From Planctomycetota bacterium (GTDB taxonomy: Bacteria > Planctomycetota > Planctomycetia > Pirellulales > Pirellulaceae), in assembly GCA_026692905.1 (NCBI GenBank), contig JAPLNL010000127.1, positions 1-44,096 of the forward strand: 44,096 bases of DNA. The letters run 5' to 3'. The translations under genes and the position numbers were made by a program. Below are positions 1 to 44,096 of this stretch, one piece after another. The notes beneath the pieces were generated by a model, which worked only from the letters and a program-made list of their open reading frames with translations, searched no databases and was not told where the DNA came from. The stretch's first letter is position 1; each line of letters starts with the position of its first letter.

Positions 1-326
1 ACGATCCAATTCACTAGCTTGCGCGTCGTGCTAGGGCCGGCCGCTACAAAAAACCCGGAGCGGAAGATCGAAGATCAGTGCCATACGGGGTAACTTCCGA
101 AGGAAAACCGCCACCCCCTCTTTGTGAGGGTAAGTATGTTCCGATTCCCCCGAAACTTTGGACTGCGATCCGTGTTTAAACTAGGTCAGCCATAATCTTC
201 CTAACGAATGAGCCGCAATCTAGCAATTCACTGTAGTATTGCGTTTGATCGTCATGGATAATATGCGAACCCGCTGGTCAGGCTTTTCCAACCGGCTGGA
301 CACCCTCCATTAACCCTGCTAATAAA
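1..326. other. Left-end intergenic region with partial family A repeat
   Basis: No gene is supported here. Positions 4-36 carry one arm of the family A repeat (tccaattcactagcttgcg followed by cgtcgtgctagg), the same word found at 16807-16872, 18757-18824 and 43861-44096. Its left partner would lie outside the window. The rest shows no convincing promoter or hairpin. The adaptor gene that follows at 327 has no clear Shine-Dalgarno sequence. Confidence 0.6.
4..36 (-). repeat. Family A dispersed repeat, partial copy
   Basis: This is the inverted orientation of the word tagcacgacgcgcaagcta. It matches the right arm of the complete palindrome at 16807-16872 almost base for base. The left arm is missing because the window starts here. 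Confidence 0.75.
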
Positions 327-2132
327 ATGTCACTCCATTTTCCTCGACTTCCGCTTCCTCGACGCGGGTCAGCCAAGGCGATTTTGATCTTGATTGTCGC
401 GCTCGCTACTTGCGGGCTAGGCGGCTACGCTTGGTGGCAATCAAAAGGTTCTGGAATCTACTCCGCTTCGAAAGACGAGCCGATTTTGCATGAAGTGCAA
501 CGTGGGCCTTTCGATCATATTGTTTTGGAGCAAGGCGAAATTGAAAGCAGCAGTAATAACGAGGTTAAGTGCGAAGTAAAAGGCCGCGGCGGTAGTGGTA
601 CCCCGATTCTGTCACTCGTCGCCGAGGGAATTTACGTTAAAAAAGGGGATAAATTGTGCCAGCTCGATTCATCGGCACTCGAACAAGACGTAAAAAATCA
701 GCGAATCGTCGTTAGCACGGTTGAATCCAATGTTATCAATAGCGAAGCCGCCGTCAGCAAAGCAGCTATCGCAAAGCAAGAATATCTTGAGGGAACTTAC
801 CTCACAGAGCGAAGTGCGATTTTGAGTGAGATTGCACTTGCCGAACAGGGACTTCGCAAGGCCGAATTGTCACTTGAAAGTGCAGAACGACTCGCCGTGA
901 AAGGAGTCCTTAAGGCTCTCCAAATCGAATCGGAGCAGTATGCACTCAGCAACGCAAAGAGCAATTTGGTTTCAGCCAATGGAAAGCTTCGTGTTCTCGA
1001 TAACTTGACCAAGGAAAAAATGTTGGTCCAACTGAATAGCGATATCGAGACAGCTCGTGCCAAGCTGGATTCCGACAAGAGCACTCTTGTCGAAGAAAAG
1101 GAAAAGCTCGAAGAGATTAAGGGCCAAATCAAAGCTTGCGCAGTTGTAGCACCAGCAGATGGACAAGTTGTTTACGCTAACAAACAAGGTAGTCGTGGTG
1201 GTTCTGATTTTACCGTGACCGCAGGTGCTCTCGTTCGCGAACAGCAAACCATCTTTTTGCTTCCCGATCCAACTCGCATGCAGGTCAAAGCCAAAGTTAA
1301 CGAGTCTCGAATTACTCTGATTCGAGACGGTATGCCTGTCAAAATCAACGTGGGTGCCGCGGCTGACGAATTGCTCGGGCGTGTTATCAAAGTAAACAAG
1401 TATGCCGAACAAGGAAACATGTGGGGGCCAACGGTCAAAGAATACGTTGTTATCGTTCAGATCATTGAGCCACCACAAGAGATACGAACCGGCATGACAG
1501 CCGAAGTACGGATTTTCGTTGAGCAGATCGCCGATGCTGTGCAGTTGCCAGTACATGCGGTTTACGAAACGAAGAAGCATCATTTTGCTTTGGTCAAAAA
1601 CGGCAATGCATGGGATACACGTGAAATCAAAATCGGTGCGACCAACGACAAATACGTGACTGTGGTAGATGGCGTAGATGTTCAAGACATGGTTGTTCTC
1701 GATCCTCGAAACCATCTCGACAAGATGGAAATTCCAGTCATTGCAGAAGTCGACGATCGAGAGAAACTCGTCAAGATCGCCGCCGAATCACCGAAGGGCG
1801 CGGCTAAATCCGGCCCAGAAGCAAGAGGTGCCGGTGGACCTCCAGGCGGACCTCCAGGCGGTGCTGGTGGCATGAATGCTGAATCGGCTGCTGCAGGTAT
1901 GCTTAGCCGCATGGACACCAATGGAGACGGAAAGGTTAGTGCTGCTGAAGTGGCCGACAACGAACGTATGAAAAACAGCTTTGCAGACTACGACACGAAC
2001 AAGGATGGCTCCATCGACCTAGCCGAAATGGTTGCCCAATTTCAAAAGCGAATGGCTGCGGGCGGTGCTGGCGGAGGTGGACCTGGCGGCGGTGGCGGTA
2101 GTGGAGCTTCGCGAGGAGCGCCGTCCAACTAA
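327..2132 (+). CDS. HlyD/MacA-type periplasmic adaptor with C-terminal EF-hand pair
   Basis: This 601-residue protein is a membrane-fusion subunit of a tripartite efflux system. It would link the inner-membrane permease encoded downstream to an outer-membrane channel. A single transmembrane helix lies near residues 17-37, followed by the barrel/lipoyl half, a long helical hairpin rich in Glu, Lys and Ala (about 120-260) and the returning lipoyl and beta-barrel parts (about 270-440). After about residue 495 the protein departs from the family: a Gly/Pro-rich linker, two canonical 12-residue EF-hand loops (D530-E541 with DTNGDG, D556-E567 with DTNKDG) and a Gly-rich tail. Calcium binding is inferred from the loops. 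The stop overlaps the next start by one base, indicating an operon with the ATPase and permease. Adaptor identity is firm; the exported substrate is unknown. Confidence 0.9.
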
Positions 2133-2925
2133 TGGTCTCAGCAGAAAAACCGCAAGCGACACGATTTGCTTGCCGCGTCGCAGATTTAAAAAAGGAGTAT
2201 GTCTTAAAAAGTGAAACGGTACGTGCCCTGCGTGGCGTGACGTTTGATGTTCCTGAAGGTGACTATGTCGCAATCATGGGTCCATCAGGCTCAGGGAAAA
2301 GTACGCTCCTCAATGGAAAAGTACGCTCCTCAATATGCTCGGCTGTCTTGACCAACCTACGTCAGGCAGTTTGTGGCTCGGCACCGACGACGCCGCCAAA
2401 ATGAATGACGATCAGCTTGCTGATATCCGATCACAGAGAATCGGCTTCGTCTTTCAAGCTTACAATTTGATTCAACAACTAACTGTGGTGGAAAACATCC
2501 AGGTTCCTTTGTTCTATCAGGGCAAATCGCTAACCAAGCAACAAAAAGAAAAGAGCATCGAACTCGCTCACTTGGTTGGATTAGGAGAACGTCTCGGTCA
2601 CCGTCCAACCCAGCTCAGCGGTGGTCAGCAGCAACGCGTAGCGATCGCCCGTTCCCTAGTAAACGACCCCTTCTTTATCTTGGCTGACGAACCGACCGGA
2701 AATCTCGATTCCCGAACCGCAGAAGAGATTTTGCAACTTTTCGAAAAGCTCAATAACGAAGGCAAGACGATCATCTTGGTAACACACGAAGATGAAGTTT
2801 CCAAGCGGGCCAAACGCGTCGTCCGTCTCAAGGATGGTCGCTTGCAATGGGACCGCCAAAACACTCTGGAAGTCCGACAGGCTGCCGCTAAATTTGCTTT
2901 TGAAAACTTGCCGGTGGAAGAATGA
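2132..2925 (+). pseudogene. MacB/LolD-type ABC transporter ATPase, frame broken by a 20-bp duplication
   Basis: The ATPase of the efflux operon is split over two reading frames. The first frame (2132-2404) gives the N-terminus and Walker A ([12 protein letters not shown]), then runs into 30 unrelated residues. The second frame (from the ATG at 2335 to 2925) gives MLGCLDQP, the Q-loop (VFQAYNLI), signature LSGGQQQR, Walker B with ILADEPTG, D-loop NLDS and H-loop VTHED. A perfect tandem 20-bp repeat at 2295-2334 lies exactly at the junction. Removing one copy restores a continuous 257-residue ATPase of normal family length. As written, neither product has both Walker A and Walker B. The gene overlaps the permease start by ATGA. 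It could be a real recent mutation, a reversible slipped-strand variant or an assembly error. Confidence 0.85.
2295..2334 (+). repeat. Perfect 20-bp tandem duplication inside Walker A codons
   Basis: The unit ggaaaagtacgctcctcaat occurs at 2295-2314 and again at 2315-2334 with no mismatch. Twenty is not a multiple of three, so the duplication shifts the ATPase frame. The second copy ends directly before an ATG (2335) that opens the continuing frame. Confidence 0.97.
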
Positions 2926-4247
2926 GTCTTTGGATTGGAACTATTCAGCTTGGTGTCAAAAGCCTTTGGCTTCACCCTCTCCGCTCGTTGTTGACGGTTC
3001 TCGGTATCTTTATCGGCGTCGCTAGCGTCATCTGGCTACTGGCCATCAGCAAAGGCATCGGCGATGAAGCCCAAAAGCAAATTGAAAGTCTTGGTGCGGA
3101 CACGATCATGATCCGCACGATCAAGCCGCCAAGTGCGAAGATGGCAACGACTGGCTTAACACCCTACGGCCTGACCCGCGAAGACTATGACTTGCTCGTC
3201 TCTACGGTACCTACGATTCGCAGCGCCTTGCCGATACGTGAAATGCGCCGCCAATTTCAATTCAAAGATCGCAAGCTCGACGGACGCCTAGTTGGTTGTA
3301 CCCCTGAATATGCCGACGTTACCCGACTCAAAATCCGCTCTGGTCACTTCATTACGGATGCCGAGAATTTTGCGATGGACACTCACTGTGTGATCGCAGC
3401 TAAAGTTGCCGACCGATTGTTTCCCTACGAGGATCCCGTCGGACAGCGTATCTACATGCCCGAGAACAAGAATTTTTACTTGGTCGTTGGAGTGCTAGAG
3501 CCGAAAAGTGCGACCGCGGCGATCGGTGGCTCCATGGCTGCTCAAGATTTTTCGAACGACGTCTACATTCCGATCAAAACTTTGCAGCAGCGAATCGGCG
3601 ACGTAGTGATGAGCTTCAGCGCAAGCTCTCGAGAGGGCGAAAGTATCGAGCTCAATCAAATTACTCTTCGAGTTCGAGAAGTTGCTGACGTAAAGAGAAC
3701 CGCCGAGTTAGTCGAAGATGCTCTTTCGAGTCACAGCAAAATGGAAGACATCGCCGTCGTCGTTCCACTAGAATTGCTTGAACAAGCCAGAACAACGAGA
3801 GCTATGTTTATGGTGTTCATGGGAATGATCGCTGCGATATCGCTATTGGTCGGCGGTATTGGAATTATGAATATCATGTTGGCTACCGTTACAGAACGTA
3901 CGCGAGAGATTGGTATTCGTCGAGCTCTCGGCGCAAAGAGGCGAGACATCATTCGCCAATTCTTGGTTGAAACCAGTGTACTGAGTTTGGCAGGTGGGAT
4001 ATCGGGGATTCTATTCGGCCTCCTTTGCGGTCCTGCCGTAAACGGGGCTAGAATTTTGGCCAATCTTTGGTTCGAAAAACAGATGGCGGGACTCCCCGAT
4101 GTCGTTCGGACGGTCCAACCAGCCGTCGTTCCCGAAAGCATCCCTGGCGCGTTCTTTATTTCGTTGGCTGTCGGACTAGTCTTCGGAATCTATCCAGCCA
4201 TGCGGGCTGCAAAGATGAATCCGATCGAAGCCCTTCGGCACGAGTAG
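2922..4247 (+). CDS. MacB/FtsX-family ABC transporter permease
   Basis: This 441-residue inner-membrane permease completes the efflux operon. One transmembrane helix near residues 24-43 is followed by a large periplasmic domain of the MacB_PCD type (about 45-280). Three C-terminal helices (about 290-317, 347-370, 408-430) form the FtsX domain. The cytoplasmic stretch TERTREIGIRRALGAKR between helices 2 and 3 is the hallmark of the family. Family members use ATP hydrolysis to drive periplasmic conformational change rather than direct membrane transport. The ATG overlaps the ATPase stop as ATGA, so its translation is probably coupled to that gene and could suffer from the frameshift upstream. 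The product itself looks intact. The substrate cannot be read from the sequence. Confidence 0.92.
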   Translation: MSLWIGTIQLGVKSLWLHPLRSLLTVLGIFIGVASVIWLLAISKGIGDEAQKQIESLGADTIMIRTIKPPSAKMATTGLTPYGLTREDYDLLVSTVPTIRSALPIREMRRQFQFKDRKLDGRLVGCTPEYADVTRLKIRSGHFITDAENFAMDTHCVIAAKVADRLFPYEDPVGQRIYMPENKNFYLVVGVLEPKSATAAIGGSMAAQDFSNDVYIPIKTLQQRIGDVVMSFSASSREGESIELNQITLRVREVADVKRTAELVEDALSSHSKMEDIAVVVPLELLEQARTTRAMFMVFMGMIAAISLLVGGIGIMNIMLATVTERTREIGIRRALGAKRRDIIRQFLVETSVLSLAGGISGILFGLLCGPAVNGARILANLWFEKQMAGLPDVVRTVQPAVVPESIPGAFFISLAVGLVFGIYPAMRAAKMNPIEALRHE

Positions 4248-4249
4248 CA

Positions 4250-4266
4250 CCAAGTGGGTCACTTGG
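4250..4266 (+). terminator. Short hairpin after efflux operon
   Basis: A perfect 7-bp stem with a 3-base loop (ccaagtg, ggt, cacttgg) begins three bases after the permease stop codon. No T-run follows, so a role in termination or mRNA 3' protection is only a guess. Confidence 0.3.
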
Positions 4267-4455
4267 AGAGTTTGGCGGCAATAGAGAACATGCAAAATTC
4301 GCACATTGCCTCTCGTCTTCGAAAAATTCCGGAGACACAGGACTGAGTCGTCTGAGCGTTTCTCAAATTATTGTAGGATATGCGACCAAGGCTTTTTCGA
4401 GCCGACATCAACGTGTTTACTCTACGGCTTGAAAGGCCGCGATAACAACTTGACG

Positions 4456-5712
4456 ATGACCAGCATCGCACATCAACTCGATTCCATCCGGTCACAATTC
4501 CCTTCTCTTGCACGAAGCATCAACGGAATACCCGCCGTTTATCTCGATGGTCCCGCTGGCACGCAAGTTCCGCAGCGCGTGGTCGATTGTATTGCGAATA
4601 GCATGCTGCACCACAATGCCAATCGCTCGGGTCGATTCGTCACAAGCCGCGAGGTGGATGAACAAATGAGTCATAGCCATCGTGTTTTCGCAGATTTTTT
4701 GGGCGCATCTTCGCCCGATTCGATCGCGTTCGGGCCAAATATGACCTCATTGACACTCCAGTTTTCACGAGCGCTAGCCAAAGAATGGAAACCAGGTGAT
4801 CGCATCCTGGTATCGAGCCTCGACCATGATGCCAATTTCACCCCTTGGGTGTTGGCAGCAAAGGATGCTGGGGTCGAGGTCAAGACAATCGGCGTTCGCA
4901 CCTCCGATGCCACCTTGGACTTGGACTCACTCAGCGATCTCATAACAGAGCGAACGCGGCTCGTTGCCGTGACGGCTGCTTCAAATGCAGTCGGTTCGCT
5001 AACTCCGATTCGGGAGATTGCAAACCGAGTCCATGCTGTCGGAGCTGAGTTGTTTGTCGATGCGGTTCATTTGGCTCCGCATCGTTCGATTGATGTGACC
5101 GCGTTGGATTGTGATTTTTTGGTTTGTTCCGCCTACAAATTTTTTGGCCCCCATATTGGTGTACTCTATGGTCGCACTGAGCGAATGCAGGATTTGGTAG
5201 CGTACAAACTTAGACCTGCTCCAGATAAATTGCCGGGCAAGTGGATGACGGGGACTCAAAATCATGCATGCATTGCAGGCGCAGCCGCGGCGGTGGATTA
5301 CATTGCCTCCCTATCTCCGATCGTAGACAACGGTTCGAACCGACGATTGCGCATAATGGATGCGATGGAGGCCATTTCAGAATACGAAACACAACTGGTT
5401 GAGCAGTTAATTCGAGGGCTAGCGGGTATTCCTGCTATTCGAATATTTGGAATAACCGAGAGCGATCGCATGTCTGAGCGTGCTCCAACCGTTTCCATTC
5501 AAGTAGACGGACGAAAATCGATCGAAGTCGCGCAGTATCTCGGCGAAAACGGCGTGTTCGCTTGGCATGGCAACTACTATGCCTTGCCTTTGACACTCGC
5601 GCTGGGAACGGAACCCGACGGAATGGTTCGACTCGGATGCATGCACTACAACACGCCAAAAGAGATCGATCGAACGCTGGACTTGCTCAAGAAGTATGTC
5701 TCAGTTGCCTGA
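4456..5712 (+). CDS. Class-V aminotransferase, cysteine-desulfurase-like (VC1184 type)
   Basis: This is a cytosolic PLP enzyme of about 418 residues. The ATG at 4456 is chosen because it opens a normal family N-terminus (MTSIAHQLDSIRSQFPSL, then VYLDGPAGTQ). A start at 4306 would add 50 residues with no family character. PLP-site features: D202 and H205 in VDAVHLAPH, and the Schiff-base lysine K228 in SAYKFFG. SufS/IscS-type desulfurases usually have Gln where H205 stands and carry a mobile-loop Cys near the C-terminus. Here the corresponding stretch (GVFAWHGNYYA) has no Cys. The protein therefore resembles the VC1184-like subgroup, and desulfurase activity should not be assumed. It is followed in the same direction by L-serine dehydratase, a weak hint of amino-acid metabolism. 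Confidence 0.85.
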   Translation: MTSIAHQLDSIRSQFPSLARSINGIPAVYLDGPAGTQVPQRVVDCIANSMLHHNANRSGRFVTSREVDEQMSHSHRVFADFLGASSPDSIAFGPNMTSLTLQFSRALAKEWKPGDRILVSSLDHDANFTPWVLAAKDAGVEVKTIGVRTSDATLDLDSLSDLITERTRLVAVTAASNAVGSLTPIREIANRVHAVGAELFVDAVHLAPHRSIDVTALDCDFLVCSAYKFFGPHIGVLYGRTERMQDLVAYKLRPAPDKLPGKWMTGTQNHACIAGAAAAVDYIASLSPIVDNGSNRRLRIMDAMEAISEYETQLVEQLIRGLAGIPAIRIFGITESDRMSERAPTVSIQVDGRKSIEVAQYLGENGVFAWHGNYYALPLTLALGTEPDGMVRLGCMHYNTPKEIDRTLDLLKKYVSVA

Positions 5713-5897
5713 TCACATCGCAATGTGATTTGCCGCTCTATTAGCCGTTGGGCGCTAGCCTTGTCATTACCCATAACTTTTTAACTAAGCTCCCCTCGCC
5801 CCTTGTAGCCCTCTGGGGGAGAGCGACCGCAGGCGATGGATGCTCCGATACAATGAGGATGCGACCGTTTTTTGAAAACACCATGAAGGACTCCTAA
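5713..5897. other. Intergenic with a short dispersed repeat motif
   Basis: Around 5790-5830 lies the word cccttgtagccctctggggg followed by agagcgaccg. Related words recur at 7457-7475 and around 26246-26330, where the core has expanded into a 9-bp tandem array. Just before the next gene, a GAAGGA ribosome binding site sits 7 bases from the ATG at 5898. A four-codon minimal frame (5883-5897) ends directly at that start. Confidence 0.45.
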
Positions 5898-7394
5898 ATG
5901 TACAGCATTTTCGATCTGTTTAAAGTCGGAGTCGGGCCGTCCAGCTCCCACACGGTTGGACCGATGATCGCCGCGTTTCGATTCGGTAAAGATTGCGTCG
6001 ACACGTTGTCTCAAAGCTTCGGCGATGCCAAATCCATTTCCCGCGTTCAAGTCGAACTGTATGGCTCGCTGGCATTGACGGGAATTGGACACGCGACGGA
6101 CATCGCGATTTTGGTTGGGCTCTCCGGTTGCTTGCCTGACCGTACCGAACCTGAAGTCATTCAATCGACAGCGCTCGCGGTAAGGACCTCGAAGCGGTTG
6201 CATTTAAACAACCGCCTTTCGATTCCGTTCGATGAAAAAAGTGATCTTCTCTGGCTTCGCAAAGAATCTCTCCCACAACATCCTAACGCAATTCAATTCA
6301 AAGCCTTTTCGAGTGAAAACGAATGCCTTTTCGAAGATCAATACTTTTCAACCGGCGGTGGGTTTGTTTACTCCAGATCGGAGTTTGCAGAGCAATTCCA
6401 ACAGGCGCCTCCCCCCTCTGATCAGACCAGTGATCATGATGGAACCATCCCGGTTCCCTATCCCTTTCGAAGCTCAAAAGAACTCTTGCAAATGTGCAAG
6501 AGCAACCAATTGTCGATTGAGTCGTTGATACAACACAATGAGCTCGTGAAACGCTCCGCAGACGAGATCGATACTCAGTTGGATCGGCTTTGGGCTGTCA
6601 TGAGCAAGTGCATCGATAGCGGTTGTTTGGCCAGCGGAATTTTGCCCGGCTCCTTGCGTGTGCCGCGACGCGCGCCTCACATCTTTGCCAAGCTGTCGTT
6701 GCAATTAGTACAATCTGTATCCGATCCGAAACATAGAACTTCACCGAGTGATTTTCTTTCCGCCCCCAAGCCCATTGCCGTTATCGCAAGCGACCCTTTG
6801 CAACAGTTGGACTGGGTGAGTCTATTCGCGTTGGCGGTCAACGAAGAGAATGCGGCAGGGGGTAGGGTTGTTACCGCCCCAACCAACGGCGCTGCCGGGA
6901 TCATTCCCGCGGTGTTGGCATACTATGTTCATTTTTATCCGAATGCAGATCGCGCCGGTGTCCATCGTTTCCTGAAAACTGCCGGAGCTATAGGACTACT
7001 TTACAAACGAAATGCTTCGCTGTCCGCTGCCGAAATGGGGTGCCAAGGTGAAGTTGGAGTCGCTTGCAGCATGGCCGCTGGCGGACTTGCCGCTTGCATG
7101 GGCGGAACCGTCGAGCAAATCGAAAACGCAGCAGAAATCGGCATGGAACACAATCTCGGATTAACATGCGATCCCATCGCTGGACTTGTGCAAGTTCCTT
7201 GTATCGAGAGAAATACCATGGGGGCCACCAAAGCAATCAACGCAGCGAGACTCGCCGTGCTCTACGGCGACGGCAAGCATTTTGTTTCGCTCGATCGCGT
7301 CATCGAAACGATGCGACAAACCGGTGTTGATATGCAAGTGAAATACAAAGAAACATCTTTGGGTGGCCTGGCGGTCAATGTCGTTGACTGCTGA
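5898..7394 (+). CDS. sdaA: L-serine dehydratase (iron-sulfur L-serine ammonia-lyase)
   Basis: This single-chain enzyme converts L-serine to pyruvate and ammonia in the cytosol. The N-terminus ([12 protein letters not shown]) and the central [16 protein letters not shown] block are typical of bacterial [4Fe-4S] L-serine dehydratases. Cysteines C382, C424 and C435 have spacings of 42 and 11. These match the cluster ligands I recall for the Legionella enzyme (C343, C385, C396). The chain ends in Cys (C498), consistent with the tail-in-mouth arrangement in which the C-terminal Cys also binds the cluster. At 498 residues it is longer than the usual 455-460. Part of the excess is an insertion at about 262-295, before the [14 protein letters not shown] motif. 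The start has a good GAAGGA site. Product assignment is confident; the symbol is by family. Confidence 0.93.
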
Positions 7395-7723
7395 TTTTTC
7401 GTTGTGGCCAAGGCATCGGGGATCTATTACGGATTGCTGAGCTGGCCAGAGGCCTATGAGCCCTTTGGGAGAGCGAGGCTCCTGCCGAGCTTGCGACGCC
7501 ACGGTTCGGCAGGAGCCTCACCCCACCGCGGTAAACATCTTTGCAAAGTCAATTCCATTGAAAACCTTAGGGAGGGCGAGGCTCCTGCCGAGCCAACGGT
7601 GCAAAGGTTCGGCAGGAGACTCACCCTCCCGAGCAACGAATTGCTTAGGTAAACTCGTTGGAAACATGTTTACAGCGGTGGCCTCACCCTCCCTGGTTGT
7701 TGGAGCTATGTTTAAAAGTGCCC
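7395..7723. other. Intergenic filled by family C nested repeat
   Basis: This convergent gap between the serine dehydratase (plus) and the DUF1501 gene (minus) is almost entirely repeat. It contains a 52-bp hairpin at about 7473-7524, a 61-bp hairpin at 7570-7630, and terminal inverted words ccaccgc...gtaaaca (7523-7537) and tgtttacagcggtgg (7667-7681). Short open frames here encode only repeat-derived peptides such as EGEAPAEP and GSAGASPS, and I do not consider them genes. Confidence 0.7.
7487..7694 (+). repeat. Family C nested repeat, copy 1 (208 bp)
   Basis: It aligns over its full length with 18830-19036, with only a handful of substitutions and single-base gaps. It contains the 61-bp hairpin at 7570-7630, with arms gaggctcctgccgagcc and ggttcggcaggagactc. 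Outer inverted words carry gtaaaca/tgtttac next to ccaccgc/gcggtgg. No open frame or transposase is inside, so it would be a non-autonomous element. Confidence 0.85.
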
Positions 7724-9181
7724 TCAACCACCCATCAACTCCGGTATCGGTTTACCATGGTCCACAACCGGTGTCGGCCGACCGTTAAAATCCTTGATGA
7801 GTGTATTCGCGGCATCGATACCAAGATGGTGATAAATCGTTGCCAAAAAATCGCCAGCAGAACAAGTTCTCTCGATCGTATCCTCGCCACGTTTATCGGT
7901 TGCGCCGATAACACGTCCCGTTTGAATACCGCCACCCGCCCAAATGTTGGAGAAAGCACGTGGCCAGTGATCTCGACCAGGTTGCATTGTGCCTGCCGGT
8001 GCACTTGCATTTCCTTCACCCGTGCTCGGTGAATACTCGATCTTTGGCGTCCGTCCGAACTCGCCCGTTACCACCACAAGCACACGTTTGTCGAGTCCGC
8101 GTTCGTAGATATCCTCGATCAACGCCGATACGGCTTGATCATAGGCCCGTGCTCGAAATCGCATCGCGTCGAAAACGTGATGGTTCACCGCATGGTCATC
8201 CCAATTGCCTACACGTCCACAAAGCTGACCACTCAGACTTGTTGTAAGCACTTCCACGCCAGCTTCGACAAGTCGACGTGCCATCAACAACTGCTGCCCC
8301 CACGCGTTCCGTCCGTAACGATCTCGCGTTGAATCTGTTTCTCGCGTCAAATCGAAAGCCTCGCGAGTCTTGGGATTGGTCAGCAGCGTCATGGCTTGCG
8401 ATTCAAACTGGTCGAGAGCGCCGAGCTCCCCTTGGCGATCGAAGGCCCGTTCAAGCGTATCCAGCCGCTGTCGCAAAGTTGAACGTCGATCTAATCGACG
8501 AACTTCGTTTTGGTCCGACAAACCGATATTCGGAACAGAAAACGTCGGGGAATTCGGATCGCCGCTGACGGTAAACGGCGAGTAGGCGTCTCCTAAGTAA
8601 GCTGGCCCGTTGTACTCAAGCGGTGGATTGATACCGGCGTAAAGCGGTAACGGATTCGCTCGCTGCACACCCTGCGATCGAAGGTAATTGGTGACCGCCA
8701 TCCAATCCGGGTACTTTGGCTTCGGCTTGTCGCGCGTATCCGGATCGCCAGACAACATTTGCATCGATCCAGCCGGGTGGCCTCCCGCAGTTTGACGCAT
8801 CGACCGCAACACGGTCAGCTTGTCGGCAATGCGAGCTTGCATCGGCAACAGCTCCGTGAAGTTCAGACCGGGAACCTTCGTTGCAATGGTGGAAAAAGGA
8901 CCGCGGTACTCGCTGCTAACGTCCGGTTTCGGATCATACGTATCGAGATGCGAACACCCGCCCGGCTTCCAAACCATAATCACTGCAGTCTTTTCTCGAC
9001 TCGGTTTGGCATTATTACTTGGCTGCTGCGCGTTAGCCGATTGCAGTTTGAGCAGCTCCGGTAAGCTAAGGCTTGCGAAACCAGCCAAGCCCATGCGAAT
9101 AAAGCCCCGTCGATCCTGTGACCCAAACAGGGTGGGTCCGGAACATGGAACGATGGACGAAGCGTGAAAGGGATCGCTCAT
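7724..9181 (-). CDS. DUF1501 exported protein
   Basis: This 485-residue protein belongs to the DUF1501 group, distantly related to the alkaline phosphatase/sulfatase fold. It has a Tat-type signal (DRRGFIRMGLAG near residues 23-34, then a hydrophobic run and an AQ cleavage region). Family signatures are visible: VIMVWKPGGCSHLDTYDPKP near residue 70 and VTGEFGRTPK with GRDHWPRAFS toward the C-terminus. Its start overlaps the stop of the PPC-domain gene as ATGA, and it is the last gene of a three-gene operon with DUF1549/1553 and PPC proteins. Export as a folded protein via Tat is inferred. The enzymatic activity of this family is not established, and I assign none. Confidence 0.9.
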   Translation of the reverse strand: MSDPFHASSIVPCSGPTLFGSQDRRGFIRMGLAGFASLSLPELLKLQSANAQQPSNNAKPSREKTAVIMVWKPGGCSHLDTYDPKPDVSSEYRGPFSTIATKVPGLNFTELLPMQARIADKLTVLRSMRQTAGGHPAGSMQMLSGDPDTRDKPKPKYPDWMAVTNYLRSQGVQRANPLPLYAGINPPLEYNGPAYLGDAYSPFTVSGDPNSPTFSVPNIGLSDQNEVRRLDRRSTLRQRLDTLERAFDRQGELGALDQFESQAMTLLTNPKTREAFDLTRETDSTRDRYGRNAWGQQLLMARRLVEAGVEVLTTSLSGQLCGRVGNWDDHAVNHHVFDAMRFRARAYDQAVSALIEDIYERGLDKRVLVVVTGEFGRTPKIEYSPSTGEGNASAPAGTMQPGRDHWPRAFSNIWAGGGIQTGRVIGATDKRGEDTIERTCSAGDFLATIYHHLGIDAANTLIKDFNGRPTPVVDHGKPIPELMGG

Positions 9182-11214
9182 TTTGCCTCCGCAGGTTTTA
9201 CGCTGATTGCTATCGGTTCGGAAAGAACTATTTCCACAGTGTCACTGGTCGGTGTCTTCTCTTTGTCGGCTATGCCGCTTCGATATTTTGCAACCGCACT
9301 GCCATAGAACGCAATAAGATAGTCGCCAGGAGGCGTCTTAAGTGCAGCCAAGTCCAACGTCGCTTCCGAACTGTCCGATGCGAGCGAAACATCGAAACGT
9401 GGCACGTTTTCAAAACCAACGCCAGATGTTTTAAGCTGCAGAACAGTACCGGAAAACTCACATCTTCGAGTATGTTGCAACGGAATCGTCAGCTTCTGAC
9501 CAGCCGTCGCAACCCAAACTTTCTTTTCCTTAGGTGCAATCGAAATCGGTGCGAACTCAGCCCCCGTCACCGAAATGGGCAACCCCTTTACCAGCCGAGG
9601 ACTCGGTATCTCGCCCCACGAGTCGACTATCGGCCAAGCCATGGCTGCCATCTGCACTGGCCGTTTGATCTCAACGCCAGCCACAACCGACTTCCCGTAA
9701 AAAGTCACGTCGGTCAAGCTCTTTGGTGCTTTGTCGTCGGCCGTAATCAGCATGATCCCGCGCGTCTTTCCCGCAGGAATCTTCAGTCCCTGCGCCGTCA
9801 CACCATCCGACAAACCCTCCATCATCAGTTCAATCTCGCCGTCAAAGCCATCGCGTCGTACGGCTACAATCTCCAGCGCAACGGTCATTCCGTTGCGAAG
9901 AGCCAACGGTTTCGACAGCGCGTTGCGATCGCCATTTCGCAGTTCCATATGGAGTCCCCAGCCAGCTAATGCGAAGTCCGGAGCAGCTTTGCGAATGATC
10001 AATCGATAGGCGTTGCGAGCGTCGTTACGTGTCCCACCAAACAGATCCGACAGTTGAATACGGTGCAGCCCATCCGCTTTGATTTCGAGCTTACCAATGA
10101 TGTCGAGCGAACCACCATCGTAAGGAGGGCCATCGTATGCGTAGCCATTCGATGATAGTTTCACAGGACTAGCGATGTCACTAAATTCAGCCACATCGGT
10201 CAATTTTTCGACACCCGCATCGACGGTGACATGCTGAACGATTGCCGATGGATCAGTGGGGCGACCAAGTCGCTCGGAGGCAACTTCGACCCACCACACA
10301 TCTCCTTTGGTCGCCTGAAACTCGAAGGTGTCGACATCGGCAGCGGGGAAGAAACCACCTGCAATGTCGCATGGTAATGTAATCTTTTGTGCCATGGCAT
10401 TCGAATGGTTTGGTTCGATTTCTTGCGTCGCAGCATTGGGCTCTAAGCCTGCAGGAGGCCAGGAAAACGAACTGACCGACTTGGTTGACGGAAAGGTTGG
10501 GATCGCTTCACCCGTTGGCAGCTCCAGCAAAGTCAAACGATAAAAATAAGCTGGGCCACCCTTGAAGGTAAGATCGTGAATTTTCAGAATATGCTTGCCC
10601 TCGTTCGTGGCGGTGAAGTCCAAAGTCCCGCCCCGCCGTTCAACGACAAGATCGCGACCTTCTGCATCCGCTATGACGAGGACAGCATCTAACTTGGAAT
10701 CGACGCCGCGCGAAGCACAGTGGACAACGTATCGATGCCCTAGCTTTGCATCGAACGAAAAGTGATCGATCGATTTATCGGTCATGACCGCATTGCAAAT
10801 CGAATTGCATTGGATTTGCATCGCTTTGGCCAATGCCGTTGTCGGTCCATTCTGAGAAACCTCGGGAAGCGAACCCACGGAGAAGACGCGGGACGAGGAG
10901 ATTCCAAGCCGCGTCATCAATCTCGCTTCGTGGATACCGATCGGCGTGTCTGGGGCAATAGTGACGATGTACTTGTTTACCTCTGCTTTGCCGTTTGCAT
11001 CGAGCTTCGGTTTCGCCGCGAGTCCTGGATGCGTAAAGAGCAACGCCTCGGGCCCATCGATGTTTTCCCCTGTGATCGTGATTTCCACTTGCGATCCGAT
11101 GGTTCCACCCATCGGCATGGTTGTTAGCAAACGCGGAAGTGGCAGACAAACGGACTGAGCCAGTGAAGTGACAGAGAGAGTTGATGTTAAGACAAGAACA
11201 ACAACGAGACGCAT
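9178..11214 (-). CDS. Exported PPC-domain protein
   Basis: The start at 11214 is chosen because it opens a signal peptide (MRLVVVLVLTSTLSVTSLAQ). The open frame extends upstream to 11460, but that extension reads through repeats (EGEAPAEP and PPRPASGRGG peptides). The 678-residue product begins with an immunoglobulin/IPT-like stretch (GGTIGSQVEITITGENIDG). A PPC (bacterial pre-peptidase C-terminal) domain follows at about 255-380 with EPNHSNAMAQ and DVDTFEFQATKGD. Beta-rich, poorly conserved segments make up the rest. No catalytic motif is visible, so it looks like a structural or binding partner. It sits between the DUF1549/1553 gene and the DUF1501 gene, overlapping the latter by four bases, which suggests the three products act together outside the cytoplasm. 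Confidence 0.85.
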   Translation of the reverse strand: MRLVVVLVLTSTLSVTSLAQSVCLPLPRLLTTMPMGGTIGSQVEITITGENIDGPEALLFTHPGLAAKPKLDANGKAEVNKYIVTIAPDTPIGIHEARLMTRLGISSSRVFSVGSLPEVSQNGPTTALAKAMQIQCNSICNAVMTDKSIDHFSFDAKLGHRYVVHCASRGVDSKLDAVLVIADAEGRDLVVERRGGTLDFTATNEGKHILKIHDLTFKGGPAYFYRLTLLELPTGEAIPTFPSTKSVSSFSWPPAGLEPNAATQEIEPNHSNAMAQKITLPCDIAGGFFPAADVDTFEFQATKGDVWWVEVASERLGRPTDPSAIVQHVTVDAGVEKLTDVAEFSDIASPVKLSSNGYAYDGPPYDGGSLDIIGKLEIKADGLHRIQLSDLFGGTRNDARNAYRLIIRKAAPDFALAGWGLHMELRNGDRNALSKPLALRNGMTVALEIVAVRRDGFDGEIELMMEGLSDGVTAQGLKIPAGKTRGIMLITADDKAPKSLTDVTFYGKSVVAGVEIKRPVQMAAMAWPIVDSWGEIPSPRLVKGLPISVTGAEFAPISIAPKEKKVWVATAGQKLTIPLQHTRRCEFSGTVLQLKTSGVGFENVPRFDVSLASDSSEATLDLAALKTPPGDYLIAFYGSAVAKYRSGIADKEKTPTSDTVEIVLSEPIAISVKPAEAK

Positions 11215-11463
11215 GGTCCAAAAGATTTTGCTCACCACATTAGCGATTAAATTCTGTGGAAGGGCGAGGCTCCTGCCGAGCCTAGTATGCAACGGTTCGG
11301 CGGGAGCCTCACCCTCCCTCGCAACAAGATCCTTGGACAGAGGCGACGAAAAAATGTTTGTCAGTCCACTCCTCACCCCCCGGCCCCCTCTCCCCGACGC
11401 GGGGCGAGGGGGAGGAAATACAGTAAGTGTAATTAAATGGTTCGACATGTTTGGGCTCAAATA
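11215..11463. repeat. Repeat-filled intra-operon spacer (families C and a G/C-rich palindrome)
   Basis: Within an otherwise tightly packed minus-strand operon, this spacer holds a 61-bp family C hairpin at 11258-11318. Its arms are gcgaggctcctgccgag and cggcgggagcctcaccc. A diverged continuation of the longer family C element (gcaacaagat through aaaatgtttg) follows to about 11361. Next comes a second palindrome near 11370-11417 built on ccccctctccccgacgcggg. Hairpins here could process the mRNA or reduce read-through between operon genes. Confidence 0.75.
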
Positions 11464-13737
11464 CTAGTGATTGAAGAGGAACTCTTTGGTATTGATCAGG
11501 GCCCAGATCAGGTCCTGGAGACTCTCTTGTTTGGCTTTTTGTGGATCGATTGCATTTCCCGCAGCATCAACACGTGGCTCAGCCAGGAATTCAATACTGG
11601 TCTTCAATTCCTCGGATCGCGGCTCACGCGAAAAGGCCACCATGTAAAGCTCTCGAACATTCTCCTCTGTTGATTTATCGGATTTTGACAATCGATCCGC
11701 CCTGCCATTGCCCGTCGCAAGCTTCGACTTTACGTCTTTGGCATTGATCAAGTGCAGGCTTTGAGCCAGGCTAGAGGATTGGATTCGTTCGCATTCGCAA
11801 ACACTTTCGTTTTCAGGTCGACCAAAAACCTTCAAAAACGGTGAGGCATTGTTGTAGCTATTGTCCGGCAAGGCGATCGCACGAGTGCCGCTAGGAAGAT
11901 TCGGAAACTCAGTCCGCGAGCCAGCCAAATCATCGATCGCGTCGAGAAACACTTCCGCTTGCATTCGACGTGGATAATATCGCGAGTAGTTCTGCTGATC
12001 AGCGATGTTGTATTGGTTTGGCGAAGAACTGAGTTGATAAGCATTCGAGCTGGTGATCACTCGGATTAGGCTTTTGAGATCGAAGCCGGATGCGACGAAG
12101 TGCTTTTCGAGCGCGGCTAGCAGTTCAGGATTCGAGGGTGGATTGGTGTCCCGAATGTCATCTTCTGGTTCCACAAGCCCGCGACGGAGGAAGTGTTTCC
12201 AGTATCGATTCACAACCGCTTTTGCGAAGAACGGATTGTTGGGCGTGCTCATCCAGTCCGCAAGCTTGAGCCGTGGATCTTCGTCGGCAGCGATTGCGGG
12301 AATGGCGTCTCCCAGTGCCGCTGGTTTGAGAACATTTCCTGATTTGACATTGGTAGCGACGGCCATCCCACGCTTATGGAAGATCATGTCTTCACCGCGC
12401 GTCGCGGTTGGTTTGCGTCCAACTTGGGTGAAGAACGCGGAGAAGCTGTAGTAGTCGTCTTGGCTCCAGCGTTCAAACGGATGATGGTGGCACTGAGCGC
12501 ACTGCATCCTGACGCCGAGGAAAAGTTGTGCAACGTCTTCGACTTGTTGCTTCGGTTCCTTCACTCGCTTGTACCAAACCACGGGCGGATTTGCGATGAC
12601 CGTTCCGGTTGCGGCAAGCAGTTCGCGAACCATCTGATCGTAAGGTTTATTCGCGAGCAAGCTATCGCGAACCCACGCGTGGAAAGCAAAATTCGAAGTG
12701 ATGTCGCTGGCATCGTCGCGACGATTTTTAAGCATCGCAGTCCACTTGTTTGCGAAGAAGTCGGCGTACTCAGAACTGCGAAGCAAACGATCAATGGCGA
12801 GTTCGCGTTTGTTGCTTTCTTGGCTGGCAAAGAAACGCGTTCGTTCGTCATCGGTTGGCAAGCGACCAGCGATATCCAAAGAGACACGTCGGAGAAACGT
12901 TGTGTCGTCGCATAAAGGCGAGGGAGGCACCCCCAGTTCCTTCAAATTGGCAAAGACGGCATCATCGACAAAGTTTTTGGACGGAGGGAGTGAATCGATG
13001 GCAGCACCGAGAGGGACCGAAGCGTTGAACACCGACACCATACCTTGGTAGCGAACCATCACGGCGACTTTGCCAGGAAGATCCAGGACGGTTACCAGTC
13101 CATTCGCGGTAACTTCGGCCATCGCGTTATCGTTGGTTTCGAACAAAGCCGTTTTGGTGATGTCGCGTTGACTCTGATTGGAATACATCGCGATGACTTT
13201 TAATTGCTGTTGAGTACCAGGCTTGAGAGTCGCTCGATTGGGTTGCACGTCGAGCGAAAGCAGTTTCGGAGCAGAATCAACGTCGTAGCGTGCTCCATTT
13301 CGAATCCAGTCGTGCAGCACAGCGTATTCGGCCGATGACTCTTGGAAGCGTGCTCCGCCACCATGCGATACCTTGGCAGTTGCCTTAACCAACAACAAGC
13401 TGCTCTCGGGATCGGCGAGCGACACCCTTCGTCCGCGGCTATCCTTGACCATGTACTCAAAATCTTCTTTGGGTTCAAAGCCGAGCAGTGAAAGTCGGAA
13501 GCCGTTTTGGCCATTACCCGCTTTCGCATGGCATACCCCTGAGTTACAACCAGACTTCGTCAAAAGGGGAATAACGTCGTTGACGAAGCTCGCGGGCTCG
13601 CCCTGTTCGTCAGCAAAAAGAACTGGTACGACTGTCCACTGAAGCAAGACGGCAACGAAGATCTCAAACCCGAGCGTTTGTAACTTGGCTTTTGGTCGAC
13701 TAGGTTCTGCTGGATTGGACTCTGGAAAACTGGCCAT
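11464..13737 (-). CDS. DUF1549/DUF1553 cytochrome-like exported protein with Ig-like domain
   Basis: First gene of the operon, 757 residues. A hydrophobic segment at about 24-42 should act as signal or anchor. A CX4CH motif (C64-N-S-G-V-C69-H70, in KSGCNSGVCHAKAGNGQNGF) marks the N-terminal cytochrome-like part. It is followed by a bacterial Ig-like (BIG2-type) domain at about 159-242, DUF1549 (PSCyt2) at about 255-460 and DUF1553 (PSD1) at about 490-740. DUF1549 contains a classical CXXCH at 413-417 (CAQCH followed by HHPFERW). Heme attachment is inferred from the motifs. Such proteins are paired with DUF1501 proteins across planctomycetes, as here. Their substrate is unknown. A good promoter lies 88-117 bp upstream. 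Confidence 0.9.
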   Translation of the reverse strand: MASFPESNPAEPSRPKAKLQTLGFEIFVAVLLQWTVVPVLFADEQGEPASFVNDVIPLLTKSGCNSGVCHAKAGNGQNGFRLSLLGFEPKEDFEYMVKDSRGRRVSLADPESSLLLVKATAKVSHGGGARFQESSAEYAVLHDWIRNGARYDVDSAPKLLSLDVQPNRATLKPGTQQQLKVIAMYSNQSQRDITKTALFETNDNAMAEVTANGLVTVLDLPGKVAVMVRYQGMVSVFNASVPLGAAIDSLPPSKNFVDDAVFANLKELGVPPSPLCDDTTFLRRVSLDIAGRLPTDDERTRFFASQESNKRELAIDRLLRSSEYADFFANKWTAMLKNRRDDASDITSNFAFHAWVRDSLLANKPYDQMVRELLAATGTVIANPPVVWYKRVKEPKQQVEDVAQLFLGVRMQCAQCHHHPFERWSQDDYYSFSAFFTQVGRKPTATRGEDMIFHKRGMAVATNVKSGNVLKPAALGDAIPAIAADEDPRLKLADWMSTPNNPFFAKAVVNRYWKHFLRRGLVEPEDDIRDTNPPSNPELLAALEKHFVASGFDLKSLIRVITSSNAYQLSSSPNQYNIADQQNYSRYYPRRMQAEVFLDAIDDLAGSRTEFPNLPSGTRAIALPDNSYNNASPFLKVFGRPENESVCECERIQSSSLAQSLHLINAKDVKSKLATGNGRADRLSKSDKSTEENVRELYMVAFSREPRSEELKTSIEFLAEPRVDAAGNAIDPQKAKQESLQDLIWALINTKEFLFNH

Positions 13738-13824
13738 GGTGTGTGGGTTTCAGGCCAAGAGGTGGGGTAGGAGTGATTGGGAGTCACAGTGGAGCGGCGG
13801 GAGTTCGAGGCATCGAACCAATAC

Positions 13825-13854
13825 ATAATAGTTGATCAGACTGTCCTAAGTCAA
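13825..13854 (-). promoter_or_regulatory. Sigma70-type promoter of the DUF1549/1553-PPC-DUF1501 operon
   Basis: On the minus strand the sequence reads TTGACT, an 18-base spacer, then TATTAT, each box matching consensus at 5 of 6 positions. Transcription would start near 13818, about 80 bases before the ATG at 13737. Confidence 0.5.
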
Positions 13855-13964
13855 TCCTACGGGGAAATGAGTGCCGTAACGACCCGTTTCAAAAATTACT
13901 TCTCGAGATTTGAAGCGTGTAGATGCATTTTTAGGCCGTGTAACGCAACGCTGTTTCGCATTTT

Positions 13965-14033
13965 GTAGCGAAACTCGTCAAGAGTTTCGGTGGTTTACGC
14001 AATGCAGCCGAAAGTCTTGACGCCTTTCGCTAC
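13965..14033 (-). repeat. Family B REP-like double hairpin, copy 1
   Basis: Sixty-nine bases bounded by gtag and ctac. The left hairpin has stem cgaaactc/gagtttcg around gtcaa. The right half has a degenerate stem (cgaaag/ctttcg). The central linker contains tttacgcaatgcag. It is the reverse orientation of the copies at 19143-19211 and 23814-23882. Confidence 0.85.
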
Positions 14034-14041
14034 GATCTGAA

Positions 14042-15463
14042 TCATCCTTCGCTAAATCGGCTTGCCTCGATTCCCAATGATTTCAGTTTACTGCGAAGCG
14101 TGACTCTCGATATCCCGAGGATTCCAGAGGCCTTGAGTTGATTGCCACCGGTATGGGCTAGCACTTGACTGAAGATCTGCCGCTCTGCCGTTGCGATCGC
14201 TTCCGCATACAAGTTTTCGCTGCCGGCAGCCAAGCGTTCCGAGATGAAATTCTTTGAAAGCGTTTCTGTATCCTTTGCCAGGACACTCTGCGGCTCCTCA
14301 GCGGACAGGGTTGGTACAAATTCAGGCAACAGGATGTTGCCTCGCGCGGTCAGCAACGATTGCTTCATTACGCTTTCGAGCTCGCGTACGTTGCCCGGCC
14401 AGTGGTAGGCTTCTAGCAGCTTCAGTGTGTCGTCCGAAAGGGTGCGAATATCTTTGCCGAACTCGTGGCTGTTCTTGCGAAGAAAGTACTCCGCGAGAAT
14501 GCGAAGATCATCCTCGCGTTCTCGAAGCGGCGGCAAGTGAATGGACACGACGCTGAGGCGATAGTAGAGGTCCAAACGAAACAGCCCCTCTGAAACCAGT
14601 TTCTTCAGGTCATGATTGGTGGCAGCGATGATGCGAACATTTACTTTGATCGGTGTGTTTCCTCCTACACGCTCGAATGTTTGATCTTGGAGGACTCGCA
14701 AGAGCTTCGCCTGAGTCATCGGCGACATGTCCCCTACTTCATCGAGAAACAGCGTCCCCCCATCGGCTTGCTCGAGCTTCCCAATTCGCTGTCGCTGGGC
14801 GTCCGTAAACGCTCCTCGTTCGTGTCCAAACATTTCACTTTCCAGCAACGCGTCTGGAATGGCGGCGCAATTGATGGCTTGAAACGGTCCCTTGGATCGC
14901 GTGCTGTGGTGGTAGATTGCTTGCGCGACAACTTCTTTGCCAGTCCCGCTTTCCCCCAAAAGCAAGACAGTTAGATTTTGGGATGCGACACGACCGATGG
15001 ATTTGTACACTTCCTTCATTGCGCGGCAACGCCCTACGATGGCGTCCTCAACGGTATCCTCCTCGTCTGCCAACCGAGGTTGCACGCGAACCATTCGGCT
15101 TAAGCTAAACGCCTTGTCCAACAATCCTCGCATCTCATCCAATTCCAACGGCTTGAACAAGTAATCGTAGGCGCCAAGTTTTGTAGCTTCGATGGCAGTC
15201 TCGACCGTCCCATGGCCCGTGATGAAAATAAACGGAACCCGCGGGTCAATTTCTCGCAATCGCTTGAAGCATTCCAAGCCTGAGGTATCGGGCAGACTGA
15301 GATCGATGACAACCACATCCGGTTTGCTCTCACGGAAAATGCGTTCGCTTTCTAGGCCGGTTTTTGCCGTCAACACGAGCGTCGACTCGTTTGCAAACGC
15401 TCTTTCAAAGGCTCGCAGGATGGGAATTTCGTCGTCGATAACTAATAAGCTTTGCATACTCAC
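14042..15463 (-). CDS. Sigma54-dependent NtrC-family response regulator
   Basis: This 473-residue cytosolic transcription activator has three domains. The receiver (1-120) has acidic pocket D10/D11, phospho-acceptor D54, T82 and K104. The AAA+ domain (about 142-370) has Walker A GESGTGKE (170-177) and a Walker B region reading [12 protein letters not shown]. The C-terminus has a Fis-type helix-turn-helix (about 430-470, [19 protein letters not shown]). The sigma54 contact loop reads GAFTDA (217-222) rather than the textbook GAFTGA. This variant occurs in other family members, so I do not infer loss of function. The start overlaps the stop of the histidine kinase by ATGA, so the two form a co-translated pair. 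The signal and target promoters are unknown. I found no clear -24/-12 promoter in the window. Confidence 0.94.
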
Positions 15464-16770
15464 TCTAGATTGCTTTTTTTCGTGATAATGGATGTATCCG
15501 GCAATGCGATCGGCAACGTCAAAAGGAACTCGGCACCGCCGTTCGGTGAGTTCGTACCCGAGAGGGTGCCATGATGTGCTTCTGCGATCCGACGACAGAT
15601 ACCCAGCCCCAATCCGACTCCATTGGGTTTTGTCGTTGCGAAGGGAGTAAAGAGCTGGGGTAGCATACTGCTTTCAATTCCTGGCCCCGTATCGCGAACC
15701 GCAATTCTTATGGTAGATTCCTTGGGAAGCACCGCTATTTCCAGCTTACCGCCGTCAGGCATAACATCGAGTGCATTGAGCGAAAGGTTCAGGAGCAACT
15801 GCTGGATCTGTGCTGAGTCTCCGACCAGAGTCAGCGAATCTGTCGGAACGTTTATGGACAGCTGGACATTTTGTGATTGGCAGCGGCCGGAAACCAATTG
15901 CGAAGTACGGCGCAGAACCGATTGAATTGAAAAGGCTGCGAATTCGCTTTTCTCCGGTCTTGCGTAGTCTAACAAGCTGTTCACAGAGCGCTCCATTCGG
16001 CGAATTTCTTGCTCGACCAATTCCAAGTCGTCTGTTGGTAGACCTGTTTTGGCAAAGGAAGCAAGATTGACTTGAATGAGCATTTTGATCGAAGTGAGCG
16101 GATTGCGAATCTCGTGTGCAACGCCTGTTGCAAGTTGAGCCAATGTGGCCATTTGCTGCGTGCGAAGGGCTTCGGTCTCGCGCGCACGTTCTAGACGCTC
16201 TTGTTCTGCGCGTTCGGACCAAGTGAGGTCGCGTAGGATTGCGATACGGACATTTTGCGATTCGGATGGATACTCGCTCACAGAAATTTGGACAGGAAAA
16301 AATTCTCGATTCGATCGCACCGCCGACAATCGAAATGCCAATGGAAAGGTCGCGAAGGTAACTGGTAAGTCCGGGATAATCGACTGAATGGGGTTGCCGA
16401 TCAACTGCTCGGCTGAGCCCTGAAAGAGTTCCAAGGTAGAGCGGTTGCAGGAGAGGATCGTACCAAAGCGGTCGAAGGTCAGAATGCTCTCGCTCGCATT
16501 GGCAACAATGGTTTCGCTGCGCTGGTGTTCTTGAATTGCTATCCTGCGAAGCGGACCAATAATCACCCACCACAAAACAGGGGCGCACACCATGGTCAAA
16601 AGAAAAGCGTCCAGGACCGCACGCACACCTTCACCGATCACATTGGGTGTAATGAAGGGCAAGACCAGCATAACGGCAACTTCAGCCGTAAAAACCAACA
16701 GCAAAACGAGCGTGAGAATCCGCAACGGCGATCGAAGAATGTTAGAAAGTGCGGAAACTCTGCTCGACAT
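15460..16770 (-). CDS. PAS-containing membrane histidine kinase
   Basis: Sensor partner of the adjacent NtrC-type regulator. I choose the ATG at 16770 (436 residues) because an AGGA element precedes it at suitable spacing. Possible starts at 16803 (ATG) and 16824 (TTG) lie in or beside a family A repeat. Two transmembrane helices (about 18-40 and 51-72) leave almost no periplasmic loop. A PAS domain follows (about 82-185), then the HisKA dimerisation helix with phospho-acceptor H219 (GVAHEIRNPLTS). The catalytic domain has an N-box (N332), G1 box (D360, DTGPGI) and G2 box (NGVGLGLG, 383-390). The minimal loop suggests sensing in the membrane or cytoplasm, for instance through the PAS domain. 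The ligand is unknown. Confidence 0.92.
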   Translation of the reverse strand: MSSRVSALSNILRSPLRILTLVLLLVFTAEVAVMLVLPFITPNVIGEGVRAVLDAFLLTMVCAPVLWWVIIGPLRRIAIQEHQRSETIVANASESILTFDRFGTILSCNRSTLELFQGSAEQLIGNPIQSIIPDLPVTFATFPLAFRLSAVRSNREFFPVQISVSEYPSESQNVRIAILRDLTWSERAEQERLERARETEALRTQQMATLAQLATGVAHEIRNPLTSIKMLIQVNLASFAKTGLPTDDLELVEQEIRRMERSVNSLLDYARPEKSEFAAFSIQSVLRRTSQLVSGRCQSQNVQLSINVPTDSLTLVGDSAQIQQLLLNLSLNALDVMPDGGKLEIAVLPKESTIRIAVRDTGPGIESSMLPQLFTPFATTKPNGVGLGLGICRRIAEAHHGTLSGTNSPNGGAEFLLTLPIALPDTSIITKKSNLE

Positions 16771-16806
16771 GGAAAAATCCTGAAGGAAGCGGCAGGATGA
16801 CATCTG

Positions 16807-16872
16807 CCTAAGCACGACGCGCAAGCTAGTGAATCAACTATCCAATTCACTAGCTTGCGCTTCGTGCTAAGG
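16807..16872 (+). repeat. Family A palindrome, complete copy
   Basis: A 66-bp near-perfect inverted repeat. The left arm begins cctaagcacgacgcgcaagc, the right arm ends gcttgcgcttcgtgctaagg, with the loop caactatcca between them. It lies in the leader region of the histidine kinase gene, between divergent kinase and MarR genes. Confidence 0.9.
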
Positions 16873-16944
16873 TAGTATTTATGCTGCTACTCGCCCTTGT
16901 AGTTTAACAGAGTATCCAATCCCGCGAGTTCACAAAAGGCTGTC

Positions 16945-16973
16945 TGGACAATAGTCGTTCGCACAACTATATT
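16945..16973 (+). promoter_or_regulatory. Promoter and dyad operator of the MarR-antiporter operon
   Basis: TGGACA (16945-16950) and TATATT (16968-16973) are separated by exactly 17 bases. A 20-bp imperfect palindrome (atagtcgttcgcacaactat, 16951-16970, 16 of 20 positions symmetric) fills the whole spacer and touches the -10 box. This is the placement expected for a MarR-family dimer blocking its own promoter. The predicted transcription start falls at about 16979-16981, on the ATG at 16980, so the transcript may be leaderless. Confidence 0.55.
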
Positions 16974-16979
16974 CCGGTC

Positions 16980-17459
16980 ATGGGGAAAAAAACGAACAAA
17001 ACGGTCGAATTCGATTCGCTAGAGCAAGAGGTTTACCTCAACCTTTGGCGAACCTACGATCGCTTGCGGGCTTTGGAAGAGGCGGTCTTCGGACCGCGTT
17101 CTATTACGTCCCAGCAATACAACGTGTTGCGTTTGCTTGCCGCCCATCATCCGGAACCTGTCCCAACGCTCACGATCGCGAATCGGATGATTTCAAAATC
17201 ACCTGACATCACGCGTATGTTGGACAAGCTTGAAATTGGTTCGTTGATTTTGCGAACTCGTCCAGCTGAGAATCGACGCCTGGTCCTGATCAACATAACC
17301 AAAAACGGACTGGATTTGCTTAACGACATTGCCCTGCCCCTCAAGCAATGTCATGAAAAACAGCTTGGACATTTGAGTCCGCGGGAGCTCGAGCAGCTCG
17401 CATCGCTTCTTCGCAGTGCCAGGAAGCCGCATGAGGAAGAAAAGAAGTTATGGTCCTAA
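16980..17459 (+). CDS. MarR-family transcriptional regulator
   Basis: This 159-residue winged-helix regulator has the family layout. An N-terminal dimerisation helix is followed by the DNA-binding core (about 45-105: SQQYNVLRLLAAH, recognition region TIANRMISKSPDITRMLDKLE, and wing with RTRPAENRRLVLINITKNG). The closing C-terminal helices include the Ser-Pro-Arg-Glu-Leu-Glu-Gln segment. MarR proteins usually repress and are released by small ligands or oxidation. This one has no obvious Cys switch. A dyad operator lies inside its promoter (16951-16970), which suggests autoregulation. The antiporter gene begins 19 bases after its stop, so it most likely controls that transporter. The effector is unknown. 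Confidence 0.92.
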   Translation: MGKKTNKTVEFDSLEQEVYLNLWRTYDRLRALEEAVFGPRSITSQQYNVLRLLAAHHPEPVPTLTIANRMISKSPDITRMLDKLEIGSLILRTRPAENRRLVLINITKNGLDLLNDIALPLKQCHEKQLGHLSPRELEQLASLLRSARKPHEEEKKLWS

Positions 17460-17478
17460 TCTCGAATAGCATTGAACT

Positions 17479-18759
17479 ATGAATCCGGTCAGCAACGTTC
17501 ACTTAGCCGTACAGTTTTTCTTTCAAATCGGTGTCATTCTTATTGCGTGTCGTATCGTCGGGATGATTGCGAAGTATTTTGGGCAACCCCAGGTGGTTGC
17601 TGAGATGATTGCAGGTGTACTACTCGGTCCATCTTTGTTTGGACTCCTATTGCCAGAGTTGCAAAAGATGTTTTTTCCATGGGACAAGACGCAGCTGACT
17701 CGAGATACTCAGAGCTATCTTTTCCCGGCCTCACAATTGGGGCTGGCTTTGTACATGTTTATCGTCGGGCTAGAGTTTCGAGTGGACATTGTCCGAAACC
17801 ATTTTAAGAGCTCGCTTGCGGTTTCGTTGGCAGGCATGATAGCCCCTTTCGTTTTGGGGGCTGGGCTCGGATGGTATTTCTTTCACTACACGCAACTCTT
17901 CCCTGAAAGAACGAAGCAATCGGAAGCCATGCTGTTCTTGGGGGCTTCGATGTGTATCACTGCGTTCCCGATGTTGGCACGCATCATTCACTTTAAGGGG
18001 CTGGCCGGAACGTTGATGGGAACCGTCGCTATCGGTGCAGGGGCGATTGACGATGCCATGGCTTGGTGTTTGCTTGCGTTGGTTCTTGCAAGCTTTGACT
18101 CGAACATGTCTGGAGCTTTTTGGAGCATCGGTGGTGGTCTCTTGTTTGTCCTAGTTGCGTTCGCGTTGGTCCGTCCTTTGCTGGATCGGTGCAAACATTG
18201 GATGATTGCAGCGGATGAAACGCTGAGCGATACCGGTTTGGTCATTGGGCTAGCTGTGATGGCGTTTGGCGCTTGGTTCACGGACAAGATTCAATTGCAC
18301 GCTGTGTTCGGTGCGTTTGTGATGGGATCATGCATCCCTCGAGGAGTGATGGCAAGAGACTTAATTGTGAGAATTCAGCCGCTGGCCGTTGCGTTGCTTT
18401 TGCCGCTCTTTTTTACGTACTCAGGTCTCAACACGGAAATCGGACTTCTCAAGACGCCTTATCTATGGACGATGTGCGGACTAGTATTCCTAGCGGCCGT
18501 AGCAGGGAAATTTGGCGCCTGCTGGCTCGCTGCCCGCTGGACAGGCCTGCCGAATCGAGAAGCACTAGGAATCGGAACGTTGATGAATGCTCGAGGGCTA
18601 ATGGAGCTCATCATTATCAATATTGGACTGCAACGTGGCGTGATCAGCAAAGAGCTGTTCGCGATCTTAGTCATCATGGCAGTTGTCACAACTCTGATGG
18701 CATCGCCGCTTTTTGAAGCATTGGTTGGGTCGAAGAAACCTGCAGGCCAACAGGCCTAG
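17479..18759 (+). CDS. CPA2-type cation/proton antiporter
   Basis: This 426-residue inner-membrane protein has about twelve hydrophobic segments from end to end. It belongs to the monovalent cation:proton antiporter-2 group (KefB/NapA-like). The ion-site motif is AIDDAMAWCLLALV (near residues 190-203), with adjacent aspartates typical of electrogenic members. NARGLMELIIINIGL near the C-terminus is another family hallmark. There is no TrkA-N/RCK domain after the membrane part, so it is not a full Kef channel. It shares an operon with the MarR regulator. The stop codon TAG (18757-18759) is itself the first part of a family A repeat, so the natural C-terminus may have been altered by insertion of that element. 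Na+ or K+ specificity cannot be decided here. Confidence 0.92.
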   Translation: MNPVSNVHLAVQFFFQIGVILIACRIVGMIAKYFGQPQVVAEMIAGVLLGPSLFGLLLPELQKMFFPWDKTQLTRDTQSYLFPASQLGLALYMFIVGLEFRVDIVRNHFKSSLAVSLAGMIAPFVLGAGLGWYFFHYTQLFPERTKQSEAMLFLGASMCITAFPMLARIIHFKGLAGTLMGTVAIGAGAIDDAMAWCLLALVLASFDSNMSGAFWSIGGGLLFVLVAFALVRPLLDRCKHWMIAADETLSDTGLVIGLAVMAFGAWFTDKIQLHAVFGAFVMGSCIPRGVMARDLIVRIQPLAVALLLPLFFTYSGLNTEIGLLKTPYLWTMCGLVFLAAVAGKFGACWLAARWTGLPNREALGIGTLMNARGLMELIIINIGLQRGVISKELFAILVIMAVVTTLMASPLFEALVGSKKPAGQQA

Positions 18760-18824
18760 CACGACGCGCAAGCTAGTGAATTGAGTGTTAAAATCGCTAG
18801 CTTGCGCGATCGCGCGTCGTGCTA
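18757..18824 (+). repeat. Family A palindrome overlapping antiporter stop codon
   Basis: The left arm (tagcacgacgcgcaagctag) and right arm (ctagcttgcgcgatcgcgcg, then tcgtgcta) enclose tgaattgagtgttaaaatcg. The first three bases are the TAG stop of the antiporter. The element abuts the family C copy that begins at 18830. Confidence 0.85.
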
Positions 18825-18829
18825 GGATA

Positions 18830-19036
18830 GAGCTTGCGACGCCACGGTTCGGCAGGAGCCTCACCCCACCGCTGTAAACATCTTTGCAAAGTCAATTCCA
18901 TTGAAACCTTAGGGAGGGCGAGGCTCCTGCCGAGCCAACGGTGCAAAGGTTCGGCAGGAGCCTCACCCTCCCGAGCAATGAATGACTTAGGTAAACTCGT
19001 TGGAAACATGTTTACAGCGGTGGCCTCACCCTCCCT
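18830..19036 (+). repeat. Family C nested repeat, copy 2 (207 bp)
   Basis: Nearly identical to 7487-7694. It includes the 61-bp hairpin at 18912-18972 and the outer words gctgtaaaca and tgtttacagc next to ccacc/ggtgg. The 14 bases that complete the first hairpin in copy 1 (from 7473) are missing here, replaced by the end of the family A element. Confidence 0.87.
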
Positions 19037-19142
19037 CAGCACCAGTGTCTACTTAAGTTCATCTAACAATTTCACGACGAGCTCACCTGTCCCAATTTCT
19101 GCGAAGCTGTGCAAGCCCATCCATGTTTGGTAGCCCTTTTCT

Positions 19143-19211
19143 GTAGCGAAAGTCGTCAAGACTTTCGGCTGCATTGCGTAAACCACCGAAACTCTTGACG
19201 AGTTTCGCTAC
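19143..19211 (+). repeat. Family B REP-like double hairpin, copy 2
   Basis: Starts gtagcgaaag and ends gtttcgctac. The first hairpin has stem cgaaagtc/gactttcg and the second cgaaactc/gagtttcg. The linker is gctgcattgcgtaaaccac. It is 69 bp, the same length as copies 1 and 3. Confidence 0.9.
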
Positions 19212-19396
19212 AAAATGCGAAATCGAAAGGTCCAAAAGTGAGACGGCGTCCGAGGCCGCTGGGTTCTCAACGGAACAAAATTTGCGCATTCGAAAGTTCC
19301 TGCAATACCAAACGTTTGACACCCCGGGCTAGCGACCAACGGCTAAAAGTCCCAACGCCAAATTGGGCTGAAATAGCTACGCAGTGGTTGGCAGCA

Positions 19397-19426
19397 TTGG
19401 TCAAAGGCTTCTGTGTTAGCTATAAT
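19397..19426 (+). promoter_or_regulatory. Sigma70-type promoter of the second DUF1549/1553-DUF1501 operon
   Basis: TTGGTC (19397-19402), an 18-base spacer and a perfect TATAAT (19421-19426). Transcription would begin near 19433. This supports the start codon at 19482 and argues against a GTG at 19413, which lies upstream of the expected transcript. Confidence 0.5.
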
Positions 19427-19481
19427 CGACTTCGTTGGTTTCACCGACTCTCCCGCCGCATTCGCTCCCGCCTTCCAAACT

Positions 19482-21143
19482 ATGGTTCGATCCGCATTTT
19501 ATTTAGTCCTTTTGTCCGTCATGTCCGGCAATCAAGGGTTCGTACACGCTCAGGAGTCCGCTAACTCAACGCGATTGTCCATAACGAACTCGACGTCGAG
19601 CAACGTTGGGTCAGCCATCCCAGTTGGGCTAAACGCCTCGCACGTCATCGATCTTGGACTTGAGCAAGGCTATCGCGTCAACTCCGTTGAAGCAGCGAAG
19701 CCCATCGACGATTCGATGTTTGCTCGAAGAATCCATCTCGATCTTGTTGGTCGCGTGCCGCGTACGGGCGAGCTGGACGAGTTTCTTTCGCAAACAAACA
19801 GCTCAAAGCGATCGGCATTGGTTGATCGGCTTCTAGCAAGCGATGAGCATGCCGTTCACATGGCGGAGGTTTATGATGCGATCTTGATCGGGCGGACCAA
19901 TGTTGATCAAGTCAAAAAGCGGATGGAGGCTGGCTGGTTAGCCTACTTGCGAGATGCCGTTGTGAAGAATCGACCTTGGAACCAAATAACACGCGAGATT
20001 GTGCTCGCCCGACCGTCGAGTCCGGAAGCACGCGGTGCAGCATGGTATTTGTATGCTCGCAAGGACAAACATCAAGATATCGCGGAAGCGGTTTCGAAAG
20101 ATATCTTTGGAGTGCGAATCGATTGCGCTCAATGTCATGATCATCCGCTTGCGGATGAGATCAAGCAGAAGCACTATTGGGGCTTAGTGGCGTTTTTCAA
20201 TCGCTCCAAGAACGTAGACACGCCGCAAGGCCCGCGCATCTCAGAGTCGGCCATTGGTGGTTTTTCTGACTTTGCCAATTTGGAGGGTTCATCCTCTCCA
20301 AACGAATTGCGATTCCTCGAAGATCGCTATGTCGAAGAAGTTCGACCGGGCAAGGATGCAAAGGAGGAAGACAAGGATGAGCTTTACGTTTCCGTGAATG
20401 GCACCGACCCAAAGATTCCCAAATTCTCGCGGCGGGAGCAGTTTGTGGAAAAGGTATTGGCAGACCATCCATTGCTTGGCAAGGCGATGGTGAATCGTAT
20501 TTGGGGATGGATGATGGGGCGAGGATTGGTTCACCCTGTCGATTCGCTTGATTCTTTTCATCCAGCGAGCCACCCCGAGTTGCTAGATTGGCTTTCTAGG
20601 GATTTTGTAGCTTCAGGCTATGATGTTCGGCGATTGATCAAAGCGATCGCGTCTTCACAATCGTATCAACTCGATTCTGCTAATACGAAGAACGTCGATC
20701 CCAAGTGGTTTGCGACCGCGTTGCCCAAGCCGCTGACAGCCGAGATGTTGCAACGATCGATGTTGACGGTGCTGGAGCCGGTCGAAACGAGTCGATGGGA
20801 TACCATTGAAAAGAGGGTTGCCTTTGCGAATCTTTTTCCTGATGTACTGACAGAGGAGTCGATCGCCAACGTTGCGCAGGGGCTGTTGCTTTCCAACAGC
20901 GATACGATCACTGAATTGGTGTCCATGAAGCAATCGCGTTTTCTGCAGAGCCTTGCAGCACCGATGGAAACAGCAACTGCTACTGAGCGGCTTTTTCTTA
21001 GGATTCTGGGGCGAAATCCGGCCTCAGACGAAGTTGCCTATTGCAAACAATACATCGATGGGAGAATGGACCAACGCGAGCGAGCCATCGAAGGCTTGGC
21101 GTGGGCGATGATCACCAGCGCTGAGTTCCGATTCAATCACTAA
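19482..21143 (+). CDS. DUF1549/DUF1553 cytochrome-like exported protein
   Basis: This 553-residue protein heads the second exported-protein operon. The ATG at 19482 gives a signal peptide (MVRSAFYLVLLSVMSG, ending near VHAQ) and follows the promoter at 19397-19426. DUF1549 (PSCyt2) covers about 55-260, with RRIHLDLVGRVPRTGELDEF and a CXXCH heme motif at 215-219 (CAQCHDHPLAD). DUF1553 (PSD1) covers about 300-550, with AMVNRIWGWMMGRGLVHPVD and SHPELLDWLSRDFVASGYDVRR in two adjoining blocks. Unlike the 757-residue paralogue at 11464-13737, it lacks the N-terminal cytochrome-like and Ig-like parts. It is followed after 8 bases by a DUF1501 gene. Substrate and electron partner are unknown. Confidence 0.9.
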   Translation: MVRSAFYLVLLSVMSGNQGFVHAQESANSTRLSITNSTSSNVGSAIPVGLNASHVIDLGLEQGYRVNSVEAAKPIDDSMFARRIHLDLVGRVPRTGELDEFLSQTNSSKRSALVDRLLASDEHAVHMAEVYDAILIGRTNVDQVKKRMEAGWLAYLRDAVVKNRPWNQITREIVLARPSSPEARGAAWYLYARKDKHQDIAEAVSKDIFGVRIDCAQCHDHPLADEIKQKHYWGLVAFFNRSKNVDTPQGPRISESAIGGFSDFANLEGSSSPNELRFLEDRYVEEVRPGKDAKEEDKDELYVSVNGTDPKIPKFSRREQFVEKVLADHPLLGKAMVNRIWGWMMGRGLVHPVDSLDSFHPASHPELLDWLSRDFVASGYDVRRLIKAIASSQSYQLDSANTKNVDPKWFATALPKPLTAEMLQRSMLTVLEPVETSRWDTIEKRVAFANLFPDVLTEESIANVAQGLLLSNSDTITELVSMKQSRFLQSLAAPMETATATERLFLRILGRNPASDEVAYCKQYIDGRMDQRERAIEGLAWAMITSAEFRFNH

Positions 21144-21151
21144 GTCAAACC

Positions 21152-22507
21152 ATGTCGCATAGGTCAAGCAATTCGCAACCATCCCATAACGATCGGATGC
21201 TCAACGCACCCTGCGGTAGCCGAGACCATCGCTTGCATCGACGTTTGTTTCTGCAAGGGAGTTTGGCTGGGGCTGCTTCTGTGGCAAGTTTCCAAAGTTT
21301 GTTCAGCGTACCGGCTTTTGCCGAGTCTGCAAAAGCCCGAGGCAAACGCTGTATTTTGCTATGGCTATGTGGAGCGCCAAGCCAATTTGAAACATGGGAC
21401 CCGAAGCCGGGGCGGCCGTCCGGCGGTCCATTCGGCTCGATTCCAACTGCGATACCGGGCGTGCATATCAGTGAATTGATGCCGAAGACGGCGACCATCC
21501 TGGATCAATTGACTTTGGTCCGTTCGATGTCGACCGAACCCAACGAACACTTCCAAGCGATCGACATGTTGACGCGTGGCGAGGCGCCGCGGCCTCCATT
21601 TACGCGTCCCTTGTTGGGCTCGGTTTTGGCGAAACAACTTGGGCAACTCGATAGTCCTGTTCCTCAGTTCGTTTTGCTGGATCCATGTCCGGAGGGGAAT
21701 GAGTTCAAATCGTTCAAGGCGGCGAACTGGGCCGGTTGGCTTGGGGCCGAGTATGGGCCGGTGCGCGTGGGCGGAAAGTACAAGTTAGAGAATGTCGCAA
21801 TGCCAGAGGGGATGACTGCAACGGACCATAGCGATCGCGAAGCCCTGCGTGCGTTCTTGAGTCGCAAGTTTGTTAACGATCATCAGAACTCAGCGGTGCA
21901 GTCCTACAATGCCGTTTTTGAACGAGTGAAGGGCTTGATGCAATCGGCTCCCTTGTTCAACTTGAGCAAGCTGCCTGAAGCCGATCGCGCCAAGTATGGT
22001 CCTGGGACATTTGGCATGCATACCCTGCTTGCACGGCATCTGGTGGAGAATGGTTCGACGTTTGTCATGGTGGCCAACGGTATGCCTTGGGACTGCCACG
22101 TTTTCAATCATGAGACGCATCAGATGTTGGTCCCTGAAATGGATCGGATCGTGTTTCATTTGATCAATGATTTGAAAGAACGAAGCATGCTCGATGACAC
22201 GTTGGTCCTGGTGATGGGCGAGTTCGGGCGAACGCCATGGCTCAATGAAGCCCGCGGACGCGATCACTACCCTAAGGCCTGGAGTATGGCTATGGCTGGA
22301 TGTGGACTGAAGCCTGGAGCAGTCTATGGTGCGACGGACGAAAATGGCGTAGACGTGAGTGTGAATCCAATCAACCAACGTCGATTGTTTGCCACGATTT
22401 ATGCGGCGTTGGGGCTAGACCCACATGAATCCTACGATTTGCCTGGTTTCCCAACCTTTTATCGGGTCGAAGGCGATGCCGAACCTATCTCCGAACTGCT
22501 TGCCTGA
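21152..22507 (+). CDS. DUF1501 exported protein
   Basis: This 451-residue member of the DUF1501 group is the partner of the DUF1549/1553 protein just upstream. An arginine pair in HRRLFLQGSLAGAAS (about 28-42) followed by a hydrophobic stretch to FAES resembles a Tat signal. Core motifs are ILLWLCGAPSQFETWDPKPG (about 68-87) and VLVMGEFGRTPW with GRDHYPKAWSMAMAG toward the C-terminus, as in the other DUF1501 protein of this window (7724-9181). It has a somewhat longer, Ser/Asn-rich N-region. Gene spacing is 8 bases from the preceding stop and 11 to the WD40 gene, so the three are co-transcribed. The biochemical role of the family is not established. Confidence 0.9.
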   Translation: MSHRSSNSQPSHNDRMLNAPCGSRDHRLHRRLFLQGSLAGAASVASFQSLFSVPAFAESAKARGKRCILLWLCGAPSQFETWDPKPGRPSGGPFGSIPTAIPGVHISELMPKTATILDQLTLVRSMSTEPNEHFQAIDMLTRGEAPRPPFTRPLLGSVLAKQLGQLDSPVPQFVLLDPCPEGNEFKSFKAANWAGWLGAEYGPVRVGGKYKLENVAMPEGMTATDHSDREALRAFLSRKFVNDHQNSAVQSYNAVFERVKGLMQSAPLFNLSKLPEADRAKYGPGTFGMHTLLARHLVENGSTFVMVANGMPWDCHVFNHETHQMLVPEMDRIVFHLINDLKERSMLDDTLVLVMGEFGRTPWLNEARGRDHYPKAWSMAMAGCGLKPGAVYGATDENGVDVSVNPINQRRLFATIYAALGLDPHESYDLPGFPTFYRVEGDAEPISELLA

Positions 22508-22518
22508 TTGCCATACCG

Positions 22519-23736
22519 ATGCCTGTTCAATTAGAAAAAATCGATCGCTATTCCTTCCCGAGCGGCCTGCTCGATTTTACGGTGAGGTCGGATGGTGAGC
22601 TGCTTTATGCAGCTTGCATGGATGGGATTTACGAACTCCCCCTGTCGAGTTTAGCATCGTCGAGCTTAACACCAGAGCAGCCTGCGGCGAACGAGTCGGA
22701 CAAGGAGAAAAATGAGAAGCTGAAAGGAAAGACCAAGCCCCGTCGGATCGGTCGGCACGGCAGTTATGTATCGAGCGTTGCCTTGATCGAGTCGACGCAT
22801 TCTTTGCTTTCGGCATCTTATGATGGAATCTTTCAGATTCGGGATTTATCAGGAAGCGGAACGGTTCCAGAAGTTAGCAATGCCGACCAGCCTGAGGCAA
22901 AAGCTACCTTGAATGAGGCCAATGATTTAACGCCACGGTTATCCGAACGAGTGCACTCGTTTTGGTCTTGGGACATGGCGTTGTCGCCGGACCAACGCTT
23001 TGTCGCTTCGGTTTCAGGGCAGTACTTAGCAGGTGCTGAGGACTATTCGCCGCAAGCGTCACCTGAGCCCAATGTGAAAATCTTGGAGTCAGGGACGGCC
23101 AAGGTGATTCACGCCTTGGAAATGCTTCCTTCGGTGCAGTGCGTCGCTTTTGATTCTTCGTCGCGATACCTTGCGGCAGGAAATCTCATGGGTGACTTAG
23201 CCGTATGGGACGTAGAGAATGGGAAGGCATTGGCACAATGGCGAACGAAATCGTTCACAAGCTGGGGGATCATCAAAAGCCATTGTTACATTGGTGGGGT
23301 TTTTGCCGTAGCGTTCTCACCGGATGGAGAGTCTCTTTATGCAGCCGGGATGGGAGACATGAAAGATCCCATGGCGGGCAATGGCAAGCAACTCTGGCAA
23401 CGTTTTGACTGGCGAAAAGCACCGGTTGAAATGAAGCAGGAGACGGTTGGTTCGCAATCAGGTGAAGGGTTGATGGAAACCCTAGCATGGCATCCCAATG
23501 GAACCCAGTTTGTGATGGGGGGGCGGTTGCGTGGTGGCAAATGGAATCTTGGGATCTTTGATGCAAGTTCCGGGCAACTGATCGGCGAAGCGAAAACGGG
23601 GATGCGTATTACGACGGCTCGATATAGTCCAGACGGAACAGTGTTGTACCTAGGTGGGATGCAGGGGCAGCCAGGACCTAAGGAAAATCGTTTCCCTGAT
23701 TTCGGATACTTAGAGCGATATCGTGTCAAGCAGTGA
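22519..23736 (+). CDS. WD40-repeat protein
   Basis: This 405-residue beta-propeller protein is encoded last in the second operon. Degenerate WD40 blades are visible: HGSYVSSVALIESTHSLLSASYDGIFQIRD split over about 80-110, QCVAFDSSSRYLAAGNLMGDLAVWDV (about 205-230), GVFAVAFSPDGESLYAAGMGD (about 255-275) and ETLAWHPNGTQFVMGGRLRGG (about 315-335). An acidic/Lys-rich, low-complexity insert separates the first two blades. I see no signal peptide, in contrast to its operon partners, so it is probably cytosolic unless exported by another route. WD40 proteins scaffold protein contacts. A link to DUF1549/DUF1501 function is inferred only from position. Confidence 0.85.
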   Translation: MPVQLEKIDRYSFPSGLLDFTVRSDGELLYAACMDGIYELPLSSLASSSLTPEQPAANESDKEKNEKLKGKTKPRRIGRHGSYVSSVALIESTHSLLSASYDGIFQIRDLSGSGTVPEVSNADQPEAKATLNEANDLTPRLSERVHSFWSWDMALSPDQRFVASVSGQYLAGAEDYSPQASPEPNVKILESGTAKVIHALEMLPSVQCVAFDSSSRYLAAGNLMGDLAVWDVENGKALAQWRTKSFTSWGIIKSHCYIGGVFAVAFSPDGESLYAAGMGDMKDPMAGNGKQLWQRFDWRKAPVEMKQETVGSQSGEGLMETLAWHPNGTQFVMGGRLRGGKWNLGIFDASSGQLIGEAKTGMRITTARYSPDGTVLYLGGMQGQPGPKENRFPDFGYLERYRVKQ

Positions 23737-23813
23737 TGACATCACTTCAGAACCACCTCGTTTAACCGTCAGCCGTAGGCGTACCGTCGAAACATCAAAG
23801 CACATGCATTTCT

Positions 23814-23882
23814 GTAGCGAAAGTCGTCAAGACTTTCGGCTGCATCGCCTAAACGACCGAAACTCTTGACGAGTTTCGCTAC
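23814..23882 (+). repeat. Family B REP-like double hairpin, copy 3
   Basis: Starts gtagcgaaag and ends gtttcgctac, 69 bp. It differs from copy 2 at a few positions of the linker (gcatcgcctaaacgac). It lies between the convergent WD40 (plus) and hydrolase (minus) genes, where it could serve as a two-way terminator. Confidence 0.9.
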
Positions 23883-23920
23883 AAGAAGTTCACCGCATTG
23901 CCGAAGCGGGGCGAGTCGAC

Positions 23921-24952
23921 CTACTTTAGCAATTCATTTGCGATCCACGGATCGGCCCAGCGATGCAATCTTTTTTTACCGGTACCAACATCAGAACAAG
24001 TCTCTTGCCTTTCTCGATGCATGTATCCAACGTGGCCACCGTATTCGCTGGTACGAAGGACCGTAGAGTCCGATAGAATCGCGTTGTCGAACATCCATGC
24101 CGGAACGATGGGATCGTGTTTGTCGATCAAGATCGTCGTGGGTACTTGGATTTGATCAAGCCAAACCGCGGACGAGCCAGCGATATAGTATTCTTCGGCA
24201 TCTCGGAAGCCAGCCAAAGGTGCAGTGACGGTTTCATCGAACTTGCGAATGGTTTCGAAGGAAGCCGTTTGCAATTGTTTGGCCCATTGAGGCCAGATGG
24301 CGGCTCGTGAGGCTGCTTGTTTGCGAAGCGAACGCATGAAGTAGTTGGCGTAATGGCGGTAAAGGCCCTTCTCCATGTGCGTTGAGCAGTCCGACAGTCG
24401 AATGGGTGGCGCGACGGAAACAGCTTGCAAGATGCTGAGTTCCCGATCCCCTTCACCGGTATCGATCTGCCCATGTTTCGCAGCGAGAAGTTTCAGAAGG
24501 ATATTTCCCCCGAGGGAAACGCCGGAGATCCGCCATCGTCGAATTCCTAGCGATTTTCGCAAATGCATGAGCATTTGCCAAACTTCCTCGAAACAGGCTC
24601 CGTGAGGCGGAAGCGGCGTGAATCGTCCGGATGGCCCCGCACCAGGAAGGTCTGCACGAAAGACTCGAAGCCCGCGAGAGAGGAGCCGCTGGGCTGTGGT
24701 CGTCATGTAGGTGCCCGCGTGAGACGAGCCAAGTCCATGCAGGAGCAGAACTGCTTCGTCAGCATGAGCGGGGTCGGGCCTCAGGGGGCGGTTTTCATAA
24801 ACGAGACTGTAGCCCTGGTTGCCCAAAAGAATCTGGTGTTCAATCGTTGGCGGAAGAGGTGGCTTAGGCTTGTAAAATCCAGTGAGGATGGTTTGAATAT
24901 GTCCATTGCGTAAGTACCAAGGCGGACGAAACTGTTCGGGCTGTATCAGCAT
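23921..24952 (-). CDS. YheT-like alpha/beta hydrolase
   Basis: About 343 residues. The ATG at 24952 is chosen because it opens a normal family start (MLIQPEQFRPPWYLRNGHIQ). An upstream GTG at 25003 would add 17 residues without similarity and nearly touch the divergent kinase gene. The PPWYLRNGHIQTIL segment is characteristic of the YheT/ABHD1-3 group. The nucleophile elbow is GVSLGGN (Ser near 146), the acid is in DKHDPIVP (Asp near 279) and the catalytic His is in YGGHVGYM (near 306). The oxyanion region is LLLHGLGSSHAG. It lacks a signal peptide. Members are esterase or acyltransferase-like, and the bacterial substrate is poorly defined. It is divergent from PfkB with only 54 bases between the starts, so the two may share regulation. 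Confidence 0.9.
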   Translation of the reverse strand: MLIQPEQFRPPWYLRNGHIQTILTGFYKPKPPLPPTIEHQILLGNQGYSLVYENRPLRPDPAHADEAVLLLHGLGSSHAGTYMTTTAQRLLSRGLRVFRADLPGAGPSGRFTPLPPHGACFEEVWQMLMHLRKSLGIRRWRISGVSLGGNILLKLLAAKHGQIDTGEGDRELSILQAVSVAPPIRLSDCSTHMEKGLYRHYANYFMRSLRKQAASRAAIWPQWAKQLQTASFETIRKFDETVTAPLAGFRDAEEYYIAGSSAVWLDQIQVPTTILIDKHDPIVPAWMFDNAILSDSTVLRTSEYGGHVGYMHRERQETCSDVGTGKKRLHRWADPWIANELLK

Positions 24953-25006
24953 CAATCTAACTCTCGTCCTTTTTTCCAATGCACAGTACCGTGCAGAATA
25001 CACAAA

Positions 25007-25912
25007 ATGTCATTGTTGGCCGTCGGAACCATCGCGTTCGATTCGATCGAAACCCCAACGGATTCTCGCCATCGAATTCTTGGCGGGAGTGCAACCTATT
25101 TTGGATACGCTGCAAGTTTCTTCACACCGGTTCGTTTGGTAGGCATCGTAGGCAAAGATTGGCCCGATTGCTACTCTCAATTGCTCACGGACCGTGGAAT
25201 TGACCTTTCTGGGGTTGTGCGAGACGAAGTGAAAAACTCCTATTTTTGGCATGGTCGGTACACGCTGGATTTTCAAGATCGCGAGACGCTGGCTTGTGAA
25301 GTTCAGGGATTTGATCAATTTGTTCCGAAGTTACCGGACCATTTTCGCGATAGCCGGTTTGTTTTCCTTGGTGCGGCTTCCCCGTCCGTTCAATTGAAAA
25401 CGCTGGAGCAATGCAATGGCCCAGAGTTCGTCTTCGCCGATACGGTTGATATGTGGATCGAAAGATCATCGGACGAACTGACGCAGTTGCTGCGAAGGTT
25501 GAATTGTCTTTTGATCAACGATTCGGAAGCTCGGCAATTCACGCGGCACCGGGACTTGATTCAAGCAGGCAAAGCGATTCAAAAGATGGGGCCGAAAATG
25601 GTGATCATCAAAAAAGGTGAGCATGGTTGCTTGCTCTTTCACGGAGATACGGTTTCCCCGTGTCCTGCCTATCCAACCGATAGCATGATCGATCCCACTG
25701 GGGCTGGCGACAGTTTTGCGGGTGGTATCCTCGGATACTTAGTAAACCGACCGGCGATCGACCGACGGACGATGATCGATGCGATACACTATGGTACTGT
25801 GGTCGCTAGCTATACCGTCGCAGGGTTTTCGTTGGAGGGAATTCAAACGATCGGGATGGCTGAAATAGAAGATCGCCGATCCGAGTTTCGAAAAATGTTG
25901 TTGGTAGAATAG
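25007..25912 (+). CDS. PfkB-family sugar kinase
   Basis: This 301-residue cytosolic kinase is of the ribokinase/PfkB fold. It would transfer the ATP gamma-phosphate to a sugar or nucleoside. The N-terminal substrate region has HRILGGSATYFGYAASFF, where the GGSA-type motif corresponds to PfkB signature 1. The C-terminal signature DPTGAGDSFAGGILGYL includes the catalytic base D235 after the GAG anion hole. The lid is short, and the length is usual for the family. Close downstream in the same direction are a small membrane protein (13-base gap) and an RbsD/FucU mutarotase, suggesting pentose or deoxysugar metabolism. Whether the substrate is ribose, adenosine or another sugar cannot be fixed. 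Confidence 0.9.
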   Translation: MSLLAVGTIAFDSIETPTDSRHRILGGSATYFGYAASFFTPVRLVGIVGKDWPDCYSQLLTDRGIDLSGVVRDEVKNSYFWHGRYTLDFQDRETLACEVQGFDQFVPKLPDHFRDSRFVFLGAASPSVQLKTLEQCNGPEFVFADTVDMWIERSSDELTQLLRRLNCLLINDSEARQFTRHRDLIQAGKAIQKMGPKMVIIKKGEHGCLLFHGDTVSPCPAYPTDSMIDPTGAGDSFAGGILGYLVNRPAIDRRTMIDAIHYGTVVASYTVAGFSLEGIQTIGMAEIEDRRSEFRKMLLVE

Positions 25913-25925
25913 CCCGGAAGACCGA

Positions 25926-26234
25926 ATGTCCGCACAATCCGAGTACGATCCTAAAATAGAAAACCGAGCGGCTTTCAAGCTTGCGTTGACGGTTCTTTGG
26001 TTTGTCATCATCAGTGCGATGTTGCTCGGTATCAACACATGGATGATTTATTCGCTTTCTCAAGCAATTGGAAAACTGCTACCGAATCTAGCGGCTATTT
26101 CCATCTTGATTCAGCTGTTGATCTTCATTGGTCCAATGGTGCTGCTGTACTTAGAGTGGTTTGCTTGGGATGTGATTTTTGCTCAAGTTTACTCGCTATG
26201 GCTTCGCTTTGGGCGGCGCCGAAATTCTGCGTAG
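25926..26234 (+). CDS. Small two-helix membrane protein, unknown function
   Basis: I do not recognise this 102-residue protein. It has a short polar N-terminus (MSAQSEYDPKIENR) and two strongly hydrophobic helices (about 17-43 and 52-80). The aromatic-rich segment YLEWFAWDVIFAQVYSLW follows, and a basic tail (RFGRRRNSA) indicates a cytoplasmic C-terminus. The gap to the PfkB stop is 13 bases, so it is likely co-transcribed and perhaps translated with the kinase. It is too small to be a transporter by itself. An accessory or membrane-anchor role is possible but unproven. Confidence 0.7.
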   Translation: MSAQSEYDPKIENRAAFKLALTVLWFVIISAMLLGINTWMIYSLSQAIGKLLPNLAAISILIQLLIFIGPMVLLYLEWFAWDVIFAQVYSLWLRFGRRRNSA

Positions 26235-26609
26235 ATGGGCACTGCCCCCTGTAGCCCCTGTAGACCCTGTAGACCCTGTAGACCCTGTAGACCCTGTAGA
26301 CCCTGTAGACTTCTAGGGGAGAGTGACCGGATTAGACACCCTCCCGCTGGGAGGGTCGAGCGTAGCGAGGGGAGGGGGAGGTGCCAACAACGATTGCAAA
26401 TGTCAGTTCACCCTCCCCGGGCCGAAGGCCCGCCCCTCCCCGAGGGAGGATGACATCATGCCGATGTGCTTAGCGTCCTACTGTTCTAATCCAGCGGGTC
26501 GATTACGATACTTTCTGAGCAAGGAACGCTGGGGTTCGACCAGACGATCTTTGCCGCTGCAAACACGCTGGTTGCCCACTCAATAACATTCGAAATTTGA
26601 AAAATACTT
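26235..26609. other. Intergenic with 9-bp array and G/C-rich palindromes
   Basis: This gap holds the 9-bp tandem array at 26246-26308. A region at about 26335-26455 follows with words such as accctcccgctgggagggt and ctccccgggccgaaggcccg, which fold into strong hairpins. Open frames across it translate into Pro/Cys/Arg repeats and are not credible genes. An RbsD/FucU gene begins at 26610 with no clear ribosome binding site. Confidence 0.65.
26246..26308 (+). repeat. 9-bp tandem array, seven units
   Basis: Two units of cccctgtag are followed by five of accctgtag, head to tail. The flanks (ctaggggagagtgaccgg on the right) match the short dispersed word at 5790-5830, so the array is a local expansion of that word. 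Confidence 0.95.
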
Positions 26610-27056
26610 ATGCTCCGAAGCCAATTGATTCATCCTGCCATATCGCGAATTTTAGCCGAAGCCGGACATCACGCGACGATTCTGATCGCCGATGGAAACT
26701 ATCCAGCGTCAAGCAAACGCGGGCCGAGGAGCGAGCTCGTTTCGTTGAATTTGATGCCTGGTCTCGTTACATGCAATCAAGTTCTTGAAGCGATTCTGTC
26801 CGCGGTCTCTGTTGAAGCGATTCAGACGATGATGACAGAAACCAGCGGGCCATACGCATTGGATGGCGATCCGCCGGTTTGGGCCGATTATCGGGAAACC
26901 ATTCGAAAAGCGAACATCGACGTTGCGTTGGAGCCGATCGAAAAGTGGGAGTTCTATAATCGAGTTTCCACCGTAGATCATGTTCTGACCGTTCAAACCG
27001 GGGATACGCAGCGTTATGCCAATATTCTCCTGACTGTTGGTGTTCGCATGTTTTGA
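26610..27056 (+). CDS. RbsD/FucU-family sugar mutarotase
   Basis: This 148-residue cytosolic protein belongs to the family that interconverts anomeric or ring forms of ribose or fucose. The signature EAGHHATILIADGNYP holds the conserved H20 and D28. The C-terminal block TGDTQRYANILLTVGV corresponds to the substrate-binding YAN motif of RbsD and FucU. Length fits FucU (about 140-150) slightly better than RbsD (about 139). It lies 0.7 kb downstream of a PfkB kinase in the same direction, which recalls the ribose pairing of RbsD with ribokinase. A tandem repeat separates them, so co-transcription is uncertain. A terminator-like hairpin follows. Choice between ribose and fucose activity remains open. 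Confidence 0.9.
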   Translation: MLRSQLIHPAISRILAEAGHHATILIADGNYPASSKRGPRSELVSLNLMPGLVTCNQVLEAILSAVSVEAIQTMMTETSGPYALDGDPPVWADYRETIRKANIDVALEPIEKWEFYNRVSTVDHVLTVQTGDTQRYANILLTVGVRMF

Positions 27057-27063
27057 GGATTCG

Positions 27064-27124
27064 TAGCTGAATTCGTGAGAATTCAGTACGTTCTGAGTTC
27101 TGGCGAATCCAGCTAGGGTTTTTT
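27064..27124 (+). terminator. Rho-independent terminator candidate after RbsD/FucU gene
   Basis: Outer arms tagctgaattc and gaatccagcta pair with one mismatch. An inner hairpin tgaattc-gtga-gaattca sits in the left part. The structure is followed by ggg and six T residues (27119-27124). It lies 8 bases after the stop codon at 27056. Confidence 0.5.
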
Positions 27125-27277
27125 CATTCCGCCACCCGTGTCAAAAAGCGGTCACCGGCTTGCACGCTCCCGGCCTGGAGAGCACAATGGCGGGTTCTCC
27201 CGCCGAATTCCCTACCGACGTGGCCAATCCACCCCGCCACGCCTGAGATCCTCCACAAGAATCTTTTTGGAAAACCA

Positions 27278-30200
27278 ATGACTATCATGCCGCGATTTTT
27301 TGCATGTTGCTTCACCTTGTGCTTCTTGAGTTTGTTCACGATCGCAAGTGGATCGGATCCAATTCTCAAGCTAAAGCAAGGGGACCATATTAGCTACATC
27401 GGTAACACGCTTGCGGATCGAATGCAGCATGCGGCTTGGTTGGAGACCTATGTCTATGCAGCGCACCCAGAATTGAACTTAACCGTTCGCAACCTTGGGT
27501 TCTCCGGCGACGAGATTAAATTGAGACCTCGCGAAGACAACTTCGGATCGGCAGACGAATGGCTCGCGAAGACCAAAAGCAATGTGGTCTTTGCTTTCTT
27601 TGGATACAACGAAGCGCTGCGGGGCCCTGCAGGCTTAGAAGGTTTCAAGAAAGACCTCGCTGAATCCATCGATGGGATGTTAGCGCAAAAGTACGACGGG
27701 ACATCTCCACCACAACTGGTATTTTTCTCGCCTATCGCCCATGAAAACCTAAAAAGTCCGCACCTTCCGGACGGTATGGCGAACAACGTAAATCTAGAAC
27801 TCTACAGCAAAGCCATGGCGGAGGTTTGCAAAGCGAAGAGTGTACTCTTTGTGGATTTGTTTGCGGCCACTAAGAAACTCTACGCCTCTGCCGCCAAACC
27901 GCTGACACTAAACGGCATTCACTTGCTCGATCATGGTGATCGGGTAGTTGCCGATGTAATTGCCAAACAATTGTTCGGCATCGAAAAGCAGACCAAGGAC
28001 GAGAAAGAACTTGAGCGATTGCGACAGTCGATTCTGGACAAGAATTACTATTGGTTCAGTCGCTATCGCGTTGTCGACGGCTACAACGTCTTCGGCGGCC
28101 GCTCCAAACTCGCTTGGTTCGGTCAATCCAACGCGGACGTCATGATGCGCGAGATGGAGATGTTTGATGTGATGACGGCCAATCGGGATGTGCGCGTTTG
28201 GGCTGTTTCTAAAGGTAGCGACCATCACGTTGTAGACAACAACCTCCCGCCTGCACTTGAGGTAAAGACCAACATTCCAGGTAAACTCGAAGATGGGAAA
28301 CACGAATACATCGATGGCAAAGAAGCCATTTCCAAGATGAAGATTGCCGAGGGCATGCAAGTCAATTTGTTTGCGGACGAAAAAATGTTTCCGGAAGTGG
28401 TCAACCCAGTGCAGATGGCCGTCGATCCAGATGGTGTATTGTACGCTTCGGTTTGGCCTTCGTATCCACACTGGAACCCTACCGAGCCTCGCAAGGACCG
28501 CATTATTTCCTTGCCGGATGACAATGGGGACGGGATTGCGGATCGCTGTGTGATCTTCGCGGATGAGCTCAATAGTGTTACAGGATTTGAGTTTTGGGGT
28601 GGCGGAATGCTTGTCGCTGCCTTGCCTGAACTTTGGTTCCTCAAGGACACCGATGGTGACGGCAAAGCGGATTTCAAAGTGCGAATGCTGCAGGGGCTCT
28701 CGAGTGCGGACTCGCACCATTCGGCCAACGCGATGTTGCTGGGCCCTGATGGTTGGCTTTATTGGTCACGTGGGATTTTCAATGTTGCCGCGATGGAAAC
28801 TCCTACCAAAACCTACCGATCTGCTGAAAGTGGCGTCCATCGATTCAATCCTCGAACTTTCGAAATGGAATTTCACTTCCCAATCGGTCCGAATCCGCAC
28901 GGCGATGTCTTCGATCAGTGGGGTTATCAATTCGCGAACGATGGAACCGGTGGATCGGGTTCTTACGTAAACATTGGTAAGGGTGTGGGCAACAAACCTT
29001 GGTTCAAGATGCGTGTCCGGCCAGTGGCTGCCACGGGCATACTCTCAACTAGCCAATTCCCGGAAAAGAACCAAGGCAATTTCTTAATTTGCAATTGCAT
29101 CGGTTTCTTGGGAGTTTTGCAGCACGAAATCAAATACAACGGAGCACAGATTACCGCGGAAGAAATCGAGCCGGTCTTGGTATCGAGCGATCCAAACTTC
29201 AGGCCAACCGATGTGGAGATTGGTGGCGATGGTGCTCTTTACGTTTCTGACTGGAGCAATGCCATCGTCGGTCACATGCAACACAATATGCGAGATCCCA
29301 ATCGCGATCACGAGCATGGCCGCATCTACCGAGTTACCGCCAAAGACCGGCCTGCGCTCAAGCCGACGAAGCTGAAAGGCAAGCCGGTCCAAGAAGTTCT
29401 ACAAGCGTTTTACGCTAAAGAGAATGGCTTGCGATACCGTGCACGATTGGAACTGAGCGGAAGAGATTCAAAAGAGGTCACATCTGCCATTGCAACTTGG
29501 GCTGCCAAGCTGAATCCAGCAAAAGCTGACGATGCTCAAGCAATGTTGGAAGCGTTATGGGTGCACGAAGAGCATCGCGTACCAAACGCCGATCTGCTGA
29601 AGAAGGTTTTCCAAGCCAAGGAACCGAAAGTACGGGCGGCTGCAATTCGGACTTTGGGACATTGGGGTAGCAAGGTCGCCGATTGGGAACCAACTTTGAT
29701 GGCAGCGGTTAGGGACGAATCTGCATTGGTCCGAGCCGAGGCGGTCAAGTCTGCACTTAGCTTTGAGGGACTTGCGGCAGCCGAGGTCATATTTGAAGCA
29801 TCCATTGGCACCAGCGACCCTGAATTGGAAACCGTTTTGGCTTATAGCCGCAGCAAGATTCCATTGGATAAATTGCTATCCGAAGCCATCAATAGCGGTA
29901 AATCGTTGTCGAAGGCAGCTCGCGAGTACGCTTTGCGAAATGCGAGCCCAAGCGACTTGCTCAAGTTAGAAAAGAGCGAAGCGGTTTACGAAGCGATCTT
30001 GTCTCGCCAGAACGTGGACGCAGGTCCGTTGCGTGAGGCTCTGACCGGTTTGGCCGGATTGCGAAAGACGGGAGTGGTTCCCCAGCTGATACAGCTTGTT
30101 GAGGAACGGGATCGCCAAGAACAAGTCAACGCATTGCCCACACTAGCTCAGTTGCTCGCCGAACAGCCGATTGCCGAACTGAAGAAGGTTCGAACACGCA

Positions 30201-32203
30201 TCGAGAAATTGGCATCAGAAGGAAAGGCTTCAGCCGCGCGAAGACTGGCTTATGTAACTTGGATTTCGGCTGACAATTCAGCAGATGCATCCTTGCTTGC
30301 CGCGTCAAAGAGCAAAGAATCGCTTCGAGATTTCCTGGCTGCCATCCCCTTCATTGCCAACGAGCAGCTTCGCGGGAGCCTTTATGGCGCAGTCAGATCG
30401 CTGATGTTTGAGTTGCCTCCCAACCTGAAGGCGGAAGCGGGAGGAGCTTCGTTTATTCAACCTGGAATTCAAGTTGATTTCTATCATCCCAATCCGAAAG
30501 ACGTGGCACTTGAAACGCTAGCGACGCTCAAGCCCAAGGCTAGTGGTGTCGTGCCTGAGATTGTGATGAATGTACCGCAGAGGTTGGAGCAAGATGCGTT
30601 TGCACTGCGATTCACGGGGACGATTCAAATCCCTGCAACTGGCAAGTACATGTTCTTTATCGCATCGGACGACGGATCGCGATTGTATGTCAACGACAAA
30701 CTGCTGATCAACAACGATGGCCTCCATGGTATGGTTGAAAAGCAGGGAGCCATCGATTTGCAGGCAGGTAGCTATCCCCTTGCCGTCACGTACTTTGACA
30801 ATGGTGGAGGCGATGGACTGTCGGTGCAGTGGTCAGGCCCCAACTTTAAGAAACAGAAGATTGCAGCCGAAGCGTTATCGCTCCATGGCGGAGGTGAAAC
30901 CGTTCACGATCTAGCGATCCGTTCTCTCGCTTCGATACCTGGACATAACGCAGAGAAGTTTCAAGATCTGGTCACGTTGGTGAAAGCAGATCGTAATCGG
31001 GCAGCTTCGATCAGTTTGCTGAGCACGATCCCTGCCCAAGATTGGTCGACCAAAGATCTACCAGCCTTGGTGGATAACATCATTGGATACCTTAGCAATA
31101 TCCCTGCAAGCATGCGAAATGGTGCTGCTGCGATGGAAGCGGTTTCGCTAGTTAAATCGTATTCGTCTAAGTTGCCTGCAGATCAAGCCAAAGCGGTCGA
31201 GGCGCGTTTGCTCAATTTGGATGTTCGCGTGATTGCGATTGGGACCGTGGTTGAGCGAATGATTTATGACAAAGAGATCATCGTTGTCCAAGCGGGAAAG
31301 CCAGTCGAGTTTCGGTTTTCGAACACCGATAATATGCCGCACAATTTGGCGATCGTTCAGCCTGGTTCGTTAGAGGAAATCGGTTTGGCGGCCGAAGCAA
31401 CTGCGGGTGATGCCGATGTCAAAGAGCGGCAATATGTTCCGAAGTCGGCGAAAGTTCTCATGGCTAGCCGGTTGCTATCACCCGGTGAATCGCAAGCGAT
31501 GACGTTTGAAACACCGAAGGAAACGGGTGTTTACCCCTACGTGTGCACGTATCCGGGCCACTGGCGACGAATGTTTGGAGCGCTGTATGTCGTTGCAAAT
31601 TTGGAGGAATACCAACGAGCACCGGAAGCATATCTTGCAGCCAATCCGATGACCATGAAGGACGATTTGCTTAAATCGATTGGTAGGAATACCGAATGGA
31701 AATATGACGATTTGATCGCTAGCGTGAGGAAGTTGCCGAATGGGAGATCGTTTGATGTCGGCAAAAAATTGTTCAGCGACTCAAACTGCGTAGCTTGCCA
31801 TAGAATGAACAACGACGGGCGTGAACTCGGACCGGACTTGACCAAGACTGAGCCTGCGAAACATACCACGGAGGCTCTTTTGCGATCGATCTTGGAACCT
31901 TCCAAGGAGATTGCGGAAAAGTATCAGTCGTATTCGTTCTTGATGAGTTCAGGTAGTACGGTGACAGGAATGATTGTTTCGGAAACTCCGACGCAGATCA
32001 AAGTTCTAGTCGATCCACTTGCCAAGGGTGAGCCAGCGGTCTTGGACGTATCGGACATTGAGGTCCGCAAGAAGTCAGCTCTTTCGATCATGCCTCAAGG
32101 GCTTCTCAATAAACTGACTCAAGAAGAAATCCTCGACCTTCTCGCTTACGTTTATGCCAAGGGGGACAAGAAAAATGAGTTGTTCGACAACCATGCTCAC
32201 TGA
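27278..32203 (+). CDS. Giant exported SGNH-propeller-HEAT-PA14-cupredoxin-cytochrome c protein
   Basis: This 1641-residue secreted protein has a signal peptide at residues 1-25. An SGNH/GDSL hydrolase-like domain follows (about 30-235: GNTLADRMQHAAW, FFGYNEA, NGIHLLDHGDR). A PVC-type membrane-bound dehydrogenase-like beta-propeller comes next (about 345-690), with calcium-type loops DDNGDGIAD and DTDGDGKAD. Then come a HEAT-like helical region (about 700-1035) and a PA14 domain (about 1065-1205, SDDGSRLYVNDKLLINNDG). A cupredoxin domain (about 1314-1440) has type-1 copper ligands H1355, C1423, H1428 and M1432. The C-terminal heme domain has CVACH at 1504-1508. Heme and copper binding are inferred from motifs. 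The layout suggests substrate binding and oxidation coupled to electron transfer, but the substrate is unknown. It appears to be a single-gene unit. Confidence 0.9.
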   Translation: MTIMPRFFACCFTLCFLSLFTIASGSDPILKLKQGDHISYIGNTLADRMQHAAWLETYVYAAHPELNLTVRNLGFSGDEIKLRPREDNFGSADEWLAKTKSNVVFAFFGYNEALRGPAGLEGFKKDLAESIDGMLAQKYDGTSPPQLVFFSPIAHENLKSPHLPDGMANNVNLELYSKAMAEVCKAKSVLFVDLFAATKKLYASAAKPLTLNGIHLLDHGDRVVADVIAKQLFGIEKQTKDEKELERLRQSILDKNYYWFSRYRVVDGYNVFGGRSKLAWFGQSNADVMMREMEMFDVMTANRDVRVWAVSKGSDHHVVDNNLPPALEVKTNIPGKLEDGKHEYIDGKEAISKMKIAEGMQVNLFADEKMFPEVVNPVQMAVDPDGVLYASVWPSYPHWNPTEPRKDRIISLPDDNGDGIADRCVIFADELNSVTGFEFWGGGMLVAALPELWFLKDTDGDGKADFKVRMLQGLSSADSHHSANAMLLGPDGWLYWSRGIFNVAAMETPTKTYRSAESGVHRFNPRTFEMEFHFPIGPNPHGDVFDQWGYQFANDGTGGSGSYVNIGKGVGNKPWFKMRVRPVAATGILSTSQFPEKNQGNFLICNCIGFLGVLQHEIKYNGAQITAEEIEPVLVSSDPNFRPTDVEIGGDGALYVSDWSNAIVGHMQHNMRDPNRDHEHGRIYRVTAKDRPALKPTKLKGKPVQEVLQAFYAKENGLRYRARLELSGRDSKEVTSAIATWAAKLNPAKADDAQAMLEALWVHEEHRVPNADLLKKVFQAKEPKVRAAAIRTLGHWGSKVADWEPTLMAAVRDESALVRAEAVKSALSFEGLAAAEVIFEASIGTSDPELETVLAYSRSKIPLDKLLSEAINSGKSLSKAAREYALRNASPSDLLKLEKSEAVYEAILSRQNVDAGPLREALTGLAGLRKTGVVPQLIQLVEERDRQEQVNALPTLAQLLAEQPIAELKKVRTRIEKLASEGKASAARRLAYVTWISADNSADASLLAASKSKESLRDFLAAIPFIANEQLRGSLYGAVRSLMFELPPNLKAEAGGASFIQPGIQVDFYHPNPKDVALETLATLKPKASGVVPEIVMNVPQRLEQDAFALRFTGTIQIPATGKYMFFIASDDGSRLYVNDKLLINNDGLHGMVEKQGAIDLQAGSYPLAVTYFDNGGGDGLSVQWSGPNFKKQKIAAEALSLHGGGETVHDLAIRSLASIPGHNAEKFQDLVTLVKADRNRAASISLLSTIPAQDWSTKDLPALVDNIIGYLSNIPASMRNGAAAMEAVSLVKSYSSKLPADQAKAVEARLLNLDVRVIAIGTVVERMIYDKEIIVVQAGKPVEFRFSNTDNMPHNLAIVQPGSLEEIGLAAEATAGDADVKERQYVPKSAKVLMASRLLSPGESQAMTFETPKETGVYPYVCTYPGHWRRMFGALYVVANLEEYQRAPEAYLAANPMTMKDDLLKSIGRNTEWKYDDLIASVRKLPNGRSFDVGKKLFSDSNCVACHRMNNDGRELGPDLTKTEPAKHTTEALLRSILEPSKEIAEKYQSYSFLMSSGSTVTGMIVSETPTQIKVLVDPLAKGEPAVLDVSDIEVRKKSALSIMPQGLLNKLTQEEILDLLAYVYAKGDKKNELFDNHAH

Positions 32204-32360
32204 GGAACCTCATAGCCGATGGAGTCGATGTACTTGGGACTCATGACTCCGCGTTTCATGCGTCGCTGGCTGCGCTGCATTGCTTGCTGATCTCTAGAAA
32301 CGCAGGATTGAGTACGCCGCTCGTCCAAGATCTCCTTACACTACAGAAACCGACTTTGTT

Positions 32361-33770
32361 CTACTGATTCGAGAGCTTTTCAAGGATCGCCATCATTTCA
32401 AGGTCTGGCTTTACGCTGCCAGGTCGACTTCCTCGGGCAATGCTCATGGGTGTCCAATTGTGCCGATTCGCGTGGTTCCAAATGGACGGTTTCGCCCCTC
32501 GATCGGCCAAATATTGAGCGACTTTTGGATGGGCGCGGTACGCCGCACCGTGCATCGCGCTCTCTTTATTGTTGTCAATCGAATTCACATCTGCACCGAG
32601 CCCAAGGAGTAATTCGAGCGTCTCTAGGACCTCGGACTCCGTCCCAGGCTCTTCACCCACAGCCGTGGTTCCGATGCCAGCAGCAGCCAGTAGAGGAGGG
32701 CAATTGTCGACATTTGTCTTGTTCGGGTTCGCACCAAGCTCAAGCAACACCTTGAGCAATGGAAGATCGGCTGTTTTGCAAGCGAGCAAAAACGGAGTCG
32801 CCCCTTTCATATTGAGGCGGGCTTTCCCTGCTGGCCCACGCTCCAATTGCGCATTGACATTCGCGCCTGCCCTTACCATCTTCCGAACAAACTCCAAACT
32901 TGGCACATTTCCCGATCCTCTGGGTGGCGGATCGCCGTCGATTCCATCTCCGCTTGCAGGCTTCCGTACCCAGCTCAATGCATGAAGCGGAGTGTACTCG
33001 CTGCGTTGGTCGTTTGGATCAGCACCGCGGCTCACGAAGTAAAGTGCCAATTCGAAGTGTCCGCTTTCGACAGCCAACATCAACGCCGAGGTGCCCGGAC
33101 GCGGTCCACGTCCATTTTTATCCTTGCCCATGATCGCGTTGACATCGACGCCTGCGTCCAGCAATCTTCGGACGACATCGATTCTTCCTTCTCGGGCAGC
33201 GAACATCATCGCGTTGAAACCAGACTTCAATTCCATCCTTAAGTCTGCACCAGAATCAATTAAAACTTGAACCGCTTCCCCATTCCCTTGCGCTGCCGCC
33301 CACATCAAAGCGGTTTGACCCTTTCGTTCCGTGGCGTCTGTGTTAGCGCCGTTTTCAATCAGCGTCTTCAATACCTTAGCGCTTCCATTCCTGGCTGCAG
33401 TGATCAACGGAGTTTCGCCGCCCGGTTGTGCTCGATTCACATCTGCACCCGCTTCTACGAGCAAACGAACACATTCGACATCTGCCTGCAGGCAGGCGAT
33501 TCCAAGTGGAGTTACTTCATAATGTGTAAGGGCGTCGACCGACGCTCCACTCGCGAGTAGCTGCGTCACGATTTCCGAACGTTGATGAAACACAGCCCAG
33601 TGCAATGCGGTCATGCCATCTGGCTGCGTCGTTGCAATTTGCGTTCCATCTTTCAGCAGCTCCTTTGCAACTGCCCAATCACGCCGCTCGACAGCATCAA
33701 CGAGACGATCGTTTGGGCTATCCGTCAATAGAACCATCGCTAGGAGCAAAATCGAATGGAGAAAACACAT
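32361..33770 (-). CDS. Exported ankyrin-repeat protein
   Basis: This 469-residue protein starts with a hydrophobic signal-like segment (MCFLHSILLLAMVLL). About nine to ten ankyrin repeats follow, with the usual TPL-AA and V-LLL-GAD-N signatures, for example TALHWAVFHQRSEIVTQLLASGA and TPLITAARNGSAKVLKTLIENGA, each split across loop and helices. Longer loops interrupt the stack (about 240-310). It lies 14 bases after the DUF1552 gene on the same strand and is the last gene of the DUF1592-DUF1552 operon. Ankyrin repeats mediate protein binding, so it may be a periplasmic partner of these proteins. No enzymatic domain is seen. Confidence 0.88.
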   Translation of the reverse strand: MCFLHSILLLAMVLLTDSPNDRLVDAVERRDWAVAKELLKDGTQIATTQPDGMTALHWAVFHQRSEIVTQLLASGASVDALTHYEVTPLGIACLQADVECVRLLVEAGADVNRAQPGGETPLITAARNGSAKVLKTLIENGANTDATERKGQTALMWAAAQGNGEAVQVLIDSGADLRMELKSGFNAMMFAAREGRIDVVRRLLDAGVDVNAIMGKDKNGRGPRPGTSALMLAVESGHFELALYFVSRGADPNDQRSEYTPLHALSWVRKPASGDGIDGDPPPRGSGNVPSLEFVRKMVRAGANVNAQLERGPAGKARLNMKGATPFLLACKTADLPLLKVLLELGANPNKTNVDNCPPLLAAAGIGTTAVGEEPGTESEVLETLELLLGLGADVNSIDNNKESAMHGAAYRAHPKVAQYLADRGAKPSIWNHANRHNWTPMSIARGSRPGSVKPDLEMMAILEKLSNQ

Positions 33771-33784
33771 ACTTTGGGCTTTGA

Positions 33785-35131
33785 TTAGATGTTTACGGGA
33801 TCAAAGAGCACATCGACTCGACCATTGCTGTCAGCAAATGTTTCCAGCGGGATGCCGACACGGTTGAGCAACGTCAAATGCAAATTCGATAGCGGAGTCG
33901 GTTTTTCAAAATGAATATGCCGGCCTCCTTTCATGTTCCCCGCCGCTCCACCAGCAACCAAGATGGGTAGATTGGAGTGATCATGCGTATCGGAATCCCC
34001 CATCCCGCTTCCGTACAAGAATAGGGAATGGTCCAACAGATTTCCATTCCCTTCAGGAGTGGCTTTTAGCTTTTTCAAGAAATCAGCAAACAAGGAGACA
34101 TGAAACTGATTGATTTTCGCGATTTTCGCCAGCTTGTCCGGATCCTTCGAATGGTGCGTGATCGGATGGTGAGGGTCAGGGACTCCAATCTCCGGATAAG
34201 TTCGGTTGCTTGCCTCGCGTGCTAATTGAAACGTCGTCACGCGCGTAATGTCCCCTTGGAAGGCCAACAGTTGCAAATCAAACATTAATCTTGCGTGGTC
34301 CGCATACGCGACGGGGACGCCGATGGGTCTATCCAAGTCTGGCAATGGATTTTCTTTGACGGCGGATTCGGCTTGCTGGATACGCCGCTCGACATCGCGA
34401 ATGTTTTCGAGATACCCGTCAATTTTTTCTCGATCAGACGGGCCGACTCGCATCTTCAAGCGTTTGATTTCTTGCGTCACCGAGTCCAAAAGACTCGCTC
34501 GTTTTTTAAGCGCTTCACGGCGTTGCTCAGGAGTGCCTCCTTCTCCAAAGAGACTTTCGAATACCAGTCTAGGATGCGCTTCTGCAGGAAGCGGGTTACT
34601 CGGCGTCGACCAAGATAAATTGTTTTGGTACACACAGGCATAGCCGTTATCGCATTGCCCAACGGTCGATAACAAATCCATTGCAAGTTCCAGCGAAGGC
34701 ATTGGCGTTGATTGGCCAATCTGCTTGGCTGCGATTTGATCAACCGTAACCCCGAGATAGTAGTCGGTACTTTCGGTGAGTTTAGCGCGGGCCGCGCTCA
34801 AAAACGCAGAATTGGAGGTCGCATGCGATCCAGGATAGGCATTTTGCAGCTCCATTCCACTCAGCACCGTCACGTGATCTTTCACTTCCTCCAACGGGGA
34901 CAATGTCGAGGGAAGTCGATCGAGTGTACCGCTCGTTGGGAAGAATTCGGCTGGATTGCAGCCCATCGGCATGTAGACATATCCGATCCGCCGAAGTTGC
35001 GAGCTGGCCCCCGGCGTAGCAGCTATTGCAGTCGACGCCGGGATCATTGCATCCAGAAGAGGCAAGGCAAACGTGGCTCCTGTGCCCCGCAATAACGTTC
35101 GCCGCGATAGTGCTTTCTTGAAGATTGTCAT
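33785..35131 (-). CDS. DUF1552 exported protein
   Basis: This 448-residue protein is of the DUF1552 family, a relative of the DUF1501 group. A Tat-type signal is clear: LSRRTLLRGTGATFALPLLDAM, with the twin Arg near residues 10-11 and a cleavage region around AIAA. Conserved stretches include GYVYMPMGCNPAEFFP, SATSNSAFLSAARAK-like variable parts and, near the C-terminus, LFLYGSGMGDSDTHDHSNLP and GGRHIHFEKPTPLSNL. Its ATG overlaps the stop of the DUF1592 gene (ATGA), so the two are made together. This DUF1592-DUF1552 pairing is a recurring planctomycete arrangement. The catalytic role is unknown. Confidence 0.92.
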   Translation of the reverse strand: MTIFKKALSRRTLLRGTGATFALPLLDAMIPASTAIAATPGASSQLRRIGYVYMPMGCNPAEFFPTSGTLDRLPSTLSPLEEVKDHVTVLSGMELQNAYPGSHATSNSAFLSAARAKLTESTDYYLGVTVDQIAAKQIGQSTPMPSLELAMDLLSTVGQCDNGYACVYQNNLSWSTPSNPLPAEAHPRLVFESLFGEGGTPEQRREALKKRASLLDSVTQEIKRLKMRVGPSDREKIDGYLENIRDVERRIQQAESAVKENPLPDLDRPIGVPVAYADHARLMFDLQLLAFQGDITRVTTFQLAREASNRTYPEIGVPDPHHPITHHSKDPDKLAKIAKINQFHVSLFADFLKKLKATPEGNGNLLDHSLFLYGSGMGDSDTHDHSNLPILVAGGAAGNMKGGRHIHFEKPTPLSNLHLTLLNRVGIPLETFADSNGRVDVLFDPVNI

Positions 35132-37584
35132 TCGGCATCTCTCATCAAAAATGGCTTACTCAAAACGATCCCTTTAACGATCGCTGAGAATCGGAAATCA
35201 CACTCCGAAGCATATTCTACAATCTCTCGAATCGCGGGACCATCGCGATGTTCGACGCCACGCCCCAACGCAAAAGTTAATAGCTTTTCTATCATTGTAC
35301 CTACGAATACTTTGGGCCTGTTCATGATGCTGTCCTCGAGGGACCTTACATCGTGCACGCGAGAGCCGTCCGGCATCACTCCAGCGGTGTCGAGCGGTTC
35401 GCTGTCGTCGAACTGCCGCCAACGTCCTACCGCATCATAGTTGTCGAGCGAAAAACCAACGGGGTCCATCAGATTATGGCACGAAGCGCACGCAGCGTCC
35501 GAACGATGCATGGCCAAACGCTCTCGCAACGATTGGCTTGCCGTGTTCTGCTTTTCCTTGAGTGCCGGGACATTGGGTGGAGGAGGCGGTGGTGGTGTCC
35601 CAATGATGTTCTGCAAAATCCAGTTGCCGCGAATGGTCGGCGAAGTGCGAGTTGCATACGAAGTCACCGTCAATATGCTTCCGTGCCGAAGTATCCCACC
35701 GCGGTCGCTCGATGTCGGTAACTCTACCTTGCGAAAGTGGCTTCCCAAAACGTGCGGGATACCATAATGCGTTGCGAGCCGTTGATTCAAAAAAGTAAAG
35801 TCGGAACGAATCAAGCCGAGCACATTGCGATCATTTGCAATGATATCTTGGAAGTGCAATTCGGTTTCGCGTCGAAACGCTTGTCGCAAGTTATCATCAA
35901 AGTCGGGATAGAGCCTGAGATCGGGCGTTATGGAATCCAGATTTCGGAGATAGAGCCACTGTGAAGCGAAATTAGACACCAAGGAATGCGACCGTGCATC
36001 CTTGAGCATGCGATCGATTTCTGCGTCTAGGATTTTGGGTTGCCGAAGTGTTCCGTTTTCCGCCAGCGTTAACAGCCGATCATCCGGATTGCTGCTCCAC
36101 AAGAAAAAAGACAATCGCGAGGCCAACTCGAGATTGGTGATCGAATAGGGGGAATGGGCCCGAATGTCACTTGGCTGTGATTCGATTCGAAACAAGAAGT
36201 TTGGATTGACGAGGAGCGATGTTAATGCCGCTTCCATGCCAGCGTCCAAGCCGCCGACTCGGAACGCTTCCTCGAAAAACCATATCGCCGATTCGAGGTC
36301 CTGATCAGCCACAGGTCTTCGAAATGCCAATCGCGCCAATCGACGAAGGATTCGCTTGGCACTTTCGGTTGGATTGGCTTGATCGATAGCGTCATCGCCG
36401 TAAATCGTTTGACGACTTTGGGAGTCGCCTGAGCTTTTTGAATCGAACGGACCTACAATCGCAAGTTCAAACAAAGCGGGATTGATACGTGGATGGCGGT
36501 GACGGTTGTAGGCGACATCGAACGGCTGACGCTTCGTTTCGATCAACGAACCTCCGGAGTTCGCAAAGGCAACTCCAACAGAATGTCGACCTGCCGTTAG
36601 TTCCAACCGAATCTTCAGGTGCGCGTCAACAAGAGTAAAGTCCTCGGGGTTGGGAGGTGGCTTGATCGCAAATCGATGTTTGGGTTCACGATCAATCAAC
36701 AAATCCAACGCATGTTCCCGAGTCAGTCCCTCCACTTTTTCATCGCGATCGCGAGTAAGTCTTAGCTGAAATTCATACGTTCCATCCCGCGGAAAAGTAT
36801 GCTCGATCAAAACACCACCGCGTGTTCCCAAGGGCAATCCATCGACATGTGTCTCCTGAGTTCGATCGGCGGGAATGCGAACATTGATTCCCATTGGACC
36901 GATCCCAACACCTCCCAATGCGATTCGGCTAATCGTCTGTGCCGAGGTCAAGTAGCGATTCAAAAGTGTTGGGGAGAGTTCACCGACCGTGATATTGTCG
37001 AAGCCATGGCTCGATTCGTCCTTGGGGAGAAGAGCCGTTGCGTCGATCTCAAGTGCCAACAGATCCCGAATCACGTTTTGATATTCCGTCCGAGTTAATC
37101 TTCGAAGCGAATCGGGGCGACCAGCAAACGGATGCTCAAGACTTGAATTCGCCAACCACTTATCAATTTCTTTTGTGGCTACATCCAATTCGGATTGAAT
37201 CGGCCTAGACGCATCCGGAGGTGGCATTTGTCCAGCCCGCAATCGACGAAGAATACGTTCCCACGGCTTGCTATCCCAAGGCGTCACTGCGGCCGAAGGC
37301 AGTTCTAGCTCAAGTTTTTCGACTGAGAATTCTCCGCTTGGGTTCGGGCCAGAGTGGCAGTCGAGGCAATGGTTTGTCAAAAAAGACTGGACCGTTTGCG
37401 TGTCGATGGTTTCGGTGGCTTGGACTAGCGTCTCCGATTCCATCAGGACAACCAAATAAGTGAACGTAAAAAAGAGCTTTGCCGACGAACCAGATAAGAA
37501 TGTATTTCTGGAACTGAGGTAGGACATTGAGGAGAGGTGGGGTTGAGGGCTGAAGCCTAGGTGTTTGCGAGCCAGGGTTGTCAT
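35128..37584 (-). CDS. DUF1587/1592/1588/1585 multi-domain cytochrome-like protein
   Basis: This 818-residue exported protein has the full domain set of its family. A hydrophobic segment lies near 36-48. The N-terminal PSCyt1 heme motif CLDCH (about 73-77) is followed by DUF1587 (about 155-200, RRLTRTEYQNVIRDLL). A beta-rich insert comes next, then DUF1595 (about 415-470, LARLAFRRPV) and DUF1592 (about 485-610, ASRLSFFLWSSNPDD). DUF1588 (about 625-725) has a Pro run (seven Pro) and a second heme motif CASCH, and DUF1585 ends the chain (about 740-815). The two CXXCH motifs suggest a diheme c-type protein. It overlaps the DUF1552 gene and is followed by the ankyrin gene. A promoter candidate lies about 78-106 bp upstream. 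Function is unknown beyond predicted periplasmic redox activity. Confidence 0.92.
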   Translation of the reverse strand: MTTLARKHLGFSPQPHLSSMSYLSSRNTFLSGSSAKLFFTFTYLVVLMESETLVQATETIDTQTVQSFLTNHCLDCHSGPNPSGEFSVEKLELELPSAAVTPWDSKPWERILRRLRAGQMPPPDASRPIQSELDVATKEIDKWLANSSLEHPFAGRPDSLRRLTRTEYQNVIRDLLALEIDATALLPKDESSHGFDNITVGELSPTLLNRYLTSAQTISRIALGGVGIGPMGINVRIPADRTQETHVDGLPLGTRGGVLIEHTFPRDGTYEFQLRLTRDRDEKVEGLTREHALDLLIDREPKHRFAIKPPPNPEDFTLVDAHLKIRLELTAGRHSVGVAFANSGGSLIETKRQPFDVAYNRHRHPRINPALFELAIVGPFDSKSSGDSQSRQTIYGDDAIDQANPTESAKRILRRLARLAFRRPVADQDLESAIWFFEEAFRVGGLDAGMEAALTSLLVNPNFLFRIESQPSDIRAHSPYSITNLELASRLSFFLWSSNPDDRLLTLAENGTLRQPKILDAEIDRMLKDARSHSLVSNFASQWLYLRNLDSITPDLRLYPDFDDNLRQAFRRETELHFQDIIANDRNVLGLIRSDFTFLNQRLATHYGIPHVLGSHFRKVELPTSSDRGGILRHGSILTVTSYATRTSPTIRGNWILQNIIGTPPPPPPPNVPALKEKQNTASQSLRERLAMHRSDAACASCHNLMDPVGFSLDNYDAVGRWRQFDDSEPLDTAGVMPDGSRVHDVRSLEDSIMNRPKVFVGTMIEKLLTFALGRGVEHRDGPAIREIVEYASECDFRFSAIVKGIVLSKPFLMRDAE

Positions 37585-37661
37585 TCAGACCATAACCGCA
37601 CTATTGCGCCCGTCGGTGGCTCAGTAATGCACCTCTAAAGGCTTCGATCTTGTCGTCATCC

Positions 37662-37690
37662 AGGATAGCACAAAAGGGTCTCGAAGCCAA
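37662..37690 (-). promoter_or_regulatory. Candidate promoter of the DUF1592-DUF1552-ankyrin operon
   Basis: On the minus strand: TTGGCT, a 17-base spacer, TATCCT (each box 4 of 6 to consensus). The transcript would begin about 70 bases before the ATG at 37584. The match is moderate only. Confidence 0.35.
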
Positions 37691-37829
37691 TTAGCGGCGC
37701 GGCTTGATCGGAGCAATACGCGCGAACGTAGCAATTTGCGCACTTGCTCTAGTAGGACCACCCCGCAAACTGCTAGATTGGTTTCGAGCTTTCTATTGAA
37801 TCAGTTGTCCTCTCCTGCAATTCCATCCG

Positions 37830-38870
37830 ATGACCAAAACTTTATCTCCTACGGAACAAGACTACGCCAACTCAGGTTGGCTACAAGCGTTGATGGGGGT
37901 AAGCGATCCATTGATTCAGCAGTCAAGACTCAATGCCAAGAAACACTTGGACTGGATCGACTGCATTACCAGTTTGACGACAATCCGAGAAAAGGCAGAT
38001 ATGCTTGACGCGGCCGTCGAGTCGCTTTGGCAATTTGGGGTGGCGAACGAGCTCAAATGGCTTCTCACCGCGATTCCAGCCGCTCAGCCAGCTTGGGTAT
38101 TGGACTGTACTGACGTTTTTTCCATCGAACAAAACGAACCGCCCAAAATCGAGGACGCTGCAACCTGGGCCAATGCGATGGGAATTCGAGATTGGTCGAC
38201 ACCCGTCACGATGAAGATCCTGAGCGGTGACTTCGTATCGTGGCAACGCAAAGTAGCCCGACAAGGTGCCAGCGCGCCCACCGGCTTTACGATGGAGTCG
38301 TCGGGCAAGAGCACTTTGGAGTTGAAAACGACGGCGAGTTGGAAAGCCAACAATTGGGTTGATGGCACTTGGACGTTTGCCATCGATGGCCAGGCGACTA
38401 TGATCAAGGTCATTGAAGAACCGATTAGCGTTCTCCGACCGGATCGTAATACGACCCAAGAGAACGCGCTTCTAACGATTCAAAGTGCAGATGATCGGTT
38501 TGGCAAGCAACGCAAAAAAACATCAGGGAACAACATCACACAAGGTGGAAGCAACCAAGGGAAATGGTCGGAATGGTGCGAATCCGTACCCGCCTTAAAC
38601 GACTTGCACTTGGCGGTTTTGTGTGGCGAGGGAATCCAATGCTCACCGACATTCCAAGGTATTTGGGCAACCGTGTGGCCGATCATTTATTGCCGCCGCA
38701 AGAAACTGGCTCGCGGTACATGCGGCCTGACCGATCTTCGTCAACGGCTGGACCAATGCTTCCAAGCCGACCCACAATTGGTAACTTGGCTATTGGTCTT
38801 TGGCGAGTTACTATGCAATACGCAGATTGGAGAGGGACTTGGCATCTCCGCCAAATTCAAGGACAAATAA
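37830..38870 (+). CDS. Unrecognised 346-residue protein
   Basis: I do not recognise this protein. It has no signal peptide and no transmembrane helix, so it should be cytosolic. It is rich in Trp (more than a dozen) and has a helical first part (about 1-130) with AVESLWQFGVANELKWLLTA and AQPAWVLDCTD. A polar middle follows (about 130-260), including WQRKVARQGASAPTGF and beta-type ELKTTASWKANNWVDGTWTF. A helical C-terminal part (about 265-346) has EWCESVPALNDLHLAV and TWLLVFGELLCNTQIGEGLG. Motifs are quoted in part. It stands alone: divergent from the DUF1592 operon and convergent with the lactonase gene. Codon use looks like its neighbours, and the frame is long and intact, so I take it as a real gene. 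Confidence 0.7.
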   Translation: MTKTLSPTEQDYANSGWLQALMGVSDPLIQQSRLNAKKHLDWIDCITSLTTIREKADMLDAAVESLWQFGVANELKWLLTAIPAAQPAWVLDCTDVFSIEQNEPPKIEDAATWANAMGIRDWSTPVTMKILSGDFVSWQRKVARQGASAPTGFTMESSGKSTLELKTTASWKANNWVDGTWTFAIDGQATMIKVIEEPISVLRPDRNTTQENALLTIQSADDRFGKQRKKTSGNNITQGGSNQGKWSEWCESVPALNDLHLAVLCGEGIQCSPTFQGIWATVWPIIYCRRKKLARGTCGLTDLRQRLDQCFQADPQLVTWLLVFGELLCNTQIGEGLGISAKFKDK

Positions 38871-39199
38871 GACAGATACTCTAGCATCGGCCGCCTAAAG
38901 GCGGCACTCCAGCCTGCCTACGCTTCGGACTGCGACTCTCTCCACCGCTTAGCACGCCAAGCATTTGCGACTTTGGCGGGACATGCCCACCAGTCGCTGC
39001 CCTTGGCTAGCTTGGCCCTCCCGCACCGCAGCGAACTTGGGCCTTGTGCACCGCAAGCGAACTTGGGCATTGTGCCCAATGTTCGCAACATGCTTGGTGT
39101 GCTAAAAGCCCATCGCTCTACCCCGTGTGGTTCGAGTTCCGTGTGGTTCGAGTTCCGCGTGGCTCGAGTTCCGCGTGGCTCGAGTTCCGCAATTAGCGG
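38871..39199. other. Convergent intergenic with short direct repeats
   Basis: Between two convergent genes. It holds two imperfect copies of gcaccgcagcgaacttgggc (about 39021-39072) and the four-unit 16-bp array at 39125-39188. A frame of 114 codons crosses the region, but it is built of repeat peptides and runs into the lactonase gene on the other strand, so I do not call it. Confidence 0.6.
39125..39188 (+). repeat. 16-bp tandem array, four units
   Basis: Two units of gtgtggttcgagttcc followed by two of gcgtggctcgagttcc, without spacers. The pairwise identity pattern suggests two rounds of duplication. Confidence 0.95.
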
Positions 39200-40357
39200 T
39201 TATCGGTCGAAAAATTTAATACAGGCTGGGGCTGGCGCCTTTACCGAAAAACCTGTCGGCTCAAGTTTTCCGGATTCCATATTGACCCGAAATGAGAAGA
39301 TAGAATCGCTTTCCTGATTTTCAGTCAACAGAAAGTCCCCTTTCGGCGTGATACGAAAATTGCGTGGGGTTTTGCCGCCAGACGCTGTGTGAGCGATCGG
39401 GGTAAGCTTTCCAGATTGCTCATCGACTCGATAGCTTGCGATCGTGTGATGGCCGCGATTGCTGCTGTACACAAAGCGGCCGCTTGGATGAACGAGCACT
39501 TCGGCTGTCGAAAAATTGTCACCCTTGGCGTCGACAGGCAAAGTACTGACGGTTTGAATTTCTTTTAGCTTTGCGCTCGCCGCATCCCAGGCTGCGGTCG
39601 TTAAAGTCATGTTCAGCTCGTTGACCACGAAAACCCATTTGCCGTTGGGATGGAATGCAAGATGCCGCGGGCCACTACCCGGAGCCAAAGGCATGTCACT
39701 GACAAGTGTCAATTTTCCAGTTGCTCGGTTGAGGTCATACACAAAGACTTTATCCGCACCTAAGTCGCACGACAGAACATAACGATTGGTAGGATCCCAG
39801 AAAGCGCAGTGAGCGTGGGCTTTCTCTTGTCTTTGTTTGTTCGGACCACTTCCATTGTGAACGATCATCGACGACAAGGGTTTGATTTCCCCATCGCTGG
39901 CAACTGGAAACACGACGATCGAGCCACTGGTGTAGTTGGCAACAGCCAAGAATTCGCCGGTTGCGTCCAATGAAACATGACAAGGTGAATCGCCGTCAAT
40001 CTTTTGGGTGTTGATCATTGTCAACGCAGGAGTTTTCTCTGTGGCAAGATCTTTTCGATCGAAACGATAGGCAGTGATGGCCGCTGGAGCAGTCGGATCG
40101 TTCTTTCCGGTCTCAGTTACGGCATAGAGCACATCCAGCTTAGGATGAAACGCAAAAAACGCAGGCAGCTTTTGCTTCACAGCCAGTTTTGGCTCGCTCA
40201 TTTTCCCGTCGGACTCAAGCTTGCTCGAGTAAATGCCATCGCCGAATCCTCCCACGAGGAACGATTGGGCTGAAGCATCGCGAAAGGAAAACAAACCGAC
40301 GGTGGAAGCGAGTGTGAAAAGAAATAATTGTTTGCGAGAAGCGGATCGGACTTTCAC
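39200..40357 (-). CDS. Exported lactonase-family seven-bladed propeller (6-phosphogluconolactonase-like)
   Basis: This 385-residue protein starts with GTG at 40357 and has a signal peptide (RKQLFLFTLASTVGLFSF, ending near ASAQ). The rest is a YbhE/Pgl-type beta-propeller. Blades repeat the pattern of HPxxxxxYxVxE, for example FAFHPKLDVLYAVTETG, GPRHLAFHPNGKWVFVVNEL and EVLVHPSGRFVYSSNRGHHT. The cytosolic family hydrolyses 6-phosphogluconolactone. Export makes a role in the pentose phosphate pathway unlikely here and points to another lactone or sugar acid outside the cytoplasm. There is no obvious operon partner. The gene is convergent with the 37830-38870 gene. Family assignment is firm; the substrate is inferred. 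Confidence 0.88.
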   Translation of the reverse strand: MKVRSASRKQLFLFTLASTVGLFSFRDASAQSFLVGGFGDGIYSSKLESDGKMSEPKLAVKQKLPAFFAFHPKLDVLYAVTETGKNDPTAPAAITAYRFDRKDLATEKTPALTMINTQKIDGDSPCHVSLDATGEFLAVANYTSGSIVVFPVASDGEIKPLSSMIVHNGSGPNKQRQEKAHAHCAFWDPTNRYVLSCDLGADKVFVYDLNRATGKLTLVSDMPLAPGSGPRHLAFHPNGKWVFVVNELNMTLTTAAWDAASAKLKEIQTVSTLPVDAKGDNFSTAEVLVHPSGRFVYSSNRGHHTIASYRVDEQSGKLTPIAHTASGGKTPRNFRITPKGDFLLTENQESDSIFSFRVNMESGKLEPTGFSVKAPAPACIKFFDR

Positions 40358-40565
40358 GATGGTATCAAATTCGTTGTTGGAGGGAGATATATGGAGGGGA
40401 CTTATGTGTCAGCTATAGCTGCAGAGTCGATTGCAATAGCATTAGTTGTAACTGTGGCGAGAATGGGATTCAAGCGAAACTCGTGGCTGCTTCGCCCAAT
40501 TGGACGCGTTGCAGCAAATCGCGACGCCAAGCGCTGGCTAGCTATCGCCTCGGGTTCTTGGCAGG

Positions 40566-40754
40566 CTATTCTTTGAAGAAAAAGAGAACTCCACCGAAAA
40601 CACAGAAGCCCAGAGAGAGAAGTAGGAATATCCCGCTGAGTCTAAAATGCTTGTCCAATACCGCTTCAACCTTATTGAGGCACACAAGAGTACAGCCGTC
40701 TTTTCTTTCAAAACGCGATGCCTGCAATCCACCTTGGTCTTTAAGGCGTGGCAT
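40566..40754 (-). CDS. Possible small membrane protein (62 residues)
   Basis: Weak call. The frame encodes a polar, basic first half (about 1-36, including RFERKDGCTLVCLNKVEAVL). A hydrophobic helix follows (about 39-60, SGIFLLLSLGFCVFGGVLFF) and the chain ends KE. A single C-terminal membrane anchor is the one thing that makes it look real. The ATG at 40754 has no usable ribosome binding site, and a TTG at 40769 is equally possible. It could also be chance coding in a spacer or the remnant of a longer gene. No family is recognised. Confidence 0.28.
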   Translation of the reverse strand: MPRLKDQGGLQASRFERKDGCTLVCLNKVEAVLDKHFRLSGIFLLLSLGFCVFGGVLFFFKE

Positions 40755-40912
40755 CCTGGAAAACACCAAGTGCTTTTGCTATGACTGATGGCAAGAAAAC
40801 AATGGGCTGTCCCATAGGGCGTCCCCTAAGCAAGGCATTCAGTTGGACACGATACCTTGAATCAGTAGTTTTCGCCAGTTTGGCTTTGGGAGTGGTAAAA
40901 ACGGCTGTTGTT

Positions 40913-41022
40913 TAGCGAAACTCGTTGGGGCTTTCGGCTATTTCTTGAACAGGGCTGTTTCTTGAACATGATCGATACAGTTATTCCCCGCCTCAACCGA
41001 AACTCTTGACGAGTTTCGCTAC
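40913..41022 (+). repeat. Family B copy 4, expanded and degenerate
   Basis: The left hairpin is decayed (tagcgaaactcgttggggct). The right hairpin is intact (cgaaactcttgacgagtttc, then gctac). The linker has grown to about 65 bases and contains a direct repeat, tttcttgaaca, at about 40941-40951 and 40959-40969. Confidence 0.65.
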
Positions 41023-41093
41023 AGGATATTTGAACGAGGTTTGATGGGGGATGGCGTCGAAGTGCACAACTTTTGCCTTGTCCGTCTTTTCGG

Positions 41094-41122
41094 ATGACTT
41101 CTGGGTTCCGATGCTTTATGAT
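41094..41122 (+). promoter_or_regulatory. Candidate promoter of the PVC-type cytochrome gene
   Basis: ATGACT (41094-41099, 4 of 6), a 17-base spacer and TATGAT (41117-41122, 5 of 6). It would give a leader of about 53 bases before the ATG at 41182. Confidence 0.35.
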
Positions 41123-41181
41123 GTTAGTTAGTGATTTACCCACCCTAATATCTCTCCCTCCTACCTTCCCTAGCCAAACCC

Positions 41182-43833
41182 ATGAAGTTGACTGTTCTTT
41201 TTCTCAGTGCCGTTTTCTTTCCAGTCGTTTTTTGTCCTGTGTTCGCCATCGATGATGAGCCCAAAAAGCCCGCGCCCAAACCGAAGCCCAAACAAGATGC
41301 AGTTGGACTGGCCATCAATGAGAACAAAGCCACACCCGTCGATCGAATCAAAGTTCCAAAGGACTTCAAAGTCGAGTTGCTCTATTCGGTTCCAGGCCAG
41401 GACGAAGGCTCCTGGGTAAACTTGTGCTTGGACAACAAAGGCCGGATCTTGGCCAGCGATCAATACGGTGGACTCTACCGATTTCCAGCCCCAGCAGCTG
41501 GCCAACCTCTCGATCCGAAAAACGTAGAAAAGCTCCCAATCGATATCCGTGCAGTGAATGGGATGGCGTTCGCTTTTGGTGCTCTCTATGTGGGGGTCAA
41601 CGACTACGAGAAAAAGATTCCTTCTGGCTTGTATCGCATTACCGATACCAACAACGACGATCAGTTTGATAAAGTAGAGATGCTTCGAGCGATTGAAGCG
41701 AGTGGCGACCATGGTGTCCATGCTATCGTTCCGACTCCAGATGGAAAATCCCTTTATCTCATCTGCGGCAATTCCGCCAAGAAGACTCAATCCGAAGCGA
41801 CTTCTCCGGTTCCATCGATCTGGGGTGAAGATCACTTGTTGCCACGTATGCCCGACGGTAAAGGCTTTATGCGCGATGTCGTTGGACCGGGTGGCATCAT
41901 TTATAAGGTATCGCCAGATGGACAAAAATTCGAAGTGTTCTCAAATGGCTATCGGAACATATTCGATGCGTCACTCAATGACGAAGGTGAGCTGTTTACA
42001 TACGATGCTGATATGGAGTACGACTTCAACACTTCCTGGTATCGCCCTACACGCGTGAATCACGTGGTCAGCGGTTCGGAATATGGCTGGCGAAATGGAG
42101 CTGGAAAGCGACCTGAGTTTTACTCAGACAATCTACCAGCCGCGATCAATATCGGCCCTGGTTCTCCGACTGGTACTACTTTTGGTTATGGAGCCAAGTT
42201 TCCGGCCAAGTACCAGAAGGCCTTGTTTATTCTCGATTGGAGCTGGGGCAAGATGTGGGCCGTTCAGCTGACCCCAAGCGGAGCTAGCTACACCGGAACG
42301 AAAGAAGAATTCTTGTCCGGATCTCCGCTTCCGATTACCGATGCGATCATCAATCCTAATGATGGTGCGATGTACTTTGCCATCGGTGGCCGTCGCGTTC
42401 AATCGGGGCTGTATCGTGTGACTTATATCGGCAGCGAATCCACCGCGTCGGTTTCCTCAGGGGATGCAAGTGCAGGGATCACTCCGGAAGTTGCGGCTGC
42501 TCGCGAAATTCGCAAGAAGCTGGAGTTCTTCCATGGAAAGCAGAGTCCGAATGCCGTCTCGACGGCTTGGCCGCATCTTGCCAGCAAGGATCGCTTTATT
42601 CGTTGGGCTGCTCGTATTGTTCTGGAGCACCAGCCCCTGAATAGCTGGCTGCCAAAAGCGATTTCGGAAACCGACGCTGCAACGCAAGTCGAAGCGATTC
42701 TAGGAGCCGCTCGTGTTGGCGGAATCTGTCCATCGCTTCGGAATGAAACCTCACCAGCAGTAGACACTGAGCTTGCTGGCAAATTACTGGCGGCTATGGA
42801 AAAGATCGATTGGATGAAATTGCCTGCAGATCGACAGCTGACGTTCGTTCGTACGCTTGAGATCATATTCAATCGTTTCGGACGGCCTGATGAAGCGACC
42901 GTAGGTCGGTTTATTTCGAAGTTAGAGCCCGCGTTTCCTAGTAAGTCATTTGATTTGAATTGGCTGCTTTGTGAGACGCTGGTTTATTTGCAATCGCCAA
43001 CGGTTGCAGAAAAAGCGATGGCGTTGATAACTCGATCACCAAGTCAAGAGGAACAAATCGAGTACGCGAGATCGCTTCGAGCTCTTAAGAAGGGCTGGAC
43101 CAAAGAATCGCGAACGGCATACCTAGAGTGGTTCCTCAAAGCCGGAAACTTCCGGGGCGGGGCCAGCTTCGAGAAATTCATTGAATTCATTCGCAACGAT
43201 GCGTTGAGCACTTTTACGGATTCGGAAAAAACAGAGCTGGCTGCTTTGATCGAACAGAAACCGGTTCGGAAATCGGCAATTGAAAATGTTGGCGCGATTT
43301 TCGCGGGGCGAAAAGAAAACAACTACCAGCTAGACGAACTTGTCTCGATGGCAAGCGCAGGACTCAATCATCAAGGATCTTTGGCGGATGGGTTGCTCAA
43401 GCGTGACCTGGAAAATGGCCGTAAGATGTTCGGCGCAGCAGCTTGTTTTACTTGCCACCGCTTCGGTAACGAGGGAGGCATGACAGGACCTGACCTAACG
43501 AGCGCCGGCCGACGTTACTCGATCAAGGACCTATTGGAACAAATTGTTACCCCAAGCAAAGAGATCAACGAACAGTTTGTTCCGATTGAAGTTGTGACCG
43601 AGGATGAAGAGCGATTCCGCGGTGTCGTCGTCAATTTGAATGGTGATTCGATTATGCTCAACACGGACGCTTCCGATCCCAATCAGCAGGTTGCAATCGA
43701 TCGAAAAAAGGTTGTGAGCATTGGGACTTCGAAGATATCACCGATGCCTTTAAACCTTTTGGCGATGATGACCAAGGACGAGATTTTGGATTTGCTCGCG
43801 TACATTCTTAACGGGGGAACGGGAGCAAAGTAG
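41182..43833 (+). CDS. PVC-type beta-propeller/HEAT/cytochrome c exported protein
   Basis: This 883-residue secreted protein has a signal peptide (MKLTVLFLSAVFFPVVFCPV, cleavage near residue 22) and a Lys/Pro-rich linker (PKKPAPKPKPKQ). The membrane-bound dehydrogenase-like propeller (about 45-420) has KVPKDFKVELLYSVPGQDEG, DTNNDDQFDKV and HGVHAIVPTPDGKSLYLICG, quoted in part. The helical HEAT-like stretch runs from about 435 to 730. The C-terminal PVC heme-binding domain has CFTCH at 755-759, followed by MTGPDLTSAGRRYSIKDLLE and closing DEILDLLAYILNGG. It matches the first and last parts of the 1641-residue protein at 27278-32203 but lacks the SGNH, PA14 and cupredoxin modules. It probably passes electrons from a substrate at the propeller to the C-terminal heme. 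The substrate is unknown. No operon partner is seen inside the window. Confidence 0.9.
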   Translation: MKLTVLFLSAVFFPVVFCPVFAIDDEPKKPAPKPKPKQDAVGLAINENKATPVDRIKVPKDFKVELLYSVPGQDEGSWVNLCLDNKGRILASDQYGGLYRFPAPAAGQPLDPKNVEKLPIDIRAVNGMAFAFGALYVGVNDYEKKIPSGLYRITDTNNDDQFDKVEMLRAIEASGDHGVHAIVPTPDGKSLYLICGNSAKKTQSEATSPVPSIWGEDHLLPRMPDGKGFMRDVVGPGGIIYKVSPDGQKFEVFSNGYRNIFDASLNDEGELFTYDADMEYDFNTSWYRPTRVNHVVSGSEYGWRNGAGKRPEFYSDNLPAAINIGPGSPTGTTFGYGAKFPAKYQKALFILDWSWGKMWAVQLTPSGASYTGTKEEFLSGSPLPITDAIINPNDGAMYFAIGGRRVQSGLYRVTYIGSESTASVSSGDASAGITPEVAAAREIRKKLEFFHGKQSPNAVSTAWPHLASKDRFIRWAARIVLEHQPLNSWLPKAISETDAATQVEAILGAARVGGICPSLRNETSPAVDTELAGKLLAAMEKIDWMKLPADRQLTFVRTLEIIFNRFGRPDEATVGRFISKLEPAFPSKSFDLNWLLCETLVYLQSPTVAEKAMALITRSPSQEEQIEYARSLRALKKGWTKESRTAYLEWFLKAGNFRGGASFEKFIEFIRNDALSTFTDSEKTELAALIEQKPVRKSAIENVGAIFAGRKENNYQLDELVSMASAGLNHQGSLADGLLKRDLENGRKMFGAAACFTCHRFGNEGGMTGPDLTSAGRRYSIKDLLEQIVTPSKEINEQFVPIEVVTEDEERFRGVVVNLNGDSIMLNTDASDPNQQVAIDRKKVVSIGTSKISPMPLNLLAMMTKDEILDLLAYILNGGTGAK

Positions 43834-43860
43834 AAGTTGTTGTTGAATGGTTTCGCTTGC

Positions 43861-44096
43861 ACGCCTAGCACGACGCGCAAGCTAGTGAATCTAGTATCCA
43901 ATTCACTGCGAAGGTTGCGTGCGGCACGCCTAGCACGACGCGCAAGCTAGTGAATCTAGTCTCCAATTCACTGCGAAGGTTGCGTGCGGCACGCCTAGCA
44001 CGACGCGCAAGCTAGTGAATCTAGTTATCCAATTCACTGCGAAGGTTGCGTGCGGCACGCCTAGCACGACGCGCAAGCTAGTGAATCTAGTCTCCA
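43861..44096 (+). repeat. Family A tandem array, 65-66-bp units, running off the window
   Basis: Units begin with acgcctagcacgacgcgcaa at 43861, 43926, 43991 and 44057, giving periods of 65, 65 and 66. Each has the family A left arm, a loop variant (ctagtatcca, ctagtctcca or ctagttatcca), then attcactgcgaaggttgcgt and gcggc in place of the normal right arm. Units differ at one or two loop positions. The fourth unit is cut by the window end. Confidence 0.95.

Follow-up and report, generated by a model that had tools for sequence, protein, structure and literature searches.

A perfect 20-base tandem duplication puts an exporter ATPase gene out of frame directly behind Walker A in a Planctomycetota draft genome

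A 20-base sequence, present twice in direct tandem, divides the gene for a MacB/LolD-type ATPase into two open reading frames. The window, by which we mean the whole stretch of DNA analysed, is one entire contig (C127) of 44,096 bases from a draft assembly of 148 contigs, 5.96 Mb and 96% completeness. All relative loci fetched that span the site carry a single unit, and both halves of the broken gene are undecayed. On balance, we favour a real and very recent duplication in one lineage that broke the exporter gene.

The duplicated unit and the divided gene

The affected gene is the second of three that occupy bases 327-4247 in the overlapping order adaptor, ATPase and permease. We take this order to be like that of MacAB. 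The features of the region are as follows.

327-2132, plus strand: HlyD/MacA-like periplasmic adaptor whose C-terminus has an EF-hand stretch (Pfam HlyD_3 and EF-hand); frame open
2132-2404, plus strand: ORF1, 90 amino acids, comprising ATPase residues 1-61, Walker A in full among them, and a further 29 residues out of frame
2295-2314, plus strand: tandem unit 1, 20 bases
2315-2334, plus strand: tandem unit 2, 20 bases, identical to unit 1
2335-2925, plus strand: ORF2, 196 amino acids, the remaining ATPase without Walker A, starting from the ATG at 2335
2401-2404, plus strand: ATGA, where the ORF1 stop overlaps an ORF2-frame ATG; a possible termination-reinitiation point
2922-4247, plus strand: MacB_PCD/FtsX permease (Pfam), whose ATG overlaps the ATPase stop; frame open

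The initial annotation had reported two identical 20-bp units where the ATPase changes frame, and this was confirmed. The unit GGAAAAGTACGCTCCTCAAT occupies 2295-2314 and 2315-2334 in exactly two copies, to which Tandem Repeats Finder assigns 100% identity, a copy number of 2.0 and a score of 80. By our own estimate, a perfect 20-base tandem match would arise by chance at about 4^-20 per position, which is far too rare to account for it. The bases flanking the array share none with the ends of the unit, so that the repeat is not extended and there is no microhomology at the junction; this favours neither a mutation nor an assembly error. A pair of CTCA motifs (2290-2293 and 2309-2312) was rejected as the source of the unit, since their spacing is 19 and not 20.

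The duplication shifts the frame by 20 bases, a number not divisible by three. The frame that begins with the ATG at 2132 closes at the TGA at 2402-2404. The Walker A motif, GPSGSGKST (G50-T58), lies complete within ORF1, and the frame is lost after residue 61. The break had previously been placed inside Walker A, which does not hold: the motif is intact in ORF1 and the break falls directly behind it. The copied unit includes the K-S-T codons of the motif. With Walker A found only in ORF1 and the rest of the ABC ATPase domain only in ORF2, no single polypeptide carries both. The prediction that a one-unit gene encodes an intact protein of 257 residues was borne out. The 61 residues before the break and the 196 of ORF2 add up to 257, as many as the public protein P0001 has. 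This protein matches ORF2 at 100% identity throughout, and its first 61 residues depart from those of ORF1 at position 3 only. Near-identical unbroken proteins of 257 amino acids exist.

Both ORF1 and ORF2 match Pfam ABC_tran, and the best NCBIfam matches of ORF2 are to MacB (1.1e-54), DarD and LolD. Residues 16-234 of P0001 align with MJ0796 (PDB 1f3o, E-value 1.9e-66), as well as with structures of MacB (5gko and 5lil) and LolD (2pcj and 7arh). Pfam, NCBIfam and the PDB therefore support the earlier assignment to the MacB/LolD type at the family level. None of the NCBIfam rows listed (25 of 118 for ORF1 and 25 of 186 for ORF2) reached its cut-off. The MacB equivalog cut-off of 966 bits was missed by ORF2 (185.8 bits) and by the permease (165.3 bits), but this model describes a fused protein, and a score that high was out of reach for the separate pieces. 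The MacB model, NF007826, covers the ATPase and the permease in 648 positions, whereas here they are separate genes, with ORF2 matching positions 53-237 and the permease 264-648. The adaptor matched the RND_mfp and MacA models below their cut-offs (50.8 of 342 bits for the MacA equivalog).

Compared with MacB/LolD-type systems, the adaptor here bears EF-hands and the ATPase gene is broken. The C-terminus of the adaptor, at 1836-2105 of the window, is rich in Gly and Pro and has an EF-hand motif as well as a repeat of 12 bases. To our knowledge, such a Gly/Pro-rich EF-hand end is not familiar from MacA-like adaptors.

The site in relatives and the age of the break

The genus set comprised 27 genomes, the own genome included, and was searched with P0001. 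An unbroken orthologue with 82-99% identity, no internal stop and a frame of at least 255 codons was found in 24 of the 26 other genomes. For the remaining two, G004 (83% complete) and G018 (80% complete), this search gave only paralogues at 50-53% identity. In G004, a DNA search located the permease together with the 3' portion of the orthologue, running into the end of contig C130; neither the P0001 nor the DNA search found an orthologue in the 80% complete G018. The own genome also encodes an ATPase paralogue, 48% identical, on C119.

Relative searches yielded 83 loci, 67 of which span the site. One of these, L203, is the window, and the other 66, all from relatives, have one unit. In the DNA alignment the one-unit loci lack exactly 20 bases at the site and are otherwise ungapped over query positions 140-225. 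They include places that were fetched two or three times, and represent 15 named records as well as the 24 genomes with an unbroken orthologue (L179-L202). Genome G021 has the nearest relative locus (L005/L030), with 87% DNA identity over 4,164 bases. A search for the 40-base array pattern with up to three mismatches matched one of the 27 genomes, the own genome, which is a weak test as most relatives diverge at 12-30% of bases here; the site alignment takes its place.

Strains of the same species were represented only by proteins (P0001). The permease of the window (P0242) occurs on two contigs in the protein database, the longest having the window's own length of 44,096 bases. For P0001 and for P0244, a permease 99% identical to that of the window, the longest contig given has 13,293 bases. 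This equal length suggests that an unbroken ATPase and the permease of a sister strain lie together on one contig. The 90-residue ORF1 product was absent from the best 120 of 1,809 matches. This is a weak result, as the contig of the window seems to be in that database and its ORF1 was likewise unlisted, which makes the database no guide to the broken form in other genomes.

Short ATPase products on other contigs (P0123, P0137, P0172, and P0168 with P0120) stop or change frame within Walker A or close to it, at residues other than the one at which the ATPase of the window breaks. P0168, P0120 and the permease P0264 all lie on contigs of 2,362 bases and are perhaps one locus. Errors, mutations or pseudogenes, and contig ends could each have produced these short products, and we cannot tell these apart.

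We then compared the genes with those of the nearest relative (L005). Among the 61 codons of the first piece of the ATPase gene, 17 differ synonymously and 0 non-synonymously; for the second piece the counts are 55 and 2 among 202, with codons 56-61 included in both pieces. The corresponding figures are 136 and 3 of 441 codons for the permease and 185 and 33 of 599 for the adaptor. That the differences in both ATPase pieces are almost all synonymous points to strong purifying selection until very recently, with no decay. The break is therefore either very recent or not real. This agrees with the initial annotation, which had described the adaptor and permease as intact and the event as very recent or an artefact: both flanking frames are open, and near-identical unbroken 257-residue proteins are public.

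Mutation, assembly error, switch or split gene

The choice between a null mutation and an assembly error is a judgement, and we prefer the null mutation. Under this explanation, a single 20-base tandem duplication would have arisen in one freshwater Pirellula-like lineage (freshwater is read from the isolate names of the nearest named records) and would have shifted the frame of the MacB/LolD-type ATPase gene immediately after Walker A. A short dead product would then come from ORF1, and from ORF2, if restarted, an ATPase that lacks Walker A. In carrier cells the adaptor-ATPase-permease exporter would most likely be off, and the overlap of the genes might also reduce translation of the permease. 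The duplication, the frame break, the single unit in relatives and the undecayed state of both halves are observed, whereas a real mutation with loss of function is what we infer. Tandem arrays are common in the genome and their periods lack the peak at 20 that a systematic overlap-joining error would give, which speaks for this choice. Against it, no independent assembly confirms the broken form, although the absence of its product from the best 120 matches is weak evidence. Given the strong conservation of the ATPase gene, a dominant null allele would also be somewhat surprising. The event resembles an ordinary null allele by short tandem duplication, in that it is a one-off frameshift of a conserved gene in one genome, and we found no feature that distinguishes it from one.

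The assembly error is possible, though we lean against it. Here the assembler or a contig-joining step would have written a 20-base overlap twice, and the organism would have one unit and a working gene. A length of 20 equals k-1 for k = 21. The window is one entire contig of a 148-contig draft, the array has exactly two units with no extension, and the two-unit form is present in 0 of the 66 spanning relative loci. The contig of 13,293 bases, which appears to bear both the unbroken ATPase (P0001) and the 99% identical permease (P0244), is also consistent with an error. Arguing the other way is how rarely arrays split genes and how few have a period of 20 in the part of this genome that we sampled. 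We sampled 2,111,038 bases in 121 stretches (35% of the genome), consisting of the window and the first 20 kb or less of contigs C1-C120. This sample had 214 perfect tandem rows with a period of at least 9, some of which are pieces of one longer imperfect array, and 91 of the rows have non-triplet periods. There was no peak of periods at 20 in these 2.11 Mb (6 of 214 rows), and the 20-base arrays with exactly 2.00 copies were two, in the window and in L074. The density of arrays (214 rows in 2,111,038 bases, about 101 per Mb) was similar to that in the loci of 24 named relatives (17 in 204,398 bases, about 83 per Mb), so the own genome is not strongly unusual in this respect.

Of the 91 perfect arrays with non-triplet periods, sampled from 2.11 of the 5.96 Mb, only the one in the ATPase of the window was found to split a gene. 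The frame filter behind this count required at least 40 open codons before the array, at least 60 behind it and at least 150 together, as well as a short continuation of the old frame; it misses breaks at gene ends. Seven rows at five places passed. Judged by their ORFs, the four places outside the window were rejected as gene splits: all are intergenic except L170, which falls in a leader upstream of the probable start. One of the inspected stretches, L065, contains a masked run. That no second gene-splitting array was found in this 35% sample argues against joining errors of a systematic kind, but a single error need not recur. Two further short arrays in the window, at 26247-26310 (a 9-base unit repeated 7.1 times) and 39123-39190 (a 16-base unit repeated 4.2 times), lie outside the ORFs matched by Pfam.

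The initial annotation had also raised a reversible slipped-strand switch, in which slippage or recombination between the units would bring the gene back into frame often enough to be useful. In principle, one unit can be lost from a perfect short direct repeat. Waite et al. (2001, 2003) reportedly described spontaneous sequence duplications that cause high-frequency phase variation in pneumococcal capsule genes. These duplication papers are cited in PMC13410964, PMC4022640 and PMC3784515, and PMC4022640 describes capsule loss through a tandem duplication within wchA. As in those cases, which show that tandem duplications able to switch genes exist in the literature, a tandem duplication within a reading frame turns the gene off here. 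High-frequency switching is claimed for the capsule genes, whereas the gene here is not a capsule gene and the duplication is known from one assembled sequence. We found no positive evidence for a switch. Close relatives do not show both states, as all 66 spanning loci have one unit and 24 of the 26 other genus genomes are unbroken, and the site has two units only, with no repeat tract or sign of recurrent gain and loss. According to the review PMC11868660, phase variation calls for spontaneous reversion at a high rate in both directions, and a locus without demonstrated reversion is not to be classed as phase-variable. We thus regard a switch as unlikely. The fuller scenario of a contingency switch, with one-unit and two-unit cells coexisting in a wild population and loss of a unit turning an envelope exporter back on, seems slightly less probable again.

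We consider it highly improbable that the gene is functionally split or recoded, with both products working after a -1 slip or a restart at 2335 or 2401. On paper, the second unit offers a candidate -1 slip site (A AAA G), and the ATGs at 2335 and 2401 could serve for restart, the last ORF2-frame stop before 2335 being at 2260. The earlier suggestion of a restart after the second unit stands to this extent, and the product would indeed be without Walker A. However, the frame is whole in 24 genomes of the genus, ORF2 does not include Walker A, and the slip or restart site was created solely by the duplication.

If the null mutation is real, a fresh gene loss has been caught before decay in a wild freshwater bacterium, which would be useful for asking whether loss of the exporter is selected. 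If it is an artefact, it cautions against inferring pseudogenes or switches from draft contigs. Neither outcome alters the general picture, and the event is confirmed but ordinary.

A dispersed palindrome and the contig starts

A dispersed imperfect palindrome, CTAGCTTGCGC[G/T]TCGTGCTAG, occurs at many places in the own genome, often in tandem arrays. Its core is found in the window at 17, 16826-16853, 18773 and 43882-44078. The own genome has 310 copies, the nearest relative (G021) has 49 and G009 has 2, with 0 in the remaining 24 genus genomes searched. A reversed control pattern gave 0 in all 27 genomes. The repeat looks like it expanded recently in this lineage. Of the 121 contig-start stretches, the window included, 25 have the palindrome core within their first 200 bases, compared with 48 of 5000 random 200-base pieces. 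This excess at contig starts suggests that the repeat probably breaks the assembly.
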